In this document: positions 1 to 57,581 of the stretch, piece by piece
How positions within the stretch are numbered: position 1 is the first letter of the stretch
Layout of the letters: each line of letters starts with the position of its first letter
Origin: Streptacidiphilus neutrinimicus
GTDB lineage: Bacteria > Actinomycetota > Actinomycetes > Streptomycetales > Streptomycetaceae
NCBI RefSeq assembly: GCF_000787815.1
Contig: NZ_BBPO01000019.1
Span: forward strand, 1-57,581
DNA length: 57,581 nucleotides
Reading direction: 5' to 3'
Notes under the pieces: generated by a model
Databases searched by the model: none
Told to the model about the DNA's origin: nothing
Seen by the model: only the letters and a program-made list of their open reading frames with translations
Made by a program: the position numbers and the translations under genes

Positions 1-80
1 AACTCCGGCCCAACAAACTCCGGGAGCCGCTCCGCTCCGCGTCGATGCCCCGTCAAGGCGGCGCGGAGCGGCCCTCGGCC

Positions 81-116
81 ACAGACAGCTCCACCACAGA
101 CAGCTCCACCACAGAC
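81..116. repeat. 15-bp tandem repeat (2.4 copies) upstream of the sulfonate transporter
   Basis: The unit acagacagctccacc occurs at 81-95 and 96-110 and is followed by a partial third copy at 111-116. It lies in the leader just before the ATPase gene. Bases 1-152 show no convincing end of an upstream gene. The repeat could be read through if translation started further upstream, but the strong ribosome site at 141-146 argues that it is untranslated. Confidence 0.75.
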
Positions 117-152
117 TTCCCCCGACCGCAGCCAGTACCAGGAGGTGACCGC

Positions 153-935
153 ATGACCGCCCTGCTGACCGAGGCCACCCCAGTGGTCGACACCGCCGTC
201 CGGCTCGACCACGTCACCAAGTCCTTCGGCCGCAACAGCGCGGCCCACGTCGTCCTGGACGACATCACCCTGAACGTCGCCCCGGGCGAGTTCGTCTGCC
301 TTCTCGGCGCCTCCGGCTGCGGCAAGTCCACCCTGCTCAACCTCGTCGCAGGCCTGGACCAGCCCACCTCCGGCAGCATCGACGTCCCCGGCGGCCGCAC
401 CGCGCTGATGTTCCAGGAACACGCACTCTTCCCCTGGCTGACCGCGGGGCAGAACATCGAGCTGGCCCTGCGCCTGCGCGGCGTGCCGCGCGGCGAGCGC
501 CGCGCCGAGGCCCAGCGCCTGCTGGAGCTGGTGCGCCTCAGCGGCGCCCACGGCAAGCGCGTCCACGAGCTCTCCGGCGGCATGCGCCAGCGCGTCGCCA
601 TGGCCCGCGCGCTGGCCCAGGACGCCAAGGTACTGCTGATGGACGAGCCCTTCGCCGCACTCGACGCCATCACCCGCGACGTCCTGCACGAGGAGCTCAT
701 CCAGATCTGGGACGAGACGAACCTCTCCGTCCTGTTCGTCACCCACAACGTGCGCGAGGCCGTCCGCCTCGCCCAGCGTGTGGTGCTGCTCTCCTCCCGC
801 CCCGGGCGGATCGCCGAGGAGTGGGCCATCGACCTGCCCCAGCCGCGCCGCATCGAGTCGACCGGCGTGGCCGACCTCGCGGTGGAGATCACCGACAAGC
901 TCCGAGGGGAGATCCGCCGCCATGTCCAGCACTGA
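153..935 (+). CDS. ssuB: ABC transporter ATP-binding protein, aliphatic sulfonate/nitrate/taurine type (SsuB-like)
   Basis: This is a cytoplasmic ATPase of 260 residues that would power import of an organosulfur or related anion. It shows Walker A GASGCGKST (about 52-60), the Q-loop in MFQEHALFPW (about 86-95), the signature LSGGMRQR (140-147), Walker B VLLMDEP (160-166) and the switch His in VTHN. The EHALFPW and LDAITRDVLHEEL stretches are typical of the SsuB/TauB/NrtD group. The ATG at 153 is chosen because ggaggtgacc stands just upstream; an in-frame ATG at 45 would add a low-complexity leader. The downstream permease overlaps by 14 bases, and a sirohydrochlorin chelatase follows, which points to sulfur assimilation. 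The substrate-binding protein should lie upstream of the window. Nitrate or taurine remain possible substrates. Confidence 0.85.
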   Translation: MTALLTEATPVVDTAVRLDHVTKSFGRNSAAHVVLDDITLNVAPGEFVCLLGASGCGKSTLLNLVAGLDQPTSGSIDVPGGRTALMFQEHALFPWLTAGQNIELALRLRGVPRGERRAEAQRLLELVRLSGAHGKRVHELSGGMRQRVAMARALAQDAKVLLMDEPFAALDAITRDVLHEELIQIWDETNLSVLFVTHNVREAVRLAQRVVLLSSRPGRIAEEWAIDLPQPRRIESTGVADLAVEITDKLRGEIRRHVQH

Positions 936-1815
936 CCTCAAGCCCGCCGAGACGACCTCCGACGTCTCCGACATCAGCGCCGGCCTGGACGCGCTGGAGA
1001 CCCAGACCGTCGAACGGACCCCGTTCATCCGGGTGTTCACCGGCAAGGTGCTGCCGCCGCTGATCGCCGTCGCCCTGGTGCTGCTGGTCTGGCAGCTGGC
1101 GTACTCCGCGCACCTCAAGCGCCCGGACCTGCTGCCCAGCCCGCTCGACGTGTGGGACAGCCTGCACCAGCAGTGGGTGCAGGGCACGATCCTCTCGGTC
1201 ATCTGGACCTCCCTCTCCCGAGGTGTGCTGGGTTTCCTGATCTCCGTCCTCATCGGCACGCCGATCGGCCTGCTCGTCGCCCGGGTCAAGCCCGTCCGCG
1301 CGGCGATCGGCCCGATCCTGTCCGGCCTGCAGTCGATCCCCTCGGTGGCCTGGGTGCCCGCCGCCGTCATCTGGTTCGGCCTGTCCAACGCCACCATCTA
1401 CGCCGTCGTCCTGCTCGGCGCCGTCCCCTCGATCGCCAACGGCCTCGTCGCCGGCGTCGACCAGGTCCAGCCGATCTATCTGCGGGCCGGCCGCACCCTC
1501 GGCGCCACCGGCCTGCGCGGTGTCCGGCACGTCCTGCTGCCCGCCGCCCTGCCCGGCTACGTCGCCGGACTCAAGCAGGGCTGGGCCTTCTCCTGGCGCT
1601 CCCTCATGGCGGCCGAACTCATCGCCAGCTCCCCGGCCCTGGGCCTCGGCCTGGGAGCGCAGCTGGAGTTCTCCCGCGAGAACCTCGACATGCCCGGCGT
1701 CCTCGCCACCATCATCCTGATCCTGCTGGTCGGCATCGGCATCGAACTGCTCATCTTCAACCCGATCGAGCGACGCGTGCTGCGCTCCCGCGGCCTGCTG
1801 ACGGCGCGGCGGTGA
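922..1815 (+). CDS. ssuC: ABC transporter permease, sulfonate type (SsuC-like)
   Basis: This is an integral membrane permease of 297 residues in the BPD_transp_1 family. It has a cytoplasmic N-terminus of about 45 residues, then about six hydrophobic segments. The coupling motif EAA...G is present in modified form in AGRTLGATGLRGVRHVLLPA, followed by the conserved GWAFSWRSLMAAELI region seen in SsuC/TauC/NrtB proteins. The ATG at 922 lies inside the end of the ATPase gene, giving a 14-base overlap and implying translational coupling. Together with the ATPase it forms a half-cassette whose binding protein is outside the window. Substrate assignment is inferred from family resemblance and the neighbouring sirohydrochlorin chelatase. 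Confidence 0.85.
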   Translation: MSSTDLKPAETTSDVSDISAGLDALETQTVERTPFIRVFTGKVLPPLIAVALVLLVWQLAYSAHLKRPDLLPSPLDVWDSLHQQWVQGTILSVIWTSLSRGVLGFLISVLIGTPIGLLVARVKPVRAAIGPILSGLQSIPSVAWVPAAVIWFGLSNATIYAVVLLGAVPSIANGLVAGVDQVQPIYLRAGRTLGATGLRGVRHVLLPAALPGYVAGLKQGWAFSWRSLMAAELIASSPALGLGLGAQLEFSRENLDMPGVLATIILILLVGIGIELLIFNPIERRVLRSRGLLTARR

Positions 1816-1819
1816 CCTG

Positions 1820-2575
1820 ATGGACGAGGCCCGCCTGCTCCTTCTCGCCCACGGCAGCCGCGACCCGCGGCACGCCGCGACGATGGACGCGCTCGTCGCC
1901 CAGGCCCGCGCGCTGCGCCCCGGCCTGGACGTGCGCGTCGGCTACCTCGACCACTGCGCCCCGCGGATCCCGCGCACGCTGGAGCAGTTGGCCGAGGAGG
2001 GGGACGGGCCCGTCGTGGCGGTGCCGATGCTGCTGGCGCGCGCCTACCACGCCAAGACCGACATCCCCGGCGTGCTGCGGGAGACCGCGGCGCGGCTGCC
2101 ACGGCTGACCGTCCACCTGGCCGACGTGCTCGGGCCCTCGCCGCTGCTGTGGCGCGCGCTGGAGCGCCGCCTGGCCGAGGTGGGCGTCCGCCCCGCACCC
2201 GACACCGGCGTCGTCCTGGCCTCCGCCGGCTCCTCCGATCCGGCCGCCAACGCGGCGACCCTGGCGACCGCCGCCGCGTGGCAGCGGGCGGCGGGCTGGG
2301 GAGGCGTGGCCGTGGCCCACGCCTCCGCCGCGCCCCCGACGGTGGCCGAGGCGGCGGAGCTCCTGCGCACACAGGGCCTGCGCCGACTCGCCGTCGCCCC
2401 CTACCTCCTGGCCCCCGGCCTGCTGCCGGACCGCATCGCCGCCCAAGCGGCGACGGCGGACATCGCCGCCGTCGCCGCGCCCATCGGCGCGTCCCCCGAC
2501 CTCGCCGAGTTGCTCCTGCAACGCTACGCCGAGGCACTGACAACGCGCCCCGCGCGCCTCGCCGCCACCGCGTAG
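1820..2575 (+). CDS. Sirohydrochlorin chelatase family protein (CbiX/SirB-like)
   Basis: The protein has 251 residues in two CbiX-type halves. The first begins LLLLAHGSRDPRH, where the early His is the family's metal-binding residue, and continues with VPMLLARAYHAKTDIP, which supplies a second His. The second half has the related pattern ASAGSSDPAAN and VAPYLLAPGLLPDR but lacks the same His pair. Members insert ferrous iron (siroheme) or cobalt (cobalamin) into sirohydrochlorin. The gene starts five bases after the permease stop, in the same operon. Siroheme is the cofactor of sulfite reductase, so the iron route is the likely role here; this is inference from context. Confidence 0.85.
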   Translation: MDEARLLLLAHGSRDPRHAATMDALVAQARALRPGLDVRVGYLDHCAPRIPRTLEQLAEEGDGPVVAVPMLLARAYHAKTDIPGVLRETAARLPRLTVHLADVLGPSPLLWRALERRLAEVGVRPAPDTGVVLASAGSSDPAANAATLATAAAWQRAAGWGGVAVAHASAAPPTVAEAAELLRTQGLRRLAVAPYLLAPGLLPDRIAAQAATADIAAVAAPIGASPDLAELLLQRYAEALTTRPARLAATA

Positions 2576-2597
2576 CCGAGCGCCGGCGCACGTCGCG

Positions 2598-2998
2598 TCA
2601 GAGGGCGATCCAGTACCGGCGCTTCCTCCCGTGGGCACAGGTCTCGCGCACATCCTCCAGGACGCCGCCGTTGCGCTCGATCGTGCGCGCGGAGGCCTCG
2701 TGGTCGTCGTCATGGGTGAGCATCGCGCCCGGCGCCCACGGCACCACGCCCCGCCCCCGGACGGCCGGGCCCACGCTGTAGCCGGTGCGACCCCCCGATG
2801 TCGGGACGAGCCGCCCCTAGACCCGGACGGCAAAGCCTTGGCAGCGTCCAGATCGAGATCGGCGGCCAGGCGCAGGCCGCTGCCGTCGTGGTGGGCGCCG
2901 ACCGGCCACTCCTCGCGGGCAGCGAGCCACGAGCCGTGCAGACGGGGGGCGGGCGACAGCGGCTCCGGCATGGGCGTGAGACTGACGGCCGCCCTCAC
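2598..2998 (-). pseudogene. Decayed GNAT-family N-acetyltransferase
   Basis: On the minus strand two pieces of one acetyltransferase survive in different frames. The N-terminal piece (about 2830-2998) reads VSLTPMPEPLSPAPRLHGSW then LAAREEWPVGAHHDGSGLRL. The C-terminal piece (2598-2790) reads GYSVGPAVRGRG, then EASARTIERNGGVLEDVRET, and ends RRYWIAL. The acetyl-CoA-binding core between GRG and the ASARTIERNGG helix is shortened, with a deletion after RGRG, and the centre is out of frame. Intact relatives are about 180 residues. Possible GTG start at 2998. Enzyme activity is unlikely. Confidence 0.7.
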
Positions 2999-3019
2999 CG
3001 GGACGCCGGGAGAGCAGCG

Positions 3020-3050
3020 GAGGGCCGCAGCCGGATCGGCTGCGGCCCTC
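3020..3050. terminator. Hairpin terminator after the MMPL gene
   Basis: This is a perfect 14-bp stem (gagggccgcagccg with cggctgcggccctc) closed by the loop gat. It sits 26 bases beyond the stop of the minus-strand MMPL gene. There is no strong T-tract on either side, as is usual in GC-rich actinomycetes. Confidence 0.75.
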
Positions 3051-3075
3051 TCTGTGCGGGAGTACTGACGCGGAC

Positions 3076-5241
3076 TCAGCGGTGGCTGGGGTCCAGCTCG
3101 TCGTCCTCGGAGCGGGCGCCCGCAGAGGAGGCGACGACGAGGCTGCCCTCCGCCTTGCGGCGGTCGGCGTGGCCCGGCCACCAGGCGGCGTGACCGACGA
3201 GAGCGGTCAGCGACGGCGTGAAGAACATGGCCATCACGAAGGCGGCGATCACGATGCCGATGGCGATCGAGAAGCCCATCTCCGAGAAGAGCGAGTTCCC
3301 GGCCAGCATCATCGAGGCGAAGGTACCGGCGAGGATCGCACCGGCCGCCGCGACCGTCGGACCGGCGTGACGCAGCGCCTGGGCGGCTGCCTCACGCGGC
3401 TCGCGGCCCTCGCGGGCCTCCTCGCGCAGTCGGGAGATCATCAGGATGTTGTAGTCCGTCCCGATGGCGACGACGAACAGGTAGATGAAGACCGGCAGCA
3501 TGAACATCAGGCCGCTCTGGTGGTCCAGGTGCTGGAAGACCAGCACCGTCGACCCGAGGGTGGCGGCGAAGCCGAGACCCACCGAGGCCATGAGGTACCA
3601 GGGCGCGACGACGCTGCGCAGCATCAGGCCGAGGATCAGCATGATCAGCACCGCGGCGACGGGGAAGACCACGGAGTAGTCGCGGTCGATCGCCTTCTGG
3701 ATGTCGGCGTAGATGGCGGTCACACCGCCGACCATCGCCTTGGTCCCGTTGGGCGCGTTGGCATGGACGACGTCGCGCAGCTTTCCGACCGTGTCCATGG
3801 CCTGGCTGCTCTGCGGGTCGTTGCTGAGCACGACGCTGATGTCGGCCGTGGTGCCCTGCGGGTTGTACTTCGCAGGGGCGACGCTGGAGACCCCGGAGAT
3901 GTCCAGCTTCGAGGCCAGCCCCTGGACCGCGCTCTGGTCGAGCGGGGTCGAGCTGGTGACGAACACGTCGGTCGGGGTGGCGGCGCCGGCGCTGTAGGCC
4001 TTCGCGATGGTGTCCTGGACGACCATCGACTCCACGGTCTTCGGCATCGAGCCGGAGGCGAAGTCGAAGCTCGCCTTGTACGTGGTGGCCACCAGGGCGA
4101 CCGCGACCATGAGCACGCCGGAGACGACGGCGACCAGCGCCGGGCGGCGCTTGACGGTGTTGCCGACCGCGGCGAAGCGGGAGCCCTCCGGCTCGACGCG
4201 CCAGTTCTTCGACGGCCAGAACAGCACGCGCGGCGGGATCCAGGAGAAGACGGCGGGCACCAGGGTCAGACCGGCGATCAGGGTGACGCCGACGGAGATC
4301 GCCAGCGACGGGCCCATCTGCTTCAGGAAGGAGATGGAGGACAGGCACAGCGCGAGGAAGGCGATGATCACGGTTCCGGCGGCGGATGCGATGGCCTCGC
4401 CGACGCGGCCGACCGCGTTGATCATGGCTTCCTTGTGGTCCTCGCCGGCCCGCAGCCGTTCGCGGTAGCGGAACATCAGGAAGAGGATGTAGTCCGTGCC
4501 GACGCCGAACAGGACGACGATGAGGATGCCCGAGACCGAGGCGTTGTAGCTGAGGTTGAGCGCGGAGGTGACGTCGGCGATCAGGCCGTTCGCCGCCACC
4601 AGCACCACGCCGATCAGCAGGATCGGCAGGAGCGCCATCAGGGGCGCCCGGAAGATGAGCAGCATCGCCAGGATGATGATGACGAAGGTGCCCATGCCGA
4701 TGATGGCCTGGCCGGTCTTGTTGGAGTCGGCCTGGTCCAGCACCTGCGCGGCCGAGCCGCCGACCTTGGCGGTCAGGCTGGTCCCCTTGGTCAGGTCCGC
4801 GAGGTCGGCGCGGATCGCCTTGGCCGCGTCGGACATCTTGGTCTGGTCCGACTGGTTCTGGCCGAGGTTGACCATCCCCAGGCCGTAGAGGCCGTCCTTG
4901 GAGAACGGCCCGGTGATGACGCCCTTGTTGAGCGGGATGTCCGTCTTGGCGGACAGCTCCTTGTCGACCGTCGCGACCAGCGCCTTGTCGGCGGGCTCAA
5001 GGGGCTTCCCCTCGGCGCGCTGGAAGAGGATCTCCGCGCCCGGCGTGAACTGGTGCGGGAAAGCCGACTGCTGGAGCTCCATCGCCTGGATGGACTCGTA
5101 GCTCTTCGGCAGGAAGCTGCTCTCGTCGCTGTTGGACGTCAGCGTCGGCGCCGACATCGCGATGGCGACGGCGGCCACGATCCAAGTGATCAGTGTCCAG
5201 AACGGGTGTCGGACGACAACCCGCCCGATCCGGTGAAACAT
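3076..5241 (-). CDS. MMPL-family (RND superfamily) membrane exporter
   Basis: The protein has 721 residues with the duplicated MMPL layout. A first transmembrane helix (about 12-31) is followed by a large extracytoplasmic loop, a block of about five helices (about 175-340) and a short cytoplasmic loop. A second helix (about 370-390), a second large loop and a final helix block follow. The motifs GTDYILFLMFRYRE and GTDYNILMISRLREE are the paired GxxxDY-type proton-relay signatures of TM4 and TM10. The ATG at 5241 is preceded by ggagggg. Such exporters move lipids, polyketides or drugs; the substrate cannot be read from sequence. A palindromic operator at 5364-5381 and a TetR gene just upstream in the same direction suggest local repression. 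Confidence 0.9.
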   Translation of the reverse strand: MFHRIGRVVVRHPFWTLITWIVAAVAIAMSAPTLTSNSDESSFLPKSYESIQAMELQQSAFPHQFTPGAEILFQRAEGKPLEPADKALVATVDKELSAKTDIPLNKGVITGPFSKDGLYGLGMVNLGQNQSDQTKMSDAAKAIRADLADLTKGTSLTAKVGGSAAQVLDQADSNKTGQAIIGMGTFVIIILAMLLIFRAPLMALLPILLIGVVLVAANGLIADVTSALNLSYNASVSGILIVVLFGVGTDYILFLMFRYRERLRAGEDHKEAMINAVGRVGEAIASAAGTVIIAFLALCLSSISFLKQMGPSLAISVGVTLIAGLTLVPAVFSWIPPRVLFWPSKNWRVEPEGSRFAAVGNTVKRRPALVAVVSGVLMVAVALVATTYKASFDFASGSMPKTVESMVVQDTIAKAYSAGAATPTDVFVTSSTPLDQSAVQGLASKLDISGVSSVAPAKYNPQGTTADISVVLSNDPQSSQAMDTVGKLRDVVHANAPNGTKAMVGGVTAIYADIQKAIDRDYSVVFPVAAVLIMLILGLMLRSVVAPWYLMASVGLGFAATLGSTVLVFQHLDHQSGLMFMLPVFIYLFVVAIGTDYNILMISRLREEAREGREPREAAAQALRHAGPTVAAAGAILAGTFASMMLAGNSLFSEMGFSIAIGIVIAAFVMAMFFTPSLTALVGHAAWWPGHADRRKAEGSLVVASSAGARSEDDELDPSHR

Positions 5242-5547
5242 GTCGATTGCCCCTCCACGGCATGGATCACCGCCGCCCCGGGTGAGGTCGTGGGCAGGGC
5301 GATCTGGCCACCCGACGATTCGGACGGCAGGAAAGTTCGTAGTTCGAGCATCCTAAGAAACCTACTTGCCGACCGGCAAGTCAGTTCCCACCCAGGTCTG
5401 CCTCGATCATCTTCCCTGCCCCCGGTGGCCGCCGTCCTCGTCCCCCGGGTGGATCCGTCTCCTGCTCAGGGTGGAGATCGACCCTGGTGTCCGACTCCGG
5501 GTCGGCTCGACCCGGGCTTCGGCGCTCCTTGACCCGGGCTTTCGGCG
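5242..5547. other. Intergenic region between tetR and mmpL
   Basis: This 306-base stretch holds no gene I can support. It carries the mmpL ribosome site next to 5241, the palindrome at 5364-5381 and, beside the tetR stop, a near-perfect direct repeat of about 18 bases (5509-5526 and 5531-5549). The part around 5335-5365 is less GC-rich and is the likely place for the mmpL promoter, but I see no clear -35/-10 pair. Confidence 0.5.
5364..5381. promoter_or_regulatory. Palindromic TetR-type operator upstream of mmpL
   Basis: The sequence acttgccgaccggcaagt has perfect 8-bp arms around a 2-bp centre. It lies about 120 bases upstream of the mmpL start and about 170 bases beyond the tetR stop. Its length and symmetry are those of TetR-family operators that control adjacent exporters. 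Binding by the neighbouring TetR protein is inference. Confidence 0.65.
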
Positions 5548-5549
5548 CT
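5509..5549. repeat. Adjacent direct repeat at the end of tetR
   Basis: The string gacccgggcttcggcgct (5509-5526) recurs as gacccgggctttcggcgct at 5531-5549, with one inserted T. The second copy overlaps the tetR stop codon, so the repeat looks like a duplication of the gene's tail end. Confidence 0.6.
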
Positions 5550-6147
5550 ACTCGCCCAGGAGCCGGCGCAGCGACCGGCGGGCGCGCTGCGGCGCGGCGG
5601 GATCCCCCTGGAGCTGGAGGAAGTGGTTCAGCGCCAGCATGATCCCGACGAGGTCGTAGACGAGCTGCCCGACGTCGGTGTCGGCGGGCAGCTCCCCGCC
5701 GTGGACGGCCAGCCGCGCCTGGATCCGCAGGTCCCGCTGCCAGACCGCGCTCAGCCCTGCGATGGCGTCACGGACCGGCCCGCCGCGGTCGTCGAACTCC
5801 GTCGCCGCCGCGGTGAAGAAGCAGCCGCCCGGCAGCACGTGCCGTTCCAGATAGGCGACCCACGCCTCGCACATCGCCCGCAGCCGCGCCAGCCCGGCCG
5901 GGACGTCGTGCACGCGCTCCGGCACCTCGCGCGTGAACACGTCCGCCGCCTCGTCCACCACGGCCAGCTGCAGGGTCTCCTTGGTGCCGAAGTGGCCGAT
6001 CACCCCCGCCTTGCTCATCCCGAGGTCGGTGGCCAGGCGCCCGATGGTCAGACCCTCCAGCCCCTCCATGGAGGCGATCTCCAGGCCGCGGTCCACGATG
6101 CGCCGCCGGGTGAGGCGGGTCTCGGCGACGGACTTCCTCGGGCTCAT
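5548..6147 (-). CDS. TetR/AcrR-family transcriptional repressor
   Basis: The protein has 199 residues. An N-terminal helix-turn-helix domain (about 12-58) contains RRRIVDRGLEIASMEGLEGL, then IGRLATDLGMSKAGVIGHFG and TKETLQLAVVDEAADVF. A C-terminal ligand domain follows with a family-typical LPGGCFFTAAATEFDDRGGP segment. I start at the ATG at 6147 (MSPRKSVAET); an in-frame ATG at 6174 would add nine residues, and neither has a strong ribosome site. It is co-directional with the MMPL exporter 306 bases downstream and divergent from the ketoacyl synthase III gene. It probably represses the exporter through the palindrome at 5364-5381. The ligand is unknown. Confidence 0.85.
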   Translation of the reverse strand: MSPRKSVAETRLTRRRIVDRGLEIASMEGLEGLTIGRLATDLGMSKAGVIGHFGTKETLQLAVVDEAADVFTREVPERVHDVPAGLARLRAMCEAWVAYLERHVLPGGCFFTAAATEFDDRGGPVRDAIAGLSAVWQRDLRIQARLAVHGGELPADTDVGQLVYDLVGIMLALNHFLQLQGDPAAPQRARRSLRRLLGE

Positions 6148-6185
6148 GGGTGCACATGCTACCCACCCGACCACCTCTTAGCTTC

Positions 6186-6206
6186 CGAACGATCGGTTGC
6201 TATATT
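6186..6206. promoter_or_regulatory. Candidate divergent promoter/operator between tetR and the ketoacyl synthase gene
   Basis: The 130-base gap between the two start codons is AT-rich for this genome around gaacgatcggttgc and tatatt. TATATT at 6201-6206 could be a -10 box for the plus-strand gene; no good -35 is visible. The partly symmetric aacgatcggtt resembles TetR half-sites but is not a perfect palindrome. Confidence 0.3.
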
Positions 6207-6277
6207 CACGGCGGCCGGGCGTCGCCTTCTTGCTCGCGTCCTGCTTCAGCCCCGCTTGAGCCCTGGAGAGAAGACCT

Positions 6278-7234
6278 GTGTCTGGTTCCCGCATCACCGC
6301 GCTCGGCCACTACCAGCCCTCCCGCATCCTGACCAACCTCGACCTCGAGCAGCTCGTCGAGACGAACGACGCCTGGATCCGGCAGCGGACGGGCATCGTG
6401 ACGCGCCGCATCGCCGCCGAGGAGGAGACGGTCGCCGACATGGCCGCCGAGGCGGCGGCCAAGGCGCTGGCGGCCTCCGGTCTGGAGCCGTCCGACATCG
6501 GCCTGATCACCGTCGCCACCTGCAGCAACCGGGACCGCTGCCCCTCGACGGCGGCTCAGGTCGCCGCCCGGCTCGGCATCCACTCCGCCGTCTGCTTCGA
6601 CCTCAACAACGGCTGCGCCGGCTTCTGCACCGCGCTCGCCACCGCCGACCACACCCTGCGCGCGGGCGCCGCGAAGCACGCGCTGGTGATCGGGGCGGAG
6701 AAGATGTCGGACGTGGTGGAGTGGACCGACCGCAGCACCTGCATCCTGCTGGGCGACGGTGCGGGCGTGGCCGTGCTCAGCGCGACGGACGATCCGGAGG
6801 ACGCGGGCGGCGTCGGCCCCGTGGTCTGGGGCTCCGACCCGACGCGTGCCGACGCGGTCCGCCTGATGGGCTCGTGGCAGCCCCGCTTCGCCCAGGAGGG
6901 TCAGTCGGTCTTCCGCTGGGCGACCAGCGAGCTGCCCGCGATCGCCCGCGAGGCCTGCGCCCGCGCCGGCCTCACCCCGGCCGACCTCGGCGGCGTGGTC
7001 ACCCACCAGGCGAACCTGCGCATCATCGAGTCCCTCACCCGCCAGTTGGGCCTCCCGGACGACGTCGTCATCGCCCGCGACATCGTCGAGTCCGGCAACA
7101 CCTCGGCGGCGTCGGTGCCGCTGGCGCTCTCCAAGCTGGTCGAGTCCGGCGAGCTCCCCTCCGGCTCCCCGGTCCTCCTCTTCGCCTTCGGCGGCGGCCT
7201 CTCCTGGGCCGGACAGGTCATCACCTGCCCGTGA
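6278..7234 (+). CDS. Ketoacyl-ACP synthase III family protein (FabH-like)
   Basis: This thiolase-fold protein of 318 residues has the complete KAS III triad: Cys113 in NNGCAGFCTAL, His243 in VTHQANLRIIES and Asn274 in ESGNTSAASVPLA. KAS III enzymes condense an acyl-CoA starter with malonyl-ACP. The start is the GTG at 6278 behind ggagag. It stands alone, not in a fab operon, and is divergent from tetR, so it is probably a secondary or specialised synthase rather than the housekeeping FabH. The environment of the nucleophile (NNGCAGF instead of NAACAGF) and the CSNRDRCPS loop differ from Escherichia coli FabH and may reflect another starter unit. Confidence 0.88.
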   Translation: MSGSRITALGHYQPSRILTNLDLEQLVETNDAWIRQRTGIVTRRIAAEEETVADMAAEAAAKALAASGLEPSDIGLITVATCSNRDRCPSTAAQVAARLGIHSAVCFDLNNGCAGFCTALATADHTLRAGAAKHALVIGAEKMSDVVEWTDRSTCILLGDGAGVAVLSATDDPEDAGGVGPVVWGSDPTRADAVRLMGSWQPRFAQEGQSVFRWATSELPAIAREACARAGLTPADLGGVVTHQANLRIIESLTRQLGLPDDVVIARDIVESGNTSAASVPLALSKLVESGELPSGSPVLLFAFGGGLSWAGQVITCP

Positions 7235-7250
7235 TGCGGTAGCGCCGAAC

Positions 7251-7307
7251 CCCGGGGCGCGCGGCTCCGCCGCCACGCGGCCGGGCCGCGCCCGCGCGCG
7301 CCCCGGG
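7251..7307. terminator. Bidirectional hairpin between convergent genes
   Basis: A perfect 13-bp stem pairs cccggggcgcgcg (7251-7263) with its complement at 7295-7307. The 31-base loop contains a second G/C-rich hairpin. It separates the stop codons of the ketoacyl synthase and the exonuclease gene, so it can serve both strands. Confidence 0.65.
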
Positions 7308-7312
7308 AACGC

Positions 7313-8017
7313 CTAGCGCAGCGGCCAGGCGCCGTCCACGACCGCCTCCGGGTCCTTGCCCTTGCGCAGCCACTCCTGGAGGCCCGCCGCCCACTGCGCG
7401 TGCCAGGCGGTCTGACGTTCGTGCAGCTCTTCTGGAGCCGCCTCCCCGACCTGCGCCGGGTACTTCTCCCCCAGCGCCAGCGCGACGCGCACCGCGGCCA
7501 GCGCGTCCGCGCCCGCCTCATGGGCGTCGTCCAGGCGCACGCCGTACAGGGCGCTCGCGTTCTCCAGCGAACGCGAGCCCTTGCGGTACTTGTCCACGGC
7601 GCGGTCCACCACCAGCGGATCCACCACCGGGCCCACCGCCGCCCCGCCCAACTGCCGCTCCAACGACGGCAGATCGTGCCGCCGCAGCTCCGCTGCGAGC
7701 AGGCTGAGGTCGAAGGGGGCGTTGTAGACCACCACGGGTATGCCCGCACGCCAGTAGGCGACGAGCGCGGCCGCGACCTCGGCCGCCACGTCCCCGGCGG
7801 GGCGGCCCTCGGCGACCGCCTCCCGCGTGGTGATGCCGTGCACGGCCGTCGCCTCCGCCGGGATGGCCACGCCGGGATCGGCCAGCCACTCACGGCGGCG
7901 GACCGGCTCGCCCTCCTTGACCTCCACCAGCGCGGCCGTGACGATGCGTGACTCGGCCGGGTCGGTACCGGTGGTCTCCAGGTCGAAGCCGACCAGCATG
8001 TCGTGCAACCAGCTCAT
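7313..8017 (-). CDS. DnaQ-like 3'-5' exonuclease (DEDD superfamily)
   Basis: The protein has 234 residues with an RNase T/DnaQ exonuclease fold. Exo I is GFDLETTGTDP, with metal ligands Asp12 and Glu14. Exo II is YNAPFDLSLL. Exo III contains LDDAHEAGADALAA, where His and Asp fit the DEDDh pattern. The C-terminal ~60 residues form an extra helical tail not found in minimal DnaQ proteins. The ATG at 8017 follows agagga. It lies 93 bases downstream of the HEPN-domain gene on the same strand and may share its transcript. Members act in proofreading, RNA trimming or nucleotide-pool cleanup; the precise role is not visible. Confidence 0.85.
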   Translation of the reverse strand: MSWLHDMLVGFDLETTGTDPAESRIVTAALVEVKEGEPVRRREWLADPGVAIPAEATAVHGITTREAVAEGRPAGDVAAEVAAALVAYWRAGIPVVVYNAPFDLSLLAAELRRHDLPSLERQLGGAAVGPVVDPLVVDRAVDKYRKGSRSLENASALYGVRLDDAHEAGADALAAVRVALALGEKYPAQVGEAAPEELHERQTAWHAQWAAGLQEWLRKGKDPEAVVDGAWPLR

Positions 8018-8110
8018 CTAGCGCGTCCTCTCGTCCCGTCGGCCACCATCATCCCGTGCGGCACTGACAGGCCGACGGGCGGGTTCCGGCCACGGCCGCC
8101 CTGGCCGCGC

Positions 8111-9367
8111 TCAGGAGACCGGGCGGGAGTCGCCCCAGACGCCCTCGAACTCCTCCTGGTAGACCTGGAAGAGCCCCGGCTCCGGCGCGCGGCCGGGGGC
8201 CAGCGGCGCGGCGGAGCCGCCGCGCAGGACCATGACCGGCGACTCCATGCCGCGCGAGCGGCGCAGGTAGGGCTGGACCACCGCCAGCCCGTCCGGGCCG
8301 TCGCCGTCGACCAGGTAGGCCGAGACGCGGGGCAGCTCGTCGTAGACGCGGATCTCGAAGGCGCCGCCGTCGCGCAGCCGGGAGCGGACCCGGCGGACGT
8401 GCATGATGTTCGTCTCCACCAGCTTGCCCAGCTCGCCTCGTCCGAGGCCGAGTTCGCGTTCTCTTCGGCGCAGCGCGCTGCTCGCGGGGTTCAGGAAGAG
8501 CAGTCGGACCCGGCAGCCCGCGTCGGCGAGCTGGACCAGCCGGCGGCCGGTGAAGTTCTGGCAGAGCAGGTTGAGCCCGATGCCGACGGCGTCCAGCCGC
8601 CGCGCCCCGGCGAGCAGGTCCTCGACGGGCAGCGAGCGCTGCAGCCGGACCCGGTCCGGGTGGACGCCGATCACGTCGGCGTAGCGGTCGCCGATCAGCT
8701 CCTCGACCGCGTCGACGGGCGCGCGCAGCGCGTGCTGACCGGCCGCCAGGGCGACCTCGCGGCCGGCTCCGTCGAGCAGGAGCAGCAGCCGCGCGGAGGC
8801 GCGCTCGGCCTGGGCCAGGACGTTCTCGGTGAGGGTGCGGTTGCGCGAGACGACGTGCCGGGCGACCTCCAGCTCGTCCAGCGCCAGTTCTATCTCGCGC
8901 CGGTCGCCCAGGAAGGGCTCGAAGCAGGGCCAGTGCTGCACCATCAGCTCGCGCAGCTGCGGCAGGGTCAGGAAGACCACCAGGGCGTCGTCGTCCGGGT
9001 CGAGCAGGTAGCCCTTGCGGCGGCTGACCTCGCGCACGGCCCCGGCGCGCTGCACCCACTCCTCGCCCGCGGGACCGGCCGCGGCGATGACCCAGTCGTC
9101 GCCGTGGGCGGGCTCGTAGACGGGGCGCAGCACCTCGGCGACGACGGAACGCAGGCGCTGTTCGACGAGGTTCAGCCAGACGTAGGCGCGGCCCGCGCGG
9201 CCGACCCGCAGCCGGGCCTCTTCCCAAGCGGCGGCGGGCCAGGCGAGCGAAGGTTCCATCGGTCCCGACTGCGTAGGAACGGTCCGGCCGGAGCCGGTGC
9301 GGACCACCACGGTGGGGGCGTCGCCCCGCGCCGCGCTCCCCGGGGCACCCCCGTCGGGGACCACCAT
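8111..9367 (-). CDS. HEPN-domain protein of the SAV_2148 type with a C-terminal phospholipase-D-like region
   Basis: I recognise the 418-residue protein as the actinobacterial SAV_2148-type HEPN family. The N-terminal half holds WLNLVEQRL, then RPVYEPAH, an Rx6H pattern that could be a HEPN ribonuclease motif. It continues with VREVSRRKGYLLDP and a helical stretch ERASARLLLLL. The C-terminal ~170 residues (GARRLDAVGIGLNLL, CRVRLLFLNPASSALRRRE, FEIRVYDELPRVSAYLVDGD) resemble the DUF5919/PLD-like domains attached to some regulators. The ATG at 9367 has ggtga nine bases upstream; a GTG two codons on is possible. RNA cleavage is a family-level expectation, not proven. Confidence 0.75.
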   Translation of the reverse strand: MVVPDGGAPGSAARGDAPTVVVRTGSGRTVPTQSGPMEPSLAWPAAAWEEARLRVGRAGRAYVWLNLVEQRLRSVVAEVLRPVYEPAHGDDWVIAAAGPAGEEWVQRAGAVREVSRRKGYLLDPDDDALVVFLTLPQLRELMVQHWPCFEPFLGDRREIELALDELEVARHVVSRNRTLTENVLAQAERASARLLLLLDGAGREVALAAGQHALRAPVDAVEELIGDRYADVIGVHPDRVRLQRSLPVEDLLAGARRLDAVGIGLNLLCQNFTGRRLVQLADAGCRVRLLFLNPASSALRRRERELGLGRGELGKLVETNIMHVRRVRSRLRDGGAFEIRVYDELPRVSAYLVDGDGPDGLAVVQPYLRRSRGMESPVMVLRGGSAAPLAPGRAPEPGLFQVYQEEFEGVWGDSRPVS

Positions 9368-9726
9368 TCCTTCAGTTCACCGTCCCTATCCCGCAACGCC
9401 CCGCGCGGCCGCTCCCGACGGCCGCGCCCACACGCTACCGCGCCGAGCCGCCCGATGAGGGCCGTCCGGGACCTCCCGGACGATCAAGACTACTGCCAAT
9501 TCCGAATCCAGCGCAGCAGTTCGAGCGCCGGCGACGATCGCGTCCTCGGGCGCAGGTAACGAACAGACACTCGTTCGGGCGAAGAACCGGCAAGTCTTTC
9601 ATGGGAACCGGTGTGCTAGGTCACGATGCACTCGGACATGACGCACCGTCGGTCCGGGCATCACCCCCTCAGGGCCGACCGCGCGATCCACCCAGCATCA
9701 CCACCGAGCAGGATTGGTTGAGGACC
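9368..9726. other. Intergenic region before glgX
   Basis: This 359-base stretch lies between divergent genes. The part near 9480-9620 is less GC-rich and is the probable promoter zone. It contains the inverted repeat cgaac (9560-9564) and gttcg (9573-9577) with an 8-base spacer, inside taacgaacagacactcgttc, a possible operator. An in-frame ATG at 9601 would extend glgX by 42 residues, but that extension is not conserved in appearance. Confidence 0.45.
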
Positions 9727-11853
<2,127 letters not shown>

Positions 11854-11935
11854 GCCGGGCGCGGAACGGGCGCGGGTTCGGCCGATTGTCCGGCCCGGGT
11901 CGTGCGCTCCGGCGGGGTGGGGTAGGCGTGTAGGT

Positions 11936-14284
11936 ATGACGAATGCAGAGCGACGCGCCCCTACAGCCAGTTACCGGCTGCAGCTCCAGCCGGGCTTCGG
12001 GTTCGCACAGGCCGCCGGGGCCGTCCCGTACCTGGCGGGGCTGGGCGTGTCGCATCTGCACCTCTCGCCCGTGCTGCAGGCCGTGCCGGGCTCACGGCAC
12101 GGCTACGACGTGGTGGACCACGGCCGGGTCAGCGCCGAGCTGGGCGGCGAGGCGGGCCTGCGGGCCCTCGCCGACCGCGCGCGGGCGTACGGGCTCGGCC
12201 TGATCGCGGACATCGTGCCCAACCACATGGCCGCGCCCACCCCGCTGCACCTGAACCGCGCCCTGTGGCAGGCGCTGCGCGAGGGTCCGGCATCGCCCTT
12301 CGCGGCCTGGTTCGACATCGACTGGGCCGCGCAGGAGGGACGGGTGCTGCTGCCCGTGCTCGGCGACCGGCTCGGCGCGGTCCTCGCCGACGGCGGCTTC
12401 AGCCTGGCCTCGAACGACGGCCCGGACGGGGACGAGCCGGTGCTGCGGTACGGCCCGCACGTCTTCCCGCTGCGGCCCGGCACGGAGTCGCTGCCGCTGC
12501 CGGAGCTGCTGCGCCGTCAGTGGTACCGCCCGGCCTGGTGGCGGCTGGCGAACACCGAGCTCAACTACCGGCGGTTCTTCACCGTCAACGACCTGATCGC
12601 CGTCCGGGTGGAGCTGCCCGAGGTCTTCGACGCGACCCACGCGCTGCTGCTGCGCCTGCACGCCGACGGCGTGCTGGACGGCTTCCGGGTGGACCACCCG
12701 GACGGCCTCGCCGATCCGCGGGGCTATCTGCGGCGGCTGCGCGAGGCCACCGGCGGCGCCCACGTCGTCGTGGAGAAGATCCTCACCGGCCCGGAGACCC
12801 TGCCCGCAGACTGGCCCTGCGCCGGCACGACGGGGTACGACGCGCTGCGCCGGATCGACGGCGTGCTGACCGACGGCGCGGGCGTGGTCCGCGCGCTGCG
12901 CCCACCGGCCGAGGAGGCAACGGCGGCCGCGCAGCGCGGCCGGGCCGAGCTGATACGTCCCGAGGGGGAGCTTGACGCGGAGGTCGCCCGGCTGGTCCGG
13001 GAGGTCGAGGCGGCGTGCGCCGGTGATCCGGCGCGCAGCGATCATCCGGCGTGGGCGGTCCGGGCCTCGGTGGCCGGGCTGCTCGCGGCCTTCCCCCGCT
13101 ACCGCCCCTACCCCGTCCCGGGCGAGCCGCTCCCGGAGGCGGACGTGGCCGCCCTGCGCGCCGAGCCGGACGCCGCTCTGGTGCCCGCGCCCTTCACGGC
13201 CACGGCCGCGCTGGTGAAGCGGCTGCTGCTGGACCCGAGCTCGCCCGCGTCGCTGCGGGCCCGCTTCGCCCAGACGGCGGCGGCCGTGGCGGCCAAGGGC
13301 GTCGAGGACACCGCCTTCTACCGGCACCACCCGCTGCTCTCCCTCAACGAGGTGGGCGGCGACCCGGCCCACCCGGGCGTCAGCCCCGAGGAGTTCCACG
13401 GCTACTGCGCCCGGACGGCCCGCGACTGGCCCGCGACGATGACGGCGCTGTCCACGCACGACACCAAGCGCAGCGCGGACGCCCGCGCCCGTCTCGCGGT
13501 CCTGGCCGAGCTGCCCGAGGAGTGGCTGGCCGAGCGCGCCGCGTGGTCCGCGCTCGCGCCCGGCGGCGGCCTGCCGCAGGACCGGGACGCCGAGGACCTG
13601 GTCCTGCAGACGGCGCTCGCGGCCTGGCCCGTCGACGGCGAGCGGCTGGCCGCGGTCGCCCTCAAGTCCGTCCGGGAGGCCAAGCTCCGCACCAGCTGGA
13701 CCGACCCGGACGAGGACTACGAGCGCGCGGTCCGCGCGCTCGCGCTCTCCCTCGCCGGAGAGCCGGCCCTGGCCGCCCGCGTCACCGCCTTCGCGCAGCG
13801 CCTCGCGCCCTACGCCCGCGTCAACACGCTCGCGGCGGCGCTGCTGCACCTGACCATGCCGGGCGCACCGGACCTCTACCAGGGCAGCGAGTTCCCGCTG
13901 TACACGCTCGTCGACCCGGACAACCGCGGCGTCGTCGCCTTCCCGCCCCCTGAGGCGCCGACCGGCAGCCTCGCCGCCGAGAAGGCGGAGCTCACCCGAA
14001 CGGCCCTGCGCCTGCGGGCCGAGCTGGACCCGAAGGCGGGTTACTCCCCCTGGGCGACACCCTCCCCGCACGCCCTCGCGTTCCAGCGCGACGACTCGCT
14101 GCTGACCGTCGTCACCCGTCTGCCGTACGGCCTCGAGCGCGCGGGCGGCTGGCGTGACGAGGTGCTCGCCCTCCCGGAGGGCGTCTGGACCGAAACCCTG
14201 ACCGGCCGTCACGGCCTCACCGGCGCGGTGCCGCTGGCCGACCTGCTGGCCCCGCTGCCCGTCGCACTGCTCGCGCGGCTGTGA
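11936..14284 (+). CDS. treY: Maltooligosyltrehalose synthase (TreY)
   Basis: The enzyme has 782 residues, GH13 family. It rearranges the reducing-end alpha-1,4 bond of a maltodextrin to alpha,alpha-1,1. It opens with TASYRLQLQPGFGFAQAAG, the TreY hallmark. Catalytic segments are LDGFRVDHPDGLADPRGYL (nucleophile Asp), HVVVEKILTGPE (acid Glu) and ALSTHDTKRSADARAR (third Asp). KGVEDTAFYRHHPLLSLNEV is also characteristic. The ATG at 11936 is preceded by taggt, a weak site. The treZ gene follows 32 bases after the stop. No hairpin separates glgX from treY, so the three genes are probably one operon. Confidence 0.95.
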   Translation: MTNAERRAPTASYRLQLQPGFGFAQAAGAVPYLAGLGVSHLHLSPVLQAVPGSRHGYDVVDHGRVSAELGGEAGLRALADRARAYGLGLIADIVPNHMAAPTPLHLNRALWQALREGPASPFAAWFDIDWAAQEGRVLLPVLGDRLGAVLADGGFSLASNDGPDGDEPVLRYGPHVFPLRPGTESLPLPELLRRQWYRPAWWRLANTELNYRRFFTVNDLIAVRVELPEVFDATHALLLRLHADGVLDGFRVDHPDGLADPRGYLRRLREATGGAHVVVEKILTGPETLPADWPCAGTTGYDALRRIDGVLTDGAGVVRALRPPAEEATAAAQRGRAELIRPEGELDAEVARLVREVEAACAGDPARSDHPAWAVRASVAGLLAAFPRYRPYPVPGEPLPEADVAALRAEPDAALVPAPFTATAALVKRLLLDPSSPASLRARFAQTAAAVAAKGVEDTAFYRHHPLLSLNEVGGDPAHPGVSPEEFHGYCARTARDWPATMTALSTHDTKRSADARARLAVLAELPEEWLAERAAWSALAPGGGLPQDRDAEDLVLQTALAAWPVDGERLAAVALKSVREAKLRTSWTDPDEDYERAVRALALSLAGEPALAARVTAFAQRLAPYARVNTLAAALLHLTMPGAPDLYQGSEFPLYTLVDPDNRGVVAFPPPEAPTGSLAAEKAELTRTALRLRAELDPKAGYSPWATPSPHALAFQRDDSLLTVVTRLPYGLERAGGWRDEVLALPEGVWTETLTGRHGLTGAVPLADLLAPLPVALLARL

Positions 14285-14316
14285 CGCAGGCCGCCGGGCC
14301 GGGTAGGAGGGCGGGT

Positions 14317-16155
14317 ATGCCGACACCCGTGCCGCCTCCCCCCTCCACGCCGGGCGCAGCGTCAGCGCCGAGCCCGGCGTCAGCTCCGCCCGCCCCTCGT
14401 GCCCGCAGGACGCACCGGTTCGCCGTCTGGGCGCCCGACCACGCGCGGGTGGAGGTGGAGGTCGACGGCGCCGTGCACGCGATGCGGCCGGACCCCGACC
14501 GCCCGGACTGGTGGGCGTCGGACATCGCGGCCGATCCGGGCCGGAGCCGCTACGGGTTCCGCCTCGACGGAGGACCGGCCCACCCCGACCCGCGCTCGGC
14601 GCGCCAGCCCGACGGACCGGACGGACTGTCACAACTGGTCGACCACACGGCCTTCCGCTGGACCACCCCGGACTGGCCGGGCCGTGGGCTGGCGGGAGCC
14701 GTCGTCTACGAGCTGCACGTCGGCACCTTCACCGCCGAGGGCACCTTCGACGGTGTTGTCGCCCGGCTGCCGCACCTGGTCGACCTGGGTGTCACGCACA
14801 TCGAGCTGATGCCCGTCTGCTCCTTCCCCGGACGCCACGGCTGGGGCTACGACGGGGTGGCCCCCTGGGCCGTCCACGAGCCCTACGGCGGGCCCGAGGG
14901 GTTGAAGCGCCTGGTCGACGCCGCCCACGCGCACGGTCTCGGCGTGATCCTCGACGTGGTCCACAACCACCTCGGCCCCTCCGGCAACCATCTGCCGGCC
15001 TTCGCGCCCTACTTCACCGACCGTCACCAGACCCCGTGGGGCTCGGCGGTGAACCTGGACGCGCCCGGCTCCGACGAGGTCCGCGACTACTTCGTCGGCA
15101 GCGCCCTGGCCTGGCTGCGCGACTACCGGATCGACGGCCTGCGGCTGGACGCCGTGCACGCGCTCGTCGACGACCGCGCGCTGACCTTCCTTGAGGAGCT
15201 GGCCGCCGCCGTCGACGAGCTGGCCGAACGCACCGGGCGTCCGCTGTTCCTGATCGGCGAGTCGGACCTGAACGACCCGCGGCTGATCACCGCCCGCGAG
15301 GCCGGGGGCATCGGGCTCTCGGCGCAGTGGAGCGACGACTTCCACCACGCCCTGCACACGGCGCTGACCGGCGAGGCCCAGGGCTACTACGCCGACTTCG
15401 CCGAGCGCCCGATCCACGCCGTGGCGAAGACCCTGACGCACGGCTACTTCCACGACGGCGCCTGGTCCAGCTTTCGCGGCCGCACCCACGGCCGCCCCCT
15501 CGACCTGACACGCACCCCCGCACACCGGCTGCTCGGCTACGCGCAGACCCACGACCAGATCGGAAACCGCGCCCGCGGCGACCGCCTCGCCGCCTCGCTC
15601 ACCCTCGAACGGCTGGCGGCGGGCGCGGCGCTGGTGCTGCTGGCCCCGTTCACCCCGATGCTGTTCATGGGCGAGGAGTGGGGCGCGACCACGCCCTGGA
15701 TGTACTTCACCGACCACCAGGACCCGGCGTTGGCGCGGGCCGTCCGCGAGGGCCGCCGCCGCGAGTTCGCCGAGCACGGCTGGAAGCCGGAGGAGATCCC
15801 CGACCCGCAGGCGGAGTCGACGTTCACCGGTTCCCGGCTCGACTGGTCCCAGCCGGAGCGGGCCGACGGCGGTCACGCCGTGCTGCTGGACTGGCACCGC
15901 CGGCTGATCCGGTTGCGCCCGCTCGCCCACGGGCCTGCCGAGGTCCAGTACAGCGAGACGGAGCGCTGGCTGGTACTGCGCCGCGGCGAGCTGGTCGTCA
16001 GCGTCGACCTCTCGACCGGCACCGGCGCGCGGCACGAGCTGCCGCTGCCGAAGGGCACCGTGCTCGCCCAGTTCCCGCCCTCGGTGACGGTGTTCCGCGC
16101 TCAGGCGTCGGGGCCGGCCTCGGTCCCCGTCTTGGACGCGGCCCCGGGGCGGTAG
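14317..16155 (+). CDS. treZ: Maltooligosyltrehalose trehalohydrolase (TreZ)
   Basis: The enzyme has 612 residues, GH13 family, and releases trehalose from maltooligosyltrehalose. A Pro/Ala-rich N-terminus (about 1-30) precedes a beta-sandwich module ([19 protein letters not shown]). The barrel carries [14 protein letters not shown] (nucleophile Asp), [14 protein letters not shown] (acid Glu) and [16 protein letters not shown] (third Asp). I use the ATG at 14317 after aggagggcggg; an in-frame GTG at 14281 overlapping the treY stop would add twelve residues. The last 55 bases overlap the convergent coaE gene, so the two 3' ends are antisense to each other. Confidence 0.95.
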
Positions 16156-16739
16156 CCGGTCAGCCTCTCCCAGACCTCGCGCACCTGCGGCGCGAGCCGC
16201 TCGAGCGGCCCGTCGTTGTCGATCACCAGATCCGCGACGGCGAGCCGCGCCTCGCGCGTGGCCTGCGCGGCCATCCGCGCGCGGGCGTCCGCCTCGGCCA
16301 TCCCGCGCAGCTCGACCAGGCGCCGCACCCGCGTCCCGTCGGCGGCGTCCACGACGACGACCACGTCGTACAGCGGCGCGAGGCCGTTCTCGACGAGCAG
16401 GGGCACGTCGTGGACGACGACCGCGCCGGGCCCGGCAGCGGCCTCGAGCTCGGCGGAGCGCCGCCCGACGAGCGGGTGGACGATCGCGTTGAGCGCGGCG
16501 AGCCGCGCCGGGTCGGCGAAGACGACGGCGCCCAGCTTCGGCCGGTCCAGCGAGCCGTCCGCCGCCAGCACCTCGTCGCCGAACTCGGCGACGACGGCCG
16601 CGAGGCCCTCGGTCCCGGGCGCGACGACCTCGCGCGCGATCAGGTCCGCGTCCACGATCACCGCGCCGAGCTCCGCGAGGAGCGCGGACACCGCGCTCTT
16701 GCCCGCACCGATGCCGCCCGTCAGTCCGACCTTCACCAT
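16101..16739 (-). CDS. coaE: Dephospho-CoA kinase
   Basis: The protein has 212 residues and catalyses the last step of coenzyme A synthesis, ATP-dependent phosphorylation of the ribose 3'-hydroxyl. The P-loop is [20 protein letters not shown] (about 4-23). [12 protein letters not shown] holds the conserved Asp of the CoA-binding region. [11 protein letters not shown] and [20 protein letters not shown] are standard CoaE blocks, and the lid region ends ADLVIDNDG. The ATG at 16739 (MVKVGLTGG) is preferred over an ATG at 16748. Bacteria of this group often carry a C-terminal GrpB-like fusion; here the protein is the short form. Its stop lies inside the convergent treZ reading frame. Confidence 0.93.
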
Positions 16740-16755
16740 GGGCAGCAACCTAGCA

Positions 16756-16771
16756 GTGCCCCGTCGGGCAC
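16756..16771. terminator. Small hairpin between mmpL and coaE
   Basis: gtgccc and gggcac form a 6-bp stem around cgtc in the 87-base gap between the second MMPL gene and coaE. It is short and lacks a T-tract, so it may be only an incidental hairpin. Confidence 0.25.
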
Positions 16772-16826
16772 GTGCGGCTCGGCCTGTCCTGTGGTCGCCG
16801 GTCAGGCCTGGTCCGCACGACAGACC

Positions 16827-18992
16827 TCAGCTCGCCTGCAGGAGTTCCGGCTCGGGCTCGTCGGTCCGCTGGACCGGGAGGGCGGTCACCACCGGCAGCG
16901 GGGGCAGGACCGCGTGCTCCTTGAAGCCGAAGCGGGCGTGCAGGCGGCGCAGGAAGGGCGGGGCCCACCAGTTGATCCGGCCGAACATCGACATGGTCGC
17001 CGGGACCAGCAGCATCCGCACCAGCGTGGCGTCGACCAGGACGGCGACCGCCAGCGCCAGGCCGATCTCCTTGATGTCCAGCATCCGCCCGGTCGAGAAG
17101 CCGAGGAAGACGATCACCATCAGGGCGGCCGCCGAGGTGATGATCCGGCCGCTGCGCTGCACGCCCAGCTCGACCGAGCGCGCGCACGAGTAGCCCTCGT
17201 CGTGGAGTTCCTTGATCCGCGACAGCAGGAAGACCTCGTAGTCCATCGACAGGCCGAAGGAGAAGACGAAGACCAGGACCGGGATCCACGCCTCCAGCCC
17301 GCCCGTGGGCGTGAAGCCGAGCAGGCCGCTGAACCACCCGCCCTGGAAGATCAGGGTCATCACGCCCAGCGCCGCGCCCAGCGAGAGCAGGTTCATCACC
17401 AGCGCCTTGACCGGCACGACCACGGACCCGGTCATCAGGAACAGCAGCGCGAAGGTCGCCACAACGATCAGGCCGAGCGCCCACGGCCCGCGCGAGGTGA
17501 TCTCGTGGTGGAAGTCGACCACGCTCGCCGCGTCGCCGGTGACCCAGGTGGTCAGGCCCTCGCGGTCGGCGCGCAGCTCGCCCACGACGTGCTGGGCGCT
17601 CGCGCCCTGAGCGCTGCCGTCGACGTGGACGCCCACCGCGGCCCAGGCGGAGGAGCCGCTGCCGCCGGCCTCGGTCACGGCCGCGGACTTCACGTCCGGC
17701 AGGGCGGCGACGTGCTTGGCGTAGCCGTCCGCCGTGGCCGGGTCGCTCTTGACCAGGACGGTGATGTCGGGGTCCTTGAGCGTCGGGTAGTCGGCGGAGA
17801 TGGCGTCGGCGACGGTCCGGGCGCTGAAGCTGGTGGGCAGCGTCTGGGTGCCCAGGCTCTGCGCGTGGGCGCCGAAGAACGGCGCGGCGGCGGCGATCAG
17901 CAGGGCCACGGTGGCCAGCGCCACCGGCATGGCGCGGCGGCGGACCTTGCGCACCACCCAGGCGAAGCGGCCCTTGTCCCGGACGCCGTGCTTCGGCGGC
18001 TTGATCTTCTTTCCGGCGAAGCCGAGCAGCGCCGGGACGAGGGTCAGTCCGGACAGCACGGTGATGACCACGACGCTGACGCCGGCGGCCGCGACGGCGT
18101 GGAAGATCGGGCTGGTGAGCACGAACAGGCCGGAGAGGGCGACGGCGACGGTCAGCGCGGAGAAGGCGATGGTCCGGCCGGCCGTGGCGCTGGTGCGCTC
18201 CACGGCCTGCTCGATGGTCGCCCCCTTGCTGCGCTCCTCCCGGAAGCGGTTGACGACCAGCAGGGCGTAGTCGATGGAGAGGCCGAGGCCGAGCACGGTG
18301 GTGATGGGCAGGACGCTGGTGTCCATCGGCATGATCTGGGTGAATCCGAGCAGCGCCAGCAGAGCCCCTGCGACCGAGCCGATCGCGCCGATCAGCGGCA
18401 GGCCGGCTGCGACGAAGCCGCCGAAGATCAGCACCATCACGACCAGGGTGATCGGCAGGGCGACCAGCTCGCCGGTCTCGGTGTCGGACTTGGTCTGCTG
18501 CTGCACCTGCTGCGAGAGCACCTGGTTGCCGCCGAGCTTCACGCTCGCGCCGCTGTCGGCGGCGATCCGGTCCAGGCGCGCCTCCACCTGGCCTGCCGCC
18601 TTGGCGTCGCCCAGCTGGACGCTCAGGATCTGCGAGGAGCCGTTCTGGGCGACGACGTCGGTGACGGACGCGACGCCGGGCATGACGTGCAGGTCCCGCT
18701 CGGCGGAGGCGACGGCCGCCTTCACGCCCGCGTCGCCCGGTGACTTGCCGCTGACGAGCGCCTGCAGCGCGTCGCCGCTGGTGCCGTACTGGGACAGGAG
18801 CGCGGAGCCGGTCGCGGACTCGGAGCCGGCGGCCTTGGCGGAGGGAGCCGCCGCGCTGAAGACCTTGGTGCCGAAGACCAGACCGATCGCGATGAGCACG
18901 GCCCAGGCGAGTGCCACCCAGCGACGGTGGCGGAAGCTGAACCGGCCGAGCGCCGCGAAGGGACCGCGGAGCTGCGAGGAGGTCTGGTGCAT
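16827..18992 (-). CDS. MMPL-family (RND superfamily) membrane exporter, second copy
   Basis: The protein has 721 residues. After a short basic N-terminus (FSFRHRRWVALAWA leads into TM1) it shows two repeats of large extracytoplasmic loop plus helix block. The relay motifs are GLSIDYALLVVNRFREER in the first half and GLSMDYEVFLLSRIKE in the second. The ATG at 18992 (MHQTSSQLRG) is chosen; upstream ATGs would add a non-conserved leader through the promoter zone. It differs clearly from the MMPL at 3076-5241, which has GTDY instead of S(I/M)DY in the relay motif, so it is not a recent duplicate. The substrate is unknown. It stands between coaE and rpsA with no linked regulator. Confidence 0.9.
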   Translation of the reverse strand: MHQTSSQLRGPFAALGRFSFRHRRWVALAWAVLIAIGLVFGTKVFSAAAPSAKAAGSESATGSALLSQYGTSGDALQALVSGKSPGDAGVKAAVASAERDLHVMPGVASVTDVVAQNGSSQILSVQLGDAKAAGQVEARLDRIAADSGASVKLGGNQVLSQQVQQQTKSDTETGELVALPITLVVMVLIFGGFVAAGLPLIGAIGSVAGALLALLGFTQIMPMDTSVLPITTVLGLGLSIDYALLVVNRFREERSKGATIEQAVERTSATAGRTIAFSALTVAVALSGLFVLTSPIFHAVAAAGVSVVVITVLSGLTLVPALLGFAGKKIKPPKHGVRDKGRFAWVVRKVRRRAMPVALATVALLIAAAAPFFGAHAQSLGTQTLPTSFSARTVADAISADYPTLKDPDITVLVKSDPATADGYAKHVAALPDVKSAAVTEAGGSGSSAWAAVGVHVDGSAQGASAQHVVGELRADREGLTTWVTGDAASVVDFHHEITSRGPWALGLIVVATFALLFLMTGSVVVPVKALVMNLLSLGAALGVMTLIFQGGWFSGLLGFTPTGGLEAWIPVLVFVFSFGLSMDYEVFLLSRIKELHDEGYSCARSVELGVQRSGRIITSAAALMVIVFLGFSTGRMLDIKEIGLALAVAVLVDATLVRMLLVPATMSMFGRINWWAPPFLRRLHARFGFKEHAVLPPLPVVTALPVQRTDEPEPELLQAS

Positions 18993-19116
18993 GTGGACGG
19001 CCTGCTTCCGTTCAGGGCAACTCAGTCCACGGTGACCGACTTGTCCCTTGATCGGTAGAGGCATCCGGTATGGGCTGCGCCATAGTCGTCAGCTGGAGTT
19101 AAACCTCTGGCAACGA

Positions 19117-19152
19117 ACGAACCCCCACCCGGTTCCCCGGGTGGGGGTTCGT
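19117..19152. terminator. rpsA terminator
   Basis: This is a perfect 16-bp stem (acgaacccccacccgg and its complement) closed by ttcc. It starts 34 bases beyond the rpsA stop and is among the strongest hairpins in the window. It also insulates the MMPL gene from rpsA read-through. Confidence 0.9.
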
Positions 19153-19185
19153 CAGACGCTGGCGACTAGCGCGTGGGGCAGAGCC

Positions 19186-20682
19186 TCAGCTCTGGCCACC
19201 CGCCAGCTTCTCGCGGAGCGCGGCCAGGGCCTCGTCGGTCGCCAGGGCGCCCGAGGTCTCCTCGCTGCTGGAGGAGTACGAGCCACCGGAGACGGCACCG
19301 CCGGTCTCGGCAGCGGCACCCTCGCCCGCGGCAGCGGCCTCGGCGTCGGCCTCGCGGCTCTTGACGACCTGGGCCTGGTGCTGCTCGAAGCGGGCCTGCG
19401 CCTCGGCGTACTGGCGCTCCCACTCCTCACGCTGCTTCTCGTAGCCGGGCAGCCAGTCGTTCGCCTCGGGGTCGAAGCCCTCCGGGTAGATGTAGTTGCC
19501 CTGGTCGTCGTAGGACGCGGCCATGCCGTAGAGGGTCGGGTCGAACTCGACCGCCATCGGGTCGGCACCGAAGGACTCGTTGGCCTGCTTCAGCGAGAGG
19601 CTGATGCGACGACGCTCGAGGTCGATGTCGATGACCTTGACGAAGATCTCATCGCCGACCTGGACGACCTGCTCCGGGATCTCGACGTGGCGCTCGGCCA
19701 GCTCGGAGATGTGGACCAGGCCCTCGATGCCCTCGTCCACGCGGACGAACGCACCGAACGGAACCAGCTTGGTGACCTTACCCGGGACGACCTGACCGAT
19801 CTGGTGGGTCCGGGCGAACTGCTGCCACGGGTCCTCCTGGGTCGCCTTCAGCGACAGGGAGACGCGCTCGCGGTCCATGTCGACGTCGAGAACCTCGACG
19901 GTGACCTCCTGGCCGACCTCGACAACCTCGGACGGGTGGTCGATGTGCTTCCAGGACAGCTCGGAGACGTGCACCAGGCCGTCGACGCCACCCAGGTCCA
20001 CGAAGGCACCGAAGTTGACGATCGAGGAGACGACGCCGGAGCGCACCTGGCCCTTCTGCAGGGTGGTGAGGAAGGTCTGACGGACCTCGCTCTGGGTCTG
20101 CTCCAGCCAGGCACGGCGGGACAGGACCACGTTGTTGCGGTTCTTGTCCAGCTCGATGATCTTCGCCTCGAGCTCCTTGCCGACGTACGGCTGGAGGTCG
20201 CGGACGCGGCGCATCTCGACCAGGGAGGCCGGGAGGAAGCCACGGAGGCCGATGTCGAGGATGAGACCACCCTTGACGACCTCGATGACGGTACCGGTGA
20301 CGATGCCGTCCTCGTCCTTGATCTTCTCGATCGTGCCCCAGGCGCGCTCGTACTGGGCGCGCTTCTTGGACAGGATCAGGCGACCCTCCTTGTCCTCCTT
20401 CTGGAGGACAAGGGCCTCGATGCTGTCGCCCACGGCGACGACCTCGTGCGGGTCGACGTCGTGCTTGATCGACAGCTCGCGGGACGGGATGACGCCCTCG
20501 GTCTTGTAACCGATGTCGAGGAGCACCTCGTCACGGTCAACCTTCACGATGGTGCCTTCGACGATGTCACCATCGTTGAAGTACTTGATGGTCTCGTCGA
20601 TCGCGGCGAGGAAGGCCTCGGCGTCGCCGATGTCGTTGACCGCAACCTGGGGAGTGGTGGGGGCCTCGGTGCTGCTCGTCAT
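19186..20682 (-). CDS. rpsA: 30S ribosomal protein S1
   Basis: The protein has 498 residues with four S1 OB-fold domains at about 36-105, 123-188, 208-278 and 295-364. Each has the VxGxVxxIxxxGxFVD type core, as in VRSGVVSSIVNFGAFVDLGG and VPGKVTKLVPFGAFVRVDEG. Domains 3 and 4 are best conserved, as in other actinobacterial S1 proteins, which have four rather than six domains. The C-terminal ~130 residues are low-complexity and charged, with GNYIYPEGFDPEANDWLPGY and an Ala/Gly/Ser-rich tail. S1 binds mRNA on the small subunit and helps initiation. A clear promoter lies about 200 bases upstream, leaving a long leader. Confidence 0.96.
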   Translation of the reverse strand: MTSSTEAPTTPQVAVNDIGDAEAFLAAIDETIKYFNDGDIVEGTIVKVDRDEVLLDIGYKTEGVIPSRELSIKHDVDPHEVVAVGDSIEALVLQKEDKEGRLILSKKRAQYERAWGTIEKIKDEDGIVTGTVIEVVKGGLILDIGLRGFLPASLVEMRRVRDLQPYVGKELEAKIIELDKNRNNVVLSRRAWLEQTQSEVRQTFLTTLQKGQVRSGVVSSIVNFGAFVDLGGVDGLVHVSELSWKHIDHPSEVVEVGQEVTVEVLDVDMDRERVSLSLKATQEDPWQQFARTHQIGQVVPGKVTKLVPFGAFVRVDEGIEGLVHISELAERHVEIPEQVVQVGDEIFVKVIDIDLERRRISLSLKQANESFGADPMAVEFDPTLYGMAASYDDQGNYIYPEGFDPEANDWLPGYEKQREEWERQYAEAQARFEQHQAQVVKSREADAEAAAAGEGAAAETGGAVSGGSYSSSSEETSGALATDEALAALREKLAGGQS

Positions 20683-21032
20683 TAGGAAAGGGGCTCCGGT
20701 ACGGACATGAAGTCGTAGGTACTACCACGCCGGGGACCCGTGATCGCTCCACCAAGGACGCCACGCCCACCAGCCGGATGCCGCACAGAAGACAAGCAAG
20801 CAGACAAAGAAACGTGGAGTCTTCAACAGATGCGAGCGCGACCTGCTCCGTCCGAGGCGCGCAGGCCCGCAGCGCAACTTGTAGCATACGGGGACAGCCA
20901 TGCACGGTCAATGCGGAAGCCGCACTGCGGATTAAGCCCGGACGGAGGGATGTCTATCGCCCGAACGGGAGTTTCCGCAAGACCCCGAGGTGACCTCGCT
21001 TGCTACGGCGCCAAGGTTACGCTATCGCCGAC
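20683..21032. other. Divergent promoter region of rpsA and the methyltransferase gene
   Basis: This 350-base stretch has no gene. It holds the rpsA promoter at 20883-20911 and an rpsA leader of about 190 bases, with aggaaag-type weak ribosome site next to the ATG (on the minus strand cggagcccctttcctaatg). On the plus side, TACGCT at 21018-21023 lies only ten bases before the methyltransferase ATG. gaggtgacctc at 20987-20997 is an 11-bp palindrome and possible operator. Confidence 0.5.
20883..20911 (-). promoter_or_regulatory. rpsA promoter (housekeeping sigma type)
   Basis: Read on the minus strand, TTGACC (20911-20906), a 17-base spacer and TATGCT (20888-20883) match the TTGACA/TAnnnT consensus of actinobacterial housekeeping promoters. 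Transcription should start near 20876 and give a leader of about 190 bases before the rpsA ATG. Confidence 0.8.
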
Positions 21033-21884
21033 ATGATCAATGACACACCCCCCGAAAAGACCGAGCCCGGTGTCGACGACGACGCCGAGGCGGTGCGCCG
21101 CGAGGCCGGCGCAGCCGAGAGCAGCCGCGCCAACCGCGGCTGGTGGGACCGGAACGCCGACGAGTACCAGCAGGAGCACGGCGCGTTCCTCGGCGACGCC
21201 CGGTTCGTCTGGTGCCCCGAGGGCCTGGACGAGGCCGACGCCCGGCTGCTCGGCGACCCCGCCGCGCTGCCCGGCGCGCGGGTGCTGGAGATAGGGGCCG
21301 GCGCGGCCCAGTGCTCGCGCTGGCTCGCGGACCAGGGCGCGCTGCCGATCGCACTGGACCTCTCCTACCGGCAACTGCAGCACGCCCGCCGCATCGACGA
21401 GCAGGCGGACCGCACGCCGGTGCCGCTGGTCCAGGCGGACGCCACGCTGCTGCCCTTCGCCGACGAGAGCTTCGACCTGGCCTGCTCCGCCTACGGGGCG
21501 GTGCCCTTCGTCGCCGACACGACGCGGCTGCTGCGCGAGGTGTACCGGGTGCTGCGGCCGGGCTCGCGCTGGGTCTTCTCAGTCACCCACCCGATCCGCT
21601 GGGCCTTCCCGGACGAGCCGGGCGTCGAGGGCCTGACGGCCAGCGCCTCTTACTTTGACCGCACTCCCTACGTCGAGCAGGACGAGACCGGGGCGGCCGT
21701 CTACGTCGAGCACCACCGGACCCTCGGCGACCGGGTGCGGGAGTTGACGGTGGCCGGCTTCCGCCTGGTCGACCTGGTGGAGCCGGAGTGGCCCGAGGGC
21801 CTCACCTCAGAGTGGGGCGGCTGGAGCCCCCTGCGCGGACGGCATATCCCCGGCACCGCCGTCTTCGTCTGCGTCCGCGACTGA
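21033..21884 (+). CDS. Class I SAM-dependent methyltransferase
   Basis: The protein has 283 residues. Motif I is VLEIGAGAAQCSRWLADQG (about 86-104). Motif II region is PIALDLSYRQLQHARR. VPLVQADATLLPFADESFDL and LLREVYRVLRPGSRWVFSVT are motif III/IV blocks of the Methyltransf_11 group. An N-terminal ANRGWWDRNADEYQQEHG segment is common in actinobacterial members. The start at 21033 lacks a ribosome site; a TACGCT -10-like box at 21018-21023 would put the transcript start almost on the ATG, suggesting a leaderless mRNA. Its last 78 bases overlap the convergent DUF3068 gene. The methyl acceptor is unknown. Confidence 0.85.
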   Translation: MINDTPPEKTEPGVDDDAEAVRREAGAAESSRANRGWWDRNADEYQQEHGAFLGDARFVWCPEGLDEADARLLGDPAALPGARVLEIGAGAAQCSRWLADQGALPIALDLSYRQLQHARRIDEQADRTPVPLVQADATLLPFADESFDLACSAYGAVPFVADTTRLLREVYRVLRPGSRWVFSVTHPIRWAFPDEPGVEGLTASASYFDRTPYVEQDETGAAVYVEHHRTLGDRVRELTVAGFRLVDLVEPEWPEGLTSEWGGWSPLRGRHIPGTAVFVCVRD

Positions 21885-22847
21885 GCCTCCCGTGGGCCGG
21901 GCGGCCCGGATGCGCGCCCGGCCCTCGACCACGAAGCCGAGCGCCAGTGCGACCAGGCCCAACAGCGGCAGCCCGAACGGGAGACAGTCGCGCAGCATGA
22001 GCAACAGCGTGCGCTCCTTCTTCACCAGGGCGACGGTCGCGGCCTGGTAGTCGGGGCGGATCTTCACGTCGCCGGAGAAGATCGTCACCGGCGCCATGCC
22101 GGAGCTCGGTGGCATCCGCAGCTGCTCGTCGTGCGACTCCTCGCCGTTGACGGGCGCACCGGTGACCGGGTCGACCCAGAACTTGCGGACGGTGGTGTAC
22201 CAGCGCTGGTACCCGAGCTTGTCGATCTGGGCGGGCGTGATCGCCACGCCGGCCGGCATGGCCCTCGGGAACGGCACCCGCGTCCACGGGATCGTCTGCT
22301 CGAAGTAGTAGACGGTCAACCCGTCGAGTGTGGTGGTCCCCTTGTAGTGGATGGGGGCCGAGGTGCGGGTCTGCGGGTCGAAGTACTGGTAGTCGTGCGG
22401 CTGGGTGTCGAAGGGGAACTTGTACTCGATGCCGACCCGGCTGACCGCCTGGCCGTCGACGTTCTCCCCGCAGCAGTGCACCGGCTCCTGGGTGCGCGCG
22501 TCGAAGGGGTAGGTCTCCGGGATGGCGGAGAGCCGCTTGCCATCGTTGCCCAGCACGTAGGAGAGCGCGTCCCACACGACGACGTCCCGGCCGGTGCGCT
22601 TCTTCTCGGCCTGCGCCGCGGCCGCGTCGCCCTTGAGGGTCTCGACGATGGTGACGTGCTGGTGCGGCACCGCGGTCATCGAGCTGTAGTCGATGAGGGT
22701 GGCGTCCTTCGCCTCCAGCACCACGGCCTGGTACTGGTTGTCCGGCACCGCGACGACGTGCGGGTAGACCCAGACGCGCAGCATCACCCCGAGCACGGCG
22801 AGGAACGCCGCGAGGGCCACCAGGACGAGAGCGAGTCGCTGCCGCAT
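21807..22847 (-). CDS. DUF3068 domain membrane protein
   Basis: The protein has 346 residues. It has an N-terminal membrane anchor (LVLVALAAFLAVLGVMLRVW), a large extracytoplasmic domain, and a second transmembrane helix near 290-312 (LPLLGLVALALGFVVEG), then an acidic/Ala-rich cytoplasmic tail. The exposed domain contains VPDNQYQAVVLEAKDATL, ETYPFDARTQEPVHCCGENV and YYFEQTIPWTRVPFPR, features of DUF3068, which is related to a porin-associated family in Corynebacteriales. Function is unknown. The small SPW_0924-type gene ends 13 bases upstream and is probably cotranscribed. Its 3' end overlaps the convergent methyltransferase gene by 78 bases. Confidence 0.8.
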   Translation of the reverse strand: MRQRLALVLVALAAFLAVLGVMLRVWVYPHVVAVPDNQYQAVVLEAKDATLIDYSSMTAVPHQHVTIVETLKGDAAAAQAEKKRTGRDVVVWDALSYVLGNDGKRLSAIPETYPFDARTQEPVHCCGENVDGQAVSRVGIEYKFPFDTQPHDYQYFDPQTRTSAPIHYKGTTTLDGLTVYYFEQTIPWTRVPFPRAMPAGVAITPAQIDKLGYQRWYTTVRKFWVDPVTGAPVNGEESHDEQLRMPPSSGMAPVTIFSGDVKIRPDYQAATVALVKKERTLLLMLRDCLPFGLPLLGLVALALGFVVEGRARIRAARPTGGSVADADEDGGAGDMPSAQGAPAAPL

Positions 22848-22860
22848 CCGCGCCCCTCCC

Positions 22861-22995
22861 CTACGGATGCGCCGGAGCGCTGGTGAGCAGGGGCTTGGCC
22901 GTCGTCGGCCCGTTCTGGTCGGCGAGCGGCACGGCGACCAGGGCCACCACCACCGCCACCGCGGCTCCCACCGCCGCTGCGATCAGCGCACGCAC
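22861..22995 (-). CDS. Small SPW_0924-type membrane protein
   Basis: This 44-residue protein has one hydrophobic helix (ALIAAAVGAAVAVVVALVAV) and a short exposed tail ending KPLLTSAPAHP. The RALIAAAVG start and the KPLLT...PAH ending are what I recall of the SPW_0924 family, small proteins found widely in Streptomyces. The GTG at 22995 follows ggaagggg. A longer frame starting with ATG at 23052 is rejected because it would run through the promoter zone. It lies 13 bases before the DUF3068 gene, and the pair probably act together at the membrane. No function is known to me. Confidence 0.7.
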   Translation of the reverse strand: MRALIAAAVGAAVAVVVALVAVPLADQNGPTTAKPLLTSAPAHP

Positions 22996-23057
22996 GTCGC
23001 CGCCCCTTCCGCTCGATGCCGGGCAGAAGCGCACCGTAGCGTCGCGGGCCATAAATG

Positions 23058-23069
23058 AGAACAGGTTCT
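23058..23069. promoter_or_regulatory. Palindromic operator candidate (agaac-ag-gttct)
   Basis: agaacaggttct is a perfect palindrome around ag, in an AT-richer patch 63 bases upstream of the SPW_0924-type start. It fits AACnnGTT, the core of KstR/FadR-like TetR operators (TnnAACnnGTTnnA), with one end-position mismatch. The regulator is not in the window; the assignment is inference. Confidence 0.4.
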
Positions 23070-23547
23070 ACCCTTCTGCGTCCGCCAGTTCGACGCGCCG
23101 CGCTCGAGGAGACACCGTGCTCCAGGACTATGCTCTGATCCGGCATCTGTCGGTGCGTCAGAACATGGAGCACGGGCTCAGGGTGAGGCGGGTCGCGCAG
23201 GCGGAGCGCGGGAGCGCGCCGACCAAGCGCTGGCCACGGTCCGTTGGGTTGGATACGGGACCGTCGGCCGCCGAACTCCCCGGCGGCCGGCGGCAGCGCG
23301 TCGCGCCGGCCGGCGCGCTGGTCAACCGTCCCTCGGCCGGCCGCGGTCTACGAGCGGCCCTCACGCCCCCGGAAGTCCGGCCGCGTTCGCGGCGACCCGC
23401 TACCGCTCCTTCAGGCGACAACCCGGCCGGGCCCGACCAGGGGCCGGTGGTGGACGAGGTCGCCTCCGCGCTCGTCGTGCTGTCCGCGCTGCCTGTGTGG
23501 CCGGCGCAGCGGATGAGCGCGGAGACGTACGTCACCCCTCCTGGCCG
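23070..23547. other. Gene-free stretch containing an ABC ATPase remnant
   Basis: No intact gene is supported in this 478-base stretch. Bases 23114-23335 are a decayed PotA-like ATPase, listed separately. From about 23336 to 23547 the sequence remains GC-rich, but I find no recognisable protein in any frame. Confidence 0.5.
23114..23335 (+). pseudogene. Remnant of a spermidine/putrescine-type ABC ATPase (PotA-like)
   Basis: The plus strand reads TVLQDYALIRHLSVRQNMEH then GLRVRRVAQAERG, which corresponds to the Q-loop segment TVFQDYALFPHMTVRENVEYGL of PotA-like ATPases. After a shift of frame, ADQALATVRWVGYG matches the next helix. Back in the first frame, AAELPGGRRQRVAPAGALVNRPS is a mutated signature (LSGGQRQRVALARALVNRP). 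Walker A and Walker B regions are gone. At least two frameshifts and missing ends show a dead fragment. Confidence 0.75.
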
Positions 23548-26298
23548 TCAGTGGCCGGCGTCCTCCCAGTTGCGGCCCGCGCCGACGGAGACGTCGAGCG
23601 GGGCGCGCAGCGGGTAGGCGCCGGCCATCTCGCGGCGGACCAGCTCCTCGACGGCGGCGCGCTCGCCCGGGGCGATCTCGAGCACGATCTCGTCGTGGAC
23701 CTGGAGCAGCATGCGCGAGCCGAGGCGCGCCTCGCGCAGGGCCGCGTCGACCTTGAGCATGGCGATCTTGACGATGTCCGCCGCCGAGCCCTGGATGGGG
23801 GCGTTCAGCGCCATCCGCTCGGCCATCTCCCGACGCTGGCGGTTGTCGCTGGTGAGATCCGGCAGGTAGCGGCGGCGGCCGAGCAGGGTCTCGGTGTAGC
23901 CGGTGCCGCGGGCCTCTTCCACGACGCGCTGGAGGTAGTCGCGGACCCCGCCGAAGCGCTCGAAGTAGGTGTCCATCAGGCGCCGGGCCTCGGCGGTCTC
24001 GATGCCGAGCTGCTGGGAGAGGCCGAAGGCCGACAGGCCGTAGGCCAGGCCGTAGGACATCGCCTTGACCTTGCGGCGCATCTCCGCGTCCACCGCGTCG
24101 GGCGCGACGTCGAAGACGTAGGAGCCGACCGTGGTGTGCAGGTCCTCGCCGGAGGTGAACGCGGCGATCAGGCCCGCGTCCTCGGACAGGTGGGCCATGA
24201 CCCGCAGCTCGATCTGGCTGTAGTCGGCCGTCAGCAGCGTCTCGTAGCCCTCGCCGACCACGAAGGCGCGGCGGATCATCCGGCCCTCCTCGGTGCGGAC
24301 CGGGATGTTCTGCAGGTTCGGGTCCGTGGAGGAGAGACGGCCCGTGGCGGCGACCATCTGGTTGAAGGTGGTGTGGATCCGGCCGTCGGCGGCGATGGTC
24401 TTGATCAGGCCCTCGACCGTGCTGCGCAGCCTGGTCTGGTCACGGTGGCGCAGCAGCAGCACGGGCAGCTCGTGCTCGGTCTGGCCGGCCAGCCAGGTGA
24501 GCGCGTCGGCGTCGGTGGTGTAGCCCGTCTTGATCTTCTTGGTCTTCGGCAGGCCCAACTCGTTGAAGAGGATCTCCTGGAGCTGCTTGGGCGAGCCGAG
24601 GTTGAACTCGTGGCCGACCGCGTGATGGGCCTCCTTGACCGCCTGCTGGACGGCGGCGCCGAACTGGATCTCCAGCTGGGTCAGCCACTCGCGGTCCGCG
24701 GCGATGCCGGTGCGCTCCATCCGGGCCAGCAGCTCGGCGATCGGCAGCTCCAGCTCGCGCATCAGGGCGAGCGCGCTGTCCTTGCCGAGCCGCTCCTCCA
24801 GCGCCACGGCGAGGTCCAGGACGGTGCGGGCCTCGACCATGAGCAGCTCGGCGGCGGCCGCGGCCGCGTCGTCCTCGGAGGCCTCGTCGCCGAAGGCGAG
24901 TTGGCCGGAGTCGGCGGCCTCGGCGGAGCCGAGGGTGCGGCCGAGGTACTCCTCGGCGAGCACGTCGAGGCCGAAGGTGCGCCGGCCCGGCTTCTCCAGA
25001 TAGGCGGCGAGGGCGCTGTCGGCCTCGATACCGGCGATCTCCCAGCCGTGCTCGGCGAAGGCGCGCTGGACCTGCTTGGCGATGTGCAGCGCCTTGGGCC
25101 GGAAGGCGTCGGCGAGCCAGCCGGCGAAGGCCCGTTCGTCGGCCTCGGCCAGGGCGGTCGGGTCGAACCAGGCGGCGGGACCGGACTCGACCGCCAGGCC
25201 CACGGCCTTGACGTGGCCCTCCCCCAGCGCCCACCGGTAGTCGGCGGCGAGGCCGACCCGCGCCTCGGCGGCGTGCTCGGCGAGCCACCCGGCGAGCGCG
25301 CCGGGCTCGGTCAGCACCACGCCGTGGATGTCGACGCCGGGCCCGGCGTGCACGTCGACCCCGCCCTCGGCCTCGCCGGAGCCCGCGCCCGGGTCGACGG
25401 CGAAGAGGCGGTCGCGCAGCTGCTGGTTGCGGAACTCCAGGGCGTCCAGCAGCAGCGTGGTGGCCGGTACGTCGTAGGGCTGCCGGACCAAGTCGTCGAC
25501 GCCCAGCGGCAGCTCGACGGTCCGGATCAGCTCGGTCAGCTCGCGGTTGAGCTTGACGTCCTCCAGGCCGGCCCGGAGCTTCTCGCCGATCTTGCCCTTG
25601 ACCTCCTCGGCGTGGGCGACCAGCTCGGCGAAGCTGCCGTACTGGTTGATCCACTTCGCGGCGGTCTTCTCGCCGACGCCGGGGATGCCCGGGAGGTTGT
25701 CCGACGGGTCGCCGCGCAGCGCGGCGAGATCCGGGTACTGGGCGGGGGTGACGCCGTACTTCTCGAACACCTTCTCGGGGGTGTACCGGGTGAACTCGGA
25801 GACGCCCTTGGTCGGGTAGAGCACGGTGACGTGCTCGCCGACCAGCTGGAGCGAGTCCCGGTCGCCGGTGAGGATCAGCACCTCGTAGCCCTCGGCCGCG
25901 GCGGCGGTGGAGAGGGTGGCGATGATGTCGTCGGCCTCGTACTCGGGCGAGCGCAGGTGCGGCACGCGCATCGCGTCCAGCAGCTCGGAGACGAGCTCGA
26001 CCTGGCCGCGGAAGCCCTCGGGCGAGGCGGACCTGGTGGCCTTGTACTCCGGGTAGATCCCGGCCCGGAAGGTCTTGCGCGAGACGTCGAAGGCGACGGC
26101 GAGGTGCGTGGGCTGCTCGTCGCGCAGGATGTTGGCCAGCATGGAGGTGAAGCCGTAGACCGCGTTGGTCGGCTGCCCCGTGACCGTGCTGAAGTTCTCC
26201 TCGGGGAGGGCGTAGAAGGCGCGGTAGGCCATGGAGTGGCCGTCCATGAGCAGCAGGCGCCCCTTGGCCCCGCCGGTCGTCCCCTTGCTGCCTGCCAT
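23548..26298 (-). CDS. polA: DNA polymerase I
   Basis: The protein has 916 residues. The N-terminal 5'-3' exonuclease (about 1-310) has LLLMDGHSMAYRAFYALP, YEADDIIATLS and the H3TH segment LRGDPSDNLPGIPGVGEKTA. The middle 3'-5' exonuclease-like domain lacks the DxE metal site (VGLAADYRWALGEGHVKAVG), as in other actinobacteria, so proofreading is not expected. The polymerase domain shows motif A LLTADYSQIELRVMAHLS, motif B RRKVKAMSYGLAYGLS and motif C LLQVHDEIVLE. It fills gaps and removes RNA primers in replication and repair. A TAGGAT -10 box at 26356-26361 precedes the ATG. The thioesterase gene is divergent. Confidence 0.97.
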   Translation of the reverse strand: MAGSKGTTGGAKGRLLLMDGHSMAYRAFYALPEENFSTVTGQPTNAVYGFTSMLANILRDEQPTHLAVAFDVSRKTFRAGIYPEYKATRSASPEGFRGQVELVSELLDAMRVPHLRSPEYEADDIIATLSTAAAAEGYEVLILTGDRDSLQLVGEHVTVLYPTKGVSEFTRYTPEKVFEKYGVTPAQYPDLAALRGDPSDNLPGIPGVGEKTAAKWINQYGSFAELVAHAEEVKGKIGEKLRAGLEDVKLNRELTELIRTVELPLGVDDLVRQPYDVPATTLLLDALEFRNQQLRDRLFAVDPGAGSGEAEGGVDVHAGPGVDIHGVVLTEPGALAGWLAEHAAEARVGLAADYRWALGEGHVKAVGLAVESGPAAWFDPTALAEADERAFAGWLADAFRPKALHIAKQVQRAFAEHGWEIAGIEADSALAAYLEKPGRRTFGLDVLAEEYLGRTLGSAEAADSGQLAFGDEASEDDAAAAAAELLMVEARTVLDLAVALEERLGKDSALALMRELELPIAELLARMERTGIAADREWLTQLEIQFGAAVQQAVKEAHHAVGHEFNLGSPKQLQEILFNELGLPKTKKIKTGYTTDADALTWLAGQTEHELPVLLLRHRDQTRLRSTVEGLIKTIAADGRIHTTFNQMVAATGRLSSTDPNLQNIPVRTEEGRMIRRAFVVGEGYETLLTADYSQIELRVMAHLSEDAGLIAAFTSGEDLHTTVGSYVFDVAPDAVDAEMRRKVKAMSYGLAYGLSAFGLSQQLGIETAEARRLMDTYFERFGGVRDYLQRVVEEARGTGYTETLLGRRRYLPDLTSDNRQRREMAERMALNAPIQGSAADIVKIAMLKVDAALREARLGSRMLLQVHDEIVLEIAPGERAAVEELVRREMAGAYPLRAPLDVSVGAGRNWEDAGH

Positions 26299-26355
26299 GC
26301 CTCGCCACCGCCGCTCTGCCGGCTGTCGCCGACGGTCCTTTTCGTTACCGCTCGA

Positions 26356-26361
26356 ATCCTA
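26356..26361 (-). promoter_or_regulatory. Candidate polA -10 box
   Basis: Read on the minus strand, TAGGAT lies 58 bases upstream of the polA ATG in an AT-richer patch. No good -35 stands 17-18 bases before it, so the call rests on the -10 alone. On the other strand TACGAT at 26443-26448 could serve the divergent thioesterase gene. Confidence 0.4.
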
Positions 26362-26501
26362 TGACCCGGGACCGACAGATCTCTCGGAGTGACGGCCCGC
26401 GCAGCGACCTGGGTCACCTCGGCCGAGGGAGCTTCGGCGTCGTACGATCGCACGGATCTCGCACGACGATGATCCCGAACGACGACGGCGTCAGGAGCGA
26501 C

Positions 26502-26963
26502 ATGGCCGACCAGCAGCAGTCAGGTATCCAGCTGAACGTCCCGCAGGACGTGCTGGACCACTTCGCGAAGCTGGGGGTGACGCCCGAGACCTTCTCCGGC
26601 GGCCACCTCGGCGAGAAGCTCGGCATCCGGATCGTGGAGGCCTCCCCGGAGCGCGTGGTCGGCACCATGCCCGTCGACGGCAACCAGCAGCCCTACGGCC
26701 TGCTCCACGGCGGCGCGTCCGCCGCGCTCGCCGAAACCCTCGGCTCGATCGGCTCGATGCTGCACGCCGGGCCCGGCCGGTACGCGGTCGGCGTCGACCT
26801 CAACGCGACGCACCACCGCAGCGCGACCTCCGGCCTGGTCACCGGCGTCGCCACGGCGGTCTTCCGCGGCCGCACGGCGGCGACGTACGAGATCGCCATC
26901 ACCGACGACCAGGGCCGCCGCATCACCAGCTGCCGGCTGACCTGCATGCTGCGCGACCTGTAG
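26502..26963 (+). CDS. Hotdog-fold thioesterase (PaaI/YdiI-like)
   Basis: The protein has 153 residues with a single hotdog domain. GNQQPYGLLHGGASAALAET is the signature of the PaaI/YdiI group: the HGG segment binds the thioester and the Glu in LAETLGS is the catalytic carboxylate. VGVDLNATHHRSATSGLVTG is the second hallmark. These enzymes hydrolyse acyl-CoA or aromatic acyl-CoA thioesters. I start at the ATG at 26502 behind aggagcg; the frame is open from 26361, with another ATG at 26469 that lacks a ribosome site. It is divergent from polA and followed by a hairpin at 26997-27024. The substrate is unknown. Confidence 0.88.
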   Translation: MADQQQSGIQLNVPQDVLDHFAKLGVTPETFSGGHLGEKLGIRIVEASPERVVGTMPVDGNQQPYGLLHGGASAALAETLGSIGSMLHAGPGRYAVGVDLNATHHRSATSGLVTGVATAVFRGRTAATYEIAITDDQGRRITSCRLTCMLRDL

Positions 26964-26996
26964 GCCGCGAACCCGCGGGGACGCTGACGCGAAGTG

Positions 26997-27024
26997 GGAG
27001 CCTCACCACGGGCGGTGGGGCTCC
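26997..27024 (+). terminator. Thioesterase gene terminator
   Basis: ggagcctcacc and ggtggggctcc form an 11-bp stem with one G-U pair around a 6-base loop, 34 bases beyond the stop. The following sequence ccttcccgcgttt is only weakly T-rich. Confidence 0.6.
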
Positions 27025-27067
27025 TTCCCGCGTTTGACAGGGCTTCGGCGCGGGCAGCACGTCTCCC

Positions 27068-27643
27068 ATGGCGGGCTCCGGTCCCGAGCCGGTCGAGATC
27101 CTCGAATCCCGCGGCGCGGAGCGCAGATTCAGCACCTGGTGGCGCGCGCAGAGTACGCGGCGCCGACTCGTCCTGGCACTCGGTCCCGCTGCCCTGCTCG
27201 TACTGGCGTTCCTGACGGTCGACCTGACGCGCCCTCAACCCCCGGCTCCCGCCGCCACGGCATGGCCGGCCGAGCACGCCGCCGTCACCTACGACGGCAT
27301 GCCGGCGGGCGATCCGTCGGGCCGCACCGCCGACTTTTCGGTGTCCGTGCGCAACCAGGACGCAGCACCGCTGACGGTTGTTCAAATGACCGTCGACTAC
27401 CGGGGCTTGACACTGCACACCGACCCCCGCCTGCCGGTCGCGGTGCAACCGGGACAAACGGTGCGCATCCAGCTCATCGCCACCGCGGCAGACTGCACCC
27501 GCATCCCGATGGACGACGAACTACCTTTCATCGATGTTACGTTCCGTAACATCCGCGCAATCGGGCAGGAAAGCGAAATACTCGGTGACAGATACACCTC
27601 GGACCTGCACCGCGCGATGACCGCCGCCTGCCGTCGAGGGTGA
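27068..27643 (+). CDS. Membrane-anchored protein of unknown function
   Basis: I do not recognise the family. The 191-residue protein has a basic cytoplasmic N-terminus (about 1-32), one transmembrane helix (LVLALGPAALLVLAFLTVDL, about 33-52) and an exposed domain of about 130 residues. That domain is predicted to be beta-rich, with alternating hydrophobic residues in RTADFSVSVRNQDAAPLTVV and PVAVQPGQTVRIQLIATAAD. It ends with a Cys pair (ADCTR and TAACRRG) that could form a disulfide. A perfect TTGACA at 27034-27039 would place the transcript start near the ATG at 27068, so the mRNA may be leaderless; no ribosome site is visible. It lies between the thioesterase and liv genes. Confidence 0.65.
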   Translation: MAGSGPEPVEILESRGAERRFSTWWRAQSTRRRLVLALGPAALLVLAFLTVDLTRPQPPAPAATAWPAEHAAVTYDGMPAGDPSGRTADFSVSVRNQDAAPLTVVQMTVDYRGLTLHTDPRLPVAVQPGQTVRIQLIATAADCTRIPMDDELPFIDVTFRNIRAIGQESEILGDRYTSDLHRAMTAACRRG

Positions 27644-27646
27644 AGT

Positions 27647-27662
27647 CTCAAATCTTCCTCAG
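27647..27662 (+). repeat. 16-base element, copy 1, upstream of livK
   Basis: ctcaaatcttcctcag is identical at 34592-34607. This copy starts 163 bases before the livK GTG, the other 156 bases before the amino acid permease ATG. Both are in AT-richer intergenic DNA and the same orientation relative to the gene. Confidence 0.7.
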
Positions 27663-27809
27663 GTGATAACAGCTCCATCACATAGCCCTCCAATAGCTCC
27701 CAGGCGAGCGCAGCGGAGGCCTAAAGTCACGGCCAGTCACCGCGCCATGGGTAGACAGGTCGGGGCCTGCGCGCGGATCGACCCCCTCATGCCAGAGGAA
27801 GGAAACTCC

Positions 27810-29045
27810 GTGCGAAACCGTTCCCTGCTTGTGCTGACCGCCATCGCGGCCACCGGCACGCTCACCCTCACCGCCTGTGGCTCCCGTGCGTCGAACAGCG
27901 GCAGTGGCGGCTCCGGTTCCGGCTCCACCACCGTCACCATCGGCGTCGACGCGCCGCTCACCGGTTCGCTCTCGGCCCTCGGCATCGGGATCCAGAACTC
28001 CGTCGATCTCGCGGTCAAGACCGCGAACAAGACCAACGAGGTCCCCGGGGTCACCTTCAAGATGGAGGCCCTGGACGACAAGGCCGCCCCGCAGCAGGGC
28101 AGCCTGAACGCCACCCAGCTGGTCGGCGACAGCTCCGTCATCGGCGTCGTCGGCCCGCTGAACTCCGGTGTCGCGCTGACCATGCAGAAGACGTTCAACA
28201 ACGCCAACCTCGTCGAGGTCTCCCCGGCCAACACGAACCCGGCGCTGACCCAGGGCCCGAACTGGCAGACCGGCACCAAGGCCCGCCCGTTCGCCTCGTA
28301 CTTCCGCACCGCCACCACGGACGCGATCCAGGGCCCCTTCGCCGCTCAGTTCGCGTACAGCACGCTGGGCAAGAAGAAGGTCTTCCTGGTCGACAACAAG
28401 GACGCCTACGGCGTCGGCCTGGTCGGCACCTTCAAGGACGAGTTCACCAAGCTCGGCGGCACGGTGGCCGGCCAGGACCACGTCACCAGCGGCGCGAGCG
28501 ACTTCTCCTCCACGGTCAACGCCATCAAGTCCTCCGGCGCCGACTTCGTCTACTTCGGCGGCGAGTACCCGGACGCGGCCCCGCTGACCAAGCAGCTCAA
28601 GGCGGCCGGCGACAACATCTCGGTGATCGGCGGCGACGGCAACTACGACCCGACCTACGTCAAGCTGGCCGGCACCGCGGCCAACGGCGACTACGCCACC
28701 TCCGTGGGCGCGCCGGTCGAGTCCCTGCCCTCCGCGCAGACCTTCGTGACCAACTACAAGGCCGGCGGCTACTCCCAGGCCTACGGCGCGTACGGCGGCT
28801 ACTCCTACGACAGCGCCTGGGCGATCATCGAGGCCGTCAAGGCCGTCGTCAGCGCCAACAGCGGCAAGCTGCCCAGCAACCCGCGTCAGGCGGTGGAGAA
28901 GGCGATGAGCAACGTCAACTTCTCCGGTGTGACCGGCACGGTCTCCTTCGACCAGTACGGCGACGCCACCAACAAGCAGCTGACCGTCTACGGCGTCAAG
29001 AACGGCGTCTGGACCACCATCAAGACCGGCACCTTCTCCGGCTGA
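27810..29045 (+). CDS. livK: Branched-chain amino acid ABC transporter, substrate-binding lipoprotein
   Basis: The lipoprotein has 411 residues. A signal peptide with lipobox LTAC (Cys23) is followed by a Gly/Ser linker and a type I periplasmic-binding domain (Peripla_BP_6) starting TVTIGVDAPLTGSLSALGIG. It captures Leu/Ile/Val or related amino acids outside the membrane and hands them to LivHM. The GTG at 27810 after aggaagga is chosen; an ATG at 27789 would put seven acidic residues before the signal peptide. A strong hairpin separates it from livH, which would allow more binding protein than permease. Upstream are a 16-base element and a GTCAC direct repeat. Confidence 0.93.
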   Translation: MRNRSLLVLTAIAATGTLTLTACGSRASNSGSGGSGSGSTTVTIGVDAPLTGSLSALGIGIQNSVDLAVKTANKTNEVPGVTFKMEALDDKAAPQQGSLNATQLVGDSSVIGVVGPLNSGVALTMQKTFNNANLVEVSPANTNPALTQGPNWQTGTKARPFASYFRTATTDAIQGPFAAQFAYSTLGKKKVFLVDNKDAYGVGLVGTFKDEFTKLGGTVAGQDHVTSGASDFSSTVNAIKSSGADFVYFGGEYPDAAPLTKQLKAAGDNISVIGGDGNYDPTYVKLAGTAANGDYATSVGAPVESLPSAQTFVTNYKAGGYSQAYGAYGGYSYDSAWAIIEAVKAVVSANSGKLPSNPRQAVEKAMSNVNFSGVTGTVSFDQYGDATNKQLTVYGVKNGVWTTIKTGTFSG

Positions 29046-29094
29046 CGTCGCCCGTACCGGCACGCATCCGTCGAACCACCTTCTGAGACACCAA

Positions 29095-29129
29095 CCGCGC
29101 GGGGGCACCACACCTTTGCCCCCGCGCGG
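29095..29129 (+). terminator. Intra-operon hairpin between livK and livH
   Basis: ccgcgcgggggca pairs perfectly (13 bp) with tgcccccgcgcgg around a 9-base loop. It starts 49 bases after the livK stop and ends 56 bases before livH. With no separate livH promoter visible, it is best seen as a partial terminator or mRNA-stabilising stem. Confidence 0.8.
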
Positions 29130-29185
29130 TTCCACGTCCGGTCCGCGGACAGGGTCCGACACCGGCTCGAACACGGAGGACCGCG

Positions 29186-30115
29186 GTGCACGAACTGCCG
29201 CAAAACCTGGTCAACGGCCTGCTCCTGGGCGCGACCTACGGACTGATCGCCGTCGGCTACACGATCGTCTACGGCATCGTCCAGCTCATCAACTTCGCCC
29301 ACGGCGAGATCTTCATGACCGGTGCCTTCGGCGCCCTGTCGGTCTACCTCGGACTCGGATCCGGGACCTCGATGTGGATCGCCATCCCCCTGATGCTGAT
29401 CGGGGCCATCGTCACCTCGACCGTGATCGCCGTTCTCACCGAACGGCTCGCCTACCGGCCGCTGCGCAACGCGCCACGCCTCGCGCCGCTGATCACCGCG
29501 ATCGGCGTCTCGATCACCCTGCAGCAGCTCGTCTGGGGCTTCTACCCCAGCGCCAAGTCGCCCCGCGTCTTCCCGAGCCTGCCGGGCGGACCGTTCCACA
29601 TCGGCGGCGTGCTGATCCAGTCGGCGGACATCTTCGTCGTGGTCGCCGCCGTGATCTCCACCTTGTTCCTGGCCTACTTCGTCCGCAGCACGCGCACCGG
29701 CCGTGCCATGCAGGCCACCGCCCAGGACCCGGACACCGCCAAGCTGATGGGCATCAACACCGACCGGGTCATCGTCATCGCCTTCGCGCTCGGCGCGGGC
29801 TTCGCCGGGATCGCCGGCGTCGCCTGGGGTCTGCGCTACGGCGAGATCAAGTTCGACATGGGCTTCCTCACCGGCCTCTACGCCTTCACCGCGGCGGTGC
29901 TGGGCGGCATCGGCAACATCTACGGCGCGATGCTCGGCGGTCTGGTCCTCGGTCTCGTCCAGAACCTCACCGCGATCTACATCGCCGACATCCCCGGCAT
30001 GAGCCAGTTCAGCAGCCAGTCCTGGTCCAGCGTCTGGGCCTTCGTCATCCTCATCCTGGTGCTCATGGTCAGGCCGCAGGGCCTGCTCGGTGAGCGCGTC
30101 GCGGACAGGGCGTAA
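29186..30115 (+). CDS. livH: Branched-chain amino acid ABC transporter permease LivH
   Basis: The permease has 309 residues and about eight helices. It begins NLVNGLLLGATYGLIAVGYT and has the conserved VQLINFAHGEIFMTGAF. The coupling loop is STRTGRAMQATAQDPDTAKL, followed by MGINTDRVIVIAFALGAGFA. It forms the membrane channel with LivM. The GTG at 29186 is preceded by ggagga. The next gene starts five bases after its stop. Confidence 0.93.
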   Translation: MHELPQNLVNGLLLGATYGLIAVGYTIVYGIVQLINFAHGEIFMTGAFGALSVYLGLGSGTSMWIAIPLMLIGAIVTSTVIAVLTERLAYRPLRNAPRLAPLITAIGVSITLQQLVWGFYPSAKSPRVFPSLPGGPFHIGGVLIQSADIFVVVAAVISTLFLAYFVRSTRTGRAMQATAQDPDTAKLMGINTDRVIVIAFALGAGFAGIAGVAWGLRYGEIKFDMGFLTGLYAFTAAVLGGIGNIYGAMLGGLVLGLVQNLTAIYIADIPGMSQFSSQSWSSVWAFVILILVLMVRPQGLLGERVADRA

Positions 30116-30120
30116 CCACC

Positions 30121-31914
<1,794 letters not shown>

Positions 31915-31919
31915 ACGCG

Positions 31920-32765
31920 ATGACCGACACCACCACCGCCACCGTCGACAACGCACCCGCCCCGGGCACCCCGCTGCTCCAGGCCAGCAACGTCGTCATG
32001 CGCTTCGGCGGCCTCACCGCCGTCAACGACGTCTCACTGACCGTCAACTCCGGTGAGATCATCGGACTCATCGGGCCCAACGGCGCCGGCAAGACCACCT
32101 TCTTCAACTGCCTCACCGGCCTCTACGTCCCCACCGAGGGGACGGTCACCTACCAGGGCAAGACACTCCCGCCCAAGCCGCACAAGGTGACCCAGGCGGG
32201 CATGGCGCGCACCTTCCAGAACATCCGTCTCTTCCACAACATGACCGTCCTGGAGAACGTCCTGGTCGGCCGGCACACCCGGACCAAGGAAGGCCTCATC
32301 TCGGCCATCCTGCGCGGTCCCGGCTACCGCCGCGAGGAGGCCGAGTCCCGGGCCAAGGCGATGGAGTACCTCGACTTCGTCGGCCTGGCGAACAAGGCCG
32401 GGACCCTGGCCCGCAACCTCCCCTACGGCGAGCAGCGCAAGCTCGAGGTCGCCCGCGCCCTCGCCAGCGAGCCAGGCCTGCTGCTGCTCGACGAGCCCAC
32501 CGCCGGGATGAACCCGCAGGAGACCCGGGCCACCGAGGAGCTGGTCTTCGCCGTCCGCGACCGCGGCGTCGCCGTCCTGGTCATCGAGCACGACATGCGC
32601 TTCATCTTCAACCTGTGCGACCGCGTGGCCGTCCTGGTCCAGGGCCAGAAGCTCGTGGAGGGCGACGCCGCGACCGTCCAGGGCGACGAGCGCGTCGTCG
32701 CCGCCTACCTCGGCACGCCTTACGAGGGCAACGCCGACAGCACCACCCCGGAGGAGAACCAGTGA
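31920..32765 (+). CDS. livG: Branched-chain amino acid ABC transporter ATPase LivG
   Basis: The ATPase has 281 residues. Walker A is GPNGAGKTTFFN, the Q-loop lies in ARTFQNIRLFHNMTVLENVL, the signature is LPYGEQRKLEVARAL and Walker B is LLLLDEPTAGMNP. LPYGEQ instead of LSGGQ is the standard LivG variant. The C-terminus ends with the LivG-type AAYLGTP. It pairs with LivF to drive uptake. Its stop overlaps the livF GTG (gtga). Confidence 0.95.
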   Translation: MTDTTTATVDNAPAPGTPLLQASNVVMRFGGLTAVNDVSLTVNSGEIIGLIGPNGAGKTTFFNCLTGLYVPTEGTVTYQGKTLPPKPHKVTQAGMARTFQNIRLFHNMTVLENVLVGRHTRTKEGLISAILRGPGYRREEAESRAKAMEYLDFVGLANKAGTLARNLPYGEQRKLEVARALASEPGLLLLDEPTAGMNPQETRATEELVFAVRDRGVAVLVIEHDMRFIFNLCDRVAVLVQGQKLVEGDAATVQGDERVVAAYLGTPYEGNADSTTPEENQ

Positions 32766-33478
32766 CCGCGCTTCTCGAGGTCCAGGACCTCCGCGTCGCC
32801 TACGGCAAGATCGAGGCCGTCAAGGGGATCTCCTTCAGCATCGAGGAAGGACAGGTGGTCACGCTCATCGGCACCAACGGCGCCGGCAAGACCACCACGC
32901 TGCGGACCATATCCGGGCTGCACCAGCCCACGGCGGGCAGCATCCTCTTCAAGGGCGAGCGGATCGACGGCAAGCCCGCTCACGAGATCGTCCGGATGGG
33001 CCTCGCCCACTCCCCCGAGGGCCGCCGCATCTTCGCGCGGATGACCATCGAGGAGAACCTGCTGCTCGGCGCGTTCCTGCGCCGGGACACCCCGGGCATC
33101 CAGGCCGACGTCGAGAGGGCGTACGAGCTCTTCCCGATCCTGGGCGAGCGCCGCAAGCAGGCCGCCGGCACGCTGTCCGGCGGTGAGCAGCAGATGCTGG
33201 CCATGGGCCGGGCGCTGATGTCGCAGCCTAAGCTGCTGATGCTGGACGAGCCCAGCATGGGCCTGTCGCCGATCATGATGCAGAAGATCATGTCGACCAT
33301 CACGGAGCTGCGCGCGCAGGGCATGACCATCCTGCTGGTCGAGCAGAACGCCCAGGCCGCGCTGTCGCTGGCGGACCAGGGGCACGTGATGGAGGTCGGG
33401 CGGATCTCGCTCTCCGGCACCGGCGCGGACCTGCTGCACGACGAGTCCGTCCGCAAGGCCTACCTCGGCGAGGACTGA
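32762..33478 (+). CDS. livF: Branched-chain amino acid ABC transporter ATPase LivF
   Basis: The ATPase has 238 residues. Walker A is GTNGAGKTTTLR, the signature LSGGEQQMLAMGRAL and Walker B LLMLDEPSMGLSP, all typical of LivF. The GTG at 32762 overlaps the livG stop by four bases and has ggagg upstream, so translation is coupled. It closes the operon and is followed by a very strong bidirectional terminator. Confidence 0.95.
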   Translation: MTALLEVQDLRVAYGKIEAVKGISFSIEEGQVVTLIGTNGAGKTTTLRTISGLHQPTAGSILFKGERIDGKPAHEIVRMGLAHSPEGRRIFARMTIEENLLLGAFLRRDTPGIQADVERAYELFPILGERRKQAAGTLSGGEQQMLAMGRALMSQPKLLMLDEPSMGLSPIMMQKIMSTITELRAQGMTILLVEQNAQAALSLADQGHVMEVGRISLSGTGADLLHDESVRKAYLGED

Positions 33479-33480
33479 GG

Positions 33481-33533
33481 CACAGGAAGAGGGAGGGGTG
33501 CGGGGCCGTCGGCCCCGCACCCCTCTTCCTGTG
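33481..33533. terminator. Bidirectional terminator of the liv operon and the ANTAR regulator
   Basis: ggggtgcggggcc (33495-33507) pairs with ggccccgcacccc (33511-33523) around gtc. Outside a 4-base bulge, cacaggaaga pairs with tcttcctgtg. In total 23 base pairs form between two convergent stop codons. Confidence 0.92.
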
Positions 33534-33537
33534 TCCG

Positions 33538-34164
33538 CTACTTCTTGGCGTCCTGCGCGGCGCCTTCCTCGATGACGGCCTCGGCGACGGCCTTCATGGT
33601 CATCCGCCGGTCCATCGAGGTCTTCTGGATCCACCGGAACGCGGCCGGCTCGGTCAGCCCGAACTTGGTCTGCAGCACGCTCTTGGCCCGGTCGACCAGC
33701 TTGCGGGTCTCCAGCCGCAGGTTGAGGTCCTCGACCTCCAGCTCCAGCGCGCGCATCTCGCTGTAGCGGGAGACGGCCATCTCGATGGCGGGGACCAGGT
33801 CGCCCTTGTTGAAGGGCTTGACGATGTAGGCCATCGCCCCGGCGTCGCGGGCGCGCTCCACCAGCTCGCGCTGGGAGAAGGCGGTGAGCATCAGGGTCGG
33901 CGCGATGTGGGCCTGGTGGATCTGCTCGGCGGCCGAAAGGCCGTCCAGGACGGGCATCTTCACGTCCAGGATCACCAGGTCCGGCTTCAGCTCCTCGGCC
34001 AGGCGGACGGCCGTCTCACCGTCACCGGCCTCGCCGACGACGGTGTAGCCCTCCTCCTCAAGCATCTCCTTGAGGTCGAGGCGGATCAGTGCCTCGTCCT
34101 CGGCGATGACGACACGGGTGGTCGTCGGCGGGACGTGCGGGTCCTGCTCGTCGGCGGCGGTCAC
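33538..34164 (-). CDS. pdtaR: ANTAR-domain response regulator (PdtaR-like)
   Basis: The protein has 208 residues. A receiver domain (about 17-135) carries the acidic pocket VIAEDEALIRLDL, the phospho-acceptor Asp in LVILDVKMPVLDG and the Lys in AYIVKPFNKGDL. A coiled linker (RALELEVEDLNLRLETRK) leads to a C-terminal ANTAR domain (about 150-200). ANTAR proteins bind paired RNA hairpins and prevent termination. The partner kinase (PdtaS-like) is not in the window. The GTG at 34164 is preceded by aggagc. It lies next to pyk and the liv operon. Its targets in this organism are unknown. Confidence 0.92.
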   Translation of the reverse strand: MTAADEQDPHVPPTTTRVVIAEDEALIRLDLKEMLEEEGYTVVGEAGDGETAVRLAEELKPDLVILDVKMPVLDGLSAAEQIHQAHIAPTLMLTAFSQRELVERARDAGAMAYIVKPFNKGDLVPAIEMAVSRYSEMRALELEVEDLNLRLETRKLVDRAKSVLQTKFGLTEPAAFRWIQKTSMDRRMTMKAVAEAVIEEGAAQDAKK

Positions 34165-34255
34165 GATGCTCCTCGTAGCTCCGGGGCGTACGGCGCAAGC
34201 CTACCTAGCTGCATCACGCAGGGCGCACACGGTATGGTGCTCATGCACACGACCG

Positions 34256-34336
34256 GCCGGGTTGGTGGAACGGCATACACGGATGTCTCAAACACATCTG
34301 CCGAAAGGCTTGCGGGTTCGAATCCCGCACCCGGCA
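34256..34336 (+). tRNA. tRNA-Leu (anticodon CAA)
   Basis: The acceptor stem gccgggt pairs with acccggc. The anticodon stem gatgt/acatc encloses ctcaaac, giving anticodon CAA for the codon UUG. A long variable arm (tgccgaaaggc) marks the class II leucine type. The T arm is gcggg-ttcgaat-cccgc. The discriminator is A; the terminal CCA is not fully encoded (acct follows). A terminator follows directly. Confidence 0.96.
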
Positions 34337-34342
34337 CCTCAG

Positions 34343-34366
34343 GAGGGCCCGCTTCGGCGGGCCTTT
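34343..34366 (+). terminator. tRNA-Leu terminator
   Basis: gggcccgc and gcgggcct pair around ttcg, a stable UUCG tetraloop, followed by the T-rich ttct. It begins about seven bases after the tRNA. Confidence 0.85.
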
Positions 34367-34370
34367 CTCA

Positions 34371-34747
34371 TGTCGTCTCACGATGTGGACGGGAGCGGTC
34401 ATCTCGGCGTGACACGGCGCAAGGGACGCAGTGCCAGCCCGCCCCTTACGTCCTCCGACGCCCGACTCTGCATAGATCCAGCAGCCTCCCAGGCGGCCTC
34501 CAACGAATCTCAAGGCGTGGGCCCCGTATCCAACGGATTCTTAGGGCAACCCGCGTAGATCACTGAATATTCTGCGCCGTTACGAGCCAGGCTCAAATCT
34601 TCCTCAGCGACTTGAGCATTCTCTGAGCTGCGAATACACAGCATCCGAAGGCATCTATTCAGTAACGGCGTCTATGCATGGGATAAATGTCGCCCTTACG
34701 GTTGGGCAACTCTCAAGCAACTGCTCCCCACCCTCCGAGAGGCTTGC
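34371..34747. other. AT-richer intergenic region upstream of the permease gene
   Basis: No gene is supported in these 377 bases. The DNA from about 34545 is clearly less GC-rich than its surroundings. It holds the second copy of the 16-base element inside a longer imperfect inverted repeat (gctcaaatc and gacttgagc, 34591-34616). gataaatgtc near 34681 could include a -10 box. gagagg precedes the permease ATG. Confidence 0.5.
34592..34607 (+). repeat. 16-base element, copy 2, upstream of the amino acid permease
   Basis: ctcaaatcttcctcag is identical to 27647-27662. Here it lies within an imperfect inverted repeat, gctcaaatc to gacttgagc, which the first copy lacks. Confidence 0.7.
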
Positions 34748-36382
34748 ATGAGCACCAGTACCCAACTGCCCTCATCCCCCGCCAAGGGCAGGACCCTGCG
34801 CCGTGAGATCGGCCTGATCGGTCTGATGTGGGCATCCGTCGGTTCGATCATCGGATCCGGATGGCTCTACGGCGCCAAGAACGCCGTCATGATGGCCGGT
34901 CCGGCCGCTGTGATCTCCTGGTTGATCGGCGCCGTCGCCATCGTGCTGCTCGCCCTGGTGCACGCCGAGCTCGGTGGCATGTTCCCGGTCGCCGGTGGTA
35001 CCGCGCGCTACCCGCACTACACCTTCGGCGGCCTCGCCGGCATGTCCTTCGGCTGGTTCTCCTGGCTGCAGGCCGCCACCGTGGCGCCGATCGAGGTCGA
35101 GGCCATGATCGGCTACGCCGGTCACTGGTCCTGGGCCACCGGGTTCCAGAACGCCGACGGGACGCTGACGACCTCCGGCTTCGTCGTCGCCGTGATCCTC
35201 ATGGCCGTCTTCGTGGCGGTGAACTTCCTGGGCGTCAAGGTACTGGCGCACACCAACAGCGCGGCGACCTGGTGGAAGATCTTCATCCCGCTGGTGACGA
35301 TCTTCGTGGTGGCGCTGACGCACTTCCACGGCAGCAACTTCACCTCGCACGGCTTCATGCCGTTCGGCGGCAAGGGCATCCTGGCCGCGATCAGCACCTC
35401 CGGCATCATCTTCGCCCTGCTCGGCTTCGAGCAGGCGATCCAGCTCGCCGGTGAGAGCAAGAACCCGAAGAAGGACATCCCCCGCGCCGTCCTCGGCTCG
35501 GTGGCCATCGGCGCCGCGATCTACGTCCTGCTGCAGGTCGCCTACATCGGCGCGCTCCCCGGGGCCTCCTTCGCCAAGGGCTGGGCGAGCCTGGCCTACC
35601 AGGGCATCTCCGGCCCGTGGGCGGGTCTGGCCTCGCTGGTCGGCCTCGGCTGGCTGGCCTGGTTCCTCTACCTGGACGCGGTGGTCTCCCCGGCCGGTAC
35701 CGGCCTGATCTACACCACCTCCACCTCGCGCATCTCCTTCGGTCTGAGCCGCAACGGCTACGCGCCGAAGCTGTTCGAGAAGACCGAGCGCCAGGGCGTG
35801 CCGTGGTTCGGCCTGATCATCTCTTTCGTGGTCGGCGTCATCTGCTTCCTGCCCTTCCCGAGCTGGCAGGCGCTGGTCTCCTTCATCACCTCCGCCTCGG
35901 TGCTGATGTACGCGGGCGCCCCCCTCGCCTACGGCGCGCTGCGCAAGCAGCTGCCGGCGCGTGAGCGTCCCTACCGCCTGCCGTTCGGCCAGGTCATCTC
36001 GCCGCTGTCGTTCGTCATCGCTACCCTGATCATCTACTGGAGCGGCTGGAGCACCCTGTGGCGCCTCGGCCTCGCGATCCTGCTCGGCTACCTGCTGATG
36101 GGCGCGTACGCCTGGTACGCCACGGCCACGGGCAAGCCCTACGCGCCGAAGATGGACTGGAAGTCGGCGCAGTGGCTGCCGGTCTACCTGGTCGGCGTCG
36201 GCATCGTCTCCTGGCAGGGCCAGTTCGGCGGCACCGGCAACATCCCGCTCTGGGTGGACATCGCGATCGTCGCCGTCTTCGCGGTGGCCGTCTACTACTG
36301 GGCGATCGCCACGTCGCTCAAGGCCGCCGAGATCGAGCGCAACATCGAGGACGTCGAGGTCGTGGACGAGGGTGGGCACTGA
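34748..36382 (+). CDS. APC-superfamily amino acid permease
   Basis: The protein has 544 residues and 12-14 predicted helices. The N-terminal IGLIGLMWASVGSIIGSGWL contains the GSIIGSGW motif of TM1, which binds the substrate backbone in APC transporters. FALLGFEQAIQLAGESKNPK with KKDIPRAV is the conserved TM6-loop region. The C-terminal tail is acidic (EIERNIEDVEVVDEGGH). It probably imports an amino acid or related compound by proton symport; the substrate is not evident. It stands alone behind a long AT-richer leader and shares a 16-base upstream element with livK. A terminator follows at 36404-36439. Confidence 0.88.
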   Translation: MSTSTQLPSSPAKGRTLRREIGLIGLMWASVGSIIGSGWLYGAKNAVMMAGPAAVISWLIGAVAIVLLALVHAELGGMFPVAGGTARYPHYTFGGLAGMSFGWFSWLQAATVAPIEVEAMIGYAGHWSWATGFQNADGTLTTSGFVVAVILMAVFVAVNFLGVKVLAHTNSAATWWKIFIPLVTIFVVALTHFHGSNFTSHGFMPFGGKGILAAISTSGIIFALLGFEQAIQLAGESKNPKKDIPRAVLGSVAIGAAIYVLLQVAYIGALPGASFAKGWASLAYQGISGPWAGLASLVGLGWLAWFLYLDAVVSPAGTGLIYTTSTSRISFGLSRNGYAPKLFEKTERQGVPWFGLIISFVVGVICFLPFPSWQALVSFITSASVLMYAGAPLAYGALRKQLPARERPYRLPFGQVISPLSFVIATLIIYWSGWSTLWRLGLAILLGYLLMGAYAWYATATGKPYAPKMDWKSAQWLPVYLVGVGIVSWQGQFGGTGNIPLWVDIAIVAVFAVAVYYWAIATSLKAAEIERNIEDVEVVDEGGH

Positions 36383-36403
36383 CCTCCCTCGGATGACATG
36401 ACC

Positions 36404-36439
36404 GAGCCCGGTCGGAGCAACGCCGCTCCGGCCGGGCTC
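36404..36439. terminator. Bidirectional terminator between the permease and pyk
   Basis: gagcccggtcggagc and gctccggccgggctc form a 15-bp stem with one G-U pair and a 6-base loop, followed by ttct on the plus strand. It sits between two convergent stop codons. Confidence 0.9.
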
Positions 36440-36453
36440 TTCTCGTGCGCGCG

Positions 36454-37899
36454 TTACGGCTTGGTCGGCAGCGGCAGGTCGTCCTGGCCGACGTGGTGGA
36501 CCCGGACCAGGTTGGTCGACCCGGCCAGCCCAGGCGGGGAGCCGGCGGTGATGACGACGATGTCGCCCACCTCGCAGCGGCCGATGGCCAGCAGGGCCGC
36601 GTCGACCTGGTCGATCATCTCGTCCGTGGTGCCGACGAAGGGGCCGAGGAAGGTCTCCACGCCCCAGGTGAGCGCCAGCTGGCTGCGCACGGCCGGCTCG
36701 TAGGTGAAGGCCAGCACCGGGATCGGCGAGCGGTAGCGCGACAGCCGCCGCGCGGTGTCGCCGGACTGCGTGAACGCCACCAGGTACTTGGCGTGCAGGA
36801 AGTCGCCGATCTCCGCCGCCGCGCGGGCGACCGCGCCGCCCTGGGTGCGGGGCTTGCTGGTGGCGCTCAGCGGCGGCAGCCCGGCCGCGAGGATCTCCTC
36901 CTCGGCGGCCGCGACGATGCGGGACATGGTCCGGACCGTCTCCACCGGGAACTTGCCGACGCTGGTCTCGCCGGAGAGCATCACCGCGTCCGCCCCGTCG
37001 AGGACGGCGTTGGCGACGTCGGACGCCTCGGCGCGGGTCGGCCGGGAGGCGTTGATCATCGAGTCGAGCATCTGCGTGGCCACGATGACGGGCTTGGCGT
37101 TGCGGCGGCACAGCTTGATGGCGCGCTTCTGTACCAGCGGCACCTGCTCCAGCGGCATCTCGACGCCCAGGTCGCCGCGGGCGACCATGACGGCGTCGAA
37201 GGCGTCGACGATCTCGTCGAGCTTCTCGACCGCCTGCGGCTTCTCCACCTTGGCGATGACCGGGACGAAGCGCCCCTCCTCGCTCATGATGCGGTGGACG
37301 TCCTTGATGTCGTCCGCACTGCGGACGAAGGAGAGGGCGACCAGGTCGGCGCCGATACGAAGGCCCCAGCGCAGGTCGGCGACGTCCTTGTCGCTCAGCG
37401 CGGGAACGGAGACGGCCACACCCGGGAGGTTGAGGCCCTTGTGGTCGGAGACCATGCCGCCCTCGACCACGGTGCAGCGCACGTCCTGGCCTTCGACGGC
37501 GGTGACTTCGAGCGTCACCCGGCCGTCGTCGACGAGGATGCGCTCACCGGGGGTGACGTCGTGGCACAGGCCCTTGTAGGTCGTGCCGCAGCGGTTGCGG
37601 TCGCCCTCGACGTCGGCGGTGGTGATGGTGAAGGAGTCCCCGCGCTCCAGGAGCACGGGCCCCTCGGCGAAGGTGTCCAGGCGGATCTTGGGGCCCTGCA
37701 GGTCGACCAGGATGCCGACGCTGCGGCCGGTCTCGTCCGCGGCCTTGCGGACTCGACGGTAACGGTCCTCGTGGTCGGCGTGACTGCCGTGGCTGAGGTT
37801 GAAGCGGGCCACGTCCATGCCGGCTTCCACGAGCGCTTTGATCTGCTCGAAGCTGTCGGAGGCGGGGCCTAGCGTACAGACGATTTTTGCTCGGCGCAT
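36454..37899 (-). CDS. pyk: Pyruvate kinase
   Basis: The enzyme has 481 residues and converts phosphoenolpyruvate and ADP to pyruvate and ATP. It starts MRRAKIVCTLGPASDS. Blocks include GMDVARFNLSHGSHADH, VDLQGPKIRLDTF, the active-site VIAKVEKPQAVEKLDEI with the catalytic Lys and Glu, MVARGDLGVEMPLEQVP and the switch helix VIVATQMLDSMI followed by PTRAEASDVANAVLDG. The C-terminal allosteric domain (about 350-475) is complete. The ATG at 37899 has no ribosome site, but TAGGCT (37911-37906) stands where a leaderless transcript would begin on the ATG. Confidence 0.97.
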   Translation of the reverse strand: MRRAKIVCTLGPASDSFEQIKALVEAGMDVARFNLSHGSHADHEDRYRRVRKAADETGRSVGILVDLQGPKIRLDTFAEGPVLLERGDSFTITTADVEGDRNRCGTTYKGLCHDVTPGERILVDDGRVTLEVTAVEGQDVRCTVVEGGMVSDHKGLNLPGVAVSVPALSDKDVADLRWGLRIGADLVALSFVRSADDIKDVHRIMSEEGRFVPVIAKVEKPQAVEKLDEIVDAFDAVMVARGDLGVEMPLEQVPLVQKRAIKLCRRNAKPVIVATQMLDSMINASRPTRAEASDVANAVLDGADAVMLSGETSVGKFPVETVRTMSRIVAAAEEEILAAGLPPLSATSKPRTQGGAVARAAAEIGDFLHAKYLVAFTQSGDTARRLSRYRSPIPVLAFTYEPAVRSQLALTWGVETFLGPFVGTTDEMIDQVDAALLAIGRCEVGDIVVITAGSPPGLAGSTNLVRVHHVGQDDLPLPTKP

Positions 37900-37905
37900 G
37901 AAACG

Positions 37906-37911
37906 AGCCTA
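37906..37911 (-). promoter_or_regulatory. Candidate pyk -10 box, leaderless arrangement
   Basis: Read on the minus strand, TAGGCT ends six bases before the pyk ATG, so transcription would begin at or next to the start codon. No clear -35 is visible. The inverted repeat ctacc-gcct-ggtag at 37916-37929 lies in the spacer/-35 region and may be an operator. Confidence 0.35.
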
Positions 37912-38093
37912 GTTCCTACCGCCTGGTAGCTTCGTGGCGCTGGCGGTCCGTCAGATGTCTTTTGTCCGACGGAGCGTTGAAGATTCCGAAACCTACGCGC
38001 GCCGGACGCGCGGATGAACCACGGGGGAACACTTCCTTGCCGTACACCCCTCCCCCTGTCGAACGCCCGTCGCCGCTGCCTAGGCTTCCGCGC

Positions 38094-39284
38094 GTGGAAC
38101 GGGTACGACGAACGACGGCGCTGGCCGCCGCCGCGGCCATGGCGCTGACCGGCGCGGCCGTCTGGCAGCTCTCGGGGGGCACGGGGAAGGCGCCGGGCGC
38201 GGGGAGCACGTCCGCGCAGCAGGCGGACGGCTATCCCGGGCTGCCGCACACCTTGGTCCAGGTCTCCCCCGGCGGCTGCGGCGCGGGCTGGAGCACCGGG
38301 CACGCCGCCTCCGGGCTGCAGGTCTTCGACGTCTCCAACGCCGGGATCGGGCCCGCCGACGTACAGCTCGTCGAGCCCGCCTCCGGCGCCGTGCTCGGCG
38401 AGGTCGAGGGGCTGGCGCCGAACCGCTCCCGGCCGCTGCTGGTCCGCCTCGCGGCCGGCTCCTACGCCTTCCGCTGCCTGCAGCAGGACGTCGACGCCGC
38501 GACCGGCCCCACCGTCGCGGTCACCGGCTCCGGGACGGGATCGACTCAGGGCACCCCCGCCGTCGTGCCGGTCACCCAGCAGGACCTGATCCCGGCCGCG
38601 CTCGCCTACCAGCACTGGGTCGGCGGCCAACTGCCCGGCCTGGTCACCGACGTGGACGCGCTGCACAGCGCCGTCGCCTCCGGCGACCTCGCGGGCGCCA
38701 AGCAGCGCTGGCTCACCGCACACCTCGCCTACGAGCGCCTCGGCGCCGCGTACGGGGCCTTCGGCGACGTCGACGACGAGATCAACGGCCCGCGCAGTCA
38801 CGACACCGGCTTCCACGGCGTCGAGTTCGGCCTGTGGCGCCAGGGCTCGACCACCGCCCTGGAGCCGGTCGCCGCGAAGCTGCTCTCCGACGTGCGCGGA
38901 CTCGAGGCCTCCTGGCCGAAGGTCCAGCTGGACCCGGCCGTGCTCGGCGTGCGGGCGCACGAGATCGTCGAGAACGCCATCGAGTTCGAGCTCAGCGGCC
39001 GCACCGACTACGGCAGCGACTCGAACCTGGCCACCGTCGGCGCCAACCTGGAGGGCACCACGGAGGTGCTGACCCTGCTGCGCCCGCTGCTCACCTCGCG
39101 CGTCCCCATGCCGCAGGTCGACGCGGCGATGGCGGCGGCCCGGGCCCAGCTGACCACGGACGGGAACACCGCGCTGGCCGGCCTGGCCCAGCAGCAGCGG
39201 GAGAAGCTGAACGCCGTGTTCGGGGATCTGGTCGAGCAGCTCGCGCCGATCGCGGCCGTGCTGGAAGTACGGAGGACGCAGTGA
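38094..39284 (+). CDS. efeO: Iron uptake system component EfeO
   Basis: The exported protein has 396 residues. A signal peptide or anchor ([20 protein letters not shown]) is followed by a cupredoxin-like domain (about 45-150) and an imelysin/peptidase M75 domain. The M75 domain contains HxxE in FHGVEFGLW (His241 and Glu244) and [20 protein letters not shown]. EfeO binds iron outside the membrane and works with EfeB and the permease EfeU. The GTG at 38094 is my choice; in-frame TTG codons at 38037 and 37962 give a Pro-rich extension, and the first of these has a gggggaa ribosome site. efeB overlaps by four bases. No efeU is adjacent. Confidence 0.85.
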
Positions 39285-40600
39285 GCGCGGAGCTGAGGCG
39301 CGGCGGAGGTTGGGGGGCCGCGCCGCGAGGAACAGGCGAAGAGGGCACCCGGCCGGAGAGGAACCGAAGCGGAGCGCGACCCGACAGCGCAGCAGGGAAG
39401 GACGTCGCACGGCGCGCCGTGCTGGCCGGAGCCCTGGCCACGGGGGCCGCGACGGCGCTCGCGGGCGCGGGCGCGGCCCGCGCGAGTTCGCCCTCCGGGA
39501 GCCCGCGCGGCTTCCACGGTGTGCACCAGGCCGGCGTTCTCACGCCGAAGCGTCGCGTCGCGGCATTCGTCTCCTTCGACGTGACCGCCGGCGACCGCGC
39601 CGGGCTCACGGAGCTGTTCGGCACGCTGACCGACCGGGTGCGCGCCCTCACCGCGGGCCGGGTGCCCGAGCCGCTCGGCATCAGTGCGCCGCCCGCCGAC
39701 TCCGGGGTACTCGGGCCGGTGCCGCCCGGCGGCCTGCTGACCGCTCTCGTCGCGGTCGGCGCCTCGCTCTTCGACGAGCGCTTCGGGCTCTCCGCGCAGA
39801 GGCCCGTCAGGCTCTCCGCCATGCCGGCCTTCCCCGACGACGACCTCGATCCGTCGGTCTGCCACGGCGACCTGCTGCTGCAGCTGGAGGCCGACGACAC
39901 CGACGTGATCGCCTACGCCCTGCGCGACCTCGCCCGGCACACCCGGGGCGCGATGCAGGTGCGCTGGCGCATCGACGGTTTCGCCTCGCCGCCGCGTCCG
40001 GTCGGCACGCCGCGCAACCTGATGGGCTTCCGCGACGGCACCGCCAACCCCGACACCACCGACACCCGCTTGATGGACCAGTTGCTCTGGGTCGACGCGG
40101 GACAGGGCGAGCCGGCCTGGGCCACGGACGGCTCCTATCTCGCCGTGCGGCTCATCCGGATGCTGGTGGAGTTCTGGGACCGCGTCGGCATCACCGAGCA
40201 GGAGCGGATGTTCGGCCGCCGCAAGGACTCCGGCGCCCCGTTGGACGGCCGCTCCGAGACGGACACACCGGACTTCGGCGCCGACCCGACGGGCGACGTC
40301 ATCCCGATGGACTCGCACATCCGGCTGGCCAACCCGCGCACCGCGCAGACCGCCGAGCAGCGGCTGCTGCGCCGCGGGTTCAACTACGACCGCGGCACCG
40401 ACGCCAACGGCAACCTCGACATGGGCCTGGTGTTCTGCGCCTTCCAGCAGGACCTGGAGCGTCAGTTCGCCACGGTGCAGAAGCGTCTGGCCGGAGAGCC
40501 GCTGGTCGACTACATCCGTCCGTTCGGCGGCGGCTACTTCTTCGTCCTGCCAGGTGTTCGGGATGCGAACGACCGTTATGCTCGGGCCCTGCTCGCATGA
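39281..40600 (+). CDS. efeB: Dye-decolorizing peroxidase EfeB (iron uptake/deferrochelatase)
   Basis: The protein has 439 residues. A twin-arginine signal ([20 protein letters not shown]) is expected to carry the folded haem protein across the membrane. The DyP fold has GFRDGTANP (distal Asp near 252), [11 protein letters not shown] with the proximal haem His, and [20 protein letters not shown] with the distal Arg region. It oxidises ferrous iron or releases iron from haem in the Efe system. The GTG at 39281 overlaps the efeO stop and follows ggagg. There are about 65 unusual Arg/Gly-rich residues before the Tat motif. No efeU follows. Confidence 0.9.
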
Positions 40601-40749
40601 TCTACGCGCGCAGAGACCAGGCTTCGTGTGGCGTTTACGGACACGTCACCTCAGCGGTCCCAGCACGTCGGCCGTCACGCGAAGGATGCGGACGCACAGT
40701 TGATGAGTGTTCAGCTTGAAGCACGTGCAGTCACCGGAGGGGATGCTGG

Positions 40750-42603
40750 ATGAGCGGCAACACGGATAGGGCGAAGAGCACGCGCCGGGGTCGGCGCTTC
40801 GCGGCGCTCGCGGGCGCGGCGGCACTGACGGTCGCCGCGGGCACCGCGCCGGCCTGGGCGGCCTCTGCTGACCACGGCGGCCACGGCCACGGCAAGGTGC
40901 ACACCACCACGCCGATCAAGCACCTCGTGGTGATCTTCCAGGAGAACGTCTCCTTCGACCACTACTTCGGCACCTACCCGAAGGCCGCCAACACCGACGG
41001 CACCCCGTTCACCGCGGCCAAGAACACGCCGAAGAAGGTGAACAACCTGGTCAACTCGGGTCTGCTGACCAGCAACCCGAACCTCTACGCGCCGCAGCGC
41101 CTCTCCGGCAAGCAGGCCCTGACCTGCGACCAGAACCACAACTACACGCCGGAGCAGTACGCCGAAGACGGCGGCAAGATGGACAAGTTCGTCCAGAACA
41201 CGTCCAGGGACACCTGCTCCGGCGGCCTGTACGGCGCGCCGGGCCTGGCCATGGACTACTACGACGGCAACACCGTCACCGCGCTGTGGAACTACGCCCA
41301 GCACTACACGCTGAGCGACAACGCCTTCTCGGACGTCTACGGCCCGTCCACTCCCGGCGCGCTGAGCCTGGTCTCCGGCCAGACCCACGGCGTCGTCTCG
41401 GTGACCGGCAACGGCAGCACCACGAACCCGACGCAGACCTCGACGCCGGACTCCTACACGGTGCACTCGCCCAACGCCCAGGGCGTCGGCACGGTCGTCG
41501 GCGACCCGGACCCGGCCTACGACGACTGCGCCAACAACAACCACGCCTCCAACAACGCGCTCGCCGAGATGCAGGGCAAGAACGTCGGCGACCTGCTCAA
41601 CGCCAAGCACGTCACCTGGGGTTGGTTCCAGGGCGGCTTCCGTCCGACCACGGCGTACAACGGCACCAGCGGCTACGCGGTCTGCGGCGCCACGCACACC
41701 AACGTCGGCGGCGCCACCGTCTCGGACTACAGCGCGCACCACAACCCGTTCGAGTACTACAAGTCGACGTCCAACCCGCACCACCTGGCGCCGGCGAACG
41801 AGGCGGAGATCGGCAACGCCGGTCAGGCCAACCACCAGTACGACATGACCGACTTCGACGCGGCGCTGGCCGCGGGCAACCTCCCGGCCGTCAGCTTCCT
41901 CAAGGCCGGCGAGTACCAGGACGGGCACGCCGCCTACTCGGACCCGATCGACGAGCAGAACTTCCTGGTCAAGCAGATCAACGCGCTGGAGTCCTCCCCG
42001 GAGTGGTCCTCCACCGCGGTCGTCGTCGCCTACGACGACTCCGACGGCTGGTACGACCACGTCTACCACGCGCCGACCAACGGCTCGACGGACTCCACGC
42101 TGTCCGGCGCCGTCGCCGCCGACTCCCCGGCCTGCCAGGCCGGCCCGGCGGCCAAGAAGGGCTACGCCGACCGCTGCGGCGTCGGCCCGCGCCAGCCGCT
42201 GCTGGTGATCTCGCCCTACGCGCGCACCAACAACGTCTCGCACACCTTCACCTCGCAGTCCTCGATCACCCGCTTCATCGAGGACAACTGGAAGCTGGGC
42301 CGCATCGGCGACGGCTCCTTCGACGCCACCGCGGGTCGCCTGAACTCGGCCTTCGACTTCACCTGCCCGAACGACGTCCGGGTGCTGCTCAACAGCAACG
42401 GCTCGGTCGCCTCGGTGACGCGGATCAGGCACCACGACAACAGCGACACCCCCGAGGCCATCCAGGCCTCCCCGGCCGCGGCCTCGGCCACGTCCGACAA
42501 CGGCTCGACGATGCTCTCCATCAGCCTGGGCGCGGCGGCCGTCGCCGCCCTCGGCACCGGCTGGGCGGTCTCCCGCCGGGCGCGCCGCAAGGCCACCGTC
42601 TGA
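40750..42603 (+). CDS. Secreted alkaline-phosphatase-superfamily phosphoesterase (phospholipase C/acid phosphatase type)
   Basis: The protein has 617 residues. A signal peptide (RRFAALAGAAALTVAAGTAP, cleaved near AWA-AS) precedes a His/Gly-rich linker and a PF04185 phosphoesterase domain. The domain opens VVIFQENVSFDHYFGTYP, with the conserved Glu-Asn metal/nucleophile region, and ends with VVVAYDDSDGWYDHVYHAP and PLLVISPYARTNNVSHTFTS. The C-terminus has a hydrophobic segment (ISLGAAAVAALGTGWAV) and a basic end, suggesting membrane retention at the cell surface. Substrate could be a phospholipid or phosphate monoester. The ATG at 40750 is behind ggagggg. A strong terminator follows. Confidence 0.87.
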   Translation: MSGNTDRAKSTRRGRRFAALAGAAALTVAAGTAPAWAASADHGGHGHGKVHTTTPIKHLVVIFQENVSFDHYFGTYPKAANTDGTPFTAAKNTPKKVNNLVNSGLLTSNPNLYAPQRLSGKQALTCDQNHNYTPEQYAEDGGKMDKFVQNTSRDTCSGGLYGAPGLAMDYYDGNTVTALWNYAQHYTLSDNAFSDVYGPSTPGALSLVSGQTHGVVSVTGNGSTTNPTQTSTPDSYTVHSPNAQGVGTVVGDPDPAYDDCANNNHASNNALAEMQGKNVGDLLNAKHVTWGWFQGGFRPTTAYNGTSGYAVCGATHTNVGGATVSDYSAHHNPFEYYKSTSNPHHLAPANEAEIGNAGQANHQYDMTDFDAALAAGNLPAVSFLKAGEYQDGHAAYSDPIDEQNFLVKQINALESSPEWSSTAVVVAYDDSDGWYDHVYHAPTNGSTDSTLSGAVAADSPACQAGPAAKKGYADRCGVGPRQPLLVISPYARTNNVSHTFTSQSSITRFIEDNWKLGRIGDGSFDATAGRLNSAFDFTCPNDVRVLLNSNGSVASVTRIRHHDNSDTPEAIQASPAAASATSDNGSTMLSISLGAAAVAALGTGWAVSRRARRKATV

Positions 42604-42619
42604 CGGCGACAGGGACACA

Positions 42620-42658
42620 CCGCAGGGCTGGATCCGCAGTGCGGGTCCAGCCCTGCGG
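42620..42658 (+). terminator. Phosphoesterase gene terminator
   Basis: ccgcagggctggatccgc and gcgggtccagccctgcgg form an 18-bp stem with one G-U pair around agt, beginning 17 bases after the stop. Confidence 0.9.
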
Positions 42659-42700
42659 CTGTTGTGGGAACCGGTCGGGCGGCGTGTGCGTCGCAGGGGT

Positions 42701-43615
42701 ATGCGTCCTGTTCGTGCACTCGCCGTTCCCGTCCTGGCTCTCGCCGGCGCCCTGCTCACCGCCGCGCTCAGCGGCTGCGCGAGCGCGACGCCTCCGGGCG
42801 TGTCCGTCCAGCAGTCACCGAGCCCGTCAGGTCCGAGCTTCCAGACGCGCGCGAGCGAGCTGGCGTCCGGATGGCTCGGGTCGCCCCTGCAGCAGGCGTG
42901 GGAGGCCGGCTACGTGCCGCTGGAGGAGACCACGCACGAGCCCGCGGGCGTCTTCCACTCGGGCGCGGACAAGGCCGCCTACGAGGCCGGGCAGTTCCGT
43001 GTGACCGTCCCCCTGCCGTACGGACCGGCCACGCAGACGGTGCGGTTCGACCACGGCGCCACCCGCACCCTGCCGGCTCTCGGCGCCGACCAGGCCCTGC
43101 ACACCGGGAGCCTCGGCCACTGCCCGACCGCGAGCTGCCCGACCTGGCTGACGGTCACGGCCGTCCGGGCCACCAGCGAGCGCGTGCGCACCAGCCGGGG
43201 CGAGGCGACGGTTCCCGCCTGGGCGTTCAGAATCCAGGGCTACCAGGGCGAGTTCGTCTACGCGGCGGTCAAGCCCGAGGCGTATCTGGGCCTCGCTCCC
43301 GGCCAGGAGCCCACCCCGCCGGCGGTGCTGCCCGGCTACCAGGGCGCGTCGCTGATCTCCGTCTCCGGAGACGGCCGCACGCTCACCCTCGGCGCGGCCA
43401 CCGGCTGCGGCAAGCTGCCGCCGAGCGGCCTGGTGTACGAGACCAAGGACGTCGTGGTGATCGGCGCGACCGACAAGCCCGCGCCGACAACGCCGGGCAC
43501 GGTCTGCGCGGCCGACGAACACCTGGTCCGGCTCCAGGTGCACCTGGGCGACGTCCTCGACGGCCGCACGGTGCTCGATGTCGCCACCGGTCACCCCGAG
43601 GCGGCCCTGGGGTAG
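42701..43615 (+). CDS. Lipoprotein of unknown function
   Basis: I do not recognise the family. The 304-residue protein has a lipoprotein signal with lipobox LSGC (Cys26), then a Ser/Pro-rich linker (ATPPGVSVQQSPSPSGPSFQ). The exposed domain has four further Cys: HCPTASCP (two), TGCGK and TVCAADEH. These could form two disulfides. LTVTAVRATSERVRTSRGEA and TVPAWAFRIQGYQGEF suggest a beta-rich fold. The ATG at 42701 follows aggggt. It is separated from the phosphoesterase by a terminator and is probably transcribed on its own. Confidence 0.72.
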   Translation: MRPVRALAVPVLALAGALLTAALSGCASATPPGVSVQQSPSPSGPSFQTRASELASGWLGSPLQQAWEAGYVPLEETTHEPAGVFHSGADKAAYEAGQFRVTVPLPYGPATQTVRFDHGATRTLPALGADQALHTGSLGHCPTASCPTWLTVTAVRATSERVRTSRGEATVPAWAFRIQGYQGEFVYAAVKPEAYLGLAPGQEPTPPAVLPGYQGASLISVSGDGRTLTLGAATGCGKLPPSGLVYETKDVVVIGATDKPAPTTPGTVCAADEHLVRLQVHLGDVLDGRTVLDVATGHPEAALG

Positions 43616-43620
43616 TCGTC

Positions 43621-43659
43621 GGGAGTGGTCCTCCGGAGTGGTCCTCGGGGGTGGTCCTC
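43621..43659. repeat. Three tandem 13-bp repeats
   Basis: gggagtggtcctc, cggagtggtcctc and gggggtggtcctc follow each other without gaps, directly after the lipoprotein stop and before its terminator. The last eleven bases vary at one position only. Such a tract may vary in copy number between strains. Confidence 0.8.
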
Positions 43660-43674
43660 GCCGGGAACGAACAA

Positions 43675-43720
43675 CGGCACCAGCCCCCCGCACTTGGTCG
43701 GGGACAGGGGGCGGGTGCCG
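43675..43720 (+). terminator. Lipoprotein gene terminator
   Basis: cggcacc pairs with ggtgccg, and inside it gccccc pairs with gggggc, with one mismatch between. ctttctt follows on the plus strand. It lies between convergent genes and may also act on gltD transcripts. Confidence 0.75.
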
Positions 43721-43781
43721 CTTTCTTGGTTCGCCGCGTGCGATCCGGCGCCGTTGCAGGCCACGCGGACGTACGTGCCCG

Positions 43782-45237
43782 TCAGACCGTCAGCGGGCGG
43801 TCCGTCGGGCGGATCGGGGCGGGCAGCGTGGAGGCGCGGCCCGAGAGGTAGGAGTCGACCGCCTTGGCCGCGGAACGGCCTTCGGCGATGGCCCAGACGA
43901 TCAGCGACTGGCCGCGGCCGGCGTCACCGGCCACGAAGACGCCATCGACGTTGGTGGCGAATCGACTGTCGCGGGCGACGTTGCCTCGCGCGTCCAGGTC
44001 CACACCGAGCTGCTCGACCAGGCCGTTCTTCACGTCGGTGCCAGTGAAGCCCATGGCCAGGGTGACCAGCTGGGCCGGAATGGCCCGCTCGGTGCCGGGG
44101 ACCGGCTCGAAGCGGCCCTCGGTGAACACTACCTCAACCAGGTGGAGCTGCTGGACGTTGCCCTCCTCGTCCCCGGTGAAGTGGGTGGTGTTGACGGAGT
44201 AGACCCGCTCACCGCCCTCCTCGTGGGCCGAAGTGACCTTGAAGACCATCGGCATGGTCGGCCAGGGCTGGTTGTTCGGACGGTCGTCGCCCGGCCGCGG
44301 CATGATCTCCAGCTGGGTGACCGAGGCCGCGCCCTGGCGGTGCGCGGTGCCGACGCAGTCGGCGCCGGTGTCGCCGCCGCCGATGACCACGACGTGCTTG
44401 CCGGCGGCGCTGATCGGCGAGTCGACGTAGTCGCCCTCCTGCACCTTGTTGGCCAGCGGCAGGTACTCCATGGCCTGATGGATGCCCTTGAGCTCCCGGC
44501 CCGGCGCGTTCAGGTCACGGGCCGTGGTGGCGCCGGCCGCGATCACGACGGCGTCGAAGCGCTCGCGCAGCTGACGGCCGGTGATGTCGACGCCCACCTC
44601 GACGCCGGTGCGGAACCGGGTGCCCTCCGCACGCATCTGCTCGACGCGGCGGTTGACGTGGCGCTTCTCCATCTTGAACTCGGGGATGCCGTAGCGCAGC
44701 AGGCCGCCGATGCGGTCGGCGCGCTCGTACACCACCACCGTGTGCCCGGCGCGGGTCAGCTGCTGGGCGACGGCCAGGCCCGAGGGGCCCGAGCCGACGA
44801 CGGCGACGGTCTTGCCGGAGAGGCGGTCCGGGACCTGCGGCGTGACGCTGCCGTTGTCCCAGGCCTTGTCGATGATGGTGACCTCGACGTTCTTGATGGT
44901 CACCGGGTCCTGGTTGATGCCGAGGACGCAGGCCGACTCGCACGGGGCCGGGCAGAGGCGACCGGTGAACTCCGGGAAGTTGTTGGTCGCGTGCAGGCGC
45001 TCGCTGGCGCCCTTCCAGTCGTCGCGCCAGGCCAGCTCGTTCCACTCGGGGATGAGGTTCCCCAGCGGGCAGCCGTTGTGGCAGAACGGGATGCCGCAGT
45101 CCATGCAGCGGCCGGCCTGCTTGCTGATGATGGGCAGCAGCGACCGCTCGACGTAGACCTCGTTCCAGTCACGGACGCGGTCGGCGACCGGACGGCGCTC
45201 GGCGAGCTGCTTGGGCGTGGTGAGGAAGCCCTTCGGG

Positions 45238-45245
<8 letters not shown>
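43782..45245 (-). CDS. gltD: Glutamate synthase (NADPH) small subunit
   Basis: The protein has 487 residues. The N-terminal iron-sulfur region has [20 protein letters not shown] and [12 protein letters not shown]. The FAD site is [17 protein letters not shown], the NADPH site is [15 protein letters not shown], and [18 protein letters not shown] closes the flavin fold. It passes electrons from NAD(P)H to the large subunit for synthesis of glutamate from glutamine and 2-oxoglutarate. Its ATG overlaps the end of gltB by eight bases, so the two are translationally coupled. Confidence 0.96.
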
Positions 45246-49827
<4,582 letters not shown>

Positions 49828-49905
49828 TGGCTCTCCCGTCGTCGTGATCGGCATGGAGGTCAATTCACATGCGCATCCGGGACGACGCTGGCCCTTAGCG
49901 ATTGC

Positions 49906-49921
49906 GTGTCGTGCAGGTTAC
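49906..49921 (-). promoter_or_regulatory. GlnR-box-like site upstream of gltB
   Basis: On the minus strand GTAAC-CTGCAC-GACAC matches the actinobacterial GlnR consensus gTnAC-n6-GaAAC at nine of ten half-site positions, taking n as free. It lies about 80-95 bases upstream of the chosen gltB start. GlnR is the nitrogen regulator of actinomycetes; binding here is inference. Confidence 0.5.
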
Positions 49922-49966
49922 ATGATGCCCCGAGTTCCACTCAGTGGATTTTTCAGTCCATCATGT
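49920..49966. promoter_or_regulatory. Nested inverted repeats upstream of gltB
   Basis: acatgatg (49920-49927) is the exact complement of catcatgt (49959-49966). Between them lies tccactcagtgga (49936-49948), a 13-bp palindrome with almost the same centre, followed by ttttt. The outer left arm overlaps the GlnR-like box by two bases. Confidence 0.55.
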
Positions 49967-50168
49967 GGACGAGCCAGCTGCGTGCGGCCTGGGTGGAGGC
50001 CGTAGTGAAGGACATCCCGTGGGAGGTGAGTCCGCCTCTACCCCGGTGTCTGGGGTATTCGGACGTCCTCGCAAGTCTGCCCGATCGCCGCGCTCGCGAA
50101 ACAGGGGGTTCATGCAATTGCACTGTGTGAGTAACACCACCTCGTGCCTGGTCAGGCGCATGCGGTAG

Positions 50169-50897
50169 TCAGCCGATGTGACCGCCGATCAGGTGGCCGA
50201 GCAGGAAAGTCACACCCGCCGCGGCGCCGCCCAGCAGCAGCTGACGCAGACCGGAGAACCACCAGCTGCGCGCCGTCACCTTGCTGACCACCGCGCCGGC
50301 CGCGAAGAGGCCCACCGCCGCGATGCCCACCGCCGGGAGCAGGGAGGTCGCGCCGAGCAGGTAGGGCAGCAGCGGGAGCAGCGCGCCGAGCGCGAAGGCG
50401 GTGAAGGAGGAGACCGCCGCGACGAGCGGGGACGGCAGGTCGTCCGGGTCGATGCCCAGCTCCTCGCGGGCGTGCACCTCGAGGGCGCGCTCCGGGTCCG
50501 CGCTCAGCTGCTGGGCGACCTCGAAGGCCAGCTTCGGCTCGACGCCGCGCTCGACGTACAGCTGGGCCAGCTCGGCCAGCTCCTCCTGCGGGTTGCGCTC
50601 GAGCTCACGCCGCTCCAGCGCCAGCTCGGCCTGGACCATCTCGCCCTGCGAGGCGACCGAGGTGTACTCCCCCGCAGCCATGGAGAACGCGCCCGCCGCA
50701 AGCCCCGCGAGGCCCGTCAGCACGATCACGTTGTGGTTCGCGCTGCCGCCGACGACGCCGGACATGAGCGCGAAGTTGGACACCAGGCCGTCCATCGCTC
50801 CGAAGACCGCCGGGCGGAGCCAACCGCCGTTCACGTCGCGGTGGTCGTGCTTGTAGGCCTCGGCGGTCTCGGCTATGTCCTGGGCGCTCATCGTCAT
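50169..50897 (-). CDS. VIT1/CCC1-family transporter (iron/manganese)
   Basis: The protein has 242 residues with the five-helix VIT layout. TM1 follows RPAVFGAMDGLVSNFALMSG and TM2 is VIVLTGLAGLAAGAFSMAAGEYTSVASQ. The cytoplasmic metal-binding loop is rich in Glu (LALERRELERNPQEELAELA and VHAREELGIDPDD). Three further helices follow (about 150-242). VIT proteins move ferrous iron or manganese out of the cytoplasm. The start is uncertain: ATG at 50897 is used; ATG 50891 and GTG 50906 are alternatives. Two iron-box-like palindromes stand 46 and 86 bases upstream, suggesting control by a DtxR/IdeR/DmdR-type regulator. Confidence 0.88.
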   Translation of the reverse strand: MTMSAQDIAETAEAYKHDHRDVNGGWLRPAVFGAMDGLVSNFALMSGVVGGSANHNVIVLTGLAGLAAGAFSMAAGEYTSVASQGEMVQAELALERRELERNPQEELAELAQLYVERGVEPKLAFEVAQQLSADPERALEVHAREELGIDPDDLPSPLVAAVSSFTAFALGALLPLLPYLLGATSLLPAVGIAAVGLFAAGAVVSKVTARSWWFSGLRQLLLGGAAAGVTFLLGHLIGGHIG

Positions 50898-50942
50898 CGT
50901 GGTCACGCCCAGGAAGCTAACGCTTCCGGAGATTTGTTTCCA

Positions 50943-50961
50943 GCAAGGCAGGACTGCCTTA
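50943..50961. promoter_or_regulatory. Iron box 1 (DtxR/IdeR-like) upstream of the VIT gene
   Basis: On the minus strand TAAGGCAGTCCTGCCTTGC fits the 19-bp DtxR-family frame TWAGG...CCTWA, with perfect inner arms aaggcag/ctgcctt and a mismatch only at the outer end. It ends 46 bases before the chosen ATG. Confidence 0.5.
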
Positions 50962-50982
50962 CCAGTGCGCTGACCTGCGAAG

Positions 50983-51001
50983 TTAGGCATCCCTTGCCTA
51001 A
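50983..51001. promoter_or_regulatory. Iron box 2 (DtxR/IdeR-like) upstream of the VIT gene
   Basis: ttaggcatcccttgcctaa has perfect 7-bp arms and a 5-bp centre, the 19-bp geometry of the DtxR/IdeR/DmdR iron box (TTAGG...CCTAA). Its centre is 40 bp from that of box 1, about four helical turns. Confidence 0.65.
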
Positions 51002-51019
51002 GGGGGCGCTCCGGGGCCG

Positions 51020-51703
51020 CTACGCGGCGACCGCCTCGCCGAGCCGCCCGTCGACCATCTCCAGCACCCGGTCCGCCGTCGCGAGCTGGGCCTTGTCGTG
51101 GGTGACCATCACCGTCGCCGTGCCGTGCTCGCGGGTGATCCGCGCCAGCAGGCCGACGATCTGCTCGCCGCGTTCGTGGTCGAGGGCGGAGGTGGGCTCG
51201 TCGACCAGCAGCACCGACGGCTCGGCGAACAGCGCCCGCGCGATGTTGACCCGCTGGCGTTCGCCCCCGGACAGCTGGTGCGGGCGGCGGTGCTGCTTGC
51301 CGTCGCCGATCCCGACGGAGGCGAGCAGGCTCTCGGCCCGGGCGGCCACGGCGCGCGGCTTCTCGCCGCGCAGGTGGGCGACGGCCTGGAGCTGCTCCAC
51401 CGCCGTGAGCGAGGCCAGCAGGTTGGACTGTTGGAAGACGATCCCGATCCCGTCCCGCCGCAGCGCGGTGCGCTGCTTGTCGTTCAGCGTGGCGGCGTCC
51501 TGGCCGCCGATCAGGACGCGGCCCGAGTCCGGGGTCAGCAGGGTGGCGGCGACGGCCAGCAGGCTGGACTTCCCGGAGCCGGAGGGGCCGACCACGGCGG
51601 TGAACTCGCCGGGGGCGACCTCGAGGGTGACGCCGTCCAGCGCGGTCAGGCGCCGGTCCCCGTCGGGGTAGGTGAGGACGATGTCGGAGAGGACGAGGCT
51701 CAT
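51020..51703 (-). CDS. ABC transporter ATPase (MacB/LolD-type)
   Basis: The ATPase has 227 residues. Walker A is GPSGSGKSSLLA, the Q-loop is in IVFQQSNLLASLTAVEQL, the signature is LSGGERQRVNIARAL and Walker B is VLLVDEPTSALD, followed by VTHD. The pattern is that of the MacB/LolD/FtsE group, which drive mechanotransmission or export of peptides, lipids or drugs. The ATG at 51703 overlaps the stop of the permease gene by four bases (atga). It is the second gene of a unit divergent from the two-component system. Confidence 0.9.
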   Translation of the reverse strand: MSLVLSDIVLTYPDGDRRLTALDGVTLEVAPGEFTAVVGPSGSGKSSLLAVAATLLTPDSGRVLIGGQDAATLNDKQRTALRRDGIGIVFQQSNLLASLTAVEQLQAVAHLRGEKPRAVAARAESLLASVGIGDGKQHRRPHQLSGGERQRVNIARALFAEPSVLLVDEPTSALDHERGEQIVGLLARITREHGTATVMVTHDKAQLATADRVLEMVDGRLGEAVAA

Positions 51704-52773
51704 CGGTTGGCTCCCAGCGCGGTCAGCGGGTCGACGGAGGTGATGCGGCGCACGGCGAGGGCCGCGCCGCCGAGGCCCAGCAGGACCATGACGACGACGG
51801 GGACGGCGACCGTCGCCGCGCCGAGGGTGAACGGCATGCCGCTGCCGCCGAGCACCGCTCCGCCCGCGAGGCCGATCAGGGCGCCGGACAGCGCTCCCGC
51901 CGCCAGCATGGCCACGGCCTGGGCCAGCGCGTCGCGGATCAGGTAGCCGCTGGACGCGCCGACCGCCTTGAGCACCGCGATGTCCGCCTTGCGCTGCACC
52001 GTCCACACCGTGAAGAACGCCCCGACGACGAGCGCGCTGACGGCGAAGAGGAAGCCCTGGATCATCTGCAGGCTGCCCTGTTCGGCTGAGTACCCGTCGA
52101 TGCCGGCGAGGGCCGCGTCACGGGAGACCGTCTCGGTGTTCTGGGCCTTGTCCAGCGCGGCGAGGTCGGCGGAACCCGGGTCGACCGCAAGGGCGCCCGG
52201 CTGCTTGGCGCCGGTGGCCAGGGACCAGGTGTCGGGGGTGGTCCAGACGCTGGGCGCGTGGGCGTAGGAGCGGTCCGCGGTGATCGCCGAGACGGTCAGC
52301 GTCCGGCCGCCCACGGACACCTTGTCCCCGACGTGCAGCCCGCTGTCGTCCGCGACCTTCTGGCCGACCGCGACCTGCCCGGGCTGCGGGGCGGTGCCCG
52401 AGACGACGGGCGGCAGCAGATCCGCGGGCGCGCCGAACACGCTGACCGAGATGGCGCCGCTGCCGCCGGTGAGCCGGGACATGGCCACGCCGAAGGGCTC
52501 GACCTTGCCTATGCCGGGCGCGGCGGCGAAGGCCTGCTCCTGCTGGGGGGCGATCCCGCTGTTGCTGAACGACACCTCGGGAGCGGCGCCCTGTGGCGCG
52601 CCGAAGACGATGTCCTTCGCCGGCAGCTGCGCGATCGAGGAGGAGGCGGCCGAGGCGAGACCGCCGGTGAGGCCGTAGAGGAAGACCACGAGCGTGGTGA
52701 TGAGCGTGACGACCGCGCCCATCAGGGCGAAGCGCCCTTTGGCGAAGCGGATGTCACGCAGGGCGACGAACAC
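51700..52773 (-). CDS. FtsX-like ABC transporter permease
   Basis: The permease has 357 residues. TM1 (FALMGAVVTLITTLVVFLYGLTGG) precedes a large extracytoplasmic MacB-like periplasmic domain (about 45-230). Three helices follow: GFLFAVSALVVGAFFTVWTV, LAQAVAMLAAGALSGALIGL and AVPVVVMVLLGLGGAAL. The cytoplasmic loop QRKADIAVLKAVGASSGYL is the FtsX hallmark. The GTG at 52773 is behind ggagtcc. The divergent histidine kinase/regulator pair suggests an envelope-stress or antimicrobial-peptide response module. Confidence 0.9.
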   Translation of the reverse strand: MFVALRDIRFAKGRFALMGAVVTLITTLVVFLYGLTGGLASAASSSIAQLPAKDIVFGAPQGAAPEVSFSNSGIAPQQEQAFAAAPGIGKVEPFGVAMSRLTGGSGAISVSVFGAPADLLPPVVSGTAPQPGQVAVGQKVADDSGLHVGDKVSVGGRTLTVSAITADRSYAHAPSVWTTPDTWSLATGAKQPGALAVDPGSADLAALDKAQNTETVSRDAALAGIDGYSAEQGSLQMIQGFLFAVSALVVGAFFTVWTVQRKADIAVLKAVGASSGYLIRDALAQAVAMLAAGALSGALIGLAGGAVLGGSGMPFTLGAATVAVPVVVMVLLGLGGAALAVRRITSVDPLTALGANR

Positions 52774-52796
52774 GTGGGGACTCCTCGGAGGCGGTC

Positions 52797-52812
52797 GGAC
52801 GATCTGTCGTCC
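52797..52812. promoter_or_regulatory. Inverted repeat in the ABC/two-component divergent promoter region (1)
   Basis: ggacga-tctg-tcgtcc has perfect 6-bp arms, 24 bases upstream of the permease GTG. It could be an operator for the neighbouring LuxR-type regulator. Confidence 0.4.
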
Positions 52813-52865
52813 TCCACACTCGTCCGCGGAAGAGGGTGTTCCATCAGGGAGAGGATGGGTTCCGA

Positions 52866-52883
52866 ATCAACCGAAAGGTTGAT
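52866..52883. promoter_or_regulatory. Inverted repeat in the ABC/two-component divergent promoter region (2)
   Basis: atcaacc-gaaa-ggttgat has perfect 7-bp arms and lies 47 bases upstream of the kinase GTG. It differs in sequence from the repeat at 52797-52812. It may be an operator or a small leader hairpin. Confidence 0.45.
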
Positions 52884-52929
52884 GGCCCGACGGCGCCGGA
52901 CCTCGGCGCCGGGACGTAGGGTCGATGCC

Positions 52930-54297
52930 GTGACCAGCACTCTCCCCGCACAGCACGACCCGGCGCGGATGCCCGCGCTCCGGGTCATGCGGGTCGCGCT
53001 GCACGCCATGTTCTACGTCCTGCTGGTCATCGGCTGCGTGGGCGGCGGCGTCACGTCCTGGGTGCTCTGCGCGGCGCTGGGCGCCACGTACGCCTTCGGC
53101 GGCTTCTTCGCCCGGCCGGAGGCCACTCGGCGGGACGGCCTGCTCTGGCTGGCGGCCGTCACCGTCCTGTGGGTGGCCCTGGCGGCCGAGTCCCCGGGCG
53201 CCGGCTACGTGGCCTTCCCGCTCTACTTCCTCTACCTGCACCTGCTGCCGCCGCGCTGGTCGCTGCCCTCGGTCGCGCTGCTGACGGGCGTCGTCGTCGC
53301 GGCGCAGTCCACCACCTCCGGCGGGCTGACGGCGGCCAAGGTGATAGGGCCGTGCGCGGGCGCCGCGGTGGCGGTGCTCACGGCCTACGGCTACGCCGGC
53401 CTGTACCGCGAGAGCCGCCGTCGCCAGGCCCTGATCGACGACCTGGTCCGCACCCGGGACGAGCTGGCCGAGTCGCAGCGCGAGGCCGGTCGCCTCGCGG
53501 AGCGCGCCCGGCTGGCCCGGGAGATCCACGACACGCTCGCCCAGGGGCTCTCCTCGATCGTGCTGCTGGCCCGCTCGGCGGAGTCGGCGCTGCCCGCGGG
53601 GGCGGACGCCGCGGCCGAGCGGGTGCGCGAGATCGGCGCCACCGCCGGGGAGAACCTGACCGAGGCGCGCCGCTTCGTCGCCGCGCTGACGCCGCCGTCG
53701 CTCCAGGACGCCACGCTGCCCGAGGCGCTGCGCCGGGTCACCGCCGGCTGCGGGCCTGTCCCGCAGGTCGCCTTCCACCTCGACGGGGAGCCCTGTCCGC
53801 TGCCGGTGGAGGCCGAGGTGGCCCTGCTGCGCCTGACCCAGGAGGCGCTGGCGAACGTCCAGCGCCACGCCCGAGCCCAGCGGGCCGCGGTCACCCTCGC
53901 CTACCTCGACGACCAGGTGACGCTCGACGTCTTCGACGACGGCGTGGGCTTCGCCCCCGACGCGCCCGCGGGGGCCGCGGGCATCGCCGGCGCCGGGGGC
54001 CCGTCCGGCGGGCCGCGCTTCGGCCTGCACGGCATGCGGGAGCGGATCGCCGAGCTCGGCGGCACGCTCACCATCGAGTCCGCTCCGGGCGAGGGCACAG
54101 CCGTCGCCGCCGCCATCCCGCTGCACGGCCCGTCGGCCCCGGCCGCCGCTCCGACCCAGAGCACTCCCCCCGCGCAGGCCGCTCCCTCGGCGCAGGCGGC
54201 TCCCCCGGTGCGGGCCGCCGCCTCTGCCCAGGCCCCGACCACACCGGCGGCCGCGCCCGCGCCCGCCCGGCCCCACCCCGTGGAGCGCGCCTCGTGA
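52930..54297 (+). CDS. Sensor histidine kinase (HisKA_3 type)
   Basis: The kinase has 455 residues. Four to six short helices (about 20-155) form a membrane sensor without a large outer loop. A coiled linker leads to RLAREIHDTLAQGLSSIVLL with phospho-acceptor His200. The ATPase has LLRLTQEALANVQRHARAQR (N box), VFDDGVGF and GPRFGLHGMRERIAELGG (G2). The last ~50 residues are Pro/Ala/Gln-rich repeats (variants of TPPAQAAPSAQAAPP). The GTG at 52930 is chosen; an ATG at 52855 would extend it over the operator-like repeat. It overlaps the regulator gene by four bases. Confidence 0.9.
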   Translation: MTSTLPAQHDPARMPALRVMRVALHAMFYVLLVIGCVGGGVTSWVLCAALGATYAFGGFFARPEATRRDGLLWLAAVTVLWVALAAESPGAGYVAFPLYFLYLHLLPPRWSLPSVALLTGVVVAAQSTTSGGLTAAKVIGPCAGAAVAVLTAYGYAGLYRESRRRQALIDDLVRTRDELAESQREAGRLAERARLAREIHDTLAQGLSSIVLLARSAESALPAGADAAAERVREIGATAGENLTEARRFVAALTPPSLQDATLPEALRRVTAGCGPVPQVAFHLDGEPCPLPVEAEVALLRLTQEALANVQRHARAQRAAVTLAYLDDQVTLDVFDDGVGFAPDAPAGAAGIAGAGGPSGGPRFGLHGMRERIAELGGTLTIESAPGEGTAVAAAIPLHGPSAPAAAPTQSTPPAQAAPSAQAAPPVRAAASAQAPTTPAAAPAPARPHPVERAS

Positions 54298-54938
54298 TCA
54301 CCGTCGTCCTGGTCGACGACCACCCCGTGGTCCGGCGCGGCCTGCGCGCCCTGCTCGAGGAGCTGCCCGAGCTGCAGCCGGTCGGGGAGGCCGCCGACGG
54401 CGCCGAGGCGCTGCGGCTGCTGGAGCGGCGCGCGGCCGAGGGCAGCCCCCGCCCCGACGTGGTGCTGATGGACCTGCAGATGGGCTCCGGCATGCACGGC
54501 GTGGAGGCCACCCGCCGGATCACCGCGCTGCCCGACGCTCCGGCGGTGCTGATCCTCACCACCTACAGCACCGACGCGGACATCCTCTCCGCCGTCGAGG
54601 CCGGCGCGACGGGTTACCTGCTCAAGGACGCCCCGCCGGAGGAGCTCGCCTCGGCGATCCGCGCCGCTGCCAAGGGCGACACGGTGCTGGCGCCGCCGGT
54701 CGCGGCCCGGCTGCTGGGCCGCTCCCGGCCCGGGCGGCCGGTGCTGTCACCGCGCGAGCTGGAGATCCTGGAGCTGCTGGCCGAGGGCCTGCCCAACCGG
54801 CAGATCTCCAAGCGCCTGTTCATCAGCGAGGCCACGGTGAAGACCCACCTCGTGCACATCTACGACAAGTTGGGCGTCGACAGCCGCACCTCCGCGGTGG
54901 CCGCGGCCATGCAGACGGGGCTGATCCGGGCCCGGTAG
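54294..54938 (+). CDS. LuxR/NarL-family response regulator
   Basis: The protein has 214 residues. The receiver has VVLVDDHPVVRRGLRALLEE and phospho-acceptor Asp60 in DVVLMDLQMG, with Lys in YLLKDAPPEE. The C-terminal HTH is LSPRELEILELLAEGLPNRQ, then SEATVKTHLVHIYDKLGV. The GTG at 54294 overlaps the kinase stop (gtga). It is the cognate partner of the upstream kinase and probably controls the divergent ABC exporter. A hairpin terminator begins inside its last codons. Confidence 0.94.
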   Translation: MITVVLVDDHPVVRRGLRALLEELPELQPVGEAADGAEALRLLERRAAEGSPRPDVVLMDLQMGSGMHGVEATRRITALPDAPAVLILTTYSTDADILSAVEAGATGYLLKDAPPEELASAIRAAAKGDTVLAPPVAARLLGRSRPGRPVLSPRELEILELLAEGLPNRQISKRLFISEATVKTHLVHIYDKLGVDSRTSAVAAAMQTGLIRAR

Positions 54939-54963
54939 TCGACCGGGCGGCCGGATCAGCCCC
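54917..54963. terminator. Terminator overlapping the regulator stop codon
   Basis: ggggctgatccgg (54917-54929) pairs perfectly with 54951-54963, and inside it gcccgg pairs with ccgggc around a 7-base loop; two G are unpaired. The left arm lies in the last coding codons. It is shared with the convergent DsbA-like gene. Confidence 0.85.
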
Positions 54964-54980
54964 GGGGGACACGCTTCGGA

Positions 54981-55859
54981 TCAGGAGTGGCCGGCGCTCG
55001 CGGCCCCCGACGCGGGCGGGTTGTTGTGGGCGGTCGGCGAGGCCAGGGCCTCGGCGCTGGCCGAGGGCATGGTCGCGAGCGGCTTGCCCTTGTTGGCGTT
55101 GTCCACCCAGGTGGTGAAGTTGGCCGGCGAGATGTCCTGGCTGTTGTAGGTCGGGTACGCCGGGGTGCCGTTGAGCAGCACCGTCGGCGTCGAGTTGTAG
55201 CCCGACTTGTCGAAGTCCGACTGCACCGCCGTCACCCAGCTGCCGTAGGTGTTGTTGTTGACGCAGGCCTCGAAGCTCGGCGAGTCCAGGCCGGGCACCT
55301 GCTTGGCCAGGCTGATCAGGATGGACTTGTCCGCCCAGGCGTCGTCCGTCTCCTGCGGCTGGTTGGCGTAGAGGACGTCGTGGTAGTCGTGGAAGCGGCC
55401 GACGTTCTGGGCACAGGCCAGCGCGTTCGCGGCGTTCTTCGACCCCTTGCCGCTGTCGTGGCGGTCGATGAACGAGGCGATGTGGTACTGGATCTGGATC
55501 TTGCCCTGGGCCAGCAGCTGGTTGATCGTGGTCTTCATGCCCGTCTCGAACTGGTCGCAGGCGGGGCAGCGCGGGTCCTCGTAGATGGTGACCGTGCTGG
55601 GCGCGGCCGTCCCGCCGACGGGGATCAGCAGCCTGGTGGTGCCGACGGTTCCGCCGGGCGCGTCCGTGGCGGCGCTGTAGCTGCTGGAGCGGCCGTTCTG
55701 CACCACGATGCCGATCACCACCGCTGCCGCGATGACGACCAGTGTGACGACGATGACGGTGAGTTGGCGCTTCTTGCGGGCCGCGGCCTCCTCCTTGGCG
55801 CGTTCCTCCTGCATGCGCTCGCGCGCGCTGCGCTTGCCGACCTCGTTCTTAGTGCTCAT
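54981..55859 (-). CDS. DsbA-like membrane-anchored thioredoxin-fold protein
   Basis: The protein has 292 residues. A charged N-terminus (KRSARERMQEERAKEEAAAR) precedes one helix (about 33-53), which anchors an extracytoplasmic domain. The domain has the active site DPRCPACDQFE (CPAC at 98-101), an inserted helical part (GSKNAANALACAQNVGRFHD) and the cis-Pro loop STPTVLLNGTP, the DsbA/DSBA-like oxidoreductase pattern. Two more Cys (CAQN and ACVNN) lie in the insert. The C-terminal ~40 residues are a Ser/Ala/Pro tail. It probably forms or repairs disulfides in exported proteins. A MauE-like gene is 58 bases upstream. Confidence 0.88.
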   Translation of the reverse strand: MSTKNEVGKRSARERMQEERAKEEAAARKKRQLTVIVVTLVVIAAAVVIGIVVQNGRSSSYSAATDAPGGTVGTTRLLIPVGGTAAPSTVTIYEDPRCPACDQFETGMKTTINQLLAQGKIQIQYHIASFIDRHDSGKGSKNAANALACAQNVGRFHDYHDVLYANQPQETDDAWADKSILISLAKQVPGLDSPSFEACVNNNTYGSWVTAVQSDFDKSGYNSTPTVLLNGTPAYPTYNSQDISPANFTTWVDNANKGKPLATMPSASAEALASPTAHNNPPASGAASAGHS

Positions 55860-55917
55860 CAGATCTTCTGTTCTGTCGGACTGTTGACTTGAGTCGGGGT
55901 CGGCGCTGACCGCCGCG

Positions 55918-56367
55918 TCACGCGGCCAGCCAGCCGTCGAGCGACAACCGCGTCTTCGGGCGCCAGATCAGCCAGCCCGTCAACAACAGGAAGCCGCAGT
56001 CACGGAGGATCTCCTGCCAGTACTGGGTCCGCGAGGCCGCCACCGCGCCGCCGCCGCCGAAGCAGCCGCAGTCGATGGAGATCCCGCGGGCCCAGACCGA
56101 GGCGATCGAGGCGATGTAGACCAGCAGCAGCACCCCCGAGAGGACGGCGGCGATCCGCGTCCCCAGGCCGACCAGGAGCAGAAGCGCGAGCGCGAGCTCG
56201 AGGAACGGCAGACCATAGCCGAACGGCTTCACCAGCGCCTCGGGCAGGATCCGGTAGACCCGCACGGCCTGTGCCGCGGCCTGGGGATCGGAGATCTTCG
56301 CGAGCCCCGCCCAGGCCCACACGATCGCCAGGGCGATGCGCACGGCCGTGCCGATCCAGGCCGTCAC
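55918..56367 (-). CDS. MauE/DoxX-family membrane protein
   Basis: The protein has 149 residues and four helices (about 3-22, 48-68, 72-92 and 120-140). The extracytoplasmic end of helix 3 carries ISIDCGCFGGGG, a Cys100-x-Cys102 pair that is the probable redox centre in MauE-like proteins. The GTG at 56367 follows ggagggggagc; an ATG at 56451 would add 28 hydrophilic residues. It is probably cotranscribed with the DsbA-like gene downstream and may exchange electrons with its CPAC site. The electron partner inside the membrane is unknown. Confidence 0.85.
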   Translation of the reverse strand: MTAWIGTAVRIALAIVWAWAGLAKISDPQAAAQAVRVYRILPEALVKPFGYGLPFLELALALLLLVGLGTRIAAVLSGVLLLVYIASIASVWARGISIDCGCFGGGGAVAASRTQYWQEILRDCGFLLLTGWLIWRPKTRLSLDGWLAA

Positions 56368-56454
56368 GGCGCTCCCCCTCCCCGACCCGGGCAACCCTCG
56401 CCCGGCCCGGTCAATTGGGAGCAATCCTGCCTTGTGTTCCTTAACGGACATGCG

Positions 56455-56802
56455 TCATTCTCCGCAATTCGCAGCATTCTCCACATAGCGCTGGAGCGCG
56501 GACGGGTCGTCGAGCAGCTCCGGGTGCGCCCCGGGTCGACTTCGTCGCCCGTCGACCCACGGTTCCCAGTAGAGCGTGCGCGCCTCGGAGTCGAACGCCG
56601 TCGACCGCAGCCCCGGCACGTGCACGGCCACGGCCGGCAGCCGGTCGGCGATGAACCCGTCCGCGTCCTCGTGGCCCCGGCTGGCCAGGAGCAGGGCGTG
56701 GAACAGCGGGAATCCCCCGTGGACGAGCGCGACGCGCGCCGCGACGGCGGCGGCCACAGCACTGGAACCGGGCAGACGTTCGTGGAGTGAAGGCTCGATC
56801 AT
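56455..56802 (-). CDS. Small protein of unknown function
   Basis: I do not recognise the family. The 115-residue protein begins MIEPSLHERLPGSSAVAAAV and includes ALVHGGFPLFHALLLASRGH, FDSEARTLYWEPWVDGRRSR and a C-terminal LQRYVENAANCGE. Third codon positions are mostly G or C, which supports real coding. There is no signal peptide or membrane helix. The frame stays open to 56892, but that would read through the trpA terminator hairpin, so I start at the ATG at 56802; no ribosome site is clear. It lies between trpA and the MauE-like gene on the same strand. Confidence 0.55.
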   Translation of the reverse strand: MIEPSLHERLPGSSAVAAAVAARVALVHGGFPLFHALLLASRGHEDADGFIADRLPAVAVHVPGLRSTAFDSEARTLYWEPWVDGRRSRPGAHPELLDDPSALQRYVENAANCGE

Positions 56803-56858
56803 CCAGTGGACGAGCGCCTGATGACGGGCGATCAGGCTGCGGCGCACGCGGCAACACG

Positions 56859-56890
56859 GAGGGGGCGCGGACCGAAGTCCGCGCCCCCTC
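56859..56890 (-). terminator. trpA terminator
   Basis: gagggggcgcggac and gtccgcgccccctc form a perfect 14-bp stem around cgaa, 58 bases beyond the trpA stop. Confidence 0.9.
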
Positions 56891-56947
56891 ACCAGGCGTC
56901 CGCCGTGCCTGCCGTGTCGGCTTTCGCCCGACTGGCCTGACCGCCCG

Positions 56948-57581
56948 TCAGCGCTTGCGCACGCCCTGGGCCAGCTCCGCGGTCAGCTCGCGGACCGCCC
57001 CGTAGCCCGCCTCCGGCGTGGCCGCGTCCAGGATCCGCTGCACGAAGGCCGAACCGACGATGACGCCGTCCGCGAAGGCGGCCACCTCCGCCGCCTGCGC
57101 GGCGTTGGAGACGCCGAGGCCCACGCAGACGGGCAGCTCGGTCGTGGCCCGGGTGCGGGCGACCAGGTCCTCGGCCATGTCGCCGACCTGGGCGCGGGTG
57201 CCCGTCACGCCCATGACGGCGGCCGCGTAGACGAAGCCGGTGCCCTTGGCGGTGATGACCGCAAGCCGCTCGTCACGGCTGGAGGGCGCCACCACGAAGA
57301 CCGTCGCCAGCCCCTGCTCGGCGGCGGCCGCGAGCCACTCGTCGGCCTCCTCGACCGGCAGGTCCGGCAGGATGCAGCCCGCGCCGCCGGCCGCCGCCAG
57401 GTCCGCGGCGAAGCGCGCCTGGCCGTACCGGTCGACCGGGTTCCAGTACGTCATGCACAGCACCGGGACGGTCGGGTTGGCGGCGGTGACGGTGCGGATC
57501 GTCTCCAGCACGTCCTTCGTCCGCACGCCCCCGCGCAGCGCGATGTCGTCAGCGGTCTGGATGGTCGCGCCGTCCAGCACC
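56948..57581 (-). CDS. trpA: Tryptophan synthase alpha subunit (partial, N-terminus outside the window)
   Basis: The 210 residues seen are the C-terminal part of TrpA; about 58 N-terminal residues are cut off by the window end. LDGATIQTADDIALRGG contains the catalytic Asp equivalent to Asp60 of the Escherichia coli enzyme. PVLCMTYWNPVDRYG, GCILPDLPVEEADEW and GLGVSNAAQAAEVA (phosphate site) are typical. The subunit cleaves indole-3-glycerol phosphate to indole and glyceraldehyde 3-phosphate and passes indole to TrpB. The stop is followed by a strong terminator, so trpA is the last gene of its operon. Confidence 0.96.
   Translation of the reverse strand, partial: VLDGATIQTADDIALRGGVRTKDVLETIRTVTAANPTVPVLCMTYWNPVDRYGQARFAADLAAAGGAGCILPDLPVEEADEWLAAAAEQGLATVFVVAPSSRDERLAVITAKGTGFVYAAAVMGVTGTRAQVGDMAEDLVARTRATTELPVCVGLGVSNAAQAAEVAAFADGVIVGSAFVQRILDAATPEAGYGAVRELTAELAQGVRKR

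Follow-up and report, generated by a model that had tools for sequence, protein, structure and literature searches.

Two inverted repeats are located upstream of a gene for a VIT-family transporter in Streptacidiphilus neutrinimicus, and they raise the question of whether an iron-responsive regulator acts at this promoter and, if so, with which sign. We analyzed the contig NZ_BBPO01000019.1 of this organism (57,581 nucleotides, hereafter the window) together with the remainder of the genome and with VIT loci from related organisms. A first-pass annotation of the same DNA had proposed that the transporter gene is induced by iron through DtxR/DmdR-type regulators bound at two upstream iron boxes, a distal one (Box 1) and a proximal one (Box 2). 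Sequence evidence and published precedents favor control of this kind as well as its positive sign, while only the distal box has the standard form. Overall, we consider it likely that iron-loaded DmdR1 activates the VIT gene from these sites, the main doubt being the occupancy of Box 2 by DmdR1 itself.

The transporter gene and its predicted promoter

The gene (positions 50169 to 50906, minus strand) encodes a CCC1/VIT1-type transporter, whose protein product matches PF01988 over its full length (positions 1-214 of 214, 235.1 bits) and the VIT1 structure 6iu3 in a phmmer search (E-value 7.5e-25). The conserved start codon is likely to be the GTG at 50904-50906, three codons upstream of the ATG at 50895-50897. 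Relative to an anchor sequence in the upstream region, CTTGCTGG, this GTG is found at +41 in all 14 Streptacidiphilus orthologues, and in 13 of them its reading frame is that of the matched coding stretch; the exception (L020) comes from a genome that is 76% complete. The distance of 46 to 104 bases between the boxes and the start codon that had been annotated earlier holds when counted from the ATG (50897), and becomes about 37 to 95 bases when counted from the likely GTG (50906).

A total of 94 upstream regions were compared; the genus supplied 14, and the other 80 were named-collection loci among the matches listed, three of which repeat genus members. The anchor was present in 89 of them and absent from L054, L072, L077, L094, and L100. 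A TANNNT motif, as expected of a -10 element, is present in all 89 anchored regions (three duplicate genomes included); its first base lies at +28 in 81 of them and at +29 in the other eight, and no other start was seen within +15 to +39. In the window, this predicted -10 element reads TAGCTT (50914-50919, minus strand) and lies seven bases before the GTG. A 17-bp spacer would place the -35 hexamer, by spacing arithmetic from the -10 element, at 50937-50942 on the minus strand; the window has TGGAAA at this position, with four of six matches to TTGACA (not a very poor hexamer), and the Streptomyces consensus there is TGGCGG, with two of six. A standard consensus sigma-70 scan of the region returned no promoter. 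The conserved -10 element, together with the GTG at +41, indicates that the transcript is probably leaderless and begins at the GTG (50906), with a predicted promoter of the form TANNNT-N7-GTG.

With this predicted start as the reference, the center of Box 2 lies at about -46.5 and that of Box 1 at about -86. Both boxes are upstream of the predicted promoter, and Box 2 abuts the -35 position. The arrangement corresponds to that of published DtxR-family activated promoters, with several sites upstream of the -35 position and one adjacent to it, the start itself being a prediction.

A standard distal box and a shortened proximal element

Box 1 (50983-51001, no strand assigned) reads TTAGGCA-TCCCT-TGCCTAA and is a perfect 7-5-7 palindrome, exactly as it had been annotated. 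Since such palindromes are common in the GC-rich window, which contains 31 perfect ones, symmetry alone is weak proof of an iron box. The window was scored with a DtxR matrix for which Table 2 of PMC1382209, with its 63 corynebacterial sites, supplied 61; the sites in this table are predicted ones, some of them described previously, and include a near-equal of Box 1, the predicted site CE1009 of Corynebacterium efficiens (TTAGGCATCCCTTGCCTCG, 17 of 19 positions identical). Box 1 was the best position in the whole window with 22.3 bits, compared with a median of 19.3 bits among the matrix input sites, and the next non-overlapping match reached 10.2 bits. By its similarity to TTAGGTTAGSCTAACCTAA, it belongs among the 19-bp iron boxes. 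In a pattern search with up to two mismatches allowed, it was the single occurrence of its pattern in the 8.4-Mb genome.

Box 2 departs from its initial description. What had been annotated as a 19-bp, 7-5-7 repeat at 50943-50961 has its true symmetric unit at 50944-50961 (minus strand; CAAGGCA-GGAC-TGCCTTA, 18 bp, 7-4-7, with one outer mismatch), and the centers of the two elements are 39.5 bp apart, close to the 40 bp first given. With a dyad one bp too short by comparison with TTAGGTTAGSCTAACCTAA, Box 2 does not exceed 3.3 bits and was rejected as a 19-bp iron box. The first-pass annotation had suggested a scan with a DmdR1/IdeR weight matrix as a check; the scan with the corynebacterial DtxR matrix is positive for Box 1 and negative for Box 2. 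A genome-wide pattern search recovered the exact 6-4-6 core of Box 2 a single time; two more places appear at one mismatch, and these were rejected as further genomic targets of the pattern, their loci nowhere exceeding 6.1 bits.

A finer description of such sites is available for IdeR of S. erythraea. In the excerpts of PMC8464063 used here, two dimers together occupy the 19-bp site, which is resolved into four CCTAA quintets, a 14-bp half-site (TTAGG-N4-CCTAA) is proposed for one dimer, and a minimal contact rule requires each quintet to have T at position 3 and C at either position 1 or position 2; in vitro, S. erythraea IdeR did not bind probes that satisfied this minimal rule alone. Box 2 reads as two overlapping 14-bp half-sites of this IdeR type on the minus strand, TAAGG-CAGT-CCTGC (50948-50961) and GCAGT-CCTG-CCTTG (50944-50957), offset by 4 bp rather than by 5. 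It shares with S. erythraea the 14-bp unit, which in that organism binds one dimer; it differs in that two units overlap with a 4-bp offset and in that their binding is predicted.

We applied the contact rule at every start from -60 to +35 relative to the anchor, the background rate being 535 of 46,800 random positions. In Streptacidiphilus, the rule holds at -14 and at -10 in all 14 orthologues, and the only other starts reaching three of 14 are -49 (12 orthologues), -45 (six), -44 (five), and +21 (four). The upstream regions of Streptomyces group A show the canonical 5-bp offset, with the rule holding at -15 in 35 of 38 and at -10 in 38 of 38, and carry a recognizable 19-bp box of up to 15.2 bits where Streptacidiphilus has Box 2. 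One half-site, at -14, is found throughout Streptomyces group B (34 of 34 regions, out of 72 anchored Streptomyces upstream regions), with a further occurrence of the rule at -29 in six. The commonest group B sequence scores about 5.5 bits on the matrix, and a stricter half-site pattern was present in nine of the 34 group B regions compared with 537 of 3,080 random 72-bp stretches. Judged by the contact rule, a single place next to the -35 position is occupied in three forms, namely canonical, compressed by one bp, and half.

Across the 14 orthologues, the eight contact positions of Box 2 are invariant and none of its five variable columns coincides with them (a simple post hoc count gives p of about 0.03), and the block from -12 to -7 is wholly invariant in Streptacidiphilus (12.0 of 12 bits). 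A tentative but reasonable interpretation is that Box 2 may be a compressed DmdR1 operator made of half-sites with a 4-bp offset, the same place being taken in Streptomyces relatives by the canonical 5-bp form or by a bare half-site. In addition, a weak half-site-like palindrome, GAAGCGTTAGCTTC, was observed on the predicted -10 element (50913-50926), where the contact rule holds in four of the 14 orthologues.

Conservation of the elements and the candidate regulator

A VIT orthologue was found in all 14 genus genomes searched (82-100% identical), and each of the 14 carries both elements, the distal site scoring 12.5 to 22.3 bits and the proximal site being recognized by the contact rule. The center of the distal box is at -45 from the anchor in seven of them, the window among these, and at -40 to -42 in the remaining seven; in five it is exactly at -40, which corresponds to a shift of one 5-bp repeat. 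Such conservation in 14 of 14 sequences means that the box pair is not a product of chance. The gene upstream of VIT encodes an ABC-transporter ATPase (51020-51703, minus strand; Pfam ABC_tran) and lies outside the conserved unit, adjoining VIT in five of the 14 loci and not in the other nine. Because both boxes are kept in all 14 loci although the ABC gene is adjacent in five, the boxes travel with VIT.

On a broader scale, a match of at least 10 bits upstream of VIT was present in 64 of the 94 Streptomycetaceae loci listed, some of these matches being boxes in the leader rather than the proximal site, compared with 3 of 1,557 random 350-bp stretches. Among 19 more distant VIT matches within the genus, loci were available for 16, and none of the 16 reached 10 bits (maximum 9.1). 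Two of five further genomes of the same family did reach 10 bits. Finally, outside the family, 79 genomes of the class gave a VIT match, and no box was detected in the 24 best-matching of these loci (L133-L156), all of which stayed below 8 bits. All these counts come from related genomes and are non-independent.

A separate set of DtxR-type boxes was observed in the leader, between the promoter and the VIT start codon, in 13 of the 80 named loci listed. They score 13.5 to 23.5 bits and are situated about 70-75 bases downstream of the anchor in ten anchored loci (L050, L051, L059, L061, L067, L080, L086, L089, L098, and L110), the other three loci being L072, L077, and L100. These leader boxes are possibly a second, repressor-type control. 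In Streptomyces group A (such as L059, L061, and L063), a conserved leader block of the GTTGTCGAAAAGTRGAA type was also seen downstream of the predicted -10 element, with a TCCAA motif after it.

With regard to the regulator, the genome encodes one DtxR-family protein above the Pfam cut-off for PF01325, and five weaker matches fall below this cut-off. The protein also carries PF02742 and PF18357, so that DNA-binding, metal-binding, and SH3 domains are all represented. The base-contact residues named in the part of PMC8464063 consulted (Ser37, Pro39, Thr40, and Gln43) are present when compared by eye, shifted by one position. Other iron boxes were searched for throughout the genome by patterns rather than with the matrix, which revealed further boxes of 21.5 to 30.7 bits and two more pattern matches scoring only 9.7 and 3.0 bits. 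The genes beside those boxes are what we take to be a siderophore-type binding-protein/permease pair, an ABC ATPase, an iron-type ABC binding protein, and a bfd-like gene. The last of these is preceded by an iron box of 23.2 bits (L127:2237-2255) and converges on a bacterioferritin-type gene. Bacterioferritin was considered as a co-activated gene and rejected, as the single PF00210 match lacks a box and the one at this locus lies before the bfd-like gene on the opposite strand.

Direction of control and alternative readings

The score of Box 1, the conservation of the elements with VIT, their position relative to the -10 and -35 elements, the presence of a DtxR-family protein, and the published precedents together favor positive control by DtxR/DmdR. 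What we infer, namely that DmdR1 binds, that control depends on iron and is activating, where the transcript starts, and that the protein transports and in which direction, may be put together as follows. At high levels of ferrous iron, DmdR1/IdeR, a regulator of the DtxR family, would be loaded with iron and would bind the distal 19-bp Box 1 as well as the proximal Box 2 next to the -35 position. The promoter being far from consensus, the bound DmdR1 could then help RNA polymerase to use it, whether through direct contact or through removal of a silencer, for instance Lsr2, and the VIT protein would export surplus Fe2+ (or Mn2+) from the cytoplasm.

Several known systems, for which we draw on excerpts of the cited papers, bear on this model. 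Induction of a VIT gene by iron and DtxR is already published for C. diphtheriae, where expression of the VIT1-family gene dip0116 is higher by 5.06 log2 units with iron and by 5.18 log2 units relative to a dtxR mutant (PMC13001254). According to the same source, a -35-adjacent site is sufficient for activation of ftn, and direct DtxR binding is described for ftn and not for dip0116. The present locus resembles ftn and dip0116 in its VIT-family target, its DtxR-family regulator, and its several upstream sites, one of them adjacent to -35 as for ftn; it differs in the 18-bp, 4-bp-offset form of the proximal site and in that regulation in Streptacidiphilus is predicted. The bfrB gene of M. tuberculosis has four boxes, one of which partly overlaps -35, and is activated by IdeR through relief of Lsr2 repression (PMC10317159); the multiple upstream boxes, one reaching -35 in bfrB, are the common feature, whereas bfrB is a ferritin gene and has four of them. 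DtxR sites upstream of -35 and leaderless transcripts are described for ftn and dps of C. glutamicum (PMC1382209), which are comparable to the locus studied here in both respects (the leaderless transcript being predicted in our case) and in a role in iron storage or protection, although the target genes are other than VIT. In B. subtilis, MntR activates the manganese exporter gene mneP from an array of low-affinity sites, the first of which overlaps -35 (PMC11275975). Dimers of this distant DtxR homologue on a site array and a metal exporter as the target are shared with the proposed system, while mneP differs in that the metal is manganese and that four 18-bp sites, one bp apart, bind one dimer each. 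Given that the layout upstream of VIT is the same as that of published activated promoters, DmdR1 most likely activates this gene.

Certain observations weigh against activation. They include the failure of Box 2 on the 19-bp matrix and the single half-site of group B, the lack of S. erythraea IdeR binding to probes that satisfy the minimal rule alone, the strong leader boxes in relatives and the weak half-site on the -10 element of the window, the other-family loci without a box, the three of five further family genomes below 10 bits, the four of six matches in the -35 hexamer of the window, and the five weak PF01325 matches. Some of them would suit an arrangement in which the distal box is a DmdR1 site, the proximal element either binds some other regulator or forms a special part of the promoter, and iron control is only partial. 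Besides the low matrix score of Box 2, such an arrangement would agree with the uniqueness of its exact pattern in the genome, with the full invariance of the block from -12 to -7, and with the fact that group B retains only a weak half-site at the proximal place. However, group A has a recognizable 19-bp box at this very place, and the contact positions of Box 2 are invariant in 14 of 14 with the variation lying elsewhere (the post hoc estimate given above), which makes such an arrangement unlikely, if deserving of attention. Repression of VIT by DmdR1, which might involve looping or cooperation with leader boxes like those of some relatives, is decidedly improbable. DtxR proteins mostly repress, and both the leader boxes and the weak half-site on the -10 element would be in line with a repressor; yet there is no strong box over the core promoter of the window, where the best other site scores 3.6 bits, and in PMC10317159 repressed genes are said generally to have one box on the -10 element or the start while activated genes tend toward several. 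Moreover, repression of an exporter by iron would make little physiological sense, and the VIT1-family gene of C. diphtheriae responds with the opposite sign (PMC13001254).

Both boxes can be folded as RNA hairpins, and the palindromes might accordingly terminate or process the transcript of the upstream ABC gene. No terminator-like site was found there, the predicted fold is ordinary (z of -1.11, with 30 of 200 shuffles folding equally well), and the boxes are present in the nine of the 14 loci in which another gene neighbors VIT in place of the ABC gene. In the other clade, furthermore, pairing of the outer seven positions of Box 1 falls to three to five pairs and the matrix score is still 12.5 to 21.8 bits. 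A hairpin or terminator was rejected on these grounds, and a role as RNA hairpins is very improbable. The abundance of perfect 7-5-7 palindromes in the window would also allow for functionless chance palindromes. These are scarcely credible, with retention in all 14 orthologues, a fixed spacing to the -10 element, and none of 16 paralogue loci at 10 bits.

Under activation by DmdR1, the locus would extend what is known in several ways. No report of a Streptomyces or other Streptomycetaceae VIT gene under iron control was found in the open-licence literature, and the available portion of the paper on the S. coelicolor DmdR1 regulon names no VIT gene. The 4-bp-offset geometry of Box 2 is possibly the new part. 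The role of IdeR half-sites is said to remain to be investigated (PMC10317159, PMC8464063), and activation by DtxR proteins is described as poorly understood (PMC13001254, PMC11275975); since natural VIT promoters across the Streptomycetaceae would offer three operator forms at the same fixed position, both half-site function and activation would become directly testable in harmless laboratory strains. If the proposed reading is true, VIT promoters would reveal an in vivo role of IdeR half-sites as weak -35-adjacent activator sites that work at high iron only, the proximal half-sites of Streptacidiphilus would be backed by a strong distal box, and the DmdR1 regulon would gain an iron-export arm.

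As for the surroundings of VIT in the window, the adjacent stretch from 51020 to 54938 contains the ABC ATPase gene and FtsX-like permease genes. After these genes, and still within the same stretch, an apparent sensor kinase and response regulator were recognized by eye on the opposite strand.
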